Below, in pieces: positions 1 to 64,000 of a stretch of 64,000 bases of DNA (positions within the stretch are counted from its first letter, which is position 1; each line of letters begins with the position of its first letter). The notes beneath the pieces are model-generated. The model had not been told where the DNA came from, searched no databases, and worked only from the letters and a program-made list of their open reading frames with translations. The position numbers were made by a program, and so were the translations under genes. Source of the DNA: Rhodospirillaceae bacterium (GTDB lineage: Bacteria > Pseudomonadota > Alphaproteobacteria > MPNO01 > UBA2964); the NCBI GenBank assembly GCA_002709075.1, contig PAPV01000004.1, positions 1 through 64,000 of the forward strand, written 5' to 3'.

Positions 1-287
1 TTCGCATTTTTTTCTAAAACTTCCAATTGTATCCGTGATTCGTCATCATCAATTTCTTCAGTTCCCCCTCTTCCTGGCGTTGTTGGCACGTTGTGATCTG
101 GAACACATATATTGGCTTCTGGCCGGCGAGCACGACGATTCGACGCCCTTAGTCCATCAAAAGCCTGTGCACTGGTGATCTCGTGGATTAATTGCTTGTC
201 GATATATATTAAACAAGTACCATCATCCTGAACATCGATCAGATGATCGTTCCAGATCTTGTCGAACAATGTTCGGGGTGCACCCAT
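1..287 (-). CDS. leuC: 3-isopropylmalate dehydratase large subunit, N-terminal part (runs off window)
   Basis: This is the first 95 or so codons of the large subunit of isopropylmalate isomerase (leucine biosynthesis), an aconitase-family 4Fe-4S enzyme acting with LeuD. The opening [12 protein letters not shown], then [16 protein letters not shown], the QAFDGLR segment and the DHNVPT motif near residue 70 are typical of LeuC. The cluster cysteines lie beyond the window. The start at 287 fits the family N-terminus and has GGGAGA about 7 nt upstream; an in-frame ATG five codons earlier is possible. It follows rplS on the same strand, a common alphaproteobacterial order. Confidence 0.9.
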
Positions 288-327
288 ATCATCATCTCCC
301 ATGCCGAAGAAATAAACTCAAATATTT

Positions 328-801
328 TTATTCTGTAGTGTTAGTCTCATTGGTCTCATTTTGCTCGGCTACTGATCCCTCCACTACATCTGGGACAGCG
401 GCACTTCTTATATTTTCCACAACTTGTGTCGGTCCAACGCGACGTTCTACCTTTTCAGCAATCCTTGCCTTTTTCCCACGGAGCGCTCGCAAGTAATAGA
501 GCTTAGCACGACGCACAGCACCGCGGCGTACAACTTCTATTTGTTCAATACGAGGGGAATAAAGCGGGAATACTCTTTCTACACCCTCCCCGTATGAAAT
601 CTTACGAACTGTAAAAGCAGAATTAATTCCACGGTTTCGCCGCGCAATACAAACTCCTTCAAATATCTGCACGCGCTCGCGAGTTCCTTCAACCACCTTA
701 ACATGCACTTTCAACGTGTCACCGGGTCCAAAATTGACCTCTGCTCGTTTTTCTGTCTGTCGAGCTATTTCTGCTTGCTCAATTTGTTCAACAATATTCA
801 T
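328..801 (-). CDS. rplS: 50S ribosomal protein L19
   Basis: Structural protein of the large ribosomal subunit at the 30S-50S interface. The conserved core runs from about residue 1 to 118, with [13 protein letters not shown], the [12 protein letters not shown] segment, [21 protein letters not shown] and a basic [14 protein letters not shown] end. The protein is 157 residues against about 115 in E. coli. The extra tail (about 120-157) is poor in basic residues and ends in an Asn/Glu/Thr-rich run. The gene lies 4 nt downstream of trmD and is the last ribosomal gene of the ffh-rpsP-rimM-trmD-rplS operon. Confidence 0.97.
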
Positions 802-805
802 TATT

Positions 806-1525
806 TCAGTCCTTCGCTGTCACGTTCTGTTCCCAATATGCTGCCCAAAGATCGGGCCGTCTTTCGCGAGTTATCCTCTTCGCCGCTTCATGCCGCCACT
901 TTTTAATCTTTTTGTGATGTCCGCTTAGTAGCTGCAGAGGAACCTCCCGTCCCTTCCATACCTTAGGCCTCGTATACTGAGGGTATTCTAAAAGTCCATT
1001 TTCAAAACTCTCTTCTACCACCGAAATGTCATTTCCCAAAACATTAGGTAATAATCTCACACACGCATCGATCAGTGCCATTGCCGCTAACTCTCCGCCT
1101 GAGAGAACAAAATCACCAATACTAATTTCTTGCAAATTTCGTGCCTTTACTACTCGTTCATCTACCCCTTCAAACCTTCCACACAAAATAGTTAAATCCT
1201 TTTGCTCCACAAGTTCGTGAACTATTTTCTGGTTTAACGGCCTCCCTCGAGGAGTAAGGTAAACCGGATTTGAAGATTCATCAGACGACTCCAATGCTGA
1301 ATCTACAACATCCGGTCTTATCACCATCCCGCTGCCGCCGCCGTAAGGCGCTCCATCAACCGAACCATGTTTATCACTCGCAAACTGCCTTATGTCCAGT
1401 GTTTCGAGACTCCAAATTCCCCGTTGAAGCGCGGAACCTGCAAGAGAAAAACCTAGAGGCCCGGGGAACATTGATGGGAAAAGAGTCAATACCCTCACAG
1501 TCAATGCAGAGGAAGCATCGATCAT
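806..1525 (-). CDS. trmD: tRNA (guanine37-N1)-methyltransferase
   Basis: Methylates N1 of G37 in tRNAs using SAM, which prevents +1 frameshifting. The 239-residue length is normal. SPOUT trefoil-knot motifs are present: [12 protein letters not shown] (about 57-68), [11 protein letters not shown] (about 89-99), [11 protein letters not shown] (about 115-125) and [14 protein letters not shown] (about 136-149). The start codon directly follows the rimM stop (TAAATG on the coding strand), so the two are translationally linked. The first eight residues precede the family start VRVLTLFP and may be a short extension. Confidence 0.97.
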
Positions 1526-2077
1526 TTATGACGACTCCTTGCAACTTCGGTCAAATTCTGAATTAAGCAATCCCAGAGGAGGATCAATTTTCATTTGTCC
1601 CAAACATAAGTCGACCTTAGGCACAATCGAATTAGTAAATGGAACCAAAAACATTTGACCATTAGGCCTCCTTATTTCAAGAATTGTTCCAGCACCATAG
1701 TCTTGTACCGATATCACTTCACCTGCAGGTAAATCTTCCAAAGTAAAAACCTCCAGACCAATAAGATCATCACAATAAAATTCTCCTTCCCCAGACGGAG
1801 GTAAAGATGATCGCGAGATATACAATCTAACTCCACGCAAAGACGCAGCTGCATTTCGATCAAAAATGCCATTAACGGTCGCGATAACCTTACCCTTCAC
1901 CACTCTTTTTGGCCTAAGAGTCAAAAGTCTACCCTCAACCCCGTCACTCACAGGACCATATGAGCCAACATCCATCGGATTTTCGGTATAGCTGTGTATT
2001 TGTACATCACCTTTGATGCCGTGCGCACCTGAAATATGACCCAGACACACTTGAGTTGTTTGCTCTCTTTTAGCCAC
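1526..2077 (-). CDS. rimM: Ribosome maturation factor RimM
   Basis: Assists 16S rRNA processing and assembly of the 30S head and binds S19. The N-terminal beta-barrel carries LGHISGAHGIKGDVQIHSYTE (about 13-33). The C-terminal PRC-barrel holds YYCDDLIGL-like residues (FYCDDLIGLEVF) and ends near LVPFTNSIVPKVDL. At 183 residues it is normal sized. It sits between rpsP (20 nt upstream) and trmD (no gap). Confidence 0.95.
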   Translation of the reverse strand: MAKREQTTQVCLGHISGAHGIKGDVQIHSYTENPMDVGSYGPVSDGVEGRLLTLRPKRVVKGKVIATVNGIFDRNAAASLRGVRLYISRSSLPPSGEGEFYCDDLIGLEVFTLEDLPAGEVISVQDYGAGTILEIRRPNGQMFLVPFTNSIVPKVDLCLGQMKIDPPLGLLNSEFDRSCKESS

Positions 2078-2097
2078 CTAACTTTCTCAATTTTGTT

Positions 2098-2568
2098 TTA
2101 TCCTTTACCCTTCTCTTCTTCACTTTGTGAAACATCCTCCGTTGATACACTTTCTTCACCCTCAGAATTCCGACCAGACTCTACTGTTTTATTTTCCTGG
2201 TCTTCTGCCTGAGGGGCTGACGTCGCAGCTGCCGCCGCTTCCTGAGCCTCGCGAAGACGTTCGAGGGCTCTGGTCTTTGGCTGATTTTTTCTAGTTTGCT
2301 TTGGAATTTCTGGAACTGATGCCAATTTGGCAGCGCCCAAAAAACGAGCAACACGATCTGAGGGCTTAGCACCCCGAGACAGCCAATGTTTAATGCGATC
2401 TTCATTTAGTATCACCCTATTGGGGTTTTCTTTTTCCAGCATAGGGTCATAAGTCCCAACACGTTCAATGTAGCGGCCATCACGAGGCTTCCGCGAGTCG
2501 GCAACCACTATCCGATAAAAAGGTCGGCGTTTCGCACCACCTCGAGACATTCGTAATTTTAGAGCCAT
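2098..2568 (-). CDS. rpsP: 30S ribosomal protein S16 with long acidic tail
   Basis: Small-subunit ribosomal protein. The S16 core is at residues 1-80, opening [20 protein letters not shown] and including [19 protein letters not shown] and [12 protein letters not shown]. The remaining roughly 75 residues form an Ala/Glu/Ser-rich low-complexity extension ending in acidic repeats, longer than the short extension usual in alphaproteobacteria. The gene is 45 nt downstream of ffh in the same operon. Confidence 0.96.
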
Positions 2569-2613
2569 TTAGTTATCCTTCATATTACGTTAGATTGTTT
2601 AATTCCGCTAACA

Positions 2614-3978
2614 TCAGATCCGAGGTAATATCCCCGGGGGCATTCCTTGGGGCATCCCTTTAGTAAAGCCTTTTCTCCCAAGCTTGCTCATTTTCTTCAT
2701 CGCTTTTGCCATTTCTTTGTGCTGTTTAAGAAGACGGTTTACTTCCTGCACAGTAGTTCCCGAACCTTCAGCGATACGTCTTCTGCGCGATCCATTAAAG
2801 AGCTTAGGATTTTTTCTTTCTGCCGTGGTCATAGAGAAAATAATCGCTTCTTGCCGGGAAATTACATTATCATCAATGTTTGCATCTTGTAGCTGGTTTT
2901 TTATTTTTCCTACACTTGGAAGCTTATTCAATATGCCTCCCACTCCACCCATTTTACGCATTTGACCCAACTGTTTAGCCATATCTTCAAGATCAAACTG
3001 GCCTTTTTGTAACTTACGAGCAAATTCCTCTGCTTCTTCCTCCCGCACAGTTTCTTGAGCTTTTTCAACCAGAGAGACAACATCACCCATCCCAAGAATA
3101 CGCGAAGCAATTCTATCAGGATGAAAAACCTCTATGTCATCAATCTTTTCTCCGGTTCCCATGAGCTTTATCGGAGTACCTGTAACTTCCCGTATGGATA
3201 GCGCAGCACCTCCACGAGCATCGCCGTCAATCCGAGTAAGTATAATACCGGTAATATTTAATCGTTCACTGAAAGCCCGGGCCGCGTTTACTGCATCCTG
3301 TCCGGTCATGGAATCAGCTACAAACAAGATTTCACAAGGATTGGATAAATCTTGAATTTTCAGGGCCTCAGACATCATTGAATCATCAATATGAAGTCGA
3401 CCAGCTGTATCAAGAAGAATCACATCATGACCCTCTTTTTTTCCAGTATCTAAAGCTCTCTCAGTAATCATTTCCGGCGTTTCAAATGGTACGATGGGAA
3501 GCGTAGGAATACTGTGGGTTTCCCCAAGCGACTTTAACTGTTGCTGAGCTGCCGGACGACGAATATCTAAAGATGTCATTATAGCATTCTTTCGATACTG
3601 ACTTCGCAAATGCTTTGCAAGTTTAGCAGTTGTTGTTGTTTTACCTGAACCCTGCAATCCGACAAGCATGATAACTGCTGGTGGTGTCGTCGCTAGATTG
3701 AGTTCCGAAGCCCCTACCCCAAGTATTTCAACCAAATGATCATTCACAATCTTGATCACCATTTGTCCCGGAGTAACGCTACGAGTTACCTCCTGCCCCA
3801 ATGCTTTTTCACGGACTAAGACGATAAATTCCTTCACAACCGATAACGCAACATCGGCCTCGAGTAGAGCTATTCGGATTTCACGCAAAGCTGAGTCGAC
3901 ATCTGCCTTCGACAATGCACCGCGCTTTTTAAGTTTGTCGAAAATACCTGCTAGACGACTGCTTAAAGTATCAAAAAT
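2614..3978 (-). CDS. ffh: Signal recognition particle protein Ffh, probable ATT start
   Basis: SRP54 GTPase that binds signal sequences and 4.5S RNA and docks with FtsY. The G domain has GLQGSGKTTT (about 108-117 from this start), DTAGRLHID and the RIDGDARGG segment. The M domain contains GRRRRIAEGSGT-like SRRRRIAEGSGT and a Met-rich KKMSKLGRKGF end. The first standard start codon is a TTG at 3915, which would cut off the first helices of the N domain. Reading on upstream, the frame stays open through FDTLSSRLAGIFDKLKKRGALSK-like residues, the normal Ffh N-terminus, up to an ATT at 3976-3978 exactly where Met is expected. AGAGGT lies 6 nt before it, and a TAG closes the frame a few codons further up. 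No ATG, GTG or TTG lies between that TAG and 3915. ATA at 3982-3984 is too close to the ribosome site to be likely. Confidence 0.9.
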   Translation of the reverse strand: MFDTLSSRLAGIFDKLKKRGALSKADVDSALREIRIALLEADVALSVVKEFIVLVREKALGQEVTRSVTPGQMVIKIVNDHLVEILGVGASELNLATTPPAVIMLVGLQGSGKTTTTAKLAKHLRSQYRKNAIMTSLDIRRPAAQQQLKSLGETHSIPTLPIVPFETPEMITERALDTGKKEGHDVILLDTAGRLHIDDSMMSEALKIQDLSNPCEILFVADSMTGQDAVNAARAFSERLNITGIILTRIDGDARGGAALSIREVTGTPIKLMGTGEKIDDIEVFHPDRIASRILGMGDVVSLVEKAQETVREEEAEEFARKLQKGQFDLEDMAKQLGQMRKMGGVGGILNKLPSVGKIKNQLQDANIDDNVISRQEAIIFSMTTAERKNPKLFNGSRRRRIAEGSGTTVQEVNRLLKQHKEMAKAMKKMSKLGRKGFTKGMPQGMPPGILPRI

Positions 3979-3984
3979 TTTTAT

Positions 3985-3990
3985 ACCTCT
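3985..3990 (-). promoter_or_regulatory. Ribosome binding site deciding the ffh ATT start
   Basis: On the coding strand AGAGGT is followed by six bases and then ATT TTT GAT, which would encode (M)FD. The spacing suits initiation at ATT and is far from the downstream TTG at 3915. Confidence 0.6.
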
Positions 3991-4045
3991 TATCTAAATT
4001 TTACTCTACTGGTAACTCAGACCCAGTCAATTTTTTAAATATTTT

Positions 4046-4126
4046 TCAAACCATTTTAGCCGGCGCGCGACACTCGCGGACCAGCTTGAACCCGTAGGCA
4101 TTAAAACTACTCAAAACTAAATTGAC
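4046..4126 (-). other. GC-rich coding-like islet between ffh and the phosphatase-like gene
   Basis: A short stretch (about 4059-4105) is much richer in G and C than the AT-rich spacer around it. On the minus strand it reads as the end of a protein, NAYGFKLVRECRAPAKMV and then TGA. It may be the last scrap of a decayed gene; the GF+LVRE ending resembles some formylglycine-generating-enzyme-like proteins, but the match is too short to name. The rest of the spacer (3979-4215) shows nothing clear. Confidence 0.3.
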
Positions 4127-4215
4127 TTATTAAACAACATCTTGTCTAAAGTACTTTTGAATGTCAAGCATTTTAGAGCTTTGGCAGTTTAACAAATCAA
4201 TACTTTATTTTCCGA

Positions 4216-5016
4216 ATGATAAATAAATCAGTATTTGGTTGTCTTCGCAAGGGTAAGCGTGTATGGGCGGTTGCTGCAGTTCGTGGAGATGCAAATAGGT
4301 TGTCGCAACTGCACGACAAACTCTATACAGAAATGAAGACAGATGACAGATTAGTCTATTTAGGAAACATACTTGGTGATGCTTGGAATGGTGAAAATGC
4401 AGTAGATGAAGCACTCAATTTTCGTCGATGGGTTGTTGGAAGAAGTGACGGTTCAACAGACGACGTTATTTTTCTTCGTGGCGCACAAGAGGAAATGTTA
4501 CAGAAATTATTTGAGCTTCAATTTGCCCATAACCCCACTGATGTTCTTATTTGGATGCTTAAAAACGGAGTTGGCGGAACTATTCGCGCTTACGGTGGCA
4601 ATCCCGAAGAGGGTCTTGCAGCAATCCGGCAAAGCGCGGTGGCTACAACAAGATGGACATCAGATCTTCGAGAGCGATTTCAAAAAACCGGACATCAACC
4701 CTGGTTATCCAACCTAAAACATGCCGCCTTCGACCACCAGAAAGCAATTTTATTTGTGAGCCGAGGAATTGACCATGAACGGCCCTTAGACTCTCAACAT
4801 GATACTTTCTGGTGGGATGGTAGCAACAAGTTCGATGAAATTACCCATCCAATATCTAATTTTATTAAAGTTGTCCGGGGTGAAGACCTAGCCATGCGTG
4901 GTCTCGTAAAAACTGAATTTACGGTAAGTCTGGATGGGGGATGTGGTGCAAATGGTAAACTTATCGCAGCGTGTTTTTCTGCGGATGGTGAACTTGTGAA
5001 ATTTATAGAGATATAG
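4216..5016 (+). CDS. PPP-type metallophosphatase fold with degenerate active site (pseudoenzyme)
   Basis: The 266-residue protein follows the plan of bacterial serine/threonine protein phosphatases (calcineurin-like), but each catalytic motif is altered. The GDxHG position (about 19-25) reads AAVRGD, the GDxxDRG position (about 50-56) reads GNILGDA, and GNHE (about 89-92) reads GAQE in the otherwise typical context IFLRGAQEEML. The later HAG, GHTP and DTGA positions read SRG, RGED and DGGCG. Flanking features are kept, such as ERPLDSQHDTFWW and GKLIAACFSADGEL. The metal ligands therefore appear to be gone while the frame is intact, suggesting a binding or scaffolding role; that is inference. 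It is transcribed away from ffh and stands alone. Confidence 0.7.
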   Translation: MINKSVFGCLRKGKRVWAVAAVRGDANRLSQLHDKLYTEMKTDDRLVYLGNILGDAWNGENAVDEALNFRRWVVGRSDGSTDDVIFLRGAQEEMLQKLFELQFAHNPTDVLIWMLKNGVGGTIRAYGGNPEEGLAAIRQSAVATTRWTSDLRERFQKTGHQPWLSNLKHAAFDHQKAILFVSRGIDHERPLDSQHDTFWWDGSNKFDEITHPISNFIKVVRGEDLAMRGLVKTEFTVSLDGGCGANGKLIAACFSADGELVKFIEI

Positions 5017-5138
5017 TCAGCTGTAGTGTCTAAAAAATATGAAAAAATAAAATCAAAATGGCATATCTCAAAGTAAATATTGTAACGTTTAGTGTGCTAC
5101 ATGATGTTTTTACAAAAGGACAGAACCAATAGTTATGT

Positions 5139-6548
5139 TTACCTTTTTATCTTGGCTAATACATCTAGTGCACGCTGTCTTGCAAACTTGTGATCGACTA
5201 TAGGATGAGGGTAGCTTACACCTAGAAAAACATCAGATTTATCTAAGACACTTTCAGGAGCCAACCAAGGCTCATGAATATATTTATTAGGTAAATTTTT
5301 CAGTTCAGGGACCCAATTTCTAATGTAATTTCCTTTTGGATCAAATCTCTTACCTTGCGTTATTGGATTGAAAATACGGAAAAATGGTGACGCATCAGCA
5401 CCACAACCAGCAACCCATTGCCAACTTGCGGTATTGCTAGCAGGATCTGCATCTATCAACCTGCTTCGAAACCAATCCGCACCTAATCGCCAGTCTGTTA
5501 AAAGGTGTTTGATAAGGAATGACGCTGTCACCATTCTAACACGATTATGCATCCAACCTTTTTTTAACAACTGTCGCATACCTGCGTCTACCAAAGGGTA
5601 ACCAGTCATTCCTTGCTTCCACAATTCTAGGGGCTCTGTTTTTTCACTCCATGGGAAGTGCAAAAATAGCTTTTGCATCGGTTGGGTTTCCATGTCTGGG
5701 TATTGACACAGCAAATTATATGAAAATTCGCGCCAGACCAACTCACGTAAAAATGCCGAACGCCCCTCATTTTGGTGGGGTTTCTGAATGCGGCGCCAGC
5801 AAGTTCGGGGGCTTATTTCACCGAAATGTAGGTGCACAGACAGCATTGAAGTACCATCAAGATCTGGTCGATCACGATCTATATTGTAGTTATCTACCAC
5901 GTCATTAAAGATCTCTAACCTTGACAAAGCACCTATTTCTCCGGGACTCCAAAACACACCAATGCCGTCGTAAATGTCTATATTTCTTGTTTTTGAATTC
6001 CAACTTTCGATATCCTCGGTTTCTGGCCAATTTCTGGGGGAAACAAGCATTTTTGGAGCAGGAACGATTTCTGCAATTTCCTGCGCTTCCAAAAAAGCCT
6101 TGTAAAATGGGGTGAAAACTTTGTATGCAGTGCCAGATTTGGTTCGCAATTTTTCTGGTTCCGACAGCAGATACCCCTTAAAACGTCTGTATGGAACATC
6201 TAGCGATTTGGATAATACTTCATCTTCCGTATTCTCAAATCCGCAATAACGGCTAGAGAAATAAACAGCTTCTGCGTCAGTAGCCTTGATTATATTTTTA
6301 AGTACTTTCTCTCGGTTGCCCCTACGAAGGATAAGTTTACTATTCAATTTGCGTAACGATTTATCTAGCTCTCTGAGGCTATTAAACAACCACCATTCTG
6401 ATACACTACCTTCCAACAAATAAGATGAAGCGCTTAGGTCGTGTATGTACACTGGGATAATAGGTTTTCCGGTTTCAACGGCTCTTATTAGAGCAATATT
6501 GTCTAAAAGCCTGAGATCACGATAAAAAAGAAAAATAATCGGTTTCAT
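5139..6548 (-). CDS. phrB: Deoxyribodipyrimidine photolyase (class I cryptochrome/photolyase family)
   Basis: Light-driven repair of UV-induced pyrimidine dimers using FAD and an antenna pigment. The N-terminal alpha/beta antenna domain starts PIIFLFYRDLRLLDN. The C-terminal FAD domain has FLRELVWREFSYNLL, GMRQLLKKGWMHNRVRM and the diagnostic DADPASNTASWQWVAG followed by GADASPFFRIFNP. The start at 6548 (MKPIIF) has GGAGG four bases upstream; an in-frame ATG 12 codons earlier lacks family support. The protein is 469 residues, normal for CPD photolyases. No partner gene is adjacent. Confidence 0.95.
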   Translation of the reverse strand: MKPIIFLFYRDLRLLDNIALIRAVETGKPIIPVYIHDLSASSYLLEGSVSEWWLFNSLRELDKSLRKLNSKLILRRGNREKVLKNIIKATDAEAVYFSSRYCGFENTEDEVLSKSLDVPYRRFKGYLLSEPEKLRTKSGTAYKVFTPFYKAFLEAQEIAEIVPAPKMLVSPRNWPETEDIESWNSKTRNIDIYDGIGVFWSPGEIGALSRLEIFNDVVDNYNIDRDRPDLDGTSMLSVHLHFGEISPRTCWRRIQKPHQNEGRSAFLRELVWREFSYNLLCQYPDMETQPMQKLFLHFPWSEKTEPLELWKQGMTGYPLVDAGMRQLLKKGWMHNRVRMVTASFLIKHLLTDWRLGADWFRSRLIDADPASNTASWQWVAGCGADASPFFRIFNPITQGKRFDPKGNYIRNWVPELKNLPNKYIHEPWLAPESVLDKSDVFLGVSYPHPIVDHKFARQRALDVLAKIKR

Positions 6549-6789
6549 ATTTCCTCCAAGGTGTGAAATAGTTCTCAAACTCAAAAAACAAATGCTAATT
6601 TACAAATTTCTGTGGGCTGCATTGATGGATTTTTTTACATTAAGATATTTACACGCCTCATAATTGATGGGAAACAAATCACTGAAAACAACAAAATATT
6701 TATTTTGAAATATTAGATTATCTATCGAAAAAAAATAATACGCCAAAAAAAATAGACGAAAAGCAGTTGAAACCTCTATATGTAATACA

Positions 6790-7632
6790 ATGACCAGTTT
6801 TAACTTCATAAAAATGCATGGAATTGGAAATGATTTCGTTGTAATTGACTGTAGGTCTATTCCACTAGCTCTCTCCAAAAGCGTCGTAAGGTCTATCGCC
6901 AATCGTCGTACAGGCATCGGGTGTGATCAACTCATCCTAATTGAGACATCAGAGAATGCAGATGCTTTTATGCGAATTTATAATGCTGATGGAAGCGAAG
7001 TTAATGCATGTGGAAACGCCGCTCGATGTGTGGCTTCAATATTGATAAAACAAAAAAACATTGACACAGTGTTGTTAGAAACAAACGAACGCATTTTAGA
7101 GGCCTTCAATCAACGAAACGGAAATATATCTGTAGACATGGGGGCTCCCTTGATTGAGTGGCAAGATATTCCATTACTTAAAAAACAAGACACTCTACAT
7201 CTCTCTGTCACTTGTGATCCTCTGAGTGATGCAGTCGCTGTAAATATGGGCAATCCTCATTGTATATTTTTCGTTGAAAATGAAAATTCAATTGATTTAT
7301 CAGTTATTGGACCAAAACTCGAAACCCATCCGATTTTTCCACAAAGAGCGAATATCGGTATTGTAAAAATTCTTTCAAATAAACTACTCCGCTTGAGGGT
7401 TTGGGAGCGCGGTGTGGGCATCACTGAAGCTTGCGGGACTGCTGCCTGTGCTGCAGCAGTAGCGGCCGTGCGTCGTGGATTAATGGAACGAAAAATCGAA
7501 GTTCAACTTCTTAGAGGAAGTGTTTACATTGACTGGCAAGAAAATAATCATGTTATATTGACTGGCCCCGTTGCAACTAGTTTCACCGGATTTTTCTTTG
7601 ATGAAAATTCTTTACAGAGCAGAGAACAATGA
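6790..7632 (+). CDS. dapF: Diaminopimelate epimerase
   Basis: Converts LL- to meso-diaminopimelate for lysine and peptidoglycan synthesis, by a two-cysteine mechanism without cofactor. Both catalytic cysteines are present: Cys74 in NACGNAARC and Cys215 in EACGTAACAA. The N-terminal FIKMHGIGNDFVVID and the VNMGNPHCIFF segment are characteristic. Length (280) is normal. Its stop overlaps the start of mtaB (ATGA), beginning the dapF-mtaB-ftsY operon. Confidence 0.97.
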   Translation: MTSFNFIKMHGIGNDFVVIDCRSIPLALSKSVVRSIANRRTGIGCDQLILIETSENADAFMRIYNADGSEVNACGNAARCVASILIKQKNIDTVLLETNERILEAFNQRNGNISVDMGAPLIEWQDIPLLKKQDTLHLSVTCDPLSDAVAVNMGNPHCIFFVENENSIDLSVIGPKLETHPIFPQRANIGIVKILSNKLLRLRVWERGVGITEACGTAACAAAVAAVRRGLMERKIEVQLLRGSVYIDWQENNHVILTGPVATSFTGFFFDENSLQSREQ

Positions 7633-8888
7633 AGCCTGTTGAAATCCAAACAATGGGGTGCCGACTAAACAGCTATGAGTCAGAAGTTATACGAAATCTG
7701 GCAAATAAAGCTGGATTGAATGACATGCTTGTAATCAATAGTTGTGCAGTAACTAGCGAAGCAGAACGCCAGACCCGGCAGGCAATAAGAAAGGCGCGGC
7801 GTGCTAATCCGGATCGAAAAATTATCGTAACTGGTTGTGCTGCACAGATAAATGCTGTGTCATTTTCTAAAATGCCAGAGGTAGATACAGTTGTCGGTAA
7901 TATCGAAAAACTTGATCCAGAATTCTGGTTTGGTTTAGCTAAAGATAGTCCTACCGCAAAAATTCAAGTTAACGATATAATGTCGGTCCAAGAAACTGCC
8001 AGCCATATGATCAGTGGTTTTAATGGGCGATCCCGCGCTTTCGTTGAAATTCAACAGGGCTGCGATCATCGCTGTACTTTTTGTGTAATTCCATATGGCA
8101 GGGGGCCGAGCAGATCTGTTCCTGCTGGGAAAATTGTAGCACAAATAAAGCTTTTGGTAAATGCCGGTTTCAATGAAGTTGTATTAACAGGTGTTGACCT
8201 TACTGATTACGGGAAGAATCTTCCCGGAAGACCCCTGCTAGGCGATTTAGTAGCCCGTATCTTGAAATTAGTTCCTGATCTCAAGAGACTACGCCTATCG
8301 TCGCTAGATCCAATGGAGATAGATGACAGATTGTTTGGTTTATTTGGAGACGAGCGCCGGCTTCTGCCCTCAGTCCATCTAAGTATCCAAGCAGGCGATG
8401 ACATGATATTAAAGAGAATGAAACGGCGTCATTCCAGAAATCAAGTGCTTGAAATCTGCAATCGGCTTAGAAACCAACGCCCCGAGATAACATTAGGCGC
8501 AGATTTAATTGCTGGATTTCCTACAGAGACAGAAAAGATGTTTAAAAATACACTCACCCTTATACATGAGGCGGGTCTCTCTCATTTACATGTTTTTCCT
8601 TACTCTACACGATCAGGCACGCCTGCTGAACGCATGCCGCAAGTGCCGATCATAGAACGTAAAAAACGTGCATCCCTGTTACGAAATGCGGGTTTAATAC
8701 AGCTTAGAAAGCTCTTAAACACCGGGATTGGATCAAAAGTAACAGTGTTGATGGAACAAAATGGAATGGGTCACTGTGAACGTTTTCTTCCAGTACGTAT
8801 GCAAAACAACTTCGCATCTGGCAGTTTGATTAGAGCAAAAATCAAGGCTCGTTCCGGGAACGTTTGGATTGCGGCTAAAACAGCATGA
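7629..8888 (+). CDS. mtaB: tRNA t6A37 methylthiotransferase (MtaB-type radical SAM enzyme)
   Basis: Adds a methylthio group to t6A at position 37 of ANN-decoding tRNAs. The N-terminal cluster domain carries MGCRLNSYESE, INSCAVT and VTGCAAQ. The radical-SAM triad is CDHRCTFCVIPYGRG near residue 145. The QTMGCRLN opening and the 419-residue length fit MtaB rather than MiaB or RimO. It overlaps dapF by 4 nt upstream and ftsY by 4 nt downstream, so translation of all three is coupled. Confidence 0.93.
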   Translation: MKPVEIQTMGCRLNSYESEVIRNLANKAGLNDMLVINSCAVTSEAERQTRQAIRKARRANPDRKIIVTGCAAQINAVSFSKMPEVDTVVGNIEKLDPEFWFGLAKDSPTAKIQVNDIMSVQETASHMISGFNGRSRAFVEIQQGCDHRCTFCVIPYGRGPSRSVPAGKIVAQIKLLVNAGFNEVVLTGVDLTDYGKNLPGRPLLGDLVARILKLVPDLKRLRLSSLDPMEIDDRLFGLFGDERRLLPSVHLSIQAGDDMILKRMKRRHSRNQVLEICNRLRNQRPEITLGADLIAGFPTETEKMFKNTLTLIHEAGLSHLHVFPYSTRSGTPAERMPQVPIIERKKRASLLRNAGLIQLRKLLNTGIGSKVTVLMEQNGMGHCERFLPVRMQNNFASGSLIRAKIKARSGNVWIAAKTA

Positions 8889-9811
8889 CTCAAAATGATT
8901 GGTTAAGCCGTTTAAAAAATGGCCTCTCACGAACTTCAGCTCATCTCAATGAGGGAATTGCCCAAGCTCTTAAAAACAAGAATTTGGATGAGTCCACTTT
9001 GGATGATCTTGAGGATATATTAATCACATCAGACATGGGGGTCAGTGCAGCAGCAAAGCTTAGAGATGAAGTAGCAAAAGCGAAATTCGAGAAAGAGCCG
9101 TCCTTTAAAGATATTAAATATTTTCTTGCTGCAAAGATTGCGGACATATTAAAGCCAGTAGAGCAGCCACTATTGATAGATAACTCAAAAAAACCCTTTG
9201 TCATCTTAGTCCAAGGTGTAAATGGATCAGGGAAGACAACTACTATTGGCAAGTTAGCAAAAATTTTCACAGAAGAAGGCAAATCAGTTTTGTTAGCAGC
9301 TGGCGACACATTTCGAGCCGCTGCAATTGAGCAGCTTCAAATCTGGGGGGATCGTACCGGTTGTCGGGTTATTTCACACACATCTGGGGCTGATCCAGCG
9401 GGATTGGTCTTTGATGCTCTGGGAACCGCGCGCAGGGATAATATTGACTTAGTAATAATTGACACAGCTGGAAGACTTCAGAACCGCGATGACTTAATGG
9501 CCGAATTGCATAAAATCAGCCGGGTAATTCGTAAATTAGATCAAACTGCTCCACATTGTTGCCTGTTGATTCTTGATGCAACCGTTGGACAAAATGCACT
9601 TTCACAGGTTGAAAAGTTCCAAAAAACATCTCAAATAACAGGTCTTGTAATGAATAAACTCGACGGATCAGCTCGCGGAGGAATATTAGTTTCACTAGCA
9701 GAAAAATTTAAATTACCAGTACATGCTATTGGTGTAGGAGAAGGCGAAGACGATTTAATGCCCTTCAACGCAGAAGATTTTGCAAAAAATCTTTTGGGCT
9801 TAAATAATTAA
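8885..9811 (+). CDS. ftsY: SRP receptor GTPase FtsY
   Basis: Membrane-associated receptor for the Ffh-4.5S RNA complex during co-translational targeting. It is a short FtsY (308 residues) of NG domain only, lacking the long acidic A domain of E. coli. The N domain opens LSRLKNGLSRTS. The G domain has GVNGSGKTTTIGKLA (about 111-125), DTFRAAAIEQL, IDTAGRLQNRDDLM and MNKLDGSARGG. It is the last gene of the dapF operon; its partner gene ffh lies at the left of the window. Confidence 0.96.
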   Translation: MTQNDWLSRLKNGLSRTSAHLNEGIAQALKNKNLDESTLDDLEDILITSDMGVSAAAKLRDEVAKAKFEKEPSFKDIKYFLAAKIADILKPVEQPLLIDNSKKPFVILVQGVNGSGKTTTIGKLAKIFTEEGKSVLLAAGDTFRAAAIEQLQIWGDRTGCRVISHTSGADPAGLVFDALGTARRDNIDLVIIDTAGRLQNRDDLMAELHKISRVIRKLDQTAPHCCLLILDATVGQNALSQVEKFQKTSQITGLVMNKLDGSARGGILVSLAEKFKLPVHAIGVGEGEDDLMPFNAEDFAKNLLGLNN

Positions 9812-9874
9812 AAAAGTTAATTGCCCACATATCAAGAACTATCTATCTTAATAAAAAATAGGAATGACACAACA

Positions 9875-12208
9875 ATGGATGGTAAAGTTTTAGGGCAGAG
9901 AGTGCCTAGATTAGAAGATCCTGGCTTACTTCTTGGTAAAGGCCGTTATACGGATGATGTTAGGCTGCCTGGAACTGCAAATGCGGCCTTCGTTAGAAGT
10001 CCATTTCCTCACGCTATTTTAAAGTCTATTGATAAAAACGCGGCCATGGATGTTGAGGGCGTAATTGCAGTATATGATTTTTCTGACCTACGACCGCACA
10101 TGACGCAAGACAAATTGCCCGTTGAGTTCCCCTCTGGTGTTCCTAACGCAGAGAATGCAGGCCCTGCAATACTAGTTAAAGATGAAACAATGTACGCCGG
10201 GGAATGTGTTGCTATTGTAATTGCTGAAACGCGCCACATAGCCGAAGATGCAGCTGCATTAGTGTTTGGTGAATGGGAACCTTTACCTGCTGCGGGAGAT
10301 TGCAAAGAAGCACTTGAACCGGATGCACCAAGTGCCCACCGTGATACAAATAACAATTTGATGATGGAAATGGTGCAAGAGTATGGCGATGTCGATAACG
10401 TATTTAGTTCTGCTCCCCACACTTTCCGTGAAGAAATTTGGCAACATCGTGGTACTGCGCACCCTATTGAATGCAGAGGTGCAGTTGGAAGATACGATCC
10501 TGTCTCAGATCAAATAACTTTATGGTCTTCAACTCAGATGCCAAATCTGGCTCAAAGTTATATCATAAGAGTGCTTGGACTACATGAAAATCAAGTGCGT
10601 GTAATTACACCAGATGTAGGCGGAGGCTTTGGACCAAAATTTCTTTTTTACTCTGAAGAATTAGTGGTTGCACTGGCCGCGAAGCTTGTGGGGCGACCGG
10701 TTAAATGGGCTGAAGATAGGCGCGAGCACTTTTTGGCTGCGGTCCAGGAACGTGATCAGTACTGGGAAGCAGAGATAGCACTGAGTAATGATGGATTAGT
10801 GCTTGGTGTCCGAGGTCATGTCATTCACGATCATGGTGCTTACACCGCTCAAGGAATTACTCTTCCGTACAATGCTGCATCTACAATACCTGGACCATAC
10901 AAAGTACCCAACTACCGAATGAAACAATCTCTAGTATTCACTAATAAAGTCCCATGCGCACCTGTTCGAGGAGCCAGCCATCCGCAAGGGACCTATGTCA
11001 TGGAAAGGCTTATGGACAGGGCCGCTAAGGAACTTGGGGTAGATAGAGCTGAACTCCGTGACCGTAACATGATTAGGGGCACAGAGATGCCTTACAAAAA
11101 ACCTCTAAAAACGAGAGCTGGCGTTAATATTGAATATGATTCGGGAGACTTTCCGAAGGCCATGAAAATGGCTTTAGATGGATGCGACTATTATGGATTT
11201 AAGGATAGACAAAGAAACTCGCGAGCAGATGGGCGGTTTTCTGGTATCGGTCTGTCCTTGGGGGTCAAAGGTACAGGGCGCGGTCCGTTCGAAATGGCAA
11301 CAGTTCGAATTGGTCCATCGGGGAAAATATCCGTATACACTGGGGCAGCACCCATGGGGCAAAGTACTCGCACCATGATGGCACAGGTTGTCGCCGAACA
11401 TTTAGGCGGAGACATGCAAAATGTAGAAGTCGTTGCTGGGGATACACAGCCTATTCCGATGGGAATGGGGGGATTTGGCAGCAGACAAGCAATAACGGCG
11501 GGATCATCTGCTCACATTGCCGCAAAAGAAGTAAGAAAGAAAGCACTTAAAGTTGCGGCTCACATGTTAGAAACCTCAGAAGAAGACCTCGAAATAAGAG
11601 GTATTGAGATATTCGTGCGAGGAACTGACATGAAAGTTAGTCTTGGGCAGGTTGCAAATGCTGTCGCTGGGACTCCTGGTTACGCTTTGCCTGGCGGTGT
11701 CGAACCGGGCATGGAGTCTACCCAGCGTTTCTTAACTGATCCTCTGGCCTATTGTTACAGTGCACACTGCTGCGAGGTAGAAGTTGATCCCGAGACAGGG
11801 GGTGTCGAATTTAAACGTTATGTGATTGTTCATGACTCTGGTAATTTAATGAATCCAATGATTGTAGAGGGACAAATTCAAGGCGGTGCAGCCCATGGTG
11901 TAGGAAATGCACTTTTTGAGTGGATGGCCTACGATAAAGAAGCTCAACCTTTAACTACAAATTTTGGTGAATATCTTTTGCCAACAGCCCCAGAAATGCC
12001 TGGGTTTGATGTGAGCTTTTTGGAGAGCCCATCCCCTCTAAATCCTCTAGGGGTAAAGGGTGTGGGTGAAGGCTCCACTGTTCCGGTGGCGGCAGCAGTT
12101 TGTTCAGCCATCGAAAACGCACTTGAACCGTTTGGGGTTCATATTTCGGAAGCCCCTATCACACCACAGCGAATTGTCGAGTTAATTGCTTCTGCAAATC
12201 CAGTGTAA
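9875..12208 (+). CDS. Xanthine dehydrogenase-family molybdopterin-binding subunit (CoxL/CutL-like), orphan
   Basis: Large, molybdenum-cofactor subunit of the molybdenum hydroxylase family, 777 residues. It has the N-terminal hammerhead domain (RVPRLEDPGLLLGKGRYTDDV), GGGFGPKF near residue 245, the GQSTRTMMAQ cofactor loop and the GVKGVGEGSTVP segment with the conserved catalytic glutamate. The loop that separates true CO dehydrogenase (AYRCSFR) from form II relatives (AYRGAGR) reads APVRGASHP, so it is not a form I CO dehydrogenase and its substrate is unknown. The FAD (CoxM) and small 2Fe-2S (CoxS) partners are not adjacent. ATG at 9875 fits the family start; a TTG 18 codons earlier is unlikely. 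Confidence 0.85.
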   Translation: MDGKVLGQRVPRLEDPGLLLGKGRYTDDVRLPGTANAAFVRSPFPHAILKSIDKNAAMDVEGVIAVYDFSDLRPHMTQDKLPVEFPSGVPNAENAGPAILVKDETMYAGECVAIVIAETRHIAEDAAALVFGEWEPLPAAGDCKEALEPDAPSAHRDTNNNLMMEMVQEYGDVDNVFSSAPHTFREEIWQHRGTAHPIECRGAVGRYDPVSDQITLWSSTQMPNLAQSYIIRVLGLHENQVRVITPDVGGGFGPKFLFYSEELVVALAAKLVGRPVKWAEDRREHFLAAVQERDQYWEAEIALSNDGLVLGVRGHVIHDHGAYTAQGITLPYNAASTIPGPYKVPNYRMKQSLVFTNKVPCAPVRGASHPQGTYVMERLMDRAAKELGVDRAELRDRNMIRGTEMPYKKPLKTRAGVNIEYDSGDFPKAMKMALDGCDYYGFKDRQRNSRADGRFSGIGLSLGVKGTGRGPFEMATVRIGPSGKISVYTGAAPMGQSTRTMMAQVVAEHLGGDMQNVEVVAGDTQPIPMGMGGFGSRQAITAGSSAHIAAKEVRKKALKVAAHMLETSEEDLEIRGIEIFVRGTDMKVSLGQVANAVAGTPGYALPGGVEPGMESTQRFLTDPLAYCYSAHCCEVEVDPETGGVEFKRYVIVHDSGNLMNPMIVEGQIQGGAAHGVGNALFEWMAYDKEAQPLTTNFGEYLLPTAPEMPGFDVSFLESPSPLNPLGVKGVGEGSTVPVAAAVCSAIENALEPFGVHISEAPITPQRIVELIASANPV

Positions 12209-12239
12209 TTTGGAATATACTGTAGCAATATTTTTTTAA

Positions 12240-12309
12240 CAGATGTACATCTGCGTATTCTGATACAACCGATCCATCTTCAGCAAGAAAAAAGCATAAG
12301 CCTTTTTTT
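12240..12309. terminator. Possible bidirectional terminator between convergent genes
   Basis: The spacer between two convergent genes holds a 14-base palindrome, CAGATGTACATCTG (12240-12253), and a weak stem with A-rich and T-rich arms at 12288-12309 (A6-GC-ATAA-GC-C-T7). Either could end transcripts in both directions, but the stems are weak. Confidence 0.3.
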
Positions 12310-12311
12310 AA

Positions 12312-12665
12312 TTAGGTTTGGTCGATACTAAAAAGTCGCTCTTTCGGAGGAACAATATCTGTTACCAAATCGCGAATTAACCGTTTATTTTTTAGAGGCC
12401 CCACCGTAACACCATTTTCATTTAATCTAGCAGTGCACGCGTAAGTTACTTTGCCGTCAACTACTATCATACATTCCTTGCAAGCATTCGCGTTAACACA
12501 GCTATATCTAAATGCGACAGATGAGTCCTTGTGGCTTCTTATCCATGTTAGTGCATCAAGAATAGAAGCGCCACTTTCATAAGGCACTTCAAATTCTTCC
12601 TCATAAGGTTCCTCATCGGCAACTCCTCGCACAATCTTAACCACCGTTTGTTTCTTCTTATTCAT
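12312..12665 (-). CDS. 2Fe-2S protein resembling the N-terminal half of SdhB/FrdB
   Basis: The protein (117 residues) corresponds to the plant-type ferredoxin half of succinate dehydrogenase/fumarate reductase iron-sulfur subunits. It has SILDALTWI and the cluster motif YSCVNANACKEC followed by VTYACTA. The first two cysteines are five residues apart, against four in standard SdhB. The C-terminal 4Fe-4S/3Fe-4S domain of SdhB is absent. The start at 12665 forms an ATGA overlap with the flavoprotein gene upstream, fixing both the start and the pairing. It probably relays electrons from that flavoprotein; acceptor unknown. Confidence 0.75.
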   Translation of the reverse strand: MNKKKQTVVKIVRGVADEEPYEEEFEVPYESGASILDALTWIRSHKDSSVAFRYSCVNANACKECMIVVDGKVTYACTARLNENGVTVGPLKNKRLIRDLVTDIVPPKERLFSIDQT

Positions 12666-14386
12666 ACCTCGGCCAGAACCTTTTCCTCTAACTTCCAATT
12701 TGTTTTAACAACATTTGCCCACTTAGTCTGCAATGACCCGTTATTTAAACGCAGTACTTGGTTTTTCTCAAGATCCGGATTGGCATTGGGAATATCCTCC
12801 CGTTGATGGGCACCACGACTCTCGGGCCGGTTTGTTGCAGCCAATGCAACTGCCTCTGCACATTGAAGTGCATTTCTCATCTCTAACCAATCTTGCATCG
12901 CTTGATTAAATGGGCCTTTATCAGGAATTTGTATATGCGCGAGATCATCAACAATCATTTCGCGAATTCGCGACAATCCCTTTTCCATTTTTGGTCCAGT
13001 ACGGATTAAACCAATATGGTTCTCCATTACACCTTGCAACTCATGCATCAACCCGGCGGCACCACTAGATGGTGAAAGATTATTTTTTAAATGACTATGA
13101 ACCTCATCCAAAAGCATTTTGGCATCTTTTTCAGTGACTTCACCACGGTCTGCTTTAATAACCTCTGCTGCAGCATATCTTCCGGCGCGTTCGCCAAATA
13201 CAAAGGCTTCTGGTATTGCATTACCAGAAAGCCGGGTTGCCCCATTGGCACCTCCAACAGCTTCCCCGGCTGCATAAAGCCCCGGAACTCTTGTTTTCAT
13301 TTTTTCATCCACCCTGATACCCCCCATATGATAATGAGCTATAGGCGATACTTCGACAGATTGTTTGGTCAAATCAATATTATTTTTCGCTAAACTCTTA
13401 ATTACTGGACCAAACGCTTCTTTTAATGTTTCTTCAGGAATGTGTTGAAAACTCAGCCATGCCCCTCCGTGGGGGGATGCCCGTCCTGCCTCTTTTTCTT
13501 TATATATTGCATAAGAGGCTAAATCGCGTCGGGCTGTGTATACTCCTTCATCTGTGCCACCATAGTTTTGGATAAATTCCTCGAAATTTCCATTCAATAA
13601 TCTTCCACCCAATTTATATCTGAATGGGTCCCACATAATTGGATCCATTCCAACCATTCGCGGTGCTAAATGTCCAATCGGGAAGAATTGGACAAATTCC
13701 ATGTCAATAAGCTCCGCACCGGCACGTAATGCCATTGAATAAGCTTCACCAACCATGTTAACGGAAGCACTGTTACGCCGGTAGAGACGAGTAAGGCCAC
13801 CCGCTGCAAGAATAACAGCACCTGCATCGATTAATATTACCTCACTAGACTCGACATCTATCGCTATGGCACCCACTGCACGTCCATCATGCACTACTAC
13901 GTCCACCACATTCAGTCCGCTAGCCCGAGATATGCGATCATTTTGCGCCACTTCACCTCTCAATGCGCGCGCAACGGCCGGCCCAGTGTTTAAGAAATCT
14001 GCGTAAACACACCTATGAACTTTGTGCCCTGGTGCCATCACTTGACACATTCGACCATTAATTTCTCGGGCCCAGCCAACCTTCCAATCTTCCATTTCCA
14101 TGATACGCAATGGAGCTTCTTCACATAAAATTTTTGCTAGCTTTTCATTGCAAAGCCCATGACCGGCCTCAAGTGTGTCAGATAAATGATGTGTCCAATG
14201 ATCTGGTTCATGCTGTCCTACCGCAGCTGCTACAGTCATCTGCGCCATTATGGTCGCCCCACCTCTGCTAATTAGGCTTTTATCAGCAAGAATAACATTA
14301 GCACCGGCGCGAGCAGCAGAGACCGCAGCGTACATACCTGCACCGCCCGCTCCCACAACAAGGATGTCCGTTGATACGCGGATCAT
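12662..14386 (-). CDS. FAD-dependent fumarate reductase/succinate dehydrogenase-like flavoprotein
   Basis: Flavoprotein of the FrdA/SdhA/AprA superfamily, 574 residues. The dinucleotide-binding motif DILVVGAGGAGMYAA is at 7-21, followed by SRGGATIMAQM where SdhA carries the histidine that binds FAD covalently; no histidine is seen there, so FAD is probably non-covalent. HYHMGGIRVDE, the PGLYAAGEAVGGANGATRLSG segment and the C-terminal helical domain (LEMRNALQCAEA, AALAATNRPESRGAHQRED-like) are family features. It is paired by overlap with the small 2Fe-2S protein; no membrane anchor genes are present. The substrate, perhaps a dicarboxylate, is not shown. Confidence 0.8.
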   Translation of the reverse strand: MIRVSTDILVVGAGGAGMYAAVSAARAGANVILADKSLISRGGATIMAQMTVAAAVGQHEPDHWTHHLSDTLEAGHGLCNEKLAKILCEEAPLRIMEMEDWKVGWAREINGRMCQVMAPGHKVHRCVYADFLNTGPAVARALRGEVAQNDRISRASGLNVVDVVVHDGRAVGAIAIDVESSEVILIDAGAVILAAGGLTRLYRRNSASVNMVGEAYSMALRAGAELIDMEFVQFFPIGHLAPRMVGMDPIMWDPFRYKLGGRLLNGNFEEFIQNYGGTDEGVYTARRDLASYAIYKEKEAGRASPHGGAWLSFQHIPEETLKEAFGPVIKSLAKNNIDLTKQSVEVSPIAHYHMGGIRVDEKMKTRVPGLYAAGEAVGGANGATRLSGNAIPEAFVFGERAGRYAAAEVIKADRGEVTEKDAKMLLDEVHSHLKNNLSPSSGAAGLMHELQGVMENHIGLIRTGPKMEKGLSRIREMIVDDLAHIQIPDKGPFNQAMQDWLEMRNALQCAEAVALAATNRPESRGAHQREDIPNANPDLEKNQVLRLNNGSLQTKWANVVKTNWKLEEKVLAEV

Positions 14387-14552
14387 AAAATTTTACTCTC
14401 CAATATTTTTGGGCAAGTTAGCCCAGCAAAACGCAATATACCAGTGGAGCACTTTTTTCTATTATCACACCAGATAATTTTATTTATATTATTTAATATG
14501 GCAATGGATCAGTGCTAAATAGCAAAAATTAGTGATTTTAAAAATGTATTGG

Positions 14553-15761
14553 TTATTTGTTTTCTAAAGCAGATATTCCTGGTAATTCTTTTCCTTCAAG
14601 CCACTCTAAGAATGCACCGCCTGCTGTCGAAACGTAAGAGAAATCATCCAACACTCCTGCAGATGAGAGAGCTGCAGCAGTGTCACCTCCTCCCGCTATA
14701 GTGAGAAGCCCGTTAGATTTTGTTAGGGCTGCTGCGGCTCTTGAGACCATATTTGTAGCACTATCAAACGGCGGAACCTCGAATGCGCCTAAAGGACCAT
14801 TCCATAGCAATGTTCTGCTCTCTTTTAATGATAAAGCAAGAGAACGTGCAGAGTTTGTTCCAATATCGAGAATCATCTTATCCTGTGGTATCGAAGCAAC
14901 TTTTACCGACTCGCAGTCGACTCCAATAGAAAGTTCAGAAGCAATCAAAACATCGGACGGTAAAACAATTTCACAGCCCTCCTCATTTGCCCTTACCATA
15001 ACTGCGCGTGCAGTATCAGCAAAATCATATTCGCATAAAGAAATACCAACATCGTTATTCAAGGAATAAAGGAAAGTATTGGCCATCGCTCCGCCAATCA
15101 CAAGCCTATCTACCTTGCTAACTAAATTATTTAAAAGCTCCAGCTTGGTAGATACCTTTGCCCCACCAACTATAGCAGTGACCGGACGTGCCGCACTGCC
15201 GACTGAAACCTCTAGAGCCTCCAATTCAGCTTGCATCAAACGCCCTGCTGCAGCAGGCAGCAAATCGGCCAAGCCAGAAGTAGAAGCATGTGCTCGATGG
15301 GCCGCCGAGAAAGCATCATTAACATAAATATCTCCTATTTTGGCAAGAGCGGCTGTAAAAGCAGGATCGTTTTTTTCTTCGCCATCATGAAAACGAAGAT
15401 TCTCGAGTAGAGCTACACCTCCATTAGGCATAGAGTTAATCGCAGATGACACTGCATCACCAATACAATCGTTAGCAAAAAGAATTTTTATTCCCAAGAT
15501 TGCTTCAATCTCCGGGACCAATACCTTAAGAGACATATCGGGCACAACCTTTCCATTCGGTCGACCAAAATGAGAAATTAATACCACACGACAGCCTTTT
15601 TGCCTTAATTCCTGAATCGTTGGAACTAAGCGTTTAATTCGAGTAGAGTCAGTGATTTTTTTTTCCCTAACCGGAACATTTAAATCACCCCGAAGTAATA
15701 CAGTTTTTCCTTCTGTTGCTGATTTCAAATCAGCCAAAGTATCGAGGGTTTGGTAGGTCAT
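14553..15761 (-). CDS. pgk: Phosphoglycerate kinase
   Basis: Transfers phosphate between 1,3-bisphosphoglycerate and ADP in glycolysis, gluconeogenesis or the Calvin cycle. Motifs: LLRGDLNVPV near residue 22, ISHFGRPNGK, VNDAFSAAHRAHAS, VGGAKVSTKL, LWNGPLGAFE and the nucleotide-binding GGGDTAAAL near the end. Length 402 is standard. It is 21 nt downstream of gap in a tkt-gap-pgk operon. Confidence 0.97.
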   Translation of the reverse strand: MTYQTLDTLADLKSATEGKTVLLRGDLNVPVREKKITDSTRIKRLVPTIQELRQKGCRVVLISHFGRPNGKVVPDMSLKVLVPEIEAILGIKILFANDCIGDAVSSAINSMPNGGVALLENLRFHDGEEKNDPAFTAALAKIGDIYVNDAFSAAHRAHASTSGLADLLPAAAGRLMQAELEALEVSVGSAARPVTAIVGGAKVSTKLELLNNLVSKVDRLVIGGAMANTFLYSLNNDVGISLCEYDFADTARAVMVRANEEGCEIVLPSDVLIASELSIGVDCESVKVASIPQDKMILDIGTNSARSLALSLKESRTLLWNGPLGAFEVPPFDSATNMVSRAAAALTKSNGLLTIAGGGDTAAALSSAGVLDDFSYVSTAGGAFLEWLEGKELPGISALENK

Positions 15762-15782
15762 AAAAGTATGTTTTGTAAATGA

Positions 15783-16790
15783 TTAAAAGGTGCCCATCGC
15801 TACTGCTGTGTCACTCATACGGTTAGAAAATCCCCATTCATTATCATACCATGAAGCTATCCTGCAAAGTTTCCCATCGACCACCTGTGTCTGTGTTACA
15901 TCAAATATCGAACTTGCAGAGTTATGATTAAAATCACACGAGACTAGGGGTTTTTCATTTACTTGCAGAATACCTTTAAGTGGCCCACTCCTTGCTGCTT
16001 TTATTATTGCACCATTGATTTCATCCACTGTTGTTTTTCGTTTAACTGTAAATTTCAAGTCAACAATAGAGACATTTGCAGTAGGCACCCTGATAGCAGT
16101 ACCATCAATTTTTCCATTTAGTTCAGGAAGCACTAATCCAACTGCTTTTGCCGCACCAGTATTTGTCGGAATCATCGAATAACTGGCCGCGCGAGCCCTC
16201 CTAAGATCAGGATGCAAAGTATCCTGTAAACGCTGATCACCAGTATAGGCATGAACCGTAGTCATGTATCCCTGCTGGATCCCAATAGCTTTATGTAAAA
16301 CAGCGGTTACGGGGGCTAAACAATTAGTTGTGCACGATGCATTTGAAACAATATTATGGTTTTTACGGAGTTTTTTGTTATTAACACCATAAACAACTGT
16401 TATATCCTCTCCAGAGGCTGGGGCCGAAATAAGCACTTTCCTTGCACCGGCATCAATATGCGTCTGAACTTGGTCACGCTTCGTGAATATGCCAGTGCAT
16501 TCCATTACTACATCTACACCAAGTTTTTGCCACGGCAAGTTTATTGGATTTTGCTCCGCAAATACTTTTATAACCCCGGTGCCACAATCAATCCCAGTCT
16601 TTGTAACCTTTACATTTCCAGGAAATTCTCCGTGCATAGTGTCATATTTAAGAAGATGCGCATTAGCTTCAACACTTCCCAAATCATTGATCGCCACGAA
16701 TTTTATGTCCTTCCGACGTGACTCAAGGGCCGCACGCAAAACTAACCTTCCAATTCTTCCAAAACCATTAATTGCAACCTTAACCGCCAT
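15783..16790 (-). CDS. gap: Glyceraldehyde-3-phosphate dehydrogenase
   Basis: NAD(P)-dependent oxidation and phosphorylation of glyceraldehyde-3-phosphate. The Rossmann start is [16 protein letters not shown]. The catalytic cysteine is in [12 protein letters not shown] near residue 153, and [12 protein letters not shown] is near the C-terminus. 335 residues, normal. The start lies inside the last codons of tkt (11-base overlap), preceded by GGAGAAA within tkt, so translation is coupled. Confidence 0.97.
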
Positions 16791-18789
16791 TATTTTCTCC
16801 TTCTAAACTATTTAACAGACGCTCTGTAATCGCACCTGCTACAGCATCCGCAGTAATTCCAAAATGTTCGTATAATTTGTCTGACGGCGCAGATGCACCA
16901 AAACTTGACATTCCAACAAATACACCCTTAGGACCAATTAAATGTTCCCAACCCACTGAAACGCCAGCCTCCACTGCCACGCGGATAATATCCGAACCCA
17001 AAACTTCACTCTTGTAGTCGTTTGGCTGGGCCTCAAACAATTCCATGCATGGGACTGAGACAACAGAAACGGGAATGGATTTGTCTGCAAGTATTTTCTG
17101 TGCCTCAACAGCTAGGGCCACTTCAGAACCACTTGCAAGAAGGACAGCCATTGCTTTGCCAATCGCAGGAGAAAGAACATAAGCACCACGGGAAGAGAGA
17201 TTCTCTTCACTTCTTTCAGTGCGTAAAAAAGGAACTTTTTGTCGGGTCAACGCTAACACAGACGGTGTCGTGGCTGACTCAATTGCTATTTGCCAACATT
17301 CCGCAACCTCAATCGGGTCGGCTGGGCGCATAACTAAAAGATTAGGCATAGCACGTAATGAAGCAAGATGCTCAATCGGTTGATGGGTTGGGCCATCTTC
17401 ACCTAAGCCAATTGAGTCGTGTGTCATAACGTATATTACCCTCTGTTTCATAAGAGCAGATAGACGGATAGCTGGACGCGCATAATCACTAAAAATTAGA
17501 AAAGTTCCGCTGTAAGGAATTAGGCCCCCATGAAGTGCAATCCCATTCATTGCTGCTGCCATACCCAGTTCACGGACACCATAATGCAAATAATTTCCTG
17601 CAAAATTTTGAGAATTTATAGATTCCATTTTCTGCGCCTTGGTATTATTAGAGCCCGTTAGGTCCGCTGAACCTCCTAAAATCTCTGGCACAACAGGCAA
17701 CAATGCGTCAATCACCATACCAGATGTTTCCCGGGTAGCCTTTTCTAGTTTGTCACTAAAAAATTTCGATTTAATTTCTGTGAACGCTTTCGGCACACTA
17801 TCGGGTAAAATACCCAACAATCGACGATTAAACTGTTGCGCCAAAGGGGGATCCGCAATTGCAAGCCGTTCCTTCCAAGCCCGACGTTGCGCAGCCCCCC
17901 TTTTTCCTGCCAAACGCCAAGCGTTTATGATTGTTTCTGGAACTTCAAAAGGTGGATACGGCCAATCCAAAGCCTTTCGGGTGGCAACGATTTCTTCCTC
18001 CCCTAAAGGTGCCCCATGCGATCCAGCAGTTCCACTTTTATTAGGTGATCCAAAGCCGATTGTGGTACGACAGGCAATAAGACTTGGTTTTTCACCATAA
18101 AGAACAGAGTCTACCGCTGCGGAAATTGATTCCGGGTCATGTCCGTCCGCCGTTGCAGTTTGCCATCCATAAGCAGTGAAGCGGGCACAAACATCCTCTG
18201 AGAATGAGAGATCTGTTTCGCCATCAATCGAAATACGGTTGTCATCATAAAAAACAATTAATTTTGAGAGCTTAAGGTGTCCTGCAAACGACGCCGCTTC
18301 ATGACTTATGCCCTCCATTAAATCACCATCACCGCATAAAACCCATGTTCGGTGATTCACTAGTTCCTCCCCAAAATGGGCTGCCAAAATTTTTTCTGCA
18401 ACGGCCATTCCTACAGCATTAGCTAACCCCTGCCCCAAAGGTCCGGTAGTAGTCTCAATTCCTTTAGCAAGTCCACATTCCGGATGCCCTGCAGTTTTTG
18501 ACCCTAACTGCCGAAAATTTTTTATCTCATCCAAAGTGATATCGCTATATCCACATAAGTGCATTACTGCATACTGCAGCATGGAACCATGCCCTCCGGA
18601 TAACACAAAGCGATCTCTATCTGGCCAATGAGGATATTCGGCGTGAAATTTGAGATACTTGGTAAAAAGAACCGTCGCAACATCAGCTAGCCCCATTGGA
18701 GCCCCTGGATGACCTGAGTTTGCTGCTTGCACAGCATCCATCGACAGCACTCGGATGGCGTTTGCTAATTGTCTATGATCTACAGTCAC
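16780..18789 (-). CDS. tkt: Transketolase
   Basis: Thiamine-diphosphate enzyme that moves two-carbon units in the pentose phosphate pathway. Thiamine-binding motif [13 protein letters not shown] lies near residue 153-165; other marks are [19 protein letters not shown], the [14 protein letters not shown] segment and TRQKVP. 669 residues, full length. First gene of tkt-gap-pgk. The 182-base spacer upstream holds nothing clear. Confidence 0.96.
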
Positions 18790-18971
18790 GTAAAATTCAC
18801 TACCATTATCTGTTTAGTAATTAAGAACACCTTTTTATGTCTGCGATTACTGATGTTGAAAACCGAAAATTTATTCAAGTTGATGATTTTTCTTGACACC
18901 TATTAACACATTAGCTCACACGAATCGCAAGCAAATGTGGAGTCCAAAATTTTATGTAAAACCAACAGAAT

Positions 18972-20495
18972 TCACTCTGATGTCAGCAATGAAATGTTAA
19001 GCATGGCTCTCCGCTTTAACCATGGACTTGGTCTGTATCGCGGATCAAGGTAGAACTCAAACATTGCTTGTAAAATTTGTAAAATTCTCGTAGGTCCCAG
19101 TCTGTCCCCAATGGAGAGTGGCCCTAATGGATAACCAAGCCCGATTTTAACCGCTTTATCTATATCGGTAGGGGAAGCGATTTGCTGTTGTGCTATATCG
19201 CATGCAATATTAATTACAGTAGCAATTGTTCGTTGATTTACAAATCCGGGGCTATCGCTTATGATTGTTACTGAGCTTCCATCTGCGGATAGCGCAGCTC
19301 TTGCGCTGTCACCGAGCGATTTGTCCGAAATTGGCGATAGCATTAAAGTTCGCCTTCCTGCTAGTCCGAAAAGCGTATCGACTCCAAAACTTCTCTCCGC
19401 CTCAACCCCGGCCTCTACCGCACAACTAGTTACATCTTTTCCAAGAGGGGTAAACATACACAAACTATATGGTTTTGGTTTTTTTCCACAATCAATTTCA
19501 ACATAATCTAAAAGTACTTTTTTCAGCAATTCACCACCCGCGTTATCTTCAGGAGAAATCCAAACTGACTTTGGTAACTCAGAGGACTGAGGGTTATTTT
19601 TGCTTAAAACTGTTTTATTATCTTCATACCTATAAAAACCGTTGCCACTCTTGCGGCCGCAAAGACCAGCCGCAACTCGCGTGCCGGTTAACGGAACAGG
19701 TCGAAATCTTGGCTCTTGATAAAACCGGTTATAAATTGATTCCATAACTAAATGAGAAACATCCAACCCAGTCGTATCCATTAACTCGAATGGTCCCATA
19801 CTAAACTTTGGCCCTCCCTCCCTTATAAGATCGTCCACACCGGCAAAATCTGCAATTCCCTCACTAACAATGCGAAGGCCTTCAGTGTTAAGACCACGCC
19901 CTGCATGATTAATTAGAAAACCGGGAGTATCTTTTACCCTGACTGAATCGTGCCCAGAGAGCTTTATAAGAGTTTCCAGAGTGTCACCGGTTTCCAAAGC
20001 TGTTTCGATCCCGCTCACAATTTCAACTATCTTCATTAGCGGAACAGGATTAAAGAAATGAAGTCCGGCAAAACGCTCAGGGCTATCAAGGACAGCCGCT
20101 ATTTCCGTAACCGAGAGGGAAGATGTGTTACTAGCCAAAATACATTGTCGAGAAACAATATTTTCCAGAGCGGAAAAAACATTTTTTTTCGTTTCAAGAT
20201 CTTCCAATACTGCTTCAATCACAGTGTCACACTCAGCCATTTTTTTTATGTCACTGACCTTTCTCAAACGAGAAACGGCAGCAGAAGCATTTTTATCGGA
20301 TAAATTACCTTTTTCTGCTAAACGCAAGATCATTCTTTTGGAGAAAGCACATCCCTCGAGCGCCGCAACTTCGCATTTATCAAAAATAATGACATTCACT
20401 CCGGCCATAGCCATCAATTGGGCAATGCCACGCCCCATAACGCCAGCACCAACCACTCCAACTGTGTACTTTCCCGGTTTAGGTTGTTTTATCAT
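18972..20495 (-). CDS. 3-hydroxyacyl-CoA dehydrogenase (PaaH-like, two C-terminal domains)
   Basis: NAD-dependent oxidation of 3-hydroxyacyl-CoA to 3-oxoacyl-CoA. The Rossmann motif is GVVGAGVMGRGIAQ (13-26). Catalytic-region motifs are LASNTSSL, GLHFFNPVPLMKIVE and the KDTPGFLINH segment, with GRKSGNGFYRY closing the first C-terminal domain. A second such domain follows (SDSPGFVNQR, LGYPLGPLSIGDRLG), giving 507 residues as in PaaH/PaaC-type enzymes. It lies 205 bases downstream of the DUF35 gene on the same strand and probably belongs to the same acyl-CoA pathway, though it may have its own promoter. Confidence 0.9.
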   Translation of the reverse strand: MIKQPKPGKYTVGVVGAGVMGRGIAQLMAMAGVNVIIFDKCEVAALEGCAFSKRMILRLAEKGNLSDKNASAAVSRLRKVSDIKKMAECDTVIEAVLEDLETKKNVFSALENIVSRQCILASNTSSLSVTEIAAVLDSPERFAGLHFFNPVPLMKIVEIVSGIETALETGDTLETLIKLSGHDSVRVKDTPGFLINHAGRGLNTEGLRIVSEGIADFAGVDDLIREGGPKFSMGPFELMDTTGLDVSHLVMESIYNRFYQEPRFRPVPLTGTRVAAGLCGRKSGNGFYRYEDNKTVLSKNNPQSSELPKSVWISPEDNAGGELLKKVLLDYVEIDCGKKPKPYSLCMFTPLGKDVTSCAVEAGVEAERSFGVDTLFGLAGRRTLMLSPISDKSLGDSARAALSADGSSVTIISDSPGFVNQRTIATVINIACDIAQQQIASPTDIDKAVKIGLGYPLGPLSIGDRLGPTRILQILQAMFEFYLDPRYRPSPWLKRRAMLNISLLTSE

Positions 20496-20700
20496 CTACA
20501 AATTCCTTGCAAGTCGATCCGGAGTGCTTTTTGATAGAACTATGGACTCAAATACTTCGACTGAGAGTTTATTAGCGAAAGGCTGATCTCATCCATTTTA
20601 TCGAAAACGGCTCATAACTGTGATGACAACAGGGAACCAAAATTTTTGAAGATCTTTAGTTTCAAACATTTGAACTGTGAGTCTTGCACTGTTAGTTTGA

Positions 20701-21120
20701 TCATAATGTTTCTGGGACAAACTTTACACCATAACGCAATATACCTTCTTGATCATAAAGTCTGCGAATAACAGCCTCTAACTTCAATCCTATTTTGAGT
20801 TGGCTAGAATCAATGTCAGCTAGTCTTGCCATTACACGCGGGCCCTCGAACAAATCTACAATTCCACATAAAACATCACCCGTCATTTTCTGTTCATAAT
20901 CGAATTCGCTGGGTGCTCCACCACCATGCAAAACCGAAAAAGTATATAATTCCCCTAAACCCGAGAGAGGCGTTAAATCGAAATTTTTGCCACCACAACA
21001 TTTGCAAACTAAACGTTGTGGATACACAATGATGGAACAATTGGTGCATTTTCCAGCAATAATGCGTAAGCGTTGATCAATGTTTGCCGCATACATTGGT
21101 AAGGAAATATAAGACGTCAT
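20701..21120 (-). CDS. DUF35-type zinc-ribbon/OB-fold acyl-CoA-binding protein
   Basis: Small partner protein of thiolase-fold enzymes. The zinc ribbon is CTNC with ten residues then CKCCGG (about residues 24-42), followed by an OB-fold (GLGELYTFSVLH, GDVLCGIVDLFEGPRVMARL). In archaea such a protein bridges thiolase and HMG-CoA synthase, and in steroid degraders a DUF35 protein pairs with a thiolase-fold aldolase; both are known facts about the family. Here it follows an HMGCS-like gene (14 nt) and a thiolase gene, which suggests a three-protein complex. Confidence 0.85.
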   Translation of the reverse strand: MTSYISLPMYAANIDQRLRIIAGKCTNCSIIVYPQRLVCKCCGGKNFDLTPLSGLGELYTFSVLHGGGAPSEFDYEQKMTGDVLCGIVDLFEGPRVMARLADIDSSQLKIGLKLEAVIRRLYDQEGILRYGVKFVPETL

Positions 21121-21134
21121 CTTAAACCCCGATT

Positions 21135-22130
21135 TTAAATACTAAATACACGCTTATGTTTTAGATATTCAATATATTTAACCATCCTGCCACAACCAAT
21201 TAACTCATCCGCTGTTATTCCAGTCCCGCGATTTGAAACAAGACCTTTCTCTGCTTTGAAAAGTCCAGCAGTAGCACCACTTCCAATACCAACGGCCAAA
21301 ACAGTATCACCCGCGCACATTTTATCGAATGCAGCTGCAAGCGCAAAAGGTGCTGATGCTGATCCTGCATCCCCGATTTGACTCCACAATGAAATGACCT
21401 CTGCTTCCGGCAAACCAAAGACACGGTTAACAGCTCTCACGACCGCCGGTTCAGCACCAATTGCAATCCTTCCAACTCCAACCCCCTTAATTTCAGAAAA
21501 CTTGGCACCAATAGCAGTTACACTGGCAAGATTACCTTGTGTGCGTAACTCAAGATCAGTAATGCGTTCTTCACCTTGACGACGAAAACGCGCTCCAAAA
21601 CTCTCTTGCGTTATGGCAAGACTATTTATCATGTTGGCAACACCACCACCAGGACCAATTACAAAAGCGGCACCAGCGGCACCGAGGGCATGTTCAAAAT
21701 GCGTATCAATCTTACCAACAGGTGCATCTGCAGCAACGGCCAGAGAATACCTGTTTGGAAGAGCCTCGCAATATTCAATGGCGGCAATTAATGCCTGTAT
21801 ACCGGCCTGTGGTGAACCTGTAATTTCGGTAACACGAATATCGTTATAATCAAAAAGTGCAGTCGGCAACGTGGCCGCGGAGGGTTTTTCCTCATAAGGC
21901 GGAGTGGTTACACCAAAAAAAAGAGCATCAATTTTGGGGAACTTTCTGCCTAATCTTTTGAGCGCTAATTTCGAGGCTTGAATTCCTAAGGTAACTGGAT
22001 CTTCGTCATAAGCGCAGAATGCTTTTTGTTTTAAACCCCTAGCTTCGCAAACACCCCAATTCTCAACATAAGCACTAGCCGGCAGCCTAAGTGAGGGCAA
22101 AGAAACCGCGTATGATATAATTCCCGGCAT
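21135..22130 (-). CDS. HMG-CoA synthase-like thiolase-fold protein lacking the usual catalytic cysteine
   Basis: Thiolase-superfamily protein of 331 residues in the HMG-CoA synthase/KAS III branch; PGIISYAVSLPSLRLP at the start and TLGIQASKLALKRLG are typical. Where HMG-CoA synthases have E-A-C-Y/x-A-G-T, the sequence reads TEITGSPQAGIQAL (near residue 103), with no cysteine. HFEHALGAAGAAF holds a histidine that may match the usual one. It may thus be a non-catalytic subunit or act by another route. It sits 2 nt after the thiolase gene and 14 nt before the DUF35 gene. Confidence 0.75.
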   Translation of the reverse strand: MPGIISYAVSLPSLRLPASAYVENWGVCEARGLKQKAFCAYDEDPVTLGIQASKLALKRLGRKFPKIDALFFGVTTPPYEEKPSAATLPTALFDYNDIRVTEITGSPQAGIQALIAAIEYCEALPNRYSLAVAADAPVGKIDTHFEHALGAAGAAFVIGPGGGVANMINSLAITQESFGARFRRQGEERITDLELRTQGNLASVTAIGAKFSEIKGVGVGRIAIGAEPAVVRAVNRVFGLPEAEVISLWSQIGDAGSASAPFALAAAFDKMCAGDTVLAVGIGSGATAGLFKAEKGLVSNRGTGITADELIGCGRMVKYIEYLKHKRVFSI

Positions 22131-22132
22131 AT

Positions 22133-23305
22133 CTATTCCATCGCTTTAAAGATATGAACGGCAACTGCCGCGCCTGATCCCCCCACATTGTGGGTGAGCC
22201 CATAACCTACGTTAGCTAATTGGCGTGCCGATGTATCAGCGCGCCCCCTCAATTGATTTACAACCTCACAAATCTGTCCTGTTCCTGTGGAACCGATGGG
22301 GTGACCTTTAGCTATTAATCCACCCGAATTATTAATTGGCCGTTTGCCGTCACGTTGCGTTATTCCACTTTCTAAGTAAATTCCTGACTTTCCACGGTCA
22401 CAAAAGCCTAGATCTTCGTAAGAAAGAAGCTCTGCTATCGCAAAACAATCATGGACTTCAGCAAAATCTATGTCTTCCGGCCGAATACCAGCCATTTCGT
22501 AGGCTTTCACCGAGGCATCCACTGCGCCCTGAAGTTTGGTAAGAGAAGTTCGGTCGTGAATAGCTACATAATCACTACCAACCCCACTACCCACCACCAA
22601 AACGGGTTGATCGGTGAAACTCCGAGCCAAATCAGCGCGCGCAAGGATTACCATCGAGGCACCATCGGTGATACCACACGCATCAGAAAAATCCAATGGG
22701 CTTGCTAAATTCGGAGATTTAGTGGCCTGCTCCATTGTAAAAGCTGATCTGAATTGCGCCTTGGGGTTTTCCAACGCATTCTGGCGATTCTTAACTGCTA
22801 CCATTTTTATATGACTTATTTTTGTACCGTACTCAAACATATGACGGCGAGCCATCATCGCGTAAATACCCGCAAAGTTTGTTCCAGCCAACCGCTCCCA
22901 TTCAACGTCACCAGATATACCTAACCACAAACGGTTTCGTTCTCGGGGCAAATCGGACATCTTTTCTACCCCAGCAGCAACTGCAATGTCGGCGCTCCCA
23001 GAAGATATTGCTGAGACAGCATCTCTCATCGCAAAACCAGATGACGCACATGCATTTTCGACATGACGCGCCCCCACGCCCACCATACCTGCTGCCTCCA
23101 TCATAAGGGGGGCAAAATTACCAAGTTGCGCACCGCCAGTTGAGAGGGTGCCAACAAATGCTTCATCAATATCATTTGGATCTAAGCCTTTATCAACATC
23201 ATCAAGCGCTTCTCTTGATGCCTCATAAAAAAGGTCTTTCAGCGTCCTCCCCGGAAACATACCGTAACGTGTTTGCCCAACTCCTATTACCGCTACATCA
23301 ATCAT
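22133..23305 (-). CDS. SCPx-type thiolase / acetyl-CoA acetyltransferase-like
   Basis: Thiolase of the sterol-carrier-protein-x/archaeal type, 390 residues. The nucleophilic cysteine is in HVENACASSGFA (near residue 86). Further marks are EVHDCFAIAEL, GGLIAKGHPIGSTGTGQ and HNVGGSGAAVAVHIF. These enzymes cleave or form 3-oxoacyl-CoA, often with a DUF35 partner. It overlaps the enoyl-CoA hydratase gene by 8 nt upstream and is nearly contiguous with the HMGCS-like gene downstream. Confidence 0.88.
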   Translation of the reverse strand: MIDVAVIGVGQTRYGMFPGRTLKDLFYEASREALDDVDKGLDPNDIDEAFVGTLSTGGAQLGNFAPLMMEAAGMVGVGARHVENACASSGFAMRDAVSAISSGSADIAVAAGVEKMSDLPRERNRLWLGISGDVEWERLAGTNFAGIYAMMARRHMFEYGTKISHIKMVAVKNRQNALENPKAQFRSAFTMEQATKSPNLASPLDFSDACGITDGASMVILARADLARSFTDQPVLVVGSGVGSDYVAIHDRTSLTKLQGAVDASVKAYEMAGIRPEDIDFAEVHDCFAIAELLSYEDLGFCDRGKSGIYLESGITQRDGKRPINNSGGLIAKGHPIGSTGTGQICEVVNQLRGRADTSARQLANVGYGLTHNVGGSGAAVAVHIFKAME

Positions 23306-24086
23306 TTTTTTCCGTTTTACAGTGGAAGTTGGGTCTGCGCTTTTCGAAAAATGCGTCTAGACCTTCTGTAAACTCTGAGCTTGAAAAAGCCAGCGATTGG
23401 GACATGCACTCTAACTCCAATGCTGTGGCTAAATTCTGTGGTTCCATCATAAGATGTCTTTTCGTTAACGAAAAAGCAGTTTGCGGCGCATCTGCCATCT
23501 CAATTGCAATCTCAATGGCACGTTCTTCCGCTCCACCATCGACAGCAATTTCATCAACCAACCCGACACCAAGTGCTTGCGCACTGTCTATAATTTGCCT
23601 CCGCAGCAAAAACTGACGAGCTTTGGCCGAACCAACTCTCCGTGGTAATGTGTAAATAATACCATAATCAGGGGTCAACCCAACACTAAAAAATGGAAAT
23701 CCAAATGAACCACCTTCAGCCAAAACGATTGAATCGCATAAAAGTGCTATTCCGGCGCCTGCACCCATTGCGTAACCCTCGACAGCAGCAACTAGCGGTT
23801 TCTGAGCACACGCCAAAAGATTAACCAATTTGTGATTATCCTGCATACGTTGGAGGCCAGACTTCAAATCTACATTCCTCATTGTATTGATATCACCGCC
23901 AGAGCAAAAATTACCAGCCTCACTTCCTAACACAATTGCATCAAACTTATCACTTTGCAGATACTCACTGAGAAAAGCGATCAGTTGATCTCGTACATCC
24001 GGGCCGATTGCATTTCGTTTCTCAGGTACATTTATTGCGATGCGGGCAATGCGTTTCTCAACAGTTTCAGCTACTACTATCGGCAT
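23298..24086 (-). CDS. Enoyl-CoA hydratase/isomerase family protein
   Basis: Crotonase-fold protein of 262 residues acting on an acyl-CoA. NVPEKRNAIGPDV, the oxyanion segment FCSGGDINTM (about 60-69) and KPLVAAVEGYAMGAGAGIALLCD (about 96-118, split here as KPLVAAVEGYAMG then AGAGIALLCD) are present. The position of the first catalytic glutamate of classic hydratases holds an aspartate-proline-aspartate region (FFSVGLTPDYG), so isomerase, lyase or hydrolase activity is equally possible. It overlaps the lipoate-ligase-like gene by 20 nt and the thiolase gene by 8 nt. Confidence 0.85.
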   Translation of the reverse strand: MPIVVAETVEKRIARIAINVPEKRNAIGPDVRDQLIAFLSEYLQSDKFDAIVLGSEAGNFCSGGDINTMRNVDLKSGLQRMQDNHKLVNLLACAQKPLVAAVEGYAMGAGAGIALLCDSIVLAEGGSFGFPFFSVGLTPDYGIIYTLPRRVGSAKARQFLLRRQIIDSAQALGVGLVDEIAVDGGAEERAIEIAIEMADAPQTAFSLTKRHLMMEPQNLATALELECMSQSLAFSSSEFTEGLDAFFEKRRPNFHCKTEKND

Positions 24087-25191
24087 ATCTTATCGCGTTT
24101 TTTTGATTACTAAGGGCTATATCAATTGCCTCCATTAGATTCTCAACCTCCACTCCAGCAAATTCCACCGAGTCGTTAGCTAAAAATTCATCAACACATG
24201 CGGTCAATTGGCCCGTAGACGCTTCTACGCCAACGAGAGCATCTTCAAGCCAACCAACAGAGTGCAACGGGCGCGGGTGCCAGTCGCCATTGATTATTGC
24301 ATGAATTACTTTCCCATCACGAATTGCAATGGTTGCTCGGATTAACCCCCCAATCGCTTTTGCACGTCCATATCCGAGGGTATCTCCTGATTTCAATATC
24401 GGATGCAAGCGATTACGCTCAGACTTAGCAAACAACCATCTGTCACTTTCATACTCAGAACGAAATTCTTTTCCATAGACAGTCTCTATATCGGAAATAG
24501 TACCGATTTTTAGCCCTTCACCAAATGCTTCATACACTGCACACCTTGCTATACCCTCCAACTCCTCCAAATCAAATTTGCAACAAGCCTCATTTTCAAG
24601 GCAGGTGTAGCGAGAACTCATATCCTTAAGTGTCTTGTCCACAACTTTCTCCGGAGGCATAGGCATGATCCGCCCTGCCAACTCGGTGTCAATGGGGGTC
24701 ACGTTTATTATAATCCGAAATGTCATAACTCCGTTTTCAATCTTCAGAGATGCCGGAATCAACTTTCGTCCATCAACCTCCACATCATTCAGCGGTCGAT
24801 ATTGTGCAGCAAAACCATATCTATCAGCTAATATATTTGCCAGTGCGGTGAGCATTACGGGAAAAGCCTCAGCCGTTGTTCCTGCTACACGCGGATGCTT
24901 AGTTGGAAGATAATAAACCAAAAAAGCAGAACCTTTTCCGGCATAAACTGGACCGCCCCCATTGGGTCTACGGCGAAATAGAACGCCTTCCTTTTTACAA
25001 AATTCTAGATTCAATGTCTGTTCAGGGTCCTCATTCATGCCAATTGTTACTGAGTCTTTATCAAAAACATTAAGATAAACTGTTGGAGGAACTTTTTCTT
25101 CGACGACTGCTCGTTCAATTGCTGGAGAAACCGATACAGAAAAATCTGCATAAGAATTTTTATCTATTATTAACCGCCAATTATTTTGCAT
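24067..25191 (-). CDS. Lipoate-protein ligase A-like protein with C-terminal accessory domain
   Basis: BPL/LPL-fold protein of 374 residues. The lipoyl-AMP-binding signature RRRPNGGGPVYAGKGS lies near residue 72. DGRKLIPASLKIENG (near 145) aligns with the catalytic-lysine segment of LplA but lacks the usual K-I-S/G-G pattern. The C-terminal part (about 240-374: GGLIRATIAIRDGKV, GDWHPRP, LEDALVGV) matches the LplA accessory domain, so both halves are there. It may lipoylate a protein, or it may be a relative used in acyl transfer. Its place between an acyl-CoA ligase gene (9 nt) and a hydratase gene (20-nt overlap) is unusual; no lipoyl-domain protein is nearby. Confidence 0.75.
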   Translation of the reverse strand: MQNNWRLIIDKNSYADFSVSVSPAIERAVVEEKVPPTVYLNVFDKDSVTIGMNEDPEQTLNLEFCKKEGVLFRRRPNGGGPVYAGKGSAFLVYYLPTKHPRVAGTTAEAFPVMLTALANILADRYGFAAQYRPLNDVEVDGRKLIPASLKIENGVMTFRIIINVTPIDTELAGRIMPMPPEKVVDKTLKDMSSRYTCLENEACCKFDLEELEGIARCAVYEAFGEGLKIGTISDIETVYGKEFRSEYESDRWLFAKSERNRLHPILKSGDTLGYGRAKAIGGLIRATIAIRDGKVIHAIINGDWHPRPLHSVGWLEDALVGVEASTGQLTACVDEFLANDSVEFAGVEVENLMEAIDIALSNQKNAIRYADSSS

Positions 25192-25200
25192 TTGCGGTAC

Positions 25201-26370
25201 CTATCTTTTATCCACACATTGGGGACCAGATTCTAATGTTTCTACTATTTCTACTATGTCAGCTTTTATCATCGTCTGCGCTTTAAATCTTTTGGAAACC
25301 TCTTCCGCAACCTCATCTCCACCACTTCCTTGAAGTAACAGACATATCCTCTCTCTTCCAGAGTTATCAGAAAAAACAGAAACGCGATAAGGTCCATCAA
25401 GCTCCGTAATACCAAGAAGACAGAATTTAATTTCAGATGGATACAACTTTACACCTTTTACCTTAATCATATCATCTGTTCGACCAAACACCACATAGGG
25501 AAGGCATTGTGTTCGACCAAAAACTGAGGGAGTTTCAATCTTTAATGTTAAATCCCCCGTGCGATAACGCAAAAGTGGTTGCGCTTCCTTATACAAATGG
25601 GTCAAGACTAGTTCTCCACGCTCACCGTCATTTACCGGTAATAAACTCTCCGGATCGATTACCTCAGCGTAAACCAACTCATCAAAAATATGCACTCCCT
25701 TCCCCCCAGGAAACGTCCTGCCTACTGGGAGAAATTCAGAAAGCGAAAAGGAATCTACAATCATTGTTTCCGGCATAGCGTTTGAAATACTATTATATAG
25801 TTTATGATTTGTCGTAAAAGGTTCTCCGCCTGAAAAGAAAACTTTAGGAGCAGGAACCCCTTCTTCGATAAGCCTAAGGACAAAGGTTGGATTTCCCGCA
25901 ATAATGTTAACATTGTTAGAAATGCAAATGTCAACCGCCCGCTTTGTCTCACCTGGTCCAAGCGCGATGCTAGCAACTCCGTGGGCTTCCATTTGGCTTT
26001 GATAAAATAGCCCAGCCACAAACAAATGATAACTAAAAAATACCGCACAGGTATCGCCGGGCTCAACTCTGCAAGCGTCTAAATTAGAGCGCGCGGCGGT
26101 AATTATACGATTTATATCACCACGCGTCTGAAGTATTGGTATCAAACCATCCCCCATTGGACTCAAGTTCACCCGAACTGGATTTGCGCCACCGAATGCT
26201 CCATAGTTTGGTTTTTTCATTTCCATTACCAAATCGGAACGCGACATTAGAGGCACCGAATCTGAAAATTCAGCTTTATTAGTAACAGAAGTCGGAATAC
26301 GGCTTTTGTAGAATTGGCTATGTGACAACCGATCGAGTGTGTTATTCAATTCATCAAGTGGGAAATACAT
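25201..26370 (-). CDS. Phenylacetate-CoA ligase-like AMP-forming ligase
   Basis: Adenylate-forming enzyme of the PaaK/CapK branch, 389 residues, likely activating a carboxylic acid to its CoA thioester. The N-terminal HSQFYKSRI and SVPLMSRSDL are PaaK-like. FFSGGEPF, SLSEFLPVGRTFPGG, RYRTGDLTLKIE and FGRTDDMIKVKGVKLYPSEI mark nucleotide binding and the C-terminal lid. It is the first gene of a tight minus-strand operon and so may define the pathway substrate, which the sequence does not reveal. Confidence 0.82.
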   Translation of the reverse strand: MYFPLDELNNTLDRLSHSQFYKSRIPTSVTNKAEFSDSVPLMSRSDLVMEMKKPNYGAFGGANPVRVNLSPMGDGLIPILQTRGDINRIITAARSNLDACRVEPGDTCAVFFSYHLFVAGLFYQSQMEAHGVASIALGPGETKRAVDICISNNVNIIAGNPTFVLRLIEEGVPAPKVFFSGGEPFTTNHKLYNSISNAMPETMIVDSFSLSEFLPVGRTFPGGKGVHIFDELVYAEVIDPESLLPVNDGERGELVLTHLYKEAQPLLRYRTGDLTLKIETPSVFGRTQCLPYVVFGRTDDMIKVKGVKLYPSEIKFCLLGITELDGPYRVSVFSDNSGRERICLLLQGSGGDEVAEEVSKRFKAQTMIKADIVEIVETLESGPQCVDKR

Positions 26371-26456
26371 AACTTGGTTGTAAAGTGATGGTTATTTATC
26401 GGCAAGGGAGCGCCTTAAATATTTAGTTTAAATTTTTAATTCTAACGCGGCAAAAT

Positions 26457-26813
26457 TTATTCAATGCTGTCCAAAGTTGTCATTTCCTGCAAACGAAACT
26501 CATTAAGAGAAAGTTTTTCTCCCAGCCAAAATCCAAGTACAACATGGTCTCTCCATGGATTATCCGTATTTGGATGGATTAGAATGCTTAACCCATCTCT
26601 TCTAATGACTAACCACGGGACAATAACTCCAAATTGGTCAGCCTTAAAAGCTACTTGATACATTGGGGCCAAATGTGGACCTACCGATTTATCATGCCAC
26701 CTCCCCAAAATTACCTCTGGGAATTTAATACCAATAGCCTTTCTAAGAACAGTGGCAGTTTCTTTGCTTTCTTTCGCATTATAATAAATATGCGCGTGCC
26801 ATGAATCACACAT
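26457..26813 (-). CDS. DOPA 4,5-dioxygenase family protein
   Basis: Small (118 residues) extradiol dioxygenase-like protein. The family pattern is clear: SWHAHIYYN at the start, LGRWHDKSVGPHLAPMYQVAF, PWLVIRRDGLSILIHPNT and DHVVLGFWLGE. The histidines in HAH, RWH, GPH and IHP are the likely iron ligands. Family members cleave catechol rings, but many bacterial ones have unknown substrates. It ends 86 bases upstream of the acyl-CoA operon on the same strand and is divergent from the fumarylpyruvate-hydrolase-like gene. Confidence 0.85.
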   Translation of the reverse strand: MCDSWHAHIYYNAKESKETATVLRKAIGIKFPEVILGRWHDKSVGPHLAPMYQVAFKADQFGVIVPWLVIRRDGLSILIHPNTDNPWRDHVVLGFWLGEKLSLNEFRLQEMTTLDSIE

Positions 26814-26980
26814 ATTTTATCGAGTTAGTAGAGAGATACATTATTTTGTTCCTCTTAGAATTCTCTCGTACGATAGAATGCATCTAAAAAACTCGTCAAG
26901 TCTAAAACCCTTGCTCTATTTTAAAACCTGCGTCAAATTCTACTTTAAAAGAAACATAGATGCATCTTGGGAGAAATGTA

Positions 26981-27664
26981 ATGACTTTTGTTATAAAACC
27001 GGCAGATACACCGAGCTTGCGAGTTGCCGGCGTTGAAGATCGGTTTCCTGTTCGCCGGATATATTGTATTGGACGAAATTATGCGGCACATGCGAGAGAG
27101 ATGGGTGTTGATGAGAGAGATCCACCGTTCTTCTTCATGAAACCAGCTGACGCAATTGTAGAGAGCGGTGCAAAAATTCATTATCCACCCAAGACACAAA
27201 ATTACCATTACGAGAGCGAACTTATTGTTGGAATAAAAAAAACAGCAAAAAATGTTAAACCATCCGAAGCTAATGAATTCATTTTTGGTTATGGAGTCGG
27301 GCTTGATATGACTCGACGAGATCTACAAATGGAAGCTAGGGAAAAAGGCCGCCCATGGGATATGGGAAAGGGGTTTGATAACTCTGCACCTTGTTCGGAA
27401 CTTCATTCTGCAAATATCATAGGTCACCCAACAAAAGGCAGGATCAGTCTTACTGTTAATGGAAAAACAAAACAGGACGCAGATATTAAAGATATGATTT
27501 GGAATGTCCCAGAAAGTCTCTCTTATCTATCCACTTTTGTGACACTTGAAGCAGGGGATTTAATTATGACTGGTACCCCTTCTGGTGTTGGGCCAGTGTC
27601 TCCGGGGGATGTGATTGTAGCTGCGGTTGAGGGCGTCTCTGAATTAACTTGTACAATTTGCTAA
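26981..27664 (+). CDS. Fumarylacetoacetate hydrolase family protein, probable fumarylpyruvate hydrolase
   Basis: C-C bond hydrolase of 227 residues. RRIYCIGRNYAAHAREMG, FFMKPADAIVESG, HYESELIVGIKK (metal-binding glutamates), GYGVGLDMTRRDLQ and MTGTPSGVGPVSPGD are all family marks. The short length and these motifs match fumarylpyruvate hydrolases of the gentisate pathway, and a gentisate dioxygenase-like gene lies 0.7 kb away. The start at 26981 has GGGAG 7 nt upstream; an upstream in-frame ATG seven codons earlier is less likely. Confidence 0.85.
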   Translation: MTFVIKPADTPSLRVAGVEDRFPVRRIYCIGRNYAAHAREMGVDERDPPFFFMKPADAIVESGAKIHYPPKTQNYHYESELIVGIKKTAKNVKPSEANEFIFGYGVGLDMTRRDLQMEAREKGRPWDMGKGFDNSAPCSELHSANIIGHPTKGRISLTVNGKTKQDADIKDMIWNVPESLSYLSTFVTLEAGDLIMTGTPSGVGPVSPGDVIVAAVEGVSELTCTIC

Positions 27665-27762
27665 TAATAAAGTTGAATTTAGAGTGCCTTTCCAATTGTC
27701 GACTGTTTTTCTCGCGAGATACTGGTAAGAGCAGAGATACCTCGCTGAATACCGAACTTGAA

Positions 27763-28150
27763 ATGCTCCCGGAGCTAGTAGGCTTTGCATTACGTTTTGC
27801 ATAGATAGCAGTTTTTAGAGATTTTAGAGAAAAAATTGCCAAATTGGAGATCTTACCACCCCAGTTCGGGGCAATGGTAATGATTGAAGAGAATGCGGGT
27901 ATGAGTCATAGCGCTATCGCAACAGTGATGGGGTTCGATCGTTCGACCCTTGTACAGATCATTGATAAATTAAAAGATCGCAAGTTAGTTATTCGTGATA
28001 TTTCTGATCACGACCGACGAAGCCATGAACTTAGACTTACATTAGCTGGAAAGGATATGCTTCAAGAACAAAAAACGTGTTTCGACTCATGAGGCTTATA
28101 TGACGCGAAAATTAACTGAAGATGAAAAGAAAAGCCTTAGAATATTGAAA
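27763..28150 (+). pseudogene. MarR-family regulator, broken by a stop and a frameshift
   Basis: The reading frame from ATG 27763 gives MLPELVGFALRFA, then TAG at 27802-27804 (a CAG would fit), then a MarR winged-helix: ILPPQFGAMVMIEEN, SHSAIATVMGFDRSTLVQII, DKLKDRKLVIRD and DHDRRSHELRLTLAGKDML. Near 28065 the frame changes, in an A-rich run, to continue as KKRVSTHEAYMTRKLTEDEKKSL, the usual MarR C-terminal helix. Two separate lesions argue for real decay rather than a single sequencing error. It lies between two gentisate-pathway genes and may once have controlled them. Confidence 0.8.
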
Positions 28151-28347
28151 AAATTTACAATTAGTATTTATTTATTTTTCTATGGGTCAAATACTTATAA
28201 TATCCCATCTCATATACTATCGGCGAAAATTTGTTATTGATTAGAAGTGTCTGTGATCGTAAATTGTTGGAGTGTTAACAACGATTAAATTTAAATTCAG
28301 CAGATGATAATTTTAGTCTTAGTTACTAATAATAGAGACTTGGCGCT

Positions 28348-29433
28348 TTAAGACTCAAAATTTCCGCGGCGCTCTCTATAGAGACCAAGCTTTTCTTGTG
28401 TACCTTTATCCGAAAAACTAAAAAGAATAGTGTCATCAGATCCAACAACATGATGGTGAGGCAACCAGCCTGGAACTACAAAATTATCCCTTGGCCCCCA
28501 CTCAAAAGTATTTTCACCGATTATAGTCTTTCCCGTTCCTTCCACCACTGAATATATCCAGGTGCCTGTTGATTGATAATCAAGCGTTTGGAATTTTTTC
28601 GGTATAAGCTGCAAATAACAATCAAGTGTTGCCATTACTGGAGCACCCGTATTGGGATTTATATATTGTAATTTAATCCCGTGACATGGATCAATATCAT
28701 CGGCTTTCTGCAATTCAAGCAAAGCTTTTTTTGAATTAACGTAAGGATAGTGAAAAACAGGGGAATGAAGTCCCTCAGCCTCATAATTCATTGGCCGCAT
28801 GTTGGCACCAAAGCGAGCAACATTATCATAGGGAGGCCGACCTTCAGGATGAGTTCCTCCTCCATCATAAACGTCGGTAAACATTGTGCCCAGCGAACGA
28901 ATCAGCGGGATATCAAGTCCATCCAGCCAAACAACCGGCTCCCCTCCGATATTTCCATGATCATGCCATACCATTGACGGTGTAAGGATAAGATCCCCAA
29001 CCTTCATTGGTGCCTTCTCTCCATTTATTGCTGTATATGCACTATTACCTTCCACAATAAATCGTAGTGCAGATGGCGAATGACGGTGAGTTGTAGCAAC
29101 TTCTCCTGGCATAATTAGTTGTAGTCCTGCAAAAAGGGAGTCAGCTGCCGCGGTTTCTCCCTTTAAAGATGGATTTTCCAAAATTAGAACCCGACGTTCT
29201 GCCTCCGCCGCTGTAATTAAATTTCCAGTCTCCATTAAACTGGGACGAATCTGATCATACTTCCAAATATGCGGTGCGGCCCGCATTCTTGGCTCCTTGG
29301 ACATAATGGTATGAAGGCGCTCCCATAATGGGGCTACAGCCAAAGGATCAACTTTTTCATAAAATTTTTTACGTTCTGGGGTTACCGCAGGACGAGTGTG
29401 CAATCCTCTCTTAACCAATATTCTGTCCTCCAA
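28348..29433 (-). CDS. Gentisate 1,2-dioxygenase-like bicupin
   Basis: Ring-cleaving iron dioxygenase fold with two cupin domains, 361 residues. The first cupin holds THRHSPSALRFIVEG (about 119-133) with the likely iron-binding histidines, followed by GDLILTPSMVWHDHGN. The second cupin has WGPRDNFVVPGWLPHHH. LYRERRG at the end is typical. With the fumarylpyruvate-hydrolase-like gene it would take gentisate to fumarate and pyruvate, although the maleylpyruvate isomerase is not in the window. Related 1-hydroxy-2-naphthoate or salicylate dioxygenases are alternatives. Confidence 0.85.
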   Translation of the reverse strand: MEDRILVKRGLHTRPAVTPERKKFYEKVDPLAVAPLWERLHTIMSKEPRMRAAPHIWKYDQIRPSLMETGNLITAAEAERRVLILENPSLKGETAAADSLFAGLQLIMPGEVATTHRHSPSALRFIVEGNSAYTAINGEKAPMKVGDLILTPSMVWHDHGNIGGEPVVWLDGLDIPLIRSLGTMFTDVYDGGGTHPEGRPPYDNVARFGANMRPMNYEAEGLHSPVFHYPYVNSKKALLELQKADDIDPCHGIKLQYINPNTGAPVMATLDCYLQLIPKKFQTLDYQSTGTWIYSVVEGTGKTIIGENTFEWGPRDNFVVPGWLPHHHVVGSDDTILFSFSDKGTQEKLGLYRERRGNFES

Positions 29434-29602
29434 GCCGATAATAAACTTACTAAAAACATCTGTTTCTTATGAAGTCTATCTGAGCTTCTGTGGGTAGTCC
29501 ATCAACTCTATTTTAAACCGATAACAAATCAACAGCTTTGATAAAATTTTTATACTCCGATTTCCAAACCGGAGTTTTCTAAATAACGTTAAGTATCGTT
29601 TA

Positions 29603-30601
29603 CTATCTCTTACCACCAAGAGCTGCAATTCGGTTGGAAAGAACCCCCAAAGCCTCTTTATAACTCTTTTCTTGAACCCGAAAATCGTTTTCAAATCTTA
29701 CTTTCGATCCATCACTATGGACTAAATTAGCAGGGATAGTAGCTGAATTAGAGAAGTTTTCTTCTGCTTCTTCACCAAGAGGTTTCAAAGTGCCTTCATT
29801 AGAAAGTTCAGAAACGACTTCTTCCACATTTTCAGCGGTGATTGAGTGTAAACCCTCTAAATAACCAAAAAGAAGAAGGCGCCCACAGAGAGTATTTACT
29901 CTCCGTGGAACACCACCAGAATACGAATGAATTAGTTTGTAGGCTTCCTTTGTGAAACTAGGATCTTCCTTCCAGCCAACAGTTCGTAATCTATGTTCAA
30001 TGTAAGCATGCAATTCCTCAGGATTCATGGGCTCCAAATGACAGGAAGCTATAACACGCTGACGTAGTTGTTCCATTGCAGGATGCGCCATTATGGCTCG
30101 GAATTGAGGCTGACCAACCAAAAAACATTGGAATAATGACCTGCCTCCAGATTGATAATTTGATAACATCCGGAGTTCTTCTAAAGCCGAGGGGGTTAAA
30201 TTTTGTGCTTCATCAACTACTAAGACCACGTGTTTTCCAAACCGGTGTTGGTCTATCAAAAAACCCTCTATTTGGCGAAGAAGCGTTGCCTTATCCTTCT
30301 CCTCAAATGGCAGTCCAAATGCCGAGGTCATTAGTCTTAGGGAATCATCGGCTTCAACCTGAGTGGTGACAATATTGGCAGTGAGAAACCTATCATTATC
30401 AATCTGACCCATTAAATGCCCAACAAGAGTCGTTTTTCCAGCGCCAACTTCACCAGTAATGACAATGAAACCCTCTCTCTCATTTAATCCAAAGGTCAAG
30501 TAGGCTAAAGCCTTTTGGTGTCCCCGGCTGCTAAAGAAGAAACTTGGGTCAGGACTGAGCTGAAAGGGCCGACGACTGAAATTATAAAAATCAGCGTACA
30601 T
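29603..30601 (-). CDS. ExeA/GspA-type AAA ATPase (XrtA-locus type)
   Basis: P-loop ATPase of 332 residues. It opens MYADFYNFSRRPFQLSPDP, has Walker A GEVGAGKTTL (about 50-59) and Walker B VVLVVDEAQNL, and ends in a helical lid (GGVPRRVNTLCGRLLLF). Such ATPases are known from type II secretion and from exopolysaccharide/exosortase (XrtA) loci. The neighbours (wecB, nucleotide-sugar epimerase) favour an exopolysaccharide link, but no exosortase, chain-length protein or polymerase lies in the window. Confidence 0.82.
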   Translation of the reverse strand: MYADFYNFSRRPFQLSPDPSFFFSSRGHQKALAYLTFGLNEREGFIVITGEVGAGKTTLVGHLMGQIDNDRFLTANIVTTQVEADDSLRLMTSAFGLPFEEKDKATLLRQIEGFLIDQHRFGKHVVLVVDEAQNLTPSALEELRMLSNYQSGGRSLFQCFLVGQPQFRAIMAHPAMEQLRQRVIASCHLEPMNPEELHAYIEHRLRTVGWKEDPSFTKEAYKLIHSYSGGVPRRVNTLCGRLLLFGYLEGLHSITAENVEEVVSELSNEGTLKPLGEEAEENFSNSATIPANLVHSDGSKVRFENDFRVQEKSYKEALGVLSNRIAALGGKR

Positions 30602-31006
30602 ATTTTAAAACCAATATAAACATTTTTAATAAATCAAAGTTTACGCAATTCTTCACCATTTCGTCCAGATCCTCGCCCATCAATTATGATTTTTGTTTAA
30701 GCCTTGATTGAATTATCAACTGAATAAAGACACACATAACTTACTGGCTAATTGATTGAGATATAGTTACAGATAACTCTTTCCATAATTTATAAAAAAT
30801 TTAATAGTCCAAGAAAATTCGTATTAGATAAACGCGTTTCTAGAATGTAATTGAACTGAAGTTTTTATTTAAATAACATTCATAGTTTAACAGTCATTGT
30901 ACGGAATAGCATATGGGTTTTTTTAATATAAGTGTATTAATAAATCTGCAGTTAAGCATTATAAAATCAACATGCGGCCATTCGTTCAAAACATTAGGAA
31001 AAAGTG
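30602..31006. other. AT-rich spacer between divergent ATPase and wecB genes
   Basis: About 400 bases between two divergent genes. No coding-like frame, strong hairpin or recognisable operator was found. It presumably holds promoters for both sides. Confidence 0.5.
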
Positions 31007-32107
31007 ATGAAAGTCCATCTAATTGCAGCTGCAAGGCCAAATTTCATGAAAGTAGCTCCGGTCTGGCATAAACTATCACAAACAAATTGGTGCATTCCGA
31101 CGTTAGTTCATACCGGTCAACATTATGACAGCAATATGTCTGAGACTTTTCTTAAGGAATTAGGACTTCCTACACCAGAATATAATTTAGGGGTTGGCAG
31201 TGGTACCCACGCGAAACAAACAGCTGGAGTTCTGGTCGCATATGAAGAAATTCTTATCAAGGATTCTCCAGATTGGGTAATTGTAGTTGGGGATGTGAAT
31301 TCTACACTTGCTTGTACTCTAGCGGCAAAAAAACTCTGTTTACCAGTTGCACACTTAGAAGCAGGATTACGATCAGGAGACAGAAACATGCCCGAAGAAA
31401 TAAATAGGGTAATAACTGATGCAATCTCAGATGTTCTATGGACCCCTTCTCACGATGCAGATCAAAATCTTCGCCGAGAAGGAGTTAGTGATGATCGTAT
31501 CAACATGATTGGTAACATAATGATAGATTGTTTCGAATTGATGCGGAATCAAATCGAAAACTCTAATGTTCAACAAACCCGTGGATTGTTTGAGAGGGAT
31601 TATGGAGTTATAACCCTCCACCGTCCAGGTAATGTTGATGAGCCATCACTAATCTCAAATATAATAGACTGTTTAATAACAGTCGCAACAGATCTACCCC
31701 TGATTTTCCCCGTGCATCCTCGGACAAGGAAAAAATTATATAAATTTAACTTAATGGAAAAAATTACGGCCAACTCCGGCATAATTTTGACTGAACCAAT
31801 GTCATATGTTCAATTCATGAACTTGGTAATGAATTCGAAAATAGTGATTACCGACAGCGGGGGCATTCAGGAAGAAACAACATACCTGGGCATACCATGT
31901 GTCACGTTAAGGAATAATACTGAAAGACCAATAACAATCCAACAAGGGACGAACCGGCTCGCTACATTTAACAATTTGAAGGACCAAATTACTAAAGCTC
32001 TTTTTGAGGTCTCTGATGGCACAAAACCTCCCCCTTTGTGGGATGGAAACACAGCAGCCCGCTTAGCAATTGATCTTGAAAAACGAAGTTTAGAAAATAA
32101 AAATTAG
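31007..32107 (+). CDS. wecB: UDP-N-acetylglucosamine 2-epimerase (non-hydrolysing)
   Basis: Makes UDP-ManNAc for surface polysaccharides. KVHLIAAARPNFMKVAPVWH (the RPN.MK signature), TGQHYDSNMSE, VVGDVNSTLAC, HLEAGLRSGDRNMPEEINR, VITLHRPGNV and TDSGGIQEETTYLGIPCVTLR are all typical. 366 residues. The start at 31007 has AGGA about 9 nt upstream; a GTG one codon earlier is also open. It is convergent with the epimerase gene. Confidence 0.93.
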   Translation: MKVHLIAAARPNFMKVAPVWHKLSQTNWCIPTLVHTGQHYDSNMSETFLKELGLPTPEYNLGVGSGTHAKQTAGVLVAYEEILIKDSPDWVIVVGDVNSTLACTLAAKKLCLPVAHLEAGLRSGDRNMPEEINRVITDAISDVLWTPSHDADQNLRREGVSDDRINMIGNIMIDCFELMRNQIENSNVQQTRGLFERDYGVITLHRPGNVDEPSLISNIIDCLITVATDLPLIFPVHPRTRKKLYKFNLMEKITANSGIILTEPMSYVQFMNLVMNSKIVITDSGGIQEETTYLGIPCVTLRNNTERPITIQQGTNRLATFNNLKDQITKALFEVSDGTKPPPLWDGNTAARLAIDLEKRSLENKN

Positions 32108-32171
32108 CTCGAAAGAATTATATTACATCAATAATTAAAGATTAGATAACATTTGGTTCGCGTATATTTAA

Positions 32172-33152
32172 TCAGATACCCTCATATTCTTTAAACCAGT
32201 CAACAAATTTTGGTATTCCTACTTCGATTGTTGTTTCTGGTTTGAAACCAGTTAAATCAAAAATTGAATCAATATCCGCAAAACTTTCTTTAATGTCTCC
32301 GGGTTGCATTGACTTAAAGTCTATGTCCGCTTTTTTACCAAGAGCGATCTCAATTAATTCTATCATTCTCATTAGTGGTTCTGCCTTATGATTGCCAATA
32401 TTTAATAATCTGTGCGGGGCGGTATCATGAGAGCCAGATGGGGGGTTATAGAGAGTTGCGATCACGCCCCTAACGATATCGTCAATATAAGTGAAATCAC
32501 GTGCCATATCACCATTATTAAATACTGGTATTGGCTCTCCAGCAGAAATTTTCTTACAAAATATATACATTGCCATGTCTGGACGACCCCATGGACCGTA
32601 GACTGTAAAAAATCGCAGTCCAGTTTGGGGCAAACCGTAAAGATGCGAATAACAGTAGCTCATTAATTCATCGGCTTTCTTTGTTGCAGCATACAACGAA
32701 CTAGGCGCATCAGTACGATCGTTGACCGAAAAGGGTAATTTTGTGTTCATACCATAAACAGAACTAGAGCTCGCGTAGACCATATGGCGACATTTAGGTA
32801 AATGCCTTGCAATCTCTAATATTGTAGCATGGCCCATTAAATTTGATCGTAAATAGGCATCTGGATTTATTAAAGAATATCTTACCCCAGCCTGAGCAGC
32901 TAAATGAATTATCCTGTCTATTCTCTCATACTTAGAAACAACTTCGGCAGTGGCCTTATGACATGCTATATCAACCTTATGAAAAGAATATTTGCTTTTA
33001 TTGACAAGTCGATCTAAGCGTGCCTCTTTCAATTTCACATCATAATAATCGTTAACAATATCAACGCCGATAACTTCTTCCCCGCGGTCAAGAAGGGCTT
33101 CTGCAACATGATAACCTATAAACCCGGCAACTCCGGTCACTAAAATGGTCAT
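32172..33152 (-). CDS. NAD-dependent nucleotide-sugar epimerase, UDP-glucuronate 4-epimerase-like
   Basis: Extended short-chain dehydrogenase of 326 residues. The NAD motif is TGVAGFIGYHVAEAL, with VDIVNDYYDVKLKEARL next, a region typical of UDP-glucuronate 4-epimerases. HLAAQAGVRYS, SSSSVYGMN and the catalytic YAATKKADE follow, then RFFTVYGPWGRPDMA. It would supply UDP-galacturonate or a similar sugar. Other substrates cannot be excluded. Confidence 0.85.
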   Translation of the reverse strand: MTILVTGVAGFIGYHVAEALLDRGEEVIGVDIVNDYYDVKLKEARLDRLVNKSKYSFHKVDIACHKATAEVVSKYERIDRIIHLAAQAGVRYSLINPDAYLRSNLMGHATILEIARHLPKCRHMVYASSSSVYGMNTKLPFSVNDRTDAPSSLYAATKKADELMSYCYSHLYGLPQTGLRFFTVYGPWGRPDMAMYIFCKKISAGEPIPVFNNGDMARDFTYIDDIVRGVIATLYNPPSGSHDTAPHRLLNIGNHKAEPLMRMIELIEIALGKKADIDFKSMQPGDIKESFADIDSIFDLTGFKPETTIEVGIPKFVDWFKEYEGI

Positions 33153-33626
33153 AATTTTTAACTATCAAACTTTCTTCTTTTGCGTAATACGCTTTGCCCT
33201 CGAGTAATGTTTTTTATTGCTTTAAAGTCTTAGAATAACTTTCTCTGTAAATAATTTTACTTACGGCACCACTTCCTCGTGAGGAAGCGTTGTAAAATTT
33301 ACTTGAAGCGGGGAATCATCAAAACCGCCACACTGCTCATCGTACTAGTGGACTATTTCTATTATATCATTTGGTGTCCCAACTTATGCTGCATATTTTT
33401 TCATCTAAAAAAACAGATCTTCTTCTTTCAACAGATCTTCTTCTCTCAAAGGTGCAATTAATTTATCATAATTTTTGTAACTTTTTGACTTTTTATTTTT
33501 TCCAACCACTCGCCGCATCAACTAACATTTAAAAATATTTCATTAACGGCGCACGCGCCAGTTCCCGCGCCATGTTTCTATCTCTATGTTAGTAGAAACA
33601 CAATTGGATTTGGACTATATCACCCT
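33153..33626. other. Spacer without a recognisable gene
   Basis: AT-rich stretch upstream of the epimerase. It holds a perfect 6-bp stem with a 4-base loop at 33272-33287 (CTTCCT CGTG AGGAAG) and a GC-rich hairpin at 33548-33559 (GGCG CACG CGCC). Neither has a T-run on either side that would make it a clear terminator. No convincing coding frame is seen. Confidence 0.4.
33412..33447. repeat. Two tandem copies of an 18-base unit
   Basis: The unit AACAGATCTTCTTCTTTC (33412-33429) is followed at once by a copy differing at one base (33430-33447). It lies in a non-coding spacer and has no evident function. Confidence 0.7.
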
Positions 33627-33860
33627 ATGGATGAAAATAATGTTCAACTGTCGGAATATGAGCGTATTAATGCGGATTAGCTAAACCAAAAAGCTCTAAG
33701 TTTCATTGAAATATTGACACGCAGAATTGTGTTTTGGTTCAGCACACAGAAAAATTTGCATGCCAAATTACACGCCTGGTCTCCTGCTTTATTGGATAAT
33801 CCAATTAAACCTTTATATACAAAATCAATCGATGCAGTATTATTCAACAATAAACTATGA
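33627..33860 (+). pseudogene. Possible coding remnant with one internal stop
   Basis: A frame of 77 codons from ATG 33627 reads MDENNVQLSEYERINAD, a TAG at 33678-33680, then continues with a protein-like composition (IVFWFSTQKNLHAKLHAW, SPALLDNPIKPLYTKSID) to TGA. I do not recognise the family. Its end overlaps the end of the minus-strand remnant by three bases. Chance cannot be ruled out. Confidence 0.3.
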
Positions 33861-34590
33861 TTTGACCAGAAGTTGCTCTGCCCCCATTAAAGCTCTTCGA
33901 TACACCCAATTCTCATAATTCAATAGATTTAAGAGCAATTCTGTTTTAGCCACATTTCCTGACATTTGAGATGCATTTTTCAAGATTGCGTCATGGAGGT
34001 CTGTATCATTTTCTCCAACACAATCTTCCGGTATATCAACATGGTATCTAAGACTAAAGACATCTCACAATATTGACTCCCCACAAACATTTGTCGTCAC
34101 CCTTATAATTATAGTTGTTTGTAACAAGCGATTTTTTTTGACTCTCATCAAGAACGGTTAAAGTAAAAGCACTGCAATGAGTTCTCAAAATACAAAGATC
34201 ATCATTTCTGGGCTTAACTTTAAGAAAATCCACTCCCTAAGAACTTTTTGTACAACGTTGTTCTTCACTAAATCCACCTCTCGCCAACATTAAAGCTGTC
34301 AGATACTCTGGACTAAATATAGTCTTTGTTAATTCTATCCAGGCACCCGCTACTCAGTTCGTATGCGCAAGCATCAGAAGGCGTTGGGCAAGCCCTTATT
34401 ATAATAAGGCCTATCTACTCCAAATTTCTTATCGATATAATTAGGTAAAAAAACATTTTGGAAAGCGATAGGCAAAATGACAGAACGCTGCGGGTTTCGT
34501 CTATCTTAAAAACTGCTGAGCAGTACTTTCATTTTGTTCCACCTCTATTATAATGAAGATAGCGCGCAAGCGCTGATATTACATTCATTA
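33855..34590 (-). pseudogene. Decayed gene of unrecognised family
   Basis: Read on the minus strand, several protein-like segments join once stops and frameshifts are ignored. In order: VEQNESTAQQFLR; NPQRSVILPIAFQNV then FLPNYIDKKFGVDRPYYNKG; AQRLLMLAHTN, TGA (34354-34356), VAGAWIELTKTIFSPEYL and ALMLARGGFSEEQR; TAG (34237-34239), then VKPRNDDLCILRTH, SAFTLTVLDESQKKSL and YKGDDKCLWGVNIV; and after another shift VFSLRYHVDIPED, DLHDAILKNASQMSG and LLNLLNYENWVYRRALMG to a final TAG at 33855. The TGA replaces what may have been Cys. At least two stops and three frame changes make it a pseudogene. The family is not one I can name. Confidence 0.65.
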
Positions 34591-34747
34591 ATAATTTTTG
34601 TTTAGAAATAAAATTGAAACTGATCTAACGGTTTACACCACCACGTTCTTATACACTGATCTTTTTAAAAATGATTTAATTATTGCTACATGAGATTAAT
34701 AACGGAAACTGCAGTCCGTTACAGAAATAGCATTAGAGGAGATTCCA

Positions 34748-36220
34748 ATGAGTTTTGAACTGATTGACGCTACTATTAATGATATTCACAGTGCCTATGC
34801 CAATGGTTCCTTGACTATTTGCAATTTAGTGGAAACTTATTTGGAGAGAATAGATAGAATAGACAGCAATGGTCCAAAAATAAACTCAATAATAAATACG
34901 AATCCCGCTGCGCTAGATGAAGCGAAATACTTGGATAAATCATACAGAGATAATGGTTTAGTTGGTCCCCTTCATGGCATACCAATTGTTTTCAAAGACC
35001 AAGGTGATGTGGATAATATGCCTACAACATTAGGTTCCATACTATTCGAAAAGTACAAACCTGGCAGAGATTGCACGGTTGCAAAGAAACTAAAAGCGGC
35101 CGGTGCCATTATTATTGCAAAAACAACGTTAGGGGAACTGGGGGCTGGTGACACTCACGGAACTCTATTTGGTTCAACTAAAAATGTCTATCATATGGAC
35201 CGTACAGCTGGTGGTTCATCTGGTGGCACGGGAGCAGCGGTTTCAGCTAATTTATGTGCCGCAGGGATTGGACAGGAAGGTTTTGCAAGTATTCGCCGCC
35301 CATCAATATGGAATGGAATTTGTGGAATGCGCCCTACAGCTGGTTTGGTCTCAAGACATGGCGTATATGCTGGTTGGCCAATGGTTAACGGATCTTTAGG
35401 GCCTATGTGCAGGTCGATTATGGACTCTGCAAAAATCCTGGATGTAATTGTTGGCTTTGATGAGCAAGATCCGCTCACAGCACGCGGTGTGGGGAAAGTA
35501 CCCGCATCGTATTCAAATCTTATGGATGCAAATGCTCTAAAAGGTGCGAGATTAGGCATATTACGCACACCAATGGGATTTAATAGCAATCCAGCAGCAG
35601 AAGACTTTATCAGAATTTCACATGTATTAGATCGGGCAGTTGGTGAACTAGAGAATGCTGGCGCAACAATTATTGATGATATCGAGATACCCAATCTGAA
35701 CGAATGCCTATCTACTCGAACCCGTTACATTCCAGATGAGGATGAAGCATTTGAAAGGTGGTTAAACCACCAAACTAATGCTCCTTTTCATACACGTTCA
35801 GAAATAATGGCATCAAAAGATTGGAACCAGCTGAGGCCAAATACTCGAGCCAGGTGGGAATTGGGTTCTACAGCGGAAGATCGTGATCTTTATCACATGG
35901 CGCGGCAACGCCTGGCAACTACTATGATGGCTGTAATGGCACAACACAAGCTTGACGCTATTGTTCATAAGGCGGTTGAACATGAACCAACTACTATATC
36001 CTCTGGGATAAAACCACCTTATGTAGATCAAGCCGGCGCACCACATTTGAATACATTTCTAATATACGCTTCGTCAGTTGTAGTGCCTGCTGGTTTTACA
36101 AGTGCAGATCAGCCGGCAGGAATTACATTCCTCGGGAAATCCTACCAAGACCATAATATGCTACGCTATGCCTATGCCTATGAACAATCAACAAAACATA
36201 GAAGAGCACCGAAACTATAG
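34748..36220 (+). CDS. Amidase-signature family hydrolase
   Basis: Amidase-signature enzyme of 490 residues; hydrolyses an amide bond with a Ser-cisSer-Lys triad. The lysine is in GIPIVFKDQGDVD (near 79-91), the cis-serine in AGGSSGGTGAAVSA (near 158-171) and the nucleophile is probably the serine of EGFASIRRPS. That last loop differs from the usual D-T-G-G-S-I-R-x-P. GAGGAGA lies 7 nt before the start. Upstream is the pseudogene region, and the downstream gene is convergent, so it is a single-gene unit. Substrate unknown. Confidence 0.88.
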   Translation: MSFELIDATINDIHSAYANGSLTICNLVETYLERIDRIDSNGPKINSIINTNPAALDEAKYLDKSYRDNGLVGPLHGIPIVFKDQGDVDNMPTTLGSILFEKYKPGRDCTVAKKLKAAGAIIIAKTTLGELGAGDTHGTLFGSTKNVYHMDRTAGGSSGGTGAAVSANLCAAGIGQEGFASIRRPSIWNGICGMRPTAGLVSRHGVYAGWPMVNGSLGPMCRSIMDSAKILDVIVGFDEQDPLTARGVGKVPASYSNLMDANALKGARLGILRTPMGFNSNPAAEDFIRISHVLDRAVGELENAGATIIDDIEIPNLNECLSTRTRYIPDEDEAFERWLNHQTNAPFHTRSEIMASKDWNQLRPNTRARWELGSTAEDRDLYHMARQRLATTMMAVMAQHKLDAIVHKAVEHEPTTISSGIKPPYVDQAGAPHLNTFLIYASSVVVPAGFTSADQPAGITFLGKSYQDHNMLRYAYAYEQSTKHRRAPKL

Positions 36221-36354
36221 CTGAAAGCATTTTATTCCAAACTATTCTAGCACAAACTTCTCGTCATAAAATATCAGCATAGTTACAAAATTTTTCGGCT
36301 AGAAAGTCAGTCTAAATGCGAGATTAAGAAAAGGCTCTTTTATATTGTTCCTAG

Positions 36355-37299
36355 TTAGCTAGCACTGCAAGCACCTCCTCCGAGGACACAAAAGGCTGCA
36401 CAATGAGGATGATTCAACCATACTGCCTTTAAGGAATCACCTATGGTATTCCCCATTTCAAATTCCTTATCATATGGTACAAGAGTACAAGCAGTCAAAA
36501 CTGGCTTTTTTTCGTGTTTCCGTTTTACTAACATTCGAGAATTTGCACACATCATGTTTTTGGGAGAAACACCAAGAATGTCCCAACATGCTGTTGTTAT
36601 TTCTGGAACGTCAATATTTTCATCCATTTCTGGAAAGAGTGTTAACGCAACTGGATCAAATGCATTGATTGAAATTTTGTTTTCAGTGAATAGTTCACAA
36701 TAACCAGAACGTATGTCCTCTTCATTTTCCTGCCAAGGCGTGCGACCTGCAACATCAACGTTAAAACCCTCATTTGACAAGAACTTTAATCCCTCAATCA
36801 TGACTCCCCAAGAACCTTTTCCTCGCTCCTGCTCATGTTTTTCCGGCATATAGTGGTCCACAGAAACACGAATTTTAAGTTTGTCACCAAACCGGTTTTT
36901 CAATGCCAAAAGCTCTTTTTTTCTGTTTTGCATAGGCCTCATCGCATTTGTAAGTACCAGTGCCTTAAAATCACGTGATAATACATCCCGCAACATTGGT
37001 ATAATATCACGATTCATAAAAGGCTCACCGCCAGTAAAACCAATCTCACTTGTTCCCAATAAGTCCTGTTCAATTTCATTTAGAAAAGGGCTTAGTTCTG
37101 ATGCTTTTATATACATAAGCCTATCATTACGCGGCCCGCTCTCAATATAACAATTAATACATTCAATATTACACAGCGTTCCGGTATTCACCCAGAGAGT
37201 TTTAAGACTTTCAAAATCCACATAAGCCCGCTCATCTCCCGACAACGTGTTGTAAGGATCTTGAAATTTTTTTTTCGACGTGTTTGTTTTGGTGTTCAT
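36355..37299 (-). CDS. Radical SAM protein with cysteine-rich C-terminus
   Basis: Radical SAM enzyme of 314 residues. The cluster motif CNIECINC is near residues 43-50, GFTGGEPFMNRDI near 87-99. The C-terminal part has further cysteines (CWDIL, MCANSRML, ACTLVPYD, CAAFCVLGGGACS), suggesting a second cluster as in SPASM-type proteins, but spacing is not standard. No peptide substrate gene is evident nearby. It follows the sulfurtransferase gene by 14 nt, so the two probably form an operon. Function unknown. Confidence 0.8.
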   Translation of the reverse strand: MNTKTNTSKKKFQDPYNTLSGDERAYVDFESLKTLWVNTGTLCNIECINCYIESGPRNDRLMYIKASELSPFLNEIEQDLLGTSEIGFTGGEPFMNRDIIPMLRDVLSRDFKALVLTNAMRPMQNRKKELLALKNRFGDKLKIRVSVDHYMPEKHEQERGKGSWGVMIEGLKFLSNEGFNVDVAGRTPWQENEEDIRSGYCELFTENKISINAFDPVALTLFPEMDENIDVPEITTACWDILGVSPKNMMCANSRMLVKRKHEKKPVLTACTLVPYDKEFEMGNTIGDSLKAVWLNHPHCAAFCVLGGGACSAS

Positions 37300-37313
37300 A
37301 CTAGAACGAATTC

Positions 37314-38138
37314 TTAAATCTCTATAGGCAGATTCATATCATTACCCCACTCGGACCAGGAACCATCATACCCTCGTACTTTTTCATATCCAAGATGCTT
37401 TAAAATAATGTAGGTATGTGAAGAGCGATGATGAGTTTGACAATGAACAATCACTTCCTTGTCCCTTGTGATTCCCAAATTACCAAAGAGAGCATTCAGA
37501 TCTTTATCAGATTTTTTTATAAATCCCTGAGAACAATCGAGGGTTAGCAACCAGTCCATATTAATTGAACCCGGAATATGTCCTCCACGGGCCGAACGAA
37601 TATCCTGACCCGCATATTCTGCGGCACTGCGACAATCAATCACGACTACGGAATTATCATTGAGATGTGACAATATATACTCTTTATCTGCAATTCCCTT
37701 CGTTCCAATTTTCACTTCATACTTCGTTGATTTAACTTGTTGTGCAGCTAGTTCCACTTCTAATTCTGACTTCTGCCAAGCAGGGAAACCACCATTCAAC
37801 AACGACATTCCTTTATGGCCAACAACGTCAAGGGTCCAAAGAAATCGACAAGCTTTACCGGTACCTTCCGAATCGTATGCAACAACATGGCTCTCAGGAG
37901 TTATACCAGCTTCCGAAAAAATTTTTGAGAGATTATTTTCTGAGGCTATAAATCCCATAGCCGGAGGTCGCGGATCGAGAAGTTCAGCGAAGGAAAAAGA
38001 AATTGCCCCCGGCACATGCCCCAACGCGTATGTCTCCGGCAAATTCAAGTCAACTACAATTACATCCTTCTCTCCTAATACTGAATTGAGTTCATTTGGA
38101 CTTACAATTAATGGTAAAAGGGGTTCATCCATTTGCAT
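37314..38138 (-). CDS. Two-domain rhodanese sulfurtransferase
   Basis: Thiosulfate or 3-mercaptopyruvate sulfurtransferase family, 274 residues with two rhodanese domains. The first (about 12-125) lacks the cysteine as usual and includes HVPGAISFSFAEL and LLNGGFPAWQ. The second (about 150-272) has GHIPGSINMDW and the active loop HCQTHHRSSHTY with the reactive cysteine. CQTHHR differs from CGSGVT of mercaptopyruvate enzymes and CRKGVT of thiosulfate enzymes, so the donor is uncertain. It may act with the radical SAM protein downstream. Confidence 0.85.
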   Translation of the reverse strand: MQMDEPLLPLIVSPNELNSVLGEKDVIVVDLNLPETYALGHVPGAISFSFAELLDPRPPAMGFIASENNLSKIFSEAGITPESHVVAYDSEGTGKACRFLWTLDVVGHKGMSLLNGGFPAWQKSELEVELAAQQVKSTKYEVKIGTKGIADKEYILSHLNDNSVVVIDCRSAAEYAGQDIRSARGGHIPGSINMDWLLTLDCSQGFIKKSDKDLNALFGNLGITRDKEVIVHCQTHHRSSHTYIILKHLGYEKVRGYDGSWSEWGNDMNLPIEI

Positions 38139-38246
38139 ACTCGCTTTATTTTCTAAAAGACAACAGTCCTCACAAATATTTGAGTTGAGATTCGGGTAGA
38201 AATTTTAAAAGTTTATTTCCATAATATTCGCGGACAAAGTTAAGTT

Positions 38247-39500
38247 TCATATAATTCCTCTTCTCTTTAAATCTGAGTCAATTTGTTTCAGCCTTGATGA
38301 TGACCAAAGCCAAACAACCACGCACAGTACTGTCATTCCGCCCAATGGCAGTCGCAACCCAAATATATCAGCCAAACCACCAACCAATAGTGCACCCAGA
38401 GCTGCACACCCAATCCAAATAGTACCATAAACCGCCAATACTCTGCCACGCAAATGATCTTCTGAAACTGTTTGGATCATTGTTTGGATGCACGTAGAGT
38501 ATGTAGAATATTGGAAACCAAGTGCCCACATGCAAATAACAGCAACCCAAAAGGTTTGTGTAATAGAAAAAACCAATAAAGTTAAAGCGGTTGCTAAAAT
38601 TGTATTGGATGTAATTTGCGGCATTCCCTCTATCCGGCCCCTTTGGGCTATCCAATAGCCAGCGCACATAGCCCCTATGCCCATTGCGGACATTAACCAT
38701 GATAGACCCTCGACATCACGTTCAAACATTGAGCCAGCAGCAACGGGCAATAATTCGACAATTGGCCGAGTCATGAGAGAAACAAATGCTAGTATCAATA
38801 AAAGTGAACCAATAAGACTATGATTATAAATATATTTATAACCTTGTAATATTTGGAAGACAGGTCCATTGGATAAGGCTTGCATCCTTTTAGTCTCTGA
38901 CAACCTCAACAACCAAAATGATAAAAAAAACCAAACATACAATATTGTATTGACCGCAAAGATAATCAGTTCTGAAGTGTAAATTAATGTAATGCCGGCA
39001 ACACCTGGGCCAATAAACCTAGCACTGTTCCACGAAAAGCTGTTTATGGCGATCCCTGCACTGAGGTCTACTCTAGGAACCATCATCGATATTATAGTAC
39101 TGCGAACGGGTTGATACATAGCGTGATCGACCCCTGTAAGGAACGCAAAAAGTAAAAGAAGTTCGATGGTTAACAAATCCAAAATTGCGAGACCGAAAAG
39201 TGAGGCGGTAACGAGTACATTTAATGCTGTAATAATTTTACCCAACAGAACCCGGTCGAAACGGTCAGTCAAATAACCAGAGAAAGGGGATAATATTAGT
39301 ATTGGTATAAGATCACAAAACCCCAGCAAACCAACATAAAGGGCTGAGTCCGTCATTTTCCAAGCCAACCAACCTAAAGCTGTTCTCTGCGCCCAAACCC
39401 CAACCTGAGATGGAAAATTTCCTGCACAATAGATTGTAAAGTTTCGGTGTGAAAAAGCTCGCTTCAATCCGCCGCGTTTTTCTGTGTTTTTTAATACCAA
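38247..39500 (-). CDS. MFS transporter (EntS-like, MFS_3 type), copy B
   Basis: Membrane transporter of 417 residues with about 12 hydrophobic segments. The opening FTIYCAGNFPSQVGVWAQRTALGW (given here as FTIYCAGNFPSQVGVWAQ and RTALGW) and FSGYLTDRFDRVLLG are typical of the MFS_3 exporter branch. It shares its plan and many residues with the gene just upstream, so the two look like an old tandem duplication. Substrate unknown. Confidence 0.87.
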   Translation of the reverse strand: MVLKNTEKRGGLKRAFSHRNFTIYCAGNFPSQVGVWAQRTALGWLAWKMTDSALYVGLLGFCDLIPILILSPFSGYLTDRFDRVLLGKIITALNVLVTASLFGLAILDLLTIELLLLFAFLTGVDHAMYQPVRSTIISMMVPRVDLSAGIAINSFSWNSARFIGPGVAGITLIYTSELIIFAVNTILYVWFFLSFWLLRLSETKRMQALSNGPVFQILQGYKYIYNHSLIGSLLLILAFVSLMTRPIVELLPVAAGSMFERDVEGLSWLMSAMGIGAMCAGYWIAQRGRIEGMPQITSNTILATALTLLVFSITQTFWVAVICMWALGFQYSTYSTCIQTMIQTVSEDHLRGRVLAVYGTIWIGCAALGALLVGGLADIFGLRLPLGGMTVLCVVVWLWSSSRLKQIDSDLKRRGII

Positions 39501-39558
39501 AAAGACGCCTCGCTACTTTGATCTAGTTTAGATAAATACCTTTTGCTGAGCCTTCATT

Positions 39559-40920
39559 TTATTCGGTTTCTGCAACAGTGTCTTCTTCGACTGTTTGCTT
39601 TATTTGCCTGTAGAATTTAAGCCCAAACCCACAAATACACATTCCAAAGACAGCAAAAAATGCAGTTGGCCAAGGAAGACCATATAACTCTCCTAATGAC
39701 CCAATTATAGCTGCCCCAAACGCAATGGTTCCAACCCAAAGTAATCCAAAAATAGACATCACCCGCCCCCTAATATTTGCCTCTGCTGAGGTTTGTACCA
39801 TAGTCTGGAATGACGTCCCAATAAGCATTTGTGAACCACCGAAAACCAACATGCAAACAATAGCAACCGAATATGACTTTGTTAACGCAAACAATATTAT
39901 TGATATTGCCATTGCCCCAACTGAAATCGTGCCAATCCTCAGTAAGCCCTGAATTCGCCCACGCCAGCCAATCCAAAAACCAGAAAACATAGCTCCAAGT
40001 CCAATCATTGAGACCAGTGTAACATATCCCTCCTTTCCCCGCCCCAAGACCTCATCAGCGAAACCTGGTAGCAATTCCATTACTGGACGTAGAAATATTG
40101 CAATTGACGCAACTATCACAAAAAGCGGACCTATAGCGGGATGCCTGAATGCATATTGGACGCCTTCTAGTAGCTCAGGGAAAACACGGGTGCGGCCTGT
40201 TTTTAATTTAACATCATTTTCAAGACTTATTGAAAATAGTGCTATTAAAAAAAACAGATAAGAAAAAACTGCGCAAAGAAACACCCAACCCACATCGGTT
40301 AATTGAGATGCAATTTTGACGGGTACAGCCAATTCAGAGTTATCGGCAATATCTCCAGCAGAGACTACCGTCAAGATTAACCCTGCTAAAGCAGGGCCAA
40401 TAAATCTTGCCATATTAAAAACAAGAGAATTAATTGCTACTGCAGATGCAAGTATTTTTTTTGGAACCAACACCGAGGCCAAGGAGGTTCGAACCGGTTG
40501 AAACAAACCATCTGTCAATCCCGTCAAAAAACCCAGCACTAAAATTAATTCAGGTGAGATTTTACCAGCAAAGGTTAAAATCGTTAACAGGATAGCAACA
40601 GACATTGCCATAATTTTTATTACGCGGGCTAAGATGATTTTATCAATTTTATCCGTAAGTAAACCAGCGAAAGGAGAGACCACCACAAATGGAATTAGAT
40701 CAACAAAACCTAGCCAACCCAACATAGCTGGGGATTTTGTCATTTCCCACATCATCCACCCGGATGCAAGCCTTTGTGCCCAGACTCCTATAAGAGAAGG
40801 TGCATTCCCTGCAGTGTAAATTCTAAAATTCCGGTAAGAAAGCGCCAGGACAATACCACCACCGCGCAAATTATCACGTTTAATATTGCAACTCCTATTC
40901 CTTTTTTTAGCAAACAACAT
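39559..40920 (-). CDS. MFS transporter (EntS-like, MFS_3 type), copy A
   Basis: Membrane transporter of 453 residues. FRIYTAGNAPSLIGVWAQRL, WLGFVDLIPFVVVSPF and FAGLLTDKIDKIILAR match the neighbouring copy. A longer N-terminal basic leader (about 25 residues) precedes the first membrane segment and a 15-residue hydrophilic tail follows the last. It is 58 bases upstream of copy B and probably in one transcript with it. MFS_3 members often export siderophores or drugs. Confidence 0.87.
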   Translation of the reverse strand: MLFAKKRNRSCNIKRDNLRGGGIVLALSYRNFRIYTAGNAPSLIGVWAQRLASGWMMWEMTKSPAMLGWLGFVDLIPFVVVSPFAGLLTDKIDKIILARVIKIMAMSVAILLTILTFAGKISPELILVLGFLTGLTDGLFQPVRTSLASVLVPKKILASAVAINSLVFNMARFIGPALAGLILTVVSAGDIADNSELAVPVKIASQLTDVGWVFLCAVFSYLFFLIALFSISLENDVKLKTGRTRVFPELLEGVQYAFRHPAIGPLFVIVASIAIFLRPVMELLPGFADEVLGRGKEGYVTLVSMIGLGAMFSGFWIGWRGRIQGLLRIGTISVGAMAISIILFALTKSYSVAIVCMLVFGGSQMLIGTSFQTMVQTSAEANIRGRVMSIFGLLWVGTIAFGAAIIGSLGELYGLPWPTAFFAVFGMCICGFGLKFYRQIKQTVEEDTVAETE

Positions 40921-41269
40921 CTTCCAATAGGAATCATAGAAACGAATTGGATATTAATTTGTGACTCTACGATTGAGAGACTAAAGTCTCCACTTACTCA
41001 TAAAAAACTACCCCAAAATGCCCCCGAGGACCTTACAGTCTTCCTACATGGTTTAACATTATTATTAAGCAACAACCTTCGAAAATGATTAAGTGATATT
41101 ACACACATAACACTTCCTAGTATCTATGACACATTCCCTTAGTTTGGCATCATCTGATCGACTCAAAGTATTGGAATCCCCATGAGCCCATAGACATCTT
41201 AGATAGATTGGCTTAACAGTACTCAATCAAACTACTTACCCATCAGATAAATATTTTTTAGGAATTGAC
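40921..41269. other. Spacer between divergent transporter and MetE-like genes
   Basis: About 350 AT-rich bases. No SAM, cobalamin or other riboswitch pattern was recognised ahead of the MetE-like gene, and no coding frame is convincing. Confidence 0.45.
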
Positions 41270-42433
41270 ATGCTTCGCAGCACCGAGCACCTTATCACTA
41301 CCCATGTCGGAAGTCTCCCTCGGCCTCCGTATTTAATTAAAATAATGGCTTCACAAGACAAAAATATAGATGACTCAACTTATTGTAATACTTTGGCTGA
41401 AGCAGTAGATGATGTTGTTCACAAACAAATTGATATTGGGGTGGACATCATTGATGATGGTGAATTTTCAAAACGCGGTTTTGCGGTATATGCGAATGAG
41501 CGTTTAGGGGGACTTGAAGCAACCGGCAAATCGCGAGCATCACCTTGGGCACAATCACGTGAAGCAAATTCTTTCCCTGAATTCTATGCCACGGAACAAT
41601 TAGCAGGAAAACGTCCACCTACTCCCAATACGATGCAAATGGTATGTTCTGGCCCCATAAAATACATTGGCCATCAACAACTAAACCGTGATATTGAAAA
41701 TCTTAAAAAAGCTGCCAAGAAATATGGGGCGAAGGAAGTATTCATGCCCGCTATTTCACCTAGTGATGTGGTGGGTAACCAACTTAATAATTATTATACC
41801 AGTGAGGATGAGTTTTTAACTGCAGTAGCAGATGCGTTAAACGAAGAGTATAAAACAATTGTAGACGCAGGATTTCTGCTACAAATAGATGACCCGAGAC
41901 TGATAAATTACTACGTAAAAAATCCTAAATTGTCGGTTGCAGATTGCAGAAAATGGGCCGCACAACAAGTAGAAATTATCAACTATTCACTTAGAGGAAT
42001 CCCAGAAGATTCGATTAGATATCACACCTGCTATGGGATAAATATGGGCCCTAGGGTACATGACATGGAAATGAAGGACTATATGGATATCGTTTTAAAT
42101 ATCAAGGCTACCGCATATTCATTTGAAAACGCCAACCCAAGGCATGAACACGAGTGGACATTGTGGAAGGAATTAAAACTTCCAGATGGAAAACTTTTAA
42201 TCCCCGGAGTGATAACTCATTCTTCAGTTTTAGTTGAACACCCTGAGTTAGTTTGTCAACGATTAATTCGATTTGCCAATGTTATAGGTCGAGAAAATCT
42301 CATAGCGGGGAGCGATTGTGGTTTTGGAACTCAAGCACTAGCGAAGCCAGAAATTCACCCCAGCATTGTTTGGGCGAAATTTCAGGCCATGGTAGATGGA
42401 ACAAAATTAGCGAGCAGTTATCTATGGAATTAA
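41270..42433 (+). CDS. MetE C-terminal domain-like protein (cobalamin-independent methionine synthase family)
   Basis: A stand-alone version (387 residues) of the catalytic barrel of MetE. ITTHVGSLPRPP opens the domain. Zinc ligands are visible: His and Cys in YHTCYG, Glu in SFENANPRHEHE and Cys in GSDCGFGTQ. It lacks the N-terminal folate-binding half of full MetE, so it may use another methyl donor, as in archaeal or catabolic relatives. ATG 41270 has TTTTTAGGA about 6 nt upstream. The next gene is convergent. Confidence 0.85.
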   Translation: MLRSTEHLITTHVGSLPRPPYLIKIMASQDKNIDDSTYCNTLAEAVDDVVHKQIDIGVDIIDDGEFSKRGFAVYANERLGGLEATGKSRASPWAQSREANSFPEFYATEQLAGKRPPTPNTMQMVCSGPIKYIGHQQLNRDIENLKKAAKKYGAKEVFMPAISPSDVVGNQLNNYYTSEDEFLTAVADALNEEYKTIVDAGFLLQIDDPRLINYYVKNPKLSVADCRKWAAQQVEIINYSLRGIPEDSIRYHTCYGINMGPRVHDMEMKDYMDIVLNIKATAYSFENANPRHEHEWTLWKELKLPDGKLLIPGVITHSSVLVEHPELVCQRLIRFANVIGRENLIAGSDCGFGTQALAKPEIHPSIVWAKFQAMVDGTKLASSYLWN

Positions 42434-42461
42434 TCTTCTGAGTCAGATTGATGAGAAAATG

Positions 42462-42485
42462 AAAAAAACTGCAACATTATGTTGC
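42462..42485 (-). terminator. Rho-independent terminator after the PEP mutase-family gene
   Basis: On the minus strand a stem GCAAC-ATAAT-GTTGC is followed by AG and a run of seven T. It lies about 75 bases downstream of the lyase gene end and between two convergent genes. Confidence 0.6.
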
Positions 42486-42559
42486 CTAAGAGGCACGCTT
42501 AAAAAGATGTGGCAATAGATCCATCATTTAAATTTAGTTAGGTGAGCTTATATCCCCCA

Positions 42560-43417
42560 TTATAAATTAATTTTTCTCCATGTTTCGTAATCTGAAGAGC
42601 GCATCAATCTCTCAACCATACCATTGTCAGCATAGTCGGAGAGTTCTTCGGGTTTAGTGCCAGCCCGTAACTTTTTTAATGTTTCATAGGTAGCTTTTAT
42701 AGAAGCTAAAAAGGGATAATGACCCTGAAGACAAATTCGTACTCCAAGCACTCCCAACTCTTCATTAGACAATGGCACGGAACCACTACCGCCCAACATA
42801 ACAGGAATAGAGATTGAGCCTGCTGCAAACTTAATATCATCTTTGTTTTTCAGACCTGAAAAAAATATAGCATCAGCACCTGCTTCCTCATATCTACGAG
42901 CCCTCAAAACCGCATCATGGATGTCTGTAATTTGCGCGGCACTAGTTCTAGCAATAATTGCCAATCGTGAGTCCTGTCTGCTATCCAGCGCCGATCGAAT
43001 TTTCGCAACGCCCTCGTCAATGGAGATAAGACCGCTAGAAATTAAACCGTAGCCTAAAGGCAATTCTGTATCCTCAATAGTCAAACCTGAGACCCCGGCG
43101 TTTTCAAGCTCTTCAACGGTACGGCGAACGTTTAACACATTGCCATAACCATGATCCGCATCAACCATCAAAGGTGTTGATATAACGGAGCGATTTATAC
43201 GATACGTCTGGTCTGCTAGTTCGGTAAGAGTGATAACGACGGTATCTGGTGCCCCCAAAATTGTTTGCGATGCAACAGATCCGGCAAACATCATGCACTC
43301 AAATTCAAGTTCTTCAGCAATTCTTGCCGATATTGGATCAAACACTGATCCAGGAAAAATACATATTCTGCCTTCTAAGATCTTACGATAATTATTGCGC
43401 CGTTCTGACAGATTCAT
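42560..43417 (-). CDS. Isocitrate lyase/PEP mutase family protein (oxaloacetate decarboxylase-like)
   Basis: TIM-barrel lyase of 285 residues. CIFPGSVFDPISARIAEEL, LMVDADHGYGN (Mg-binding aspartates), VSGLTIEDTELP and IIARTSAA are family motifs. Members include 2-methylisocitrate lyase, PEP mutase, oxaloacetate decarboxylase and carboxy-PEP synthases. The DADHGYGN form and lack of the K-K-C-G-H of isocitrate lyases point to the oxaloacetate decarboxylase group; exact substrate is uncertain. Confidence 0.83.
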   Translation of the reverse strand: MNLSERRNNYRKILEGRICIFPGSVFDPISARIAEELEFECMMFAGSVASQTILGAPDTVVITLTELADQTYRINRSVISTPLMVDADHGYGNVLNVRRTVEELENAGVSGLTIEDTELPLGYGLISSGLISIDEGVAKIRSALDSRQDSRLAIIARTSAAQITDIHDAVLRARRYEEAGADAIFFSGLKNKDDIKFAAGSISIPVMLGGSGSVPLSNEELGVLGVRICLQGHYPFLASIKATYETLKKLRAGTKPEELSDYADNGMVERLMRSSDYETWRKINL

Positions 43418-43589
43418 TTTATATTCCTATCTTCAGCTTGATGTGTTTTACGCGAGCATTTGAGAGAAATTGAGGCAAGTTTTACTAAAACTCGGCTTCT
43501 TAAAAAATTTCAAAGCCATTAATCAAGAGAATAATTGCAAATCTAATTTTAAAATTCTCAAGAACCATTAATTAGAAAAGTAAACGAAT

Positions 43590-43901
43590 TCAAATTTCCG
43601 TCGACACACCCTCTTTTTCATATTGATAAGAACATACGCTGAAGAACGTTCTAGATTGGAACAACATCGTTGCTTTAAGAGAATTAAGCACGTCTGCAAG
43701 TCTACTCTCAATCATTGGAAGTGTCGTTTTGTTCTCAAATTTTACAGTTACTGCTATTTCCCCATTCTGCCCAATAAATGTATTTATGCCGGTGATGCCA
43801 TCTATCGACAGCAAATTATTCATAGAATTATTAATATAACTATTTGCAATTTTTGCATGATCAAATTTTTGGAATTTAATATCTACAACATATGACAGCA
43901 T
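43590..43901 (-). CDS. Small hypothetical protein
   Basis: A 103-residue open frame with codon use like its neighbours, lying 12 nt after the GAF-protein gene. A helix-rich start (KFDHAKIANSYINNSMNNLL) and alternating hydrophobic stretches (GEIAVTVKFENK) suggest a small alpha/beta fold. No family recognised. It is probably co-transcribed with the GAF gene. Confidence 0.5.
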   Translation of the reverse strand: MLSYVVDIKFQKFDHAKIANSYINNSMNNLLSIDGITGINTFIGQNGEIAVTVKFENKTTLPMIESRLADVLNSLKATMLFQSRTFFSVCSYQYEKEGVSTEI

Positions 43902-43913
43902 GCTAAGCTTCTT

Positions 43914-44732
43914 TCAGTCATCAGTTAGGTAACCAATTATATCATTTTCACTAATCTTTATTCTTTTGCGCGGCTCATGTGAGATTTTTAACTTTCCCAT
44001 AATAGACACCCAATTTTTACTGAATGATCGTTTCCCATCACTAACTTCAACAATGCCAGATTTTTTTAGTCGGTCAAAAATATCCTCTCCAACAGTATTC
44101 AAATCAATTCCCTTGGAATGTTTGAGACAAAATAAAAGATCCTCCAATGTGAATTTTCCTAGTTTTTGAACGCAAATACTCAAGATGTTTACCAACTGCT
44201 CAAGATCATGATCAGTTTTTTCTTGAGATAACTCCAGTTGGGCTGTGACACGTCTGGCTAATTTTTCAGTTATAGTGATTATAGTTTTATCTAAATGTCG
44301 TGGTTTAAAATCGAGCAAACATAAAGTGCCAAGAACGTTTCCGCGAATAGAAATAAGGGGAAATCCAGCGTAAAATTTAAGAAAGGGTTCCCCTGATACT
44401 ATGGGGTGATCAGAAAAGATAGGATCCGCTTTTAAATCCTCGATTATAGTTGGCTCAACACTCGATAGGGCATACTGACATATTGACTCTTCGCGGGGAA
44501 TTTTTCTAAATCCTTCAAAAACCTCCGGCGGCAAACCAAAATTACACAACGACCACTGATTATCACTATCAATCAAATTAATAAACGATAGGGGACAACT
44601 TGAAAATTCCGCGGCAAGAGAAACATAATCAAAATAGGATTTTGTCTGATCTAAATTCATTACACCAAGGCGTTTAACATCAAGAGCCCTGTTGCTTTCA
44701 TCTGCCGGAACTTTTGCTGGTTTAAATGCCAT
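43914..44732 (-). CDS. GAF-domain protein
   Basis: 272 residues. The GAF domain (about 25-165) has the common pattern FDYVSLAAEFSSCPLSFINLID, split as FDYVSLAAEFSS and SFINLIDSDNQW, then REESICQYAL, FYAGFPLISIRGNVLGTLC and LLDFKPRH. The C-terminal 100 residues look like a helical, possibly winged-helix, region (TLEDLLFCLKHSKGIDL, IFDRLKKSGIVEV). No kinase or cyclase domain is attached. It may be a small sensor or regulator paired with the 103-residue protein downstream. Confidence 0.75.
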   Translation of the reverse strand: MAFKPAKVPADESNRALDVKRLGVMNLDQTKSYFDYVSLAAEFSSCPLSFINLIDSDNQWSLCNFGLPPEVFEGFRKIPREESICQYALSSVEPTIIEDLKADPIFSDHPIVSGEPFLKFYAGFPLISIRGNVLGTLCLLDFKPRHLDKTIITITEKLARRVTAQLELSQEKTDHDLEQLVNILSICVQKLGKFTLEDLLFCLKHSKGIDLNTVGEDIFDRLKKSGIVEVSDGKRSFSKNWVSIMGKLKISHEPRKRIKISENDIIGYLTDD

Positions 44733-44903
44733 CTATGTCCCTTTGAACCCTAAAAATAGGCTTTGATCTGCAACCAGTATAATCTCGAAATAGTCTGAAT
44801 AGTGAATATTCATATTAACATTGTCCATTAAATCATATATCTTCATGACAAATTTGATGTATTTGATTCCCATTACTTCAAAACTTTAAAATAGAGATAC
44901 AAT

Positions 44904-45434
44904 TCAAGCTCGTTCCAGAAGCCTAAGCTTTAAAATTACCCCAAATGGGATAAGCATGACAAATGCTACTGTCATCTTTACTGCAAGGTCGCCTACTCCC
45001 CAAGTAATCCATGGGAGGCCCAGACCTGCAAATGCTATTGAGAAAAACAAGGTTGTATCTACTATAGAACCTACACCCGATGAAAAAAGAGGTGCCACCC
45101 ACCATCTGTTAGAATTACGAAGATAGTCGAACAACCTTACATCTATAAGTTGTGCAATCAAAAATGCTGTTCCAGATGCAATTGCAATTCGTGCAGTTGA
45201 AAAAAATACCGATAGGCAAACAGCAAGAGCAAAACCACAATAGACCACTAAACGAGCGCGTTTAGCACCCATAGCCCGGTTGGTTATATCTGTTACCAAA
45301 AATGCAATAGGATAGGTAAATGCACCCCACGTTATCCAGTCATTTATAGGATATTGAACCAAAATATTTGAAGTGATCACAACCAAAGTCATGGCAACAA
45401 AGCCGAATACAACTCCTTTAGAAATAAAACTCAT
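44904..45434 (-). CDS. yhhQ: Queuosine precursor transporter family protein
   Basis: VUT-family membrane protein of 176 residues with about five or six hydrophobic segments. TNRAMGAKRARLVVY and TYPIAFLVTDI, plus FLIAQLIDVRLFDYLR and VDTTLFFSIAF, match the YhhQ/QueT family that takes up queuine or preQ0. It lies 41 bases downstream of tRNA-Arg(UCG). Confidence 0.88.
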   Translation of the reverse strand: MSFISKGVVFGFVAMTLVVITSNILVQYPINDWITWGAFTYPIAFLVTDITNRAMGAKRARLVVYCGFALAVCLSVFFSTARIAIASGTAFLIAQLIDVRLFDYLRNSNRWWVAPLFSSGVGSIVDTTLFFSIAFAGLGLPWITWGVGDLAVKMTVAFVMLIPFGVILKLRLLERA

Positions 45435-45475
45435 ATTTTAGCTCTTCATTTAACCAGTAAATATACAAACGTAGA

Positions 45476-45552
45476 TGGCGAGCGCAGAGAGATTCGAACT
45501 CCCGACCCACAGCTTCGAAGGCTGTTGCTCTATCCAGCTGAGCTATGCGCCC
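45476..45552 (-). tRNA. tRNA-Arg (anticodon TCG)
   Basis: 77 bases including an encoded CCA. Acceptor arms GGGCGCA and TGCGCTC pair with one G-U. The D arm is GCTC...GAGC, the anticodon stem ACAGC/GCTGT with loop CTTCGAA (anticodon TCG), and the T arm GGGAG-TTCGAAT-CTCTC. Confidence 0.95.
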
Positions 45553-45757
45553 CTATCCACTCCTTTAATACCTGCATTCAGAGGATTTTCAAAAACTATT
45601 CATGCTAGTTTGTCATAATTAGTTCCTTATCTCTAATAAACTGGTTTTCCGACTACAACCAGATCCCAAATGAGTATGAAAAGTTTTTTGATCACTCCTC
45701 CAATACCATTAGCGCGGCCGCTTAAGACCAACACATTTTAACCCCTCCGTTGTAATA

Positions 45758-46801
45758 TTACTCAGCGCTTTTTCCAAAAATCATCTTTGCTGCGTCTGCA
45801 ACAACACTTTTGGGTGCTTTATTTATCGCATCGTTAATAAACTTTTGTACCTCCGCACCCTTTGTCGGAATAACTCGGAGTCTTCGTTTCTTTGCCTCCT
45901 CTATATATTCTGCGTCAGCTACCATTTTATCAAAAGCTAACCGCAAACTTGGCACGATATCCTTTGGTGCCCCTGGAGGTAGAGAGAGGCCACGGCCAAT
46001 TATTCCGAGTGTTGCCATGAAAGAAACTATTGGTCGATATTTTTCATCCACAACTTCTTTCAGCATCGGAACATCTTTAAGGTCCGGATCTTTCCAAACA
46101 CCGGTTTGCATAATCGGCTGCGCAAATTTTTTATTGCCTTTAAACCAATGAGGAACTTTAGAAGACCAAGCCAGCCAATTAAACCCTGTACCCTGATGTT
46201 CCCCTTGCTCCATTGCAAGTATTGTCTTGCTAGAACCTTTGTATCCAGAAATTAGTTTGATTCTGAGACCTAACATTTCCTTCATCATCTTTGGAATAAG
46301 AAACGAAGTGGATCCTGGCCCAGTATTTCCAACAACAACTTGTTTGGTTTTCATGTCACTCCACTTTGAAATACCACTGTCAGTGCGCAATACAAAAATA
46401 GTGTTTGTTTGATTGGTAGATCCAAGAGATGTGAATTTTCGCATATCATATTTAGTTCTCTTGGGTCTCAACAACTGTGATACAACGGATGCATCAGGCG
46501 GCACAATCCAATTTAGTCCATTAGCAGGCATTACATTTGCAGCATAGTTAGTTGCTTTTATCCCTCCAGCACCCGGCATGGATTGAACTACAATGTTTGG
46601 GTTGCCTTTTATAAAGCGTTTCATATGACGAGACATCAAGCGAGAATATTTTCCATACGTTCCACCAAAACCATAACCAATCACAACGGTAATAGTTTTG
46701 CCCTTAAATTTCACCGACTGCGCTTCGACTTTCTTATCGCTGGAAAAAAGAGCACCCCAAAAAAACACTGAGATTCCAATGTATTTTATCAAAATTTTCA
46801 T
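45758..46801 (-). CDS. Tripartite tricarboxylate transporter-type solute-binding protein (Bug family)
   Basis: 347-residue binding protein with an N-terminal signal peptide (basic MKILIK, then a hydrophobic stretch, with a probable cut after VEAQS). GKTITVVIGYGFGGTYGKYSR, MPGAGGIKATNYAAN and NTGPGSTSFLIPKMM are Bug-family traits. These proteins present carboxylates to TctAB membrane subunits, which are not adjacent; orphan binding proteins are common in this family. It lies between two tRNA-Arg genes on the same strand. Confidence 0.87.
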   Translation of the reverse strand: MKILIKYIGISVFFWGALFSSDKKVEAQSVKFKGKTITVVIGYGFGGTYGKYSRLMSRHMKRFIKGNPNIVVQSMPGAGGIKATNYAANVMPANGLNWIVPPDASVVSQLLRPKRTKYDMRKFTSLGSTNQTNTIFVLRTDSGISKWSDMKTKQVVVGNTGPGSTSFLIPKMMKEMLGLRIKLISGYKGSSKTILAMEQGEHQGTGFNWLAWSSKVPHWFKGNKKFAQPIMQTGVWKDPDLKDVPMLKEVVDEKYRPIVSFMATLGIIGRGLSLPPGAPKDIVPSLRLAFDKMVADAEYIEEAKKRRLRVIPTKGAEVQKFINDAINKAPKSVVADAAKMIFGKSAE

Positions 46802-46982
46802 TATTTATCCCCCAGATTTCAAAAATTAGGTTGATCATTAATTGGTAACTTCGATACAAAGCTACAAAATGATTTGGTTTGCCACAAGGCCACATCAAGA
46901 ATGATATTAGCCGTTAAGAGTGAAAAAGCTAAAACAGAAATTACAACACTTTGAATTATGTAGATTTATAGGAAACTGAAGT

Positions 46983-47059
46983 TGGCGGTCCCGAGAGGAT
47001 TCGAACCTCTGACCCCCAGATTAGGAATCTGGTGCTCTATCCTGCTGAGCTACGGGACC
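46983..47059 (-). tRNA. tRNA-Arg (anticodon CCT)
   Basis: 77 bases with encoded CCA. Acceptor GGTCCCG pairs with CGGGACC, the D arm is GCTC...GAGC, the anticodon stem CCAGA/TCTGG with loop TTCCTAA (anticodon CCT), and the T arm AGAGG-TTCGAAT-CCTCT. Confidence 0.95.
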
Positions 47060-47566
47060 AACAAGTGACTTGCAATATTGTTTAACCTTATATCTATAAA
47101 CCTTGATTAAAATATTATATTTTTTCCAAATGGGCTTGGACAACCCCTAGCTCATTTTTTTGCCCGTTTTCATGTTTTTCCCGCCAACAAACAACATTCA
47201 TGATTTCAACCGACTTTCTACGTTATTAAAAGTAACCTGATCTACATAATTTTAGTTGCAAATCGTGCTCATCGAAAGGCTTACGGCTTTTGTTGGAACA
47301 GTCGTTAACAATACATGCATAAAGAGCTAATCTATAGAGATTAAAGACAACCCCAAATTACTGGTTCAGGCTTTTCGTTTCTCTGAATTAGAGAGGGTTT
47401 TTAAAGTTTCACAAAAAACAGGGGTAAGAGTGTAAGGGGTCATCTCAAACTATAATTGAAACCACTTCATTTGCGGTAAAAAAAGAGAAAATTTTGGAGT
47501 TTTAATGGTTGGCCTGCGCCCCTGGTTCGGTTATCAAGAATATAAATGTACTAAAGGAATTAATTT
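47060..47566. other. Spacer between tRNA-Arg(CCT) and fhs
   Basis: About 500 bases. A short open run near 47325-47435 reads SIEIKDNPKLLVQAFRFSEL and on to a stop, which could be a scrap of a lost gene but is too short to claim. No riboswitch or strong hairpin was recognised before fhs. AAGGAAT about 8 nt before 47567 serves as the fhs ribosome site. Confidence 0.4.
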
Positions 47567-49237
47567 ATGGCAGCAATAAGATCCGATTTAGAGATTGCTC
47601 GCGCAGCATCTTTGAAACCAATTAATGAAATCGCAGAAAAATTGGGCTTAACATCTGACCACATTAACCAATATGGACGTTTCAAAGCGAAAGTTGATGC
47701 CACCTTTCTAGGAGAAAGTGAACGACGCGGAAAACTGATTTTAGTTACTGGTATAAGCCCTACACCGGCGGGAGAAGGCAAAAGCACCACAACAGTAGGT
47801 CTTGGAGATGCGATTAATCGGATAGGTAAAAATGCTTCGATATGCCTTCGGGAGCCAAGCCTCGGGCCTTGTTTTGGTATCAAAGGTGGTGCCGCAGGTG
47901 GTGGGTATGCACAGGTAGTACCAATGGAAGATATCAACCTTCACTTTACGGGAGACTTTCATGCTATTACTTCCGCCCATAACCTACTTTCAGCCTTAAT
48001 TGACAATCACATCTACTGGGGGAACAGCCTAAACATCGACGCCCGTCGTATCTCTTGGCGCCGTGTAATTGACCTGAATGACAGAGCACTCCGTTCAATT
48101 GTAAGTTCACTTGGTGGCACAGCAAATGGTTTCCCAAGAGAGACCGGATTCGACATCACCGTGGCTTCAGAAATTATGGCAATATTTTGCCTTGCAACGA
48201 ATCTAAAAGATTTAGGGGATAGAATAGGGCGGATACAAATTGGTGAAACACGAAGTCGTGCCACCCTAACAGCCCGTGACCTCGAAGCTGATGGGCCTAT
48301 GACTGTTTTATTAAAAGAAGCATTCCTTCCTAATCTCGTGCAAACACTCGAGCACACACCGGCTTTCGTGCATGGTGGCCCGTTCGCTAATATCGCACAT
48401 GGATGTAATTCAGTATCAGCAACAAACACAGCACTCGCGCTTAGTGATTACGTGGTTACAGAAGCTGGTTTCGGTTCTGACCTGGGCGCAGAAAAATTCT
48501 TTAATATCAAATGCAGATCTGCCAATCTTTTTCCAGACGCTGTAACACTAGTTGCCACTGTGCGAGCCATTAAAATGCATGGGGGCGTTTCGAAAGAAAA
48601 ACTCAAGACAGAAAATTTGGACGCTCTTCGCATTGGTATGTCCAATGTGATTCGTCACATCGAAAATATGAATACTTTTGGGGTGCCTGTGGTAGTGAGC
48701 ATCAATAGGTTTCTTACAGATACTAATCGAGAAATAAATTTAGTAAAAGACATATGTGCCGAAATCGGAACCACAGCAATTGAATGCAATCATTGGGCCG
48801 AAGGCGGAAGAGGAGCAGAAGAATTAGCAAATGCTGTTGTACTTGCTGCTGAGTCTAAAAATCAATTCAAGTATCTTTACCCTGATGAAATGCCCCTCTG
48901 GGAAAAAATTCAGACAATTGCAACAAAAATTTACCGCGCTCGTTCAGTTACAGCACCTCCTTCTGTTCTTAAACAGCTTAAAATGTATGAAGGGCACGAG
49001 TTTGGTAGATTTCCAATCTGTATGGCTAAAACACCTTTAAGCTTCTCCACCGATCCCAAATTGCTCGGCGCTCCAAATAATTTTGATATCAATATCCGCG
49101 AGATCAGGTTATCAGCCGGCGCAGGATTCATTGTAGCAATCTGCGGAAATATAATGACTATGCCAGGGCTCCCCCGTACCCCTTCTGCTGCGAGCATTCG
49201 TTTAGATACCAATGGTGAAATCGAGGGTTTATTTTAA
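47567..49237 (+). CDS. fhs: Formate-tetrahydrofolate ligase
   Basis: ATP-dependent ligation of formate to tetrahydrofolate, giving 10-formyl-THF for one-carbon metabolism. [20 protein letters not shown]-like P-loop ([20 protein letters not shown], residues about 60-79), [23 protein letters not shown] in two parts ([23 protein letters not shown]) and [10 protein letters not shown] are diagnostic. 556 residues, full length. Single gene. Confidence 0.97.
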
Positions 49238-49348
49238 CTCTTTTTGTACACAAAATTTTTTAAGTATTTTTCATGGGGGTATTTGTAATAGGGAAGGTTT
49301 TTCCCGGTGGTAAGGTTTTTGTTTAAGGAATAACTAGTATGAAAGTTA

Positions 49349-50170
49349 TTAAAACATATAAAGTTGCTCAAACGGCAAAGTATAACACAAAGTAACCACC
49401 TCCACCCCCGGATTATATTGCGTCAAACCGGCATTAGATAAATGGTATACGGCAAGTCCAACTCGCGATCCTGACTGCAGTTTATAGGAAATCTCAGCCA
49501 TCGACCTGAACTCAACTAATGATCCCAATTTTTTGCCGGAATTTTTCAAATAGACACCGGGGGCGAAAGAAGGGGAGAGAAAAACATTTTTCATTATAGG
49601 AATATCCACAACGAAACCCAAATATCCATAAAGCGCTTCATCGCTTGTCGCCATAAAACCGACCAGAGGCCGAACGCGATTTGCAAATCTCTCACCGTGC
49701 ACCTCTGCTCTAACTTCAGCAGAGGTGTCATTGTCTGTAACATCAAAATATCCCAGCCCAAATTGAAAACGAGATCCATTTTTCTGGTCTGAAGAATTTG
49801 GGGTTGAGTTTATATGTGTTTCAGCCTTCAAAATTTTATTTTCGGATTTGGAAATCCCAATAAGCTTCACTAAGGTTGAACCACGCTCTGAAAGCCACCG
49901 ATTGGCCTTTTCTTCATATGTTTCTAGTTTTCGCGTTTGTGCCACTGCACGTGAAGATGGTTTGTGATTTTTAGGTTTGGGAGAGCTTAACACCAAGTCA
50001 AATGGATGCGACTGTTTCAAGAGAAATGTGAAATCATAATGGCTGGGGCCAGCGTGCGTTATACTTCCAGAAAATGATATCATAAATAAAAAAATTGGAC
50101 CAATGATTGTACAATTTTTAGACAATAATCTTATTATGTTTTGAACATAACTTAAGTAATAATTTTTCAT
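49349..50170 (-). CDS. PagL-like lipid A 3-O-deacylase (acyloxyacyl hydrolase family)
   Basis: Outer-membrane beta-barrel protein of 273 residues. An N-terminal hydrophobic segment ending SGSITHAGP is a likely signal peptide. The C-terminal half shows the PagL pattern: LGSLVEFRSMAEISYK, SRVGLAVYHLSNAGL and YNPGVEVVTLCYTLPF. The His-Ser pair in YHLSNAG and the glutamate in NPGVEV fit the known Ser-His-Glu triad. A start at 50170 with AAGG 5 nt upstream follows the pip stop by one base; a start six codons earlier would overlap pip. An inserted basic/Ser region (about 50-110) is longer than in typical PagL. Confidence 0.78.
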   Translation of the reverse strand: MKNYYLSYVQNIIRLLSKNCTIIGPIFLFMISFSGSITHAGPSHYDFTFLLKQSHPFDLVLSSPKPKNHKPSSRAVAQTRKLETYEEKANRWLSERGSTLVKLIGISKSENKILKAETHINSTPNSSDQKNGSRFQFGLGYFDVTDNDTSAEVRAEVHGERFANRVRPLVGFMATSDEALYGYLGFVVDIPIMKNVFLSPSFAPGVYLKNSGKKLGSLVEFRSMAEISYKLQSGSRVGLAVYHLSNAGLTQYNPGVEVVTLCYTLPFEQLYMF

Positions 50171-50171
50171 C

Positions 50172-51134
50172 CTAACCTTTTTTATCATTCAACACTTTGA
50201 ATCTTTCTGTTGCTCTAACTAATTCAGAACGAATTCCTGTTTCCATTGCTGAGTGTCCAGCATCTTTCACAACAATGTAGTCTGCTTCTGGCCAGGCATG
50301 GTGAAGAGAATCTGCGGTAATTATGGGACAAACCATATCGAAACGACCCTGCACGATAACTCCGGGAATATTACGTATTTTATTTATATTGGATAAAAGA
50401 CAATTTTCTTCCATGAAAAGATTATTTATAAAATAATGTGCTTCAATGCTTGCTAACGCTATGGCAAACCGATCACTACTGAAGGTTTCAACCGTTTTAG
50501 TTGATGGCATTAGGGTCGAACAGGCACTTTCATAGGAACACCAAGAACGAGCAGCTTTAGCGCGAACCGAGTAATTTTCATCCAACAAACGTCGATGATA
50601 AGAAACAAGAATGTCAGTCTGTTCTTCCTTTGAAAGCGGTTCAACGAACCGACGCCAATTTTCAGGATAGACAGTTTGCATTCCGTATAAAAACCATTCC
50701 AGCTCGCGCGAGGTCCCAAGAAATATACCCCTTAAAATAAACCCAAGACATCTCTCGGGAAATGCCTGTCCATATGCCAGTGCTAATGTGCTTCCCCATG
50801 ACCCTCCAAAAATCAACCACCTATCAATTTTTAAGTGTATCCTAAGTCTTTCTATATCAGACAAAAGATCACGAGTAGTATTTCTATCCAGACAACCTTG
50901 CGGCTCTGATCGGCCAGCACCACGCTGATCAAAAATCACCACTCGATACGAATTAGGATCAAAAAAACGTCGATGCACAGACATTGAACCCGCTCCTGGG
51001 CCCCCGTGCAAAAAGAGTACAGGGATTCCATCAATTTTTCCGGATTGCTCCCAATACATTACGTGTGGTGGATCTAGATGAATAGTTCCACTTTCAAATG
51101 GTTTGATATGAGGAAAAAGCTGGTCTCTATTCAT
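50172..51134 (-). CDS. pip: Proline iminopeptidase
   Basis: Alpha/beta-hydrolase that removes N-terminal proline from peptides; about 320 residues. LFLHGGPGAG, FDQRGAGRSEPQG and the nucleophile elbow FGGSWGSTLALAYG are characteristic, with the acid and histidine in GRFDMVCP and DAGHSAME. Start 51134 (MNRDQLFPHIKPF) matches the family, though no clear ribosome site precedes it; an in-frame ATG ten codons earlier (51164) is possible. Confidence 0.9.
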   Translation of the reverse strand: MNRDQLFPHIKPFESGTIHLDPPHVMYWEQSGKIDGIPVLFLHGGPGAGSMSVHRRFFDPNSYRVVIFDQRGAGRSEPQGCLDRNTTRDLLSDIERLRIHLKIDRWLIFGGSWGSTLALAYGQAFPERCLGFILRGIFLGTSRELEWFLYGMQTVYPENWRRFVEPLSKEEQTDILVSYHRRLLDENYSVRAKAARSWCSYESACSTLMPSTKTVETFSSDRFAIALASIEAHYFINNLFMEENCLLSNINKIRNIPGVIVQGRFDMVCPIITADSLHHAWPEADYIVVKDAGHSAMETGIRSELVRATERFKVLNDKKG

Positions 51135-51513
51135 AGTAAAAAAACATTGAATGCAAAAAATCATCTATTAAAGAATAAACATAATAATCGCAGTTAAACC
51201 AATTATTTAAGCATGCAGTCTCAAAATTAATCTATCAAAAAGATCCCGAATATTGAAAAAAATGTCACCTTATAAAGTCAATCATAATTACATTTGATAC
51301 TTTTTATTTCTATTATCCTTAAGAAAGGTTTTACAAATGTAAGATCGGAGTAACAAAAATATCTGAAAAACGCTCCTTTCGAAAAATCAATGAAAAGTAT
51401 TCGTAAAAAGAATTGGGTATCGATAGAGATTTGCGATTTTATTTTCCAAAATTCCAGAAGGGGTATCATGTATACTAAATCGCACTGAACTGGCAGAAAA
51501 AACCGCGAAATAA
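51135..51513. other. Spacer between carD and pip
   Basis: Roughly 380 very AT-rich bases. No gene, clear terminator or known RNA motif was recognised. Confidence 0.45.
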
Positions 51514-52026
51514 TTAAGCTGCCTTCAAGAGAAGAGATTCTAATTTTTCCGTTGCAGCATCAGGCTCAATTTTTTCAACAAGTGCGACCTCTAACGCCAA
51601 TCGACCCAATGCAGATTCGTACATTTGCCTTTCACTGTACGACTGATCCGGCTGATCCGGCTTTCGGTAGAGATCACGAACCACCTCAGCAATTGCTACT
51701 GGATCACCGCTATTGATTTTCATTTCATACTCCTGGGCACGCCTACTCCACATTGTACGCTTTGCCCTGGCCTTACCCCTCAGCGCTTTTATGGCATTCT
51801 GCATGTTATCTTTTGAGCTAATTTTCCGCAAACCAGCATATTCTGCTTTTTCAACCGGCACGCGCAATGTCATTTTTTCTGCTGTAAAATGTATTACATA
51901 AAGCTGTAATGAAAAACCTGCTATTTCCTCAGAAGATATTTCGGTAACTTGCCCTACTCCATGAGTGGGATAAACAACATAATCCTTTATAGAAAATGGA
52001 AGCTTTTTTGACTTAACTCTTGCCAT
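51514..52026 (-). CDS. carD: CarD family RNA polymerase-binding regulator
   Basis: 170 residues. The N-terminal RNA-polymerase-interacting domain has KDYVVYPTHGVGQVTEI (about 14-30) and RVPVEKAEYAGLRKI. The C-terminal helical DNA-binding part includes WSRRAQEYEMKINSGDPVAIAEVVRDL. CarD stabilises open promoter complexes, notably of rRNA genes. The short ORF order carD after fdxA is common in alphaproteobacteria. Confidence 0.93.
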   Translation of the reverse strand: MARVKSKKLPFSIKDYVVYPTHGVGQVTEISSEEIAGFSLQLYVIHFTAEKMTLRVPVEKAEYAGLRKISSKDNMQNAIKALRGKARAKRTMWSRRAQEYEMKINSGDPVAIAEVVRDLYRKPDQPDQSYSERQMYESALGRLALEVALVEKIEPDAATEKLESLLLKAA

Positions 52027-52110
52027 TTAATTTCCTCATCCCTCCCAGACACAAGCCTATGACGCCCAAATAATCTCGATTGCACCGACTTAATTTTCAA
52101 ACATGTTTAC

Positions 52111-52142
52111 AAGCCCCATCGCGCTAAAAGCCAACGGGGCTT
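52111..52142 (-). terminator. Hairpin between fdxA and carD
   Basis: Stem AAGCCCC / GGGGCTT with an 18-base loop. It lies about 95 bases after the fdxA stop and 85 before the carD start. No T-run follows on the minus strand, so it may be a terminator, an RNA-stability element or an operator. Confidence 0.35.
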
Positions 52143-52235
52143 TGTATCGAACACTCTATGGTTAAGCTAGATAACATATTTTTACTGATTTAACACGTCT
52201 ACAAAAAACCATCCATGCACTAATATATTTAAAGT

Positions 52236-52574
52236 TTATTCTTGTTCACCTGGTTTTTCACTGAAGTGTTCCTCAAATTTATTATCTTTTCCATTCCACT
52301 CGTCCGCATCATCGGGTGGATTACCTTTACGAGTAATATTTGGCCATTCCTCAGCATATTTAGCATTTACATCAACAAATTTTTCAGCTTCGTCATCTGT
52401 ATCTGGAAATATAGCTTCGGCAGGACATTCAGGCTCACACACACCACAGTCAATGCACTCATCAGGGTTAATCACGAGCATGTTTTCACCTTCGAAGAAA
52501 CAATCCACAGGACATACTTCGACACAATCCATAAATTTACACCTGATACAATTATCGGTGACAACGTATGCCAT
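52236..52574 (-). CDS. fdxA: Seven-iron ferredoxin FdxA
   Basis: Electron carrier of 112 residues with 3Fe-4S and 4Fe-4S clusters. Motifs: [18 protein letters not shown] near the start and [17 protein letters not shown] (about 40-56). The acidic C-terminal half ([11 protein letters not shown]-like [14 protein letters not shown]) is usual for alphaproteobacterial FdxA. Confidence 0.96.
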
Positions 52575-52720
52575 TTTATACTCCGATCTTCGTGGCTATT
52601 CGAAGGACTAAATCCATTTGTTCCGTTCTATGCGGAAGCTAATACTTTCTGTACTATTTCATGAGCAACTGTGCAACAATGATAATTGTGCAGAAAACAT
52701 TTGAAATATTTCTTTTTAGG

Positions 52721-53164
52721 TCAACCCCCCTGCGCAAGCTTCCTAGCGACACCCCTATCATGATCAGAAACATGAATTAATCCGCCAATACGGCGCAACA
52801 GCTGATCCTCGTATGGGTTAACTTTCCCATCAACCAAAACTACCTCCCACAGGGCTTGCATAAGATCAACACGCTCTTGGTAACTGAATCCAGACGTTAT
52901 GGCGGTGGTAAAACCAAAAAGCTGAACTGTCCCAGAAACTTCCGCTTCAGCACATGCGATCAGTTCTTCTGACAAAGATGGGTCATTCACTAACTTTTTC
53001 CTAATTAAATTGAGAATGCTCTTGCGCTCCATAGCGGAGAAATCATCATCAACAGTTGCAACCTCAACCAATAATGCGGCTGCCGCTATAGTGTGCTCGT
53101 CAAACTTTTCCGCTGCTTCTTCTGCTATCGAGCCATTTATAAATTCTTTTAACCTTCCAATCAT
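52721..53164 (-). CDS. TerB-like helical protein
   Basis: 147 residues, a helical bundle of the tellurite-resistance TerB/DjlA N-terminal type. Paired acidic helices are visible: AAALLVEVATVDDDFSAMERKSI, quoted as ALLVEVATVDDDFSAMER, and LWEVVLVDGKVNPYEDQLLRRI, quoted as EVVLVDGKVNPYEDQLL. The acidic positions may bind metal. Family members are widespread with unknown function. It follows the S4 protein gene by 21 nt. Confidence 0.8.
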   Translation of the reverse strand: MIGRLKEFINGSIAEEAAEKFDEHTIAAAALLVEVATVDDDFSAMERKSILNLIRKKLVNDPSLSEELIACAEAEVSGTVQLFGFTTAITSGFSYQERVDLMQALWEVVLVDGKVNPYEDQLLRRIGGLIHVSDHDRGVARKLAQGG

Positions 53165-53185
53165 AAATTTTCTCCGCCATGGATT

Positions 53186-53479
53186 TTATATAAGAGACTG
53201 CAGGTATGGCAATGTGCCGCCTTCGGATAGATCCTGATATAGCGATTCCGCTTCTTTTGCTGGACCTCGACGCCTACCCAATCCCAAGATCTTGACAACT
53301 CGGATACGGTTGCCTTGCCTGAAGGTCAATACCTGACCAACGTGCACCCCCAAATGCGCTTTGTTGGTACGTTTTCCATTAACCCGGACTCGCTTCATAC
53401 CACAAATACGAGCAGCCAGCGAACGTGTTTTGAAAAATCTCGCCTGCCAAAGCCACTTATCTAATCTAATCTTATCCAT
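53186..53479 (-). CDS. S4-domain RNA-binding protein (HslR-like)
   Basis: 97 residues. The S4 fold runs from RLDKWLWQARFFKTRSLA through VRVNGKRTNKAHLGVHVGQVL to a basic tail. HslR relatives bind stalled 50S subunits with peptidyl-tRNA. It lies 6 nt after the helicase gene, an arrangement seen in many alphaproteobacteria. Confidence 0.9.
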   Translation of the reverse strand: MDKIRLDKWLWQARFFKTRSLAARICGMKRVRVNGKRTNKAHLGVHVGQVLTFRQGNRIRVVKILGLGRRRGPAKEAESLYQDLSEGGTLPYLQSLI

Positions 53480-53485
53480 AGTTCG

Positions 53486-55978
53486 CTAAATATGTAAGTT
53501 TTTAAGTGCAGCAAAAGGTGAAGTGGGATCGATTTTCGGAGATTTTTGACCTTTATTTCGGGTAGCCCGCATTTTGACTTTTTTACCCCGAAGTCCACGC
53601 TTATATAAATTTACACCACCTGCTTCTTTGTAACCAAGCGCCCGCATCAATAAGGGGATCTCGATTTTTTTCAATCCAAGCGTGGATGCCAGTTCATAAG
53701 GAAGTTCAAAAATTCCTAAACGTGACAAATGCATCAGTCTTCCTACTAGCTTGTCCAGAATGTCTACCCGTATTACGCGATTACCCACGGGGAAAAAACC
53801 TAGCGCCCTGTAGAACGTCTCAGAATATCCGGGCATAGGTTTTGGTGCTACTTTTCCTGGATCAGGAAGACAAATATTTGTTGCACCTGTATGCGCAGCC
53901 CACAAGGCAGCCTTGAGAAATAAAGAATTAGGTTTTTGCAGTTTGGGCAAATACACAAACTTACATCCAATCTTAACCCCCATCTCGCGCAAGATTTCTT
54001 TATCCGATGAATTAAGAGCGAGCAGTTGGTTCCGAGCCACGGAATTTGGAAGAGAGCCAAGCCCTTCCGCTAATTGATAAACCAGCCCACGCGCTGCTCC
54101 AGTCAAGTTTCTTTCCTGTAAACAAACTAGAGTACCTAAATTAACTTTCAGATGACTTTGTAACCAAACATGCAATTTCTTTTCAACATATAAACGCTGA
54201 CGAACTGAAATGAGGTCAGTTTTTTTAACTCTTACCGACGGAGATAACATTTTAGCACCGGCACTTAAATATCCTATTTCTTGCCCTTGCCATAATATTT
54301 TTCCATTCTGAGTAAGGCTAATATTTTTATTTTCTTCCTTTGTAATCGCAAATACGCGACTGGTTACCTCATTAGATAACCCTCGACGGACTGTATTAAC
54401 AGCTAATCGTCTTAAATGAGCCTCATAAGAATTTTCCGGTTTAAAACACAGCCCTGAGAATGCACCCAGCACTTGTCCCCCAATCATTACAGTTCCATCC
54501 TCAGCCACGCTGAGTTTTGAGACAAGATTTTTTTGTGCCTTTACAAGTAAAGTGCTGCGTCTATCAACAAAACGCTCTGTCAGTTTTCGGTGCAATGAGT
54601 CTGAGAGTTTTTCCTCGATATTTCTTGCACGATCTTTCCAATACGCCGCGTCAGTTATCCAGTCTCCCCTATTCGCAATATAAGTCCAAGTTCTTGTGTG
54701 TGACAACCGAGCCATTAGGGTGTCAATATCACCATCCTCTCTATCAAGATAATCAAGCTGACGGGCCACCCAATCAAATGGTAATCGCCCATGAGGACTG
54801 CATAAAAATCCGTAAACACGTTTCAGAAAATGAATGTGAGCGTCTGCAACCGCCTGTCTAAAATCTGGAATTTGACATACCTCCCACAGTAACCGGATAC
54901 CTTGGCGGTCAGACGCAAGCTTTCGAACGTCCTCCATTCTTACCAACTTTTGCAATGACAAATGATCCTCAGCCCTTCCTGCACGCATCATTAGCGCTGT
55001 AGGAGGTATTTCTTCCAGACTTTTTTGCAAATGGAGGAGAGAACAATATTCTAATTTTGGATTTCTCCACCAAACTTTTTGAACAGCACTAAAAATATGG
55101 TTTTCGATGGAATAGATAGATTCTTTTTTGAGAGGACCGATATCCGTTAAGGTACTAAAAGTACCATTTCGCGTGTAACGGCCCGCACGGCCAGCAATCT
55201 GTGAGATTTCCTGAACATCCAAGTAACGCATGCGGCAACCATCGAATTTTTGTAGCGAGGAGAAAACAACATGATCGATGTCCATGTTTAGACCTAATCC
55301 AATAGCATCCGTAGCTACTAAATAATCAACTTCACCAGCCTGATACATTTCCACCTGTGCATTTCGTGTTCGCGGGCTTAAAGCACCGAGCACTACTGCT
55401 GTCCCACCTCGACTTTGCCGAATACCTTCAGCGAGAGAATATACATCGCCGACAGAGAAAGCGATGACAGCAGAACGGCGGGGAATTCTTGAGAGTTTTT
55501 TCGTTCCATCCCAATTTAATTTTGAAAGTCGTCTCCGCATTTTAATTTCTACATCGGGAAGTAATTTTTCTAATATTGGGCGCATAGTTGTAGCCCCAAG
55601 AAATAGAGTTTCCTGTGTTCCCCTAGCCCTTAACAAACGATCCGAAAATACGTAACCTCGATCTTTATCAGCACACAACTGTATTTCATCGACCCCTACG
55701 AACTCAAAAACTCTATCTAACGGCATCGCTTCCACTGTGCACAAAAAGAATCGAGCAGTTTTTGGAACTATTTTTTCTTCGCCAGTCAGCAGCGCAACAT
55801 TGCGTTTCCCGATCAAACTGCAAACCTTTTCGTAATTTTCTCGAGCTAAAAGCCGCAACGGAAACCCCATAATACCGGTTCGATGTTTAAGCATTCGCTT
55901 TATGGCCACAAACGTTTTCCCTGTATTTGTTGAGCCAAGTATTGCGAATAGTTTAGGTTGTCTTTTTATCTGTGGCAT
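53486..55978 (-). CDS. Suv3/MgpS-type RNA helicase
   Basis: Superfamily 2 helicase of 830 residues. Walker A is GSTNTGKTFVA (about 14-24), the DEAD-box position reads VDEIQLCADKDRG, and LGATTMRP, VATDAIGLGLNMDIDHVVF and QIAGRAGRYTRNG are later helicase motifs. The C-terminal third (about 550-830) is a basic region with a conserved end DPTSPFAALKNL. It is the first gene of the helicase, S4 protein, TerB-like, fdxA series. Confidence 0.92.
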   Translation of the reverse strand: MPQIKRQPKLFAILGSTNTGKTFVAIKRMLKHRTGIMGFPLRLLARENYEKVCSLIGKRNVALLTGEEKIVPKTARFFLCTVEAMPLDRVFEFVGVDEIQLCADKDRGYVFSDRLLRARGTQETLFLGATTMRPILEKLLPDVEIKMRRRLSKLNWDGTKKLSRIPRRSAVIAFSVGDVYSLAEGIRQSRGGTAVVLGALSPRTRNAQVEMYQAGEVDYLVATDAIGLGLNMDIDHVVFSSLQKFDGCRMRYLDVQEISQIAGRAGRYTRNGTFSTLTDIGPLKKESIYSIENHIFSAVQKVWWRNPKLEYCSLLHLQKSLEEIPPTALMMRAGRAEDHLSLQKLVRMEDVRKLASDRQGIRLLWEVCQIPDFRQAVADAHIHFLKRVYGFLCSPHGRLPFDWVARQLDYLDREDGDIDTLMARLSHTRTWTYIANRGDWITDAAYWKDRARNIEEKLSDSLHRKLTERFVDRRSTLLVKAQKNLVSKLSVAEDGTVMIGGQVLGAFSGLCFKPENSYEAHLRRLAVNTVRRGLSNEVTSRVFAITKEENKNISLTQNGKILWQGQEIGYLSAGAKMLSPSVRVKKTDLISVRQRLYVEKKLHVWLQSHLKVNLGTLVCLQERNLTGAARGLVYQLAEGLGSLPNSVARNQLLALNSSDKEILREMGVKIGCKFVYLPKLQKPNSLFLKAALWAAHTGATNICLPDPGKVAPKPMPGYSETFYRALGFFPVGNRVIRVDILDKLVGRLMHLSRLGIFELPYELASTLGLKKIEIPLLMRALGYKEAGGVNLYKRGLRGKKVKMRATRNKGQKSPKIDPTSPFAALKNLHI

Positions 55979-56129
55979 TGTGAAATTTGATGTGCGAAGT
56001 TATAGGTTTCAACCCACATGAAGTATTTTGAATTGTTTGAACGATAATTGCATTATTTTGCCATACTTGAAAATGCATTAAAGTTTCTTCATATAGGATC
56101 AGAGAAGGAAAAAACCAAGGATAACAGAA

Positions 56130-58013
56130 ATGGCTGAGGAAGTACTGAGTTTCGAGACTGAGGTTGGACGTATCTTACAAATAGTAGCAAACTCACTATA
56201 CAGCAATAAAGAAATTTTCTTACGTGAATTAATTTCAAATGCATCGGATGCATGTGACAAGCTCCGTTATGCTGCCATCACTAATCCCGAAATTGCTAGT
56301 GAAGATCAAAATTACCGAGTTACAATAACAGCAGAAAAAAATAATAATCTTTTGATTGTTGATGATAACGGCATTGGCATGGATCGTGCCGCTCTTATAA
56401 GCGATTTAGGCACAATCGCGCGGTCCGGAACAGGGAGTTTTATTGAACAACTCTCCGGAGATGATAAAAAAGACGTGGACTTGATTGGGCAATTTGGAGT
56501 TGGATTTTACTCTGTCTTTATGGTCGCCCGAAACGTTGAGGTTATTAGTCGGCAGGCGGGAGCGAAAGATGCTTGGGTCTGGAAATCTGAAGGGACCGGT
56601 AAATACAGTATATCAGAAGCAGAAAAAGAAACGCGTGGTACTACAATTAAACTTACTCTGAAAGAAAATGCAAAAGAATATCTTGATGATTTGCGTTTGC
56701 GCACAATTGTAACCACTTATTCTGATCATATTACTCTTCCGATAGAACTTGTAGGAGACAAAGGAACAGAGACCATTAACAAAGCATCAGCACTCTGGAC
56801 CCGACCGCAAAATGAAATTACAGATGAGCAGTATAGTTCTTTCTTCAAAAACATGGGTCAATCTTTAGGTGAACCATGGTTAACTCTTCATTGGCGCGCT
56901 GAAGGTATGATGGAATATACCGGATTGCTGTTTATTCCAAACGAGCAACCATTTGATTTATTCACAGCAGAACGTTCCCACCGTATCAAATTGTACGTAA
57001 AGCGAGTGTTCATAACTGACAACTGTGAAGAACTGGTTCCTCCTTGGCTTCGTTTCTTGCGCGGATTAATTGACTCTCAAGATTTACCATTAAACGTCAG
57101 CCGAGAGTTATTGCAGTCCAACCCGATGCTCCAAAAAATACGTAAGGCTCTGGTCTCACGTGTTCTTGGCGAACTGATCAAAAAAGCTGAAACCGACCAG
57201 GAAAACTATAATAATTTTTGGGTTAAATTTGGGGCAGTGCTTAAAGAAGGGATCTATGAGGATTATGAGAATCGTGATAAATTATTAAAATTAGCTCGTT
57301 TTCGATCTACCAAACAAAATAGTTACATCTCTTTGGCCGATTATATTACTGGCATGAAAGACGGGCAGGATACAATCTATTACATAACTGGTGACTCTGA
57401 AGAAACACTAGCTCGCAGTCCGCAACTGGAGGGTTTTCAATCACGAGATATTGAAGTGTTACTCCTTACCGATCCAGTAGATGAATTCTGGATTCCTACT
57501 ATTACCGATTGGGAAGGGAAGACCTTCAAATCGGCCACCAGATTAGGAGCTGATTTTTCATCAATAAAATCAGAAATTGAAAAAGATAAAGAATCAACAA
57601 GTACACATTCCGACACAGAAAATCTTCCCGAAGGAGTCGCAAGTCTTATCGCTATGATAAAGTTAGAATTAGGCGAAAAGGTAAAGGATGTGTGTCCCTC
57701 TAATCGGCTTACCGATAGTCCAGTTTGTCTCGTTGCGGATGAAGGGGATATTGATATCAATTTGGAACGTATTCTTCGTCAACACCGACAGATGGAGAAA
57801 CAAGTACCTCGTGTCCTCGAAATTAATCCAACGCATCCCCTAGTGGCTGCACTCGCCAACAATATTGGTGCTGAGGGGGCTGGAAATATAATAACAGAGG
57901 CAGCCTGGCTATTTTTGGATCAAGCTAGATTACTTGAGGGCGAGTCATTGCCAGATCCTGTAGCTTTTAGCAAGAGGCTAAGCGAATTAATGATGAAAAA
58001 CATATCGACTTAG
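56130..58013 (+). CDS. htpG: Hsp90-family chaperone HtpG
   Basis: ATP-dependent chaperone of 627 residues. N-domain nucleotide-binding motifs: LFLRELISNASDA-like IFLRELISNASDACDKLRY, DNGIGMDRAAL and GQFGVGFYSVFMV. The middle domain contains RLYVKRVFITDNCE-like KLYVKRVFITDNCEELVPPW, and the C-terminal dimer domain LEINPTHPLVAAL. Single gene, convergent with acnB after 23 nt. Confidence 0.96.
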   Translation: MAEEVLSFETEVGRILQIVANSLYSNKEIFLRELISNASDACDKLRYAAITNPEIASEDQNYRVTITAEKNNNLLIVDDNGIGMDRAALISDLGTIARSGTGSFIEQLSGDDKKDVDLIGQFGVGFYSVFMVARNVEVISRQAGAKDAWVWKSEGTGKYSISEAEKETRGTTIKLTLKENAKEYLDDLRLRTIVTTYSDHITLPIELVGDKGTETINKASALWTRPQNEITDEQYSSFFKNMGQSLGEPWLTLHWRAEGMMEYTGLLFIPNEQPFDLFTAERSHRIKLYVKRVFITDNCEELVPPWLRFLRGLIDSQDLPLNVSRELLQSNPMLQKIRKALVSRVLGELIKKAETDQENYNNFWVKFGAVLKEGIYEDYENRDKLLKLARFRSTKQNSYISLADYITGMKDGQDTIYYITGDSEETLARSPQLEGFQSRDIEVLLLTDPVDEFWIPTITDWEGKTFKSATRLGADFSSIKSEIEKDKESTSTHSDTENLPEGVASLIAMIKLELGEKVKDVCPSNRLTDSPVCLVADEGDIDINLERILRQHRQMEKQVPRVLEINPTHPLVAALANNIGAEGAGNIITEAAWLFLDQARLLEGESLPDPVAFSKRLSELMMKNIST

Positions 58014-58036
58014 ATTATAAATAATTTTACAACCAT

Positions 58037-60823
58037 TTAATTCAGAAATTGTTCGTTGCTACTTTCTGCAGGCGGCGAAAACTTTGTTAAGTCAATACCT
58101 TGCACGGCAGTTTTGTATTCTTCAATGCTAGGAATTCTTCCTAGAATAGTTGAGAGAACGACCACTGGGGTTGACGCCAATAAGGACTCACCTTTTCTTT
58201 CCTCGGAGTCCTCAACGACCCTCCCACTAAAAAGTCGCGTTGAAGTGGCTAATACAGTGTCACCTTTTTCCGCCTTTTCTTGATTACCCATGCAGAGATT
58301 ACATCCCGGACGTTCAAGATATAAAATGTTTTCATATTCTGAACGCGCAATATTTTTTGGAGCAGAATCGTCAAACTCAAACCCAGAGTATTTTTTTAAG
58401 ATACTCCAATCACCTTCTTCCTTTAATTCATCAATAATGTTGTAAGTTGGCACGGCTACAACCAAAGGAGCATTAAATTTTACACAACCAAATTCTTTTT
58501 CAAGGTTACGAAACATTTGGGCCATTATTTTTACATCACCTTTGTGAACCATGCAGGAACCAACAAAGCCGAGATCAACTTTCTTATCGGAACCATAAAA
58601 CGAAATTGGCCTAATTGTGTCATGAGTGTACCGCTTCGCTACATCTATGTTATCCACATCAGGATCGGCAATCATCGGCTCATTAATTTCATCAAGATCA
58701 ATAATTACTTCAGCAAAATATTTGGCGTTTTTATCAGGACATAATGCTGGTTTTTCACCAGATTTTATTGCGTATATGCGCTTTTCAGCGATGCTTATAA
58801 GATTTTTAAGCATCCCATTCTCATGCTCCATACCCTTTTCAATCATTATCTGAATACGGTTTTTTGCAATTTTTAAAGACTCAATCAGCGTTTCATCATT
58901 AGAAATACAAATTGATGCTTTAGCTTTCATCTCTGCAGTCCAATCCGTAAAGGTAAAAGCCTGATCAGCCAGCAAAGTGCCAATATGTACTTCTATAATC
59001 CTTCCTTGAAATACGTTATCCCCAAATTGCTTCAACATCTGCGCCTGTGTAGCATGTACGACATCCCTAAAATCCATATGAGGTGCCATAGAACCTGTAA
59101 ACGTTACTTTCACAGACTCTGGTATTGGCATAGTTGCCTCTCCTGTAGCAAGTGCAAGAGCAACAGTTCCGGAGTCTGCACCAAAGGCAACCCCTTTAGA
59201 CATCCGGGTATGAGAATCCCCGCCAATAATTATAGACCAGTCGTCCACTGTTATATCATTCAACACTTTATGAATAACATCAGTCATAGGGTGATATACA
59301 CCTTTGGGATCACGAGCTGTAACCAAACCAAAATTATGCATGAAATTCATTAGTTTTGGTGTATTTTCTTGTGCTTTAATATCCCAGACAGAAGCGGTAT
59401 GACATCCTGACTGGTAGGCACCATCTAGAGTTGGTGAAATAATTGTAGCAGCCATAGCCTCAAGTTCCTGAGCGGTCATTCCACCAGTTGTGTCCTGCGA
59501 ACCAACAATATTAACTCGTACTCTTACATCAGATCCAGCGTGCAAAATTTTATCTGAGTCCAATCCAACCGCATTTGCATTAAAAATTTTTTCAACAGCG
59601 GTTAGACCTTGACCTGCGACAGTAATCTCTTTTGAAGGAGCAAAAACCTGTTTAGTTTTGATATTCAGAGCTTCACAAGCAAAGCTTTGTAATTTTTTTC
59701 CAAAAACAACCGCATAAGAACCACCAGCTTTTATAAACTCTGCCTTTTGCGGAGTGAATGATGACGAAAGATCAACAAATTCCTTATCACAGGCCTCATC
59801 GTAAAGTTTTTTATCTTTTGTATTGATGGTTAAAACGGTACCAGTCTCAACAGAATATTTCTGCTCCAAAATTGGACTATCGTCATTATTTAGGATTGGT
59901 TTTCCATCAGGGCCTAATTTTTTTACCCAATTTTTAAGATCGATGCCAATTCCGCCAGTTACATCAACGGTAGTAGCAAAAATAGGCGAAATACCATTCG
60001 TACCAGCAACAATTGGCGCAATATTAACAAACGGCACATATGGACTTGCCGGTTTTCCCGTCCACAAAGCAACATTATTAACGCCTGACATTCGAGATGA
60101 GCCTACACCCATCGTACCCTTCTCCGCTACCAACATCACACGTTTGTCAGGATGTTTTCTTTGAAGTTCTACAATTTCCTTCTGAGCTTGTTGCGAAATC
60201 ATACATTGACCGTGCAATTCACGATCAGATCTCGAGTGTGCTTGATTCCCTGGGGATAAAAGATCTGTGGAGATATCCCCTTCAGCTGCAACATACGTAA
60301 CTATCTTAATCTCAGTTTCGATATCAGGGAGTTTTGTAAAAAATTCTGCCGCCGCATAACTTTCCAAAATACTTTTAGCAAACTCGTTTCCCTGTTCATA
60401 CGCTGATTTGAGACGACTTGTGTCAGCATCGTAAAGAAAGACTTGCATTTTCAAAACTTCAGCTGCCTCTTTTGCCAAATCCTGATTAATGCCTAGTGCT
60501 ATATCAATTAAAACCTTTACTGATGGTCCCCCCTTCATATGAGAAAGTAGTTCAAAAGCAAAAGACGGAGTTATTTCATCAATAACAACCTTCCCTAAAA
60601 TCACTTCTTCTAAAAACTTTGCTTTTTCAGTCGCCGCTGCCGTAGTTCCGGGTAAGGTATTGTATATTAAGAAATTCAATGAAGCTTTTCTATGCTCATT
60701 GTAAACATCTTTTATCTGATTAATTAGCTCTTTGGTGAGCGACCCATCATCGATTGGTTTAGGCTGTAGCCCTTGTTTCCTTCGAACTTCGATCTCTTTT
60801 ATATAATTGATATAAGAACTCAT
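58037..60823 (-). CDS. acnB: Aconitate hydratase B
   Basis: Citrate/isocitrate interconversion in the TCA cycle; 928 residues with the AcnB order of domains, HEAT-like and swivel parts first. HEAT-type N-terminus about 1-150, swivel at about 160-380 (EKGTMGVGSSRMSGVNNVALW in two parts), cluster residues in VGSCMVHKGDV and PGCNLCMGNQEK near the C-terminus, and SGRVVEDSEERKGE at the end. It is divergent from ccmA. In many alphaproteobacteria the aconitase beside ccmA is the unrelated-architecture AcnA, so this placing is notable. Confidence 0.95.
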   Translation of the reverse strand: MSSYINYIKEIEVRRKQGLQPKPIDDGSLTKELINQIKDVYNEHRKASLNFLIYNTLPGTTAAATEKAKFLEEVILGKVVIDEITPSFAFELLSHMKGGPSVKVLIDIALGINQDLAKEAAEVLKMQVFLYDADTSRLKSAYEQGNEFAKSILESYAAAEFFTKLPDIETEIKIVTYVAAEGDISTDLLSPGNQAHSRSDRELHGQCMISQQAQKEIVELQRKHPDKRVMLVAEKGTMGVGSSRMSGVNNVALWTGKPASPYVPFVNIAPIVAGTNGISPIFATTVDVTGGIGIDLKNWVKKLGPDGKPILNNDDSPILEQKYSVETGTVLTINTKDKKLYDEACDKEFVDLSSSFTPQKAEFIKAGGSYAVVFGKKLQSFACEALNIKTKQVFAPSKEITVAGQGLTAVEKIFNANAVGLDSDKILHAGSDVRVRVNIVGSQDTTGGMTAQELEAMAATIISPTLDGAYQSGCHTASVWDIKAQENTPKLMNFMHNFGLVTARDPKGVYHPMTDVIHKVLNDITVDDWSIIIGGDSHTRMSKGVAFGADSGTVALALATGEATMPIPESVKVTFTGSMAPHMDFRDVVHATQAQMLKQFGDNVFQGRIIEVHIGTLLADQAFTFTDWTAEMKAKASICISNDETLIESLKIAKNRIQIMIEKGMEHENGMLKNLISIAEKRIYAIKSGEKPALCPDKNAKYFAEVIIDLDEINEPMIADPDVDNIDVAKRYTHDTIRPISFYGSDKKVDLGFVGSCMVHKGDVKIMAQMFRNLEKEFGCVKFNAPLVVAVPTYNIIDELKEEGDWSILKKYSGFEFDDSAPKNIARSEYENILYLERPGCNLCMGNQEKAEKGDTVLATSTRLFSGRVVEDSEERKGESLLASTPVVVLSTILGRIPSIEEYKTAVQGIDLTKFSPPAESSNEQFLN

Positions 60824-61084
60824 GATATTCGGTATAAAAAGTTAAATAAAAAATTTGTTTAGCAGAGCATATCCACCCTATTTTCACTATTTCTGCCACA
60901 AAAAATGAACAAACCACAATTTTTTTCTGCGTAACAACCTTCTGCATGCGAAAACATATAATAAAAATTTTGTAAATCAATGGACTGTTTCATCTCTTTT
61001 CCTAAGCTAAAGTGTTTTACCTTAAAAAATTTTTTACGGAGATGGAGCTCGCCCGACCCGAAACGCTCTGTTATTATAATTTCC

Positions 61085-61723
61085 ATGGAGTTTAATGGGA
61101 AAAACATTTTATGTAAGCGAGGCGAAAAGGAAGTTTTTTCTGGACTATCCATCAAGCTTGTTCCTGGTGAAATAATAGAACTTCATGGACCAAATGGAAT
61201 TGGAAAAACAAGTCTTCTGAGATTAATTTCCGGTATTTCAAAACCCACTCATGGAACATTTTATTGGTCAGACGGAACTGTTTCAGAATACCCAGAAAGA
61301 CATTTTTCTCGAATAACTTTAATTGGAAGTGCAGATGCATTAAAGCCAATGTTGACCGTAGAAGAAAATCTCTATGATTGGACTTGGCTCAACCGGCCCA
61401 GGCCGGAGAGAAGCACTATCATTTCTGCATTAAGAGTTTTTGGAATAGATGCCTTAGCTGATACCCCGGTAAGATTTTTATCTGCTGGGCAAAAGCGGCG
61501 GCTTACCCTTTCAAGGTTGCTCACTGTGGAGACTAATCTCTGGTTGCTTGACGAACCAACCATTGCACTAGATTCTGAAGCTGTGTCTCTGCTAAAAAAA
61601 TTATTAGTAAAACACTGCGAATCCGGCGGTATGGCCGTAATAGCAACAAATAATGACATGCAAATTCAAAATACACGGAAAGTAAATTTGCTATCTTACG
61701 CTAGGAGCAGGCAACATGAATAA
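61085..61723 (+). CDS. ccmA: Haem exporter/cytochrome c maturation ATPase CcmA
   Basis: ATPase of the CcmAB(CD) ABC complex that frees holo-CcmE; 212 residues. Walker A GPNGIGKTSLL (about 35-45), signature LSAGQKRRLTLSRL and Walker B LWLLDEPTIALD. The start at 61085 (MEFNGKNILCKRG) fits the family; an ATG 35 codons earlier would add an unsupported leader. It overlaps ccmB by 8 nt. Confidence 0.94.
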   Translation: MEFNGKNILCKRGEKEVFSGLSIKLVPGEIIELHGPNGIGKTSLLRLISGISKPTHGTFYWSDGTVSEYPERHFSRITLIGSADALKPMLTVEENLYDWTWLNRPRPERSTIISALRVFGIDALADTPVRFLSAGQKRRLTLSRLLTVETNLWLLDEPTIALDSEAVSLLKKLLVKHCESGGMAVIATNNDMQIQNTRKVNLLSYARSRQHE

Positions 61724-62381
61724 GTTGTCCTGGTTTATATGGCACGAATTAAAAATTAGCCTTAGAAACGCTGGAGATACCGCTGTAATTGTAATGTTTT
61801 TTTTACTTATAGCACTGTTATTTCCAATGGGGATAGGCTCGTCTGCTGCTCTACTGACTCGTATTGCACCAGGAGTAATATGGGTCGCAGCCATTCTCAC
61901 TGCTATGTTATCACTCGATTCAATATTCGCCTCGGATTTTGAGGATGGTAGCCTAGAACAAATCGTTATCTCCCCAACCCCACTTATTTTGATCGTAACA
62001 GCAAAATTTACCGCACACTGGTTAATCACAGGCTTACCCTTAATATTTGCTGTTCCAATCATTGGCCTGATATATGATATACCAATTAAGGTGTTTTCAC
62101 TACTATTAATCAGCATGGGTATTGGAACTCCCATTCTGAGCTTAATCGGCGGTCTGGGAGCAGCGTTAGTACTCGGTGCGAGGCGTGGCGGAGTGTTATT
62201 AGCTCTAATTGTATTACCTCTGTTAGTTCCAGTGCTAATTTTTGGAACTGCAGCTGCGGACGCTGTGTTTTTAGGTTTCTCTCCAAAACCTCCGCTCTTA
62301 CTGCTCTCCGCGATGCTTCTTGCCGCTCTGGCAATTGCGCCTTCCATCACAACACTAGCAATACGAAGGGCACTAGAATAA
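61716..62381 (+). CDS. ccmB: Cytochrome c maturation membrane subunit CcmB
   Basis: Integral membrane partner of CcmA, 221 residues with about six membrane segments. LSWFIWHELKISLRNAGD at the start, FASDFEDGSLEQIVISP and LALIVLPLLVPVLIFG are typical. A long open antisense frame here is a by-product of composition. Confidence 0.94.
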   Translation: MNKLSWFIWHELKISLRNAGDTAVIVMFFLLIALLFPMGIGSSAALLTRIAPGVIWVAAILTAMLSLDSIFASDFEDGSLEQIVISPTPLILIVTAKFTAHWLITGLPLIFAVPIIGLIYDIPIKVFSLLLISMGIGTPILSLIGGLGAALVLGARRGGVLLALIVLPLLVPVLIFGTAAADAVFLGFSPKPPLLLLSAMLLAALAIAPSITTLAIRRALE

Positions 62382-62494
62382 TACTAGCATTCTTGTAATT
62401 ATTGCTGAGAAAATAAATTATTTTTTAGACCTATTGAGAGAATTCCCAAAATTAGAATAGTCGTCGAGGGATTTAGAAATCGAGATCAGAGACC

Positions 62495-63223
62495 ATGTTC
62501 AATTTTCTTGCTAATCCTGCCCGGTTCAACCAAGTTACCGACCGGCTTATGCCTGCAACTGCTGGGCTGGCCGGCTTGTTTTTATCAATTGGAATAATAT
62601 CTGCACTTATTATTTCTCCACCAGATTATCAACAAGGTGATACTGTTCGTATAATGTATGTCCACGTCCCTAGTGCTTGGATGGCATTATTTATATATTC
62701 TTTTATAGCGATAACCAGTGCCATTGGTCTTATTTGGAGACATCCTTTCGCACACTTATCTGCTCAGGCTGCCGCCCCTATCGGCATAACATTCACAATA
62801 CTATGCCTTACAACTGGATCACTTTGGGGTAAGCCGATGTGGGGTGCTTGGTGGGTATGGGATGCACGCCTTACATCTGTTCTTTTTTTATTTTTCCTCT
62901 ATTTAGGTTTTATGGCATTAAACAAAGCATTCGACGATCCTTCTCGGGGAGAAAAATCAGCCGCAATTTTGGCATTAGTCGGATTTATTAATGTACCGGT
63001 TATTAAGTTTTCTGTTGATTGGTGGAATACTCTCCACCAACCAGCTAGCTTGCTCCGAGCCGACGGGCCAGCGATACATTCATCAATGCTTACTCCACTT
63101 TTTCTGATGGCACTTGGTTTTATATTTGTTGCAGTCTGTGTGTTGGTTACACGAATAAAAGTTTTGTTACTTAAACGCCGTATTCGTTTAATGAGGATAA
63201 ATGGAGGAAAACTGAGGTCGTGA
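62495..63223 (+). CDS. ccmC: Haem-handling protein CcmC
   Basis: Loads haem onto CcmE at the periplasmic face; 242 residues with about six membrane segments. The tryptophan-rich WWD motif is GKPMWGAWWVWDARLTSVL (about 110-128), and YVHVPSAWMA and SVDWWNTLHQPAS hold the flanking haem-ligand histidines. It lies 113 nt after ccmB and overlaps ccmD by 4 nt (GTGA). Confidence 0.95.
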   Translation: MFNFLANPARFNQVTDRLMPATAGLAGLFLSIGIISALIISPPDYQQGDTVRIMYVHVPSAWMALFIYSFIAITSAIGLIWRHPFAHLSAQAAAPIGITFTILCLTTGSLWGKPMWGAWWVWDARLTSVLFLFFLYLGFMALNKAFDDPSRGEKSAAILALVGFINVPVIKFSVDWWNTLHQPASLLRADGPAIHSSMLTPLFLMALGFIFVAVCVLVTRIKVLLLKRRIRLMRINGGKLRS

Positions 63224-63414
63224 TAGAAGTGGTTGTGGAATTCATAATTATGGGAGGACATGCTTACTACATTTGGCCTGCATATATTATAGCAACTGTT
63301 GGAATTTTGGGTCTTTGGTTTTTTAGTATTAGGGAATTAAAGTATCAAAAACAGATTCTAGCCAACCTGAAAGAGGATATTTCCCAAAAAACACAACAGA
63401 GAAAATGCAATTAA
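63220..63414 (+). CDS. ccmD: Cytochrome c maturation small membrane protein CcmD
   Basis: 64 residues with one membrane segment (WPAYIIATVGILGLWFFSI), preceded by the family pattern MGGHAYYIWPAY. It helps release holo-CcmE. The GTG start at 63220 overlaps the ccmC stop; an ATG at 63250 would give a shorter but still complete core. Confidence 0.85.
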   Translation: MIEVVVEFIIMGGHAYYIWPAYIIATVGILGLWFFSIRELKYQKQILANLKEDISQKTQQRKCN

Positions 63415-63857
63415 CAGGCAAGCAGCAAAGGCTCACTATAGTACTTCTTGGCCTTATTTTATGTTCTATCGCAACTGCAATGATATTAGCAGCCTTAAAG
63501 GACAGCGTTGTGTATTTCTACAGTCCAACCAATCTTCTTGAAAAACAGACCATTCCCGAAAGAAGGGTCCGCGTAGGCGGATTAGTTAAAAAAAATGAAC
63601 AAATCTATACAAAAACTGGAGTCGTAAACCTGTTTATTGTAACAGATAAGAAAAACGACATTACCGTAAGGTTCACCGGAATTCTTCCTGATTTATTCCG
63701 TGAAGGCCAAGGAGTGGTTGCGGAGGGCAAAATCGGACCAAATGGTGTTTTCTTTGCTGATGAAGTTTTAGCCAAACATGATGAAAATTATATGCCACCT
63801 GAGGTAGCAGAGACACTGCGTCGCTCGAGCAAATCAAAAACTGGAGAACCGCGATGA
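63405..63857 (+). CDS. ccmE: Haem chaperone CcmE
   Basis: Periplasmic haem carrier, 150 residues, anchored by an N-terminal membrane helix (about 10-30). RVRVGGLVKKNE and VRFTGILPDLFREGQGVVAEG form the beta-barrel; the covalent haem histidine is in LAKHDENYMPPEV (about 124-136). It overlaps ccmD by 10 nt and ccmF by 4 nt. Confidence 0.95.
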   Translation: MQLTGKQQRLTIVLLGLILCSIATAMILAALKDSVVYFYSPTNLLEKQTIPERRVRVGGLVKKNEQIYTKTGVVNLFIVTDKKNDITVRFTGILPDLFREGQGVVAEGKIGPNGVFFADEVLAKHDENYMPPEVAETLRRSSKSKTGEPR

Positions 63858-64000
63858 TTGCGGAAACCGGACAGTTCACATTAGTTCTGGCGCTGATAGT
63901 TGCAATCGTGCAAGGAACTTTACCTCTTGCAGGGTCAGTGAAAAATAATATTCGACTCATGGCTCTTGGGAGTACATCAGCCACTTCGCTTTTCCTTTGC
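63854..64000 (+). CDS. ccmF: Cytochrome c haem lyase subunit CcmF, N-terminal part (runs off window)
   Basis: Start of the haem lyase membrane protein. The opening MIAETGQFTLVLALIVAIVQ and the next residues (GTLPLAG, LGSTSATSLF) match CcmF. The ATG overlaps the ccmE stop (ATGA). Only about 49 codons are visible. Confidence 0.88.
   Translation, partial: MIAETGQFTLVLALIVAIVQGTLPLAGSVKNNIRLMALGSTSATSLFLC

Follow-up and report, generated by a model that had tools for sequence, protein, structure and literature searches.

A conserved PaaK-like/LplA-like gene pair in a bacterial acyl-CoA operon as a candidate split acid:CoA ligase

The conserved heart of a compact acyl-CoA operon in a Rhodospirillaceae bacterium is a pair of adjacent genes encoding a PaaK-like protein of the ANL fold and an LplA-like protein, to which a thiolase/HMGCS-like/DUF35 trio is accessory. 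We tentatively propose that the pair is an acid:CoA ligase of a new kind, in which the LPL fold would adenylate the acid and a separate ANL fold would carry out the thioesterification, inverting the mammalian arrangement; judged from residue conservation, this is a possibility that falls somewhat short of even. That the operon as a whole activates and shortens a carboxylic acid, through the split ligase and then beta-oxidation-type steps, is a little less likely than not. We observed the gene order, its recurrence, the constant pairing, the residue losses and retentions and the predicted folds; the complex, its activities and its substrate are our proposal. A description of a PaaK/LplA operon was not found in the literature.

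The analysed window is a 64,000-nucleotide stretch of contig PAPV01000004.1 (positions 1 to 64,000), and it contains the following features.

18972..20495, minus strand: 3-hydroxyacyl-CoA dehydrogenase (HADH) of the PaaH/PRK08268 type, 507 aa (3HCDH), a conserved operon neighbour
20496..20700, no strand: 205-nt gap between the DUF35 and HADH genes
20701..21120, minus strand: DUF35 zinc-ribbon/OB-fold protein of the ChsH2/BbsA type (OB_ChsH2_C/DUF35)
21135..22130, minus strand: HMGCS/PhlA-like subunit, 331 aa, predicted catalytically dead (PRK04262 archaeal-type HMG-CoA synthase model, 136 bits against a cut-off of 244)
22133..23305, minus strand: SCPx-type thiolase, 390 aa (SCPx/Thiolase_C_1)
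23298..24086, minus strand: crotonase-family protein, PaaG (isomerase) type (ECH_1)
24067..25191, minus strand: LplA-like protein, 374 aa, with LPL catalytic and C-terminal accessory domains (LplA-B_cat PF21948, 3e-21)
25201..26370, minus strand: PaaK-like ANL-fold protein, 389 aa (NCBIfam PaaK models, far below cut-off)
26457..26813, minus strand: DOPA 4,5-dioxygenase-family protein, a conserved neighbour in family f1 with a homologue near the operon in family f2
26960..27664, plus strand: fumarylacetoacetate-hydrolase-family protein, a conserved neighbour in f1
28348..29433, minus strand: gentisate 1,2-dioxygenase (above the TIGR02272 cut-off), a conserved neighbour in f1

All seven open reading frames of the preliminary description were confirmed, coordinates included, and its picture of a compact operon agrees with the spacings and family models. 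Six genes run along the minus strand from 26370 to 20701, separated by +9 nt (PaaK-like to LplA-like), −20 nt (LplA-like to crotonase), −8 nt (crotonase to thiolase), +2 nt (thiolase to HMGCS-like) and +14 nt (HMGCS-like to DUF35); the HADH gene follows after +205 nt, and a transketolase gene lies +182 nt beyond it. In most relatives, a nitronate-monooxygenase/FabK-like gene occupies the position of the 205-nt gap, in which no remnant of such a gene was detected in the window.

A search of other genomes, which the preliminary description had suggested, found the identical gene set in the same order in eight genomes of the same family, counting the window, and the core of PaaK-like, LplA-like, crotonase and HADH genes was found again across the order. 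This recurrence indicates that the arrangement is not due to chance. In the window, in the distant locus L120 and in every one of the 44 loci that the genome_contigs scan yielded (the contig of L063 ends within its PaaK gene), together covering four lineages, the PaaK-like gene directly neighbours the LplA-like gene and their order does not vary; the two overlapped by 4–8 nt in 21 of 33 measurable loci. Of 398 sampled Pseudomonadota, two genomes carried the pair and none was seen with one gene but not the other; the plasmid collection yielded only ordinary LplA, at 21–24% identity. The trio was confined to one family and one distant genome. Families f2 and f3, genome G003 and Paraburkholderia carry the pair with no trio next to it, and the idea of the trio as the conserved core therefore had to be given up. 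TRAP transporter genes adjoin the pair in L098 and L120.

The PaaK-like protein has lost the residues of the first half-reaction. Taking [ST]xG[ST]TGxP as the A3 consensus for membership of the ANL acyl-CoA ligases, we found the phosphate loop [ST]xG[ST]TG in none of 44 aligned PaaK-like proteins and a lysine at the A10 adenylation site in none, while the A7 (RTGD) and A8 (GRxD...KGVK) motifs were present in all 44. In the window protein, the A3 site reads LSPMGDGLIP (aa 69–78), the A10 adenylation lysine is gone, and RTGD (270–273), GRxD (297–299) and KGVK are retained. In PaaK1, Ser94, Thr96 and Thr97 of the A3 loop contact the ATP phosphates, and the A10 lysine is a key, highly conserved adenylation residue (PMC8388817). 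The loop of L120, TPTSTG, is the only one with a partial STG, so ATP binding may still be possible in some members. Since a role in the departure of AMP during thioesterification has likewise been suggested for the threonine hydroxyls (PMC8388817), loss of the loop might weaken that step too. The predicted structure, of moderate confidence (pLDDT 75), matched 4R1L and 2Y4O at a Foldseek TM of about 0.7. The protein thus resembles PaaK of the ANL superfamily (2Y4O, 2Y27, 4R1L) in fold and in RTGD, GRxD and KGVK, at 22–26% identity in the structure alignment, but differs in lacking the A3 loop and A10 lysine and in always having an LplA-like partner gene. The canonical PaaK paralogues in L046–L049 have both the loop and the lysine.

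The LplA-like protein, by contrast, keeps its adenylation features. R74, R75, G79, G80, N135, D136 and K143 were invariant in 45 of 45 sequences, so that the motifs RR..GG, ND and GRK, the last carrying the lipoyl-AMP lysine K143, were present throughout; position 78, the first G of GGG, is Ser in eight of the 45. The full-length model matched E. coli LplA (1X2G) end to end, including the C-terminal domain, which lipoate ligases require for lipoyl-AMP synthesis (PMC7253636). The protein shares with Lpl(AB) (E. coli 1X2G, E. faecalis 5IJ6) the catalytic and C-terminal domains, RR..GG, ND and the catalytic lysine. Unlike them, it belongs to a clade of its own, has lost the S-G after the lysine (K-x-S-G of most ordinary LplA becomes K-L-V/I-P/A-T/A-S), carries a conserved GDWHPRP in the C-terminal domain and is linked to an acyl-CoA ligase fold instead of lipoyl proteins. 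LipA and LipB are encoded elsewhere in the genome. The gene set recurs and the LplA-like protein stands apart from the housekeeping ligase, the two points on which the preliminary description had staked its reading. The lipoyl-domain partner that it had proposed to look for did not emerge: the lipoyl domains of the genome look like an ordinary set with no dedicated or unusual member, and on this ground, and because LipA and LipB are present, we rejected lipoate salvage serving a lipoyl partner of its own. The partner of the LplA-like protein would be the adjacent PaaK-like protein, itself without adenylation residues.

Because the PaaK-like protein has lost the first-step residues, the two proteins may together make up a CoA ligase with shared half-reactions, in which the PaaK-like protein takes over an acyl-AMP as one half of a split enzyme. 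The LplA-like protein would use ATP to form the acyl-AMP, and the PaaK-like protein would convert it with CoA into the CoA thioester. Half-reactions of acyl-CoA synthetases are normally joined in a single ANL enzyme, which switches conformation from one step to the next, and the mammalian lipoate-activating enzyme has an ANL fold. In the mammalian system, this enzyme and the LPL-fold half-ligase LIPT1 share an acyl-adenylate (PMC7253636). The labour is apparently inverted here, as the LPL fold keeps adenylation features that the ANL fold lacks. No case in which an LPL-fold enzyme passes an adenylate to an ANL-fold enzyme is known to us. Counting against the split ligase, ordinary acyl-CoA ligase genes adjoin the pair in some loci, namely an AMP-ligase gene in Paraburkholderia and canonical PaaK in L046–L049.

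Two other readings of the pair were considered. The PaaK-like protein might still make acyl-CoA or acyl-AMP, from which the LplA-like protein acylates a lysine of a carrier or operon enzyme in the manner of LIPT1. Lysine acylation is the usual job of LPL-fold proteins, the pairing is constant, and LIPT1 transfers lipoyl-AMP to the H protein in vitro but cannot make it (PMC7253636). We nevertheless consider this rather unlikely, as the adenylation residues are gone from the PaaK-like and kept in the LplA-like protein, the reverse of the LIPT1 case, and the conserved clusters contain no recognised lipoyl-domain or carrier gene. Less probable still is a divergent lipoate/octanoate salvage ligase left there by history next to an ordinary, diverged CoA ligase: the LplA fold and catalytic lysine would fit, but the separate clade, the altered K-x-S-G, LipA and LipB in the genome, the pairing across four lineages and the uniform loss of PaaK adenylation residues (44/44) all argue against it.

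Downstream of a split ligase, the remaining steps can be proposed by homology. The crotonase has the PaaG-type Asp (PDxG, in GLTPDYG) and lacks both catalytic Glu of hydratases, and by these residues is assigned to the PaaG (isomerase) type, not to the enoyl-CoA hydratases. It would isomerise the acyl-CoA, the PaaH-type dehydrogenase would oxidise the 3-hydroxyacyl-CoA, and the thiolase, in a scaffold of DUF35 and dead HMGCS-like subunits, would cleave the 3-oxoacyl-CoA with free CoA.

The trio appears, from its sequences, to be a thiolase–DUF35 complex of the archaeal/PhlACB type with a dead HMGCS-like subunit, the DUF35 protein being the likely adaptor between the other two. C86, H285/C287 (HDCF) and H335 (GHP) of the thiolase are intact. 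A steroid retro-aldolase, whose motif in Ltp2/Sal is YDHF/YDCY where the thiolase has HDCF (PMC12329534), was rejected, as HDCF and Cys86 are kept. PhlACB (5M3K) and the archaeal complex (6ESQ) have the same three-subunit set; the former shares the dead subunit and the latter the closest thiolase. In contrast to both, the trio belongs to an operon of beta-oxidation type that also encodes a ligase pair, and its HMGCS-like subunit has diverged (39% identity to L120, at most 30% to other sampled matches). Benzoylsuccinyl-CoA thiolase BbsAB (7PXP) shares the SCPx thiolase and DUF35 zinc-ribbon subunit and, to our knowledge, has no HMGCS-like subunit; unlike in its setting, no toluene-pathway genes were recognised around the operon.

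The same Cys and Glu are missing from PhlA, the scaffold of the Friedel-Crafts acylase (PMC6392133), which by analogy makes PhlA the nearest counterpart of the HMGCS-like subunit, whose best PDB match was 9SKH, a PhlA-type chain of DAPG biosynthesis. Together with the aromatic-catabolism neighbours, this raises a Friedel-Crafts-type C-acyltransferase/deacylase acting on a phenolic substrate, in place of a CoA-dependent thiolase. We regard this as unlikely, since the thiolase is far nearer the archaeal CoA-dependent acetoacetyl-CoA thiolase 6ESQ (278 bits, its best PDB match) than PhlC (108 bits), which it does not match in type, and an acyl-CoA beta-oxidation operon naturally yields a 3-oxoacyl-CoA substrate. 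The archaeal resemblance seen in the preliminary description was thus borne out, but an archaeal-style acetoacetyl-CoA/HMG-CoA synthase channelling complex is scarcely credible despite the 6ESQ-like thiolase and HMGCS-like subunits and adjoining DUF35 gene, because Pro107 and Thr75 replace the Cys114 and Glu82 equivalents, all aligned relatives, L120 among them, likewise have Pro or Ala in place of the Cys, and no HMG-CoA would then be made.

The neighbouring dioxygenase and hydrolase genes suggest aromatic-acid catabolism, in keeping with the catabolic flavour first ascribed to the operon, and the acid handled is probably an aromatic one or a product of ring cleavage. The phenylacetate (Paa) pathway proper was rejected, as no PaaA or PaaC match exceeded the cut-off; the weak PaaA/PaaC-type match is a 475-aa protein that we read as BoxB. 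The cluster of this protein includes a canonical CoA ligase, so a benzoate ligase need not be supplied there by the pair. Proximity of BoxB/BoxC to the operon was seen only in L044/L071, two handles for a single contig.

A trio with a dead HMGCS-like subunit in a catabolic setting would bridge the archaeal mevalonate complex, PhlACB and BbsAB. If the proposal for the pair is true, the division of the half-reactions between two unrelated folds would shed light on the evolution of both families, the pair would be a modular tool for acid activation, and the annotations lipoate ligase and phenylacetate-CoA ligase would both be misnomers in these bacteria.

The seven genes named in the preliminary description were all confirmed in the window sequence, with the following layout.

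26370-25201, minus strand: PaaK-like protein, first in transcription order
25191-24067, minus strand: LplA-like protein, second (spacing to PaaK-like +9 nt)
24086-23298, minus strand: crotonase, third (spacing to LplA-like -20 nt)
23305-22133, minus strand: SCPx thiolase, fourth (spacing to crotonase -8 nt)
22130-21135, minus strand: HMGCS-like protein, fifth (spacing to thiolase +2 nt)
21120-20701, minus strand: DUF35 protein, sixth (spacing to HMGCS-like +14 nt)
20495-18972, minus strand: PaaH-type 3-hydroxyacyl-CoA dehydrogenase (HADH), seventh (205 nt after DUF35)

Family searches backed each name; the PaaK-like, LplA-like and HMGCS-like proteins scored far under the curated NCBIfam cut-offs and are therefore distant family members. 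Upstream lie DOPA-dioxygenase-family, fumarylacetoacetate-hydrolase-family and gentisate 1,2-dioxygenase genes, and downstream transketolase, GAPDH and PGK. The same region holds a molybdenum hydroxylase large subunit (MoCoBD) gene at 9821-12208.

The LplA-like protein was found in 22 genomes of the window's order, including its own, with orthologues 59-68% identical to the window protein; past these, the searched relatives have ordinary LplA alone (about 25% identity). Mapping of the window proteins onto relatives' loci showed a PaaK-LplA-crotonase-HADH core common to three families of the order (f1, the window's own, f2 and f3), among which the thiolase-HMGCS-DUF35 trio was confined to f1 and missing in one f1 member, G003. 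A wider scan, sampling one genome per GTDB species, yielded 44 loci in total, distributed over the window's order, one Rhodovibrionaceae MAG and 21 Paraburkholderia/Burkholderia genomes; all were Pseudomonadota except a MAG titled Flavobacteriales carrying the f1 operon (TMED123, locus L060), whose contig is probably misbinned or mislabelled. A further alphaproteobacterium of a different family (G513, locus L120) has PaaK-LplA-thiolase-HMGCS-DUF35 adjoining a TRAP transporter. Across loci, PaaK and LplA were constant partners, the crotonase was nearly constant and the trio occurred in two lineages. In 21 of the 33 loci where spacing was measurable, the two genes of the pair overlap by 4-8 nt, PaaK stop over LplA start. 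We regard the conservation of operon and pair as practically certain.

Other neighbours varied. A nitronate-monooxygenase/FabK-like gene precedes HADH in most relatives and is absent from the window, with no remnant detectable at 20496-20700. In f2 and f3, a thiamine-diphosphate enzyme (PRK08327 family) precedes PaaK, and a DUF123 gene follows LplA in most loci (L041:10484-10927, L044, L045, L046, L048). The Paraburkholderia pair is accompanied by AMP-ligase, acyl-CoA dehydrogenases, CoA transferase, an ordinary thiolase, MaoC, a citryl-CoA-lyase-like protein and MmgE/PrpD. Related TRAP transporter pairs (NMT1_3-family binding protein and DctM) flank the pair in two lineages (L098:1741-4948, L120:13149-16353) and are candidate substrate uptake systems. 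Genes split over several frames were seen in L058 (HMGCS-like, 13060-14140, a single-contig MAG) and L075 (most operon genes), reflecting either long-read MAG sequencing errors or decay.

Ordinary LplA falls outside the single clade formed by the LplA-like family (support 92/95; recovered in 100% of bootstrap trees), in a tree where some reference branches are long. RR..GG, ND and GRK143 are retained in 45/45 proteins, as is the family's C-terminal domain, which lipoate ligases require for acyl-AMP synthesis (PMC7253636). The PaaK-like proteins share the PaaK fold, and all 44 keep the RTGD, GRxD and KGVK motifs; none of the 44 has the phosphate loop SSGTTGKP, where a (S/T)PMGxxLVP-type sequence stands instead, or the C-terminal lysine used for adenylation. 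In PaaK, binding of the ATP phosphates and the adenylation step depend on this loop and lysine (PMC8388817), and the PaaK-like proteins have very probably lost their adenylation residues. Since loss in one protein complements retention in the other, the simplest inference is that the LplA-like subunit would carry out adenylation and the PaaK-like subunit thioesterification. We propose this split-ligase mechanism tentatively, from residue patterns; a partial STG still present in the L120 loop tempers it.

The window's genome encodes LipA, LipB and BirA, and its five biotin/lipoyl-domain matches, an ordinary number, gave no sign of a dedicated lipoyl partner; judging from open-frame length and pairing, four may be read as 2-oxoacid-dehydrogenase and biotin-carrier domains. 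Elsewhere in this genome, five adjoining thiamine-diphosphate-dependent enzyme genes lie unusually densely on both strands beside a molybdenum hydroxylase gene (contig C22:63248-72589, L122), and contig C3 (L145:3508-9627) carries what looks like a box pathway, with BoxB and BoxC alongside a canonical benzoate-type CoA ligase and a FAD monooxygenase, as named by sequence inspection.

Within the trio, the thiolase retains Cys86, HDCF and GHP, and in the HMGCS-like subunit the positions equivalent to Cys114 and Glu82 are Pro107 and Thr75; the Cys is likewise missing in its relatives and in distant L120. The same residues are lost in PhlA of the Friedel-Crafts acylase, where acyl transfer involves PhlC residues alone (PMC6392133), a likeness that raises Friedel-Crafts-type activity as a rival reading. 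The thiolase is nearest to the archaeal acetoacetyl-CoA thiolase 6ESQ (278 bits, versus 108 for PhlC). Given an intact, 6ESQ-like thiolase and PhlA-like residue loss, the trio is best read as a probable CoA-dependent thiolase in a scaffold of DUF35 and a catalytically dead HMGCS.

In the remaining steps, the crotonase has neither of the two hydratase glutamates and carries the PaaG-type Asp, and HADH is PaaH-like by family search. Ring-oxygenase neighbours recur in differing forms: gentisate and DOPA dioxygenases in f1, Rieske proteins near the operon in L041 and L048/L049, BoxBC in L044, and HpaB near the pair in L098. This varied recurrence points to an operon for catabolism of an aromatic acid or ring-cleavage product.
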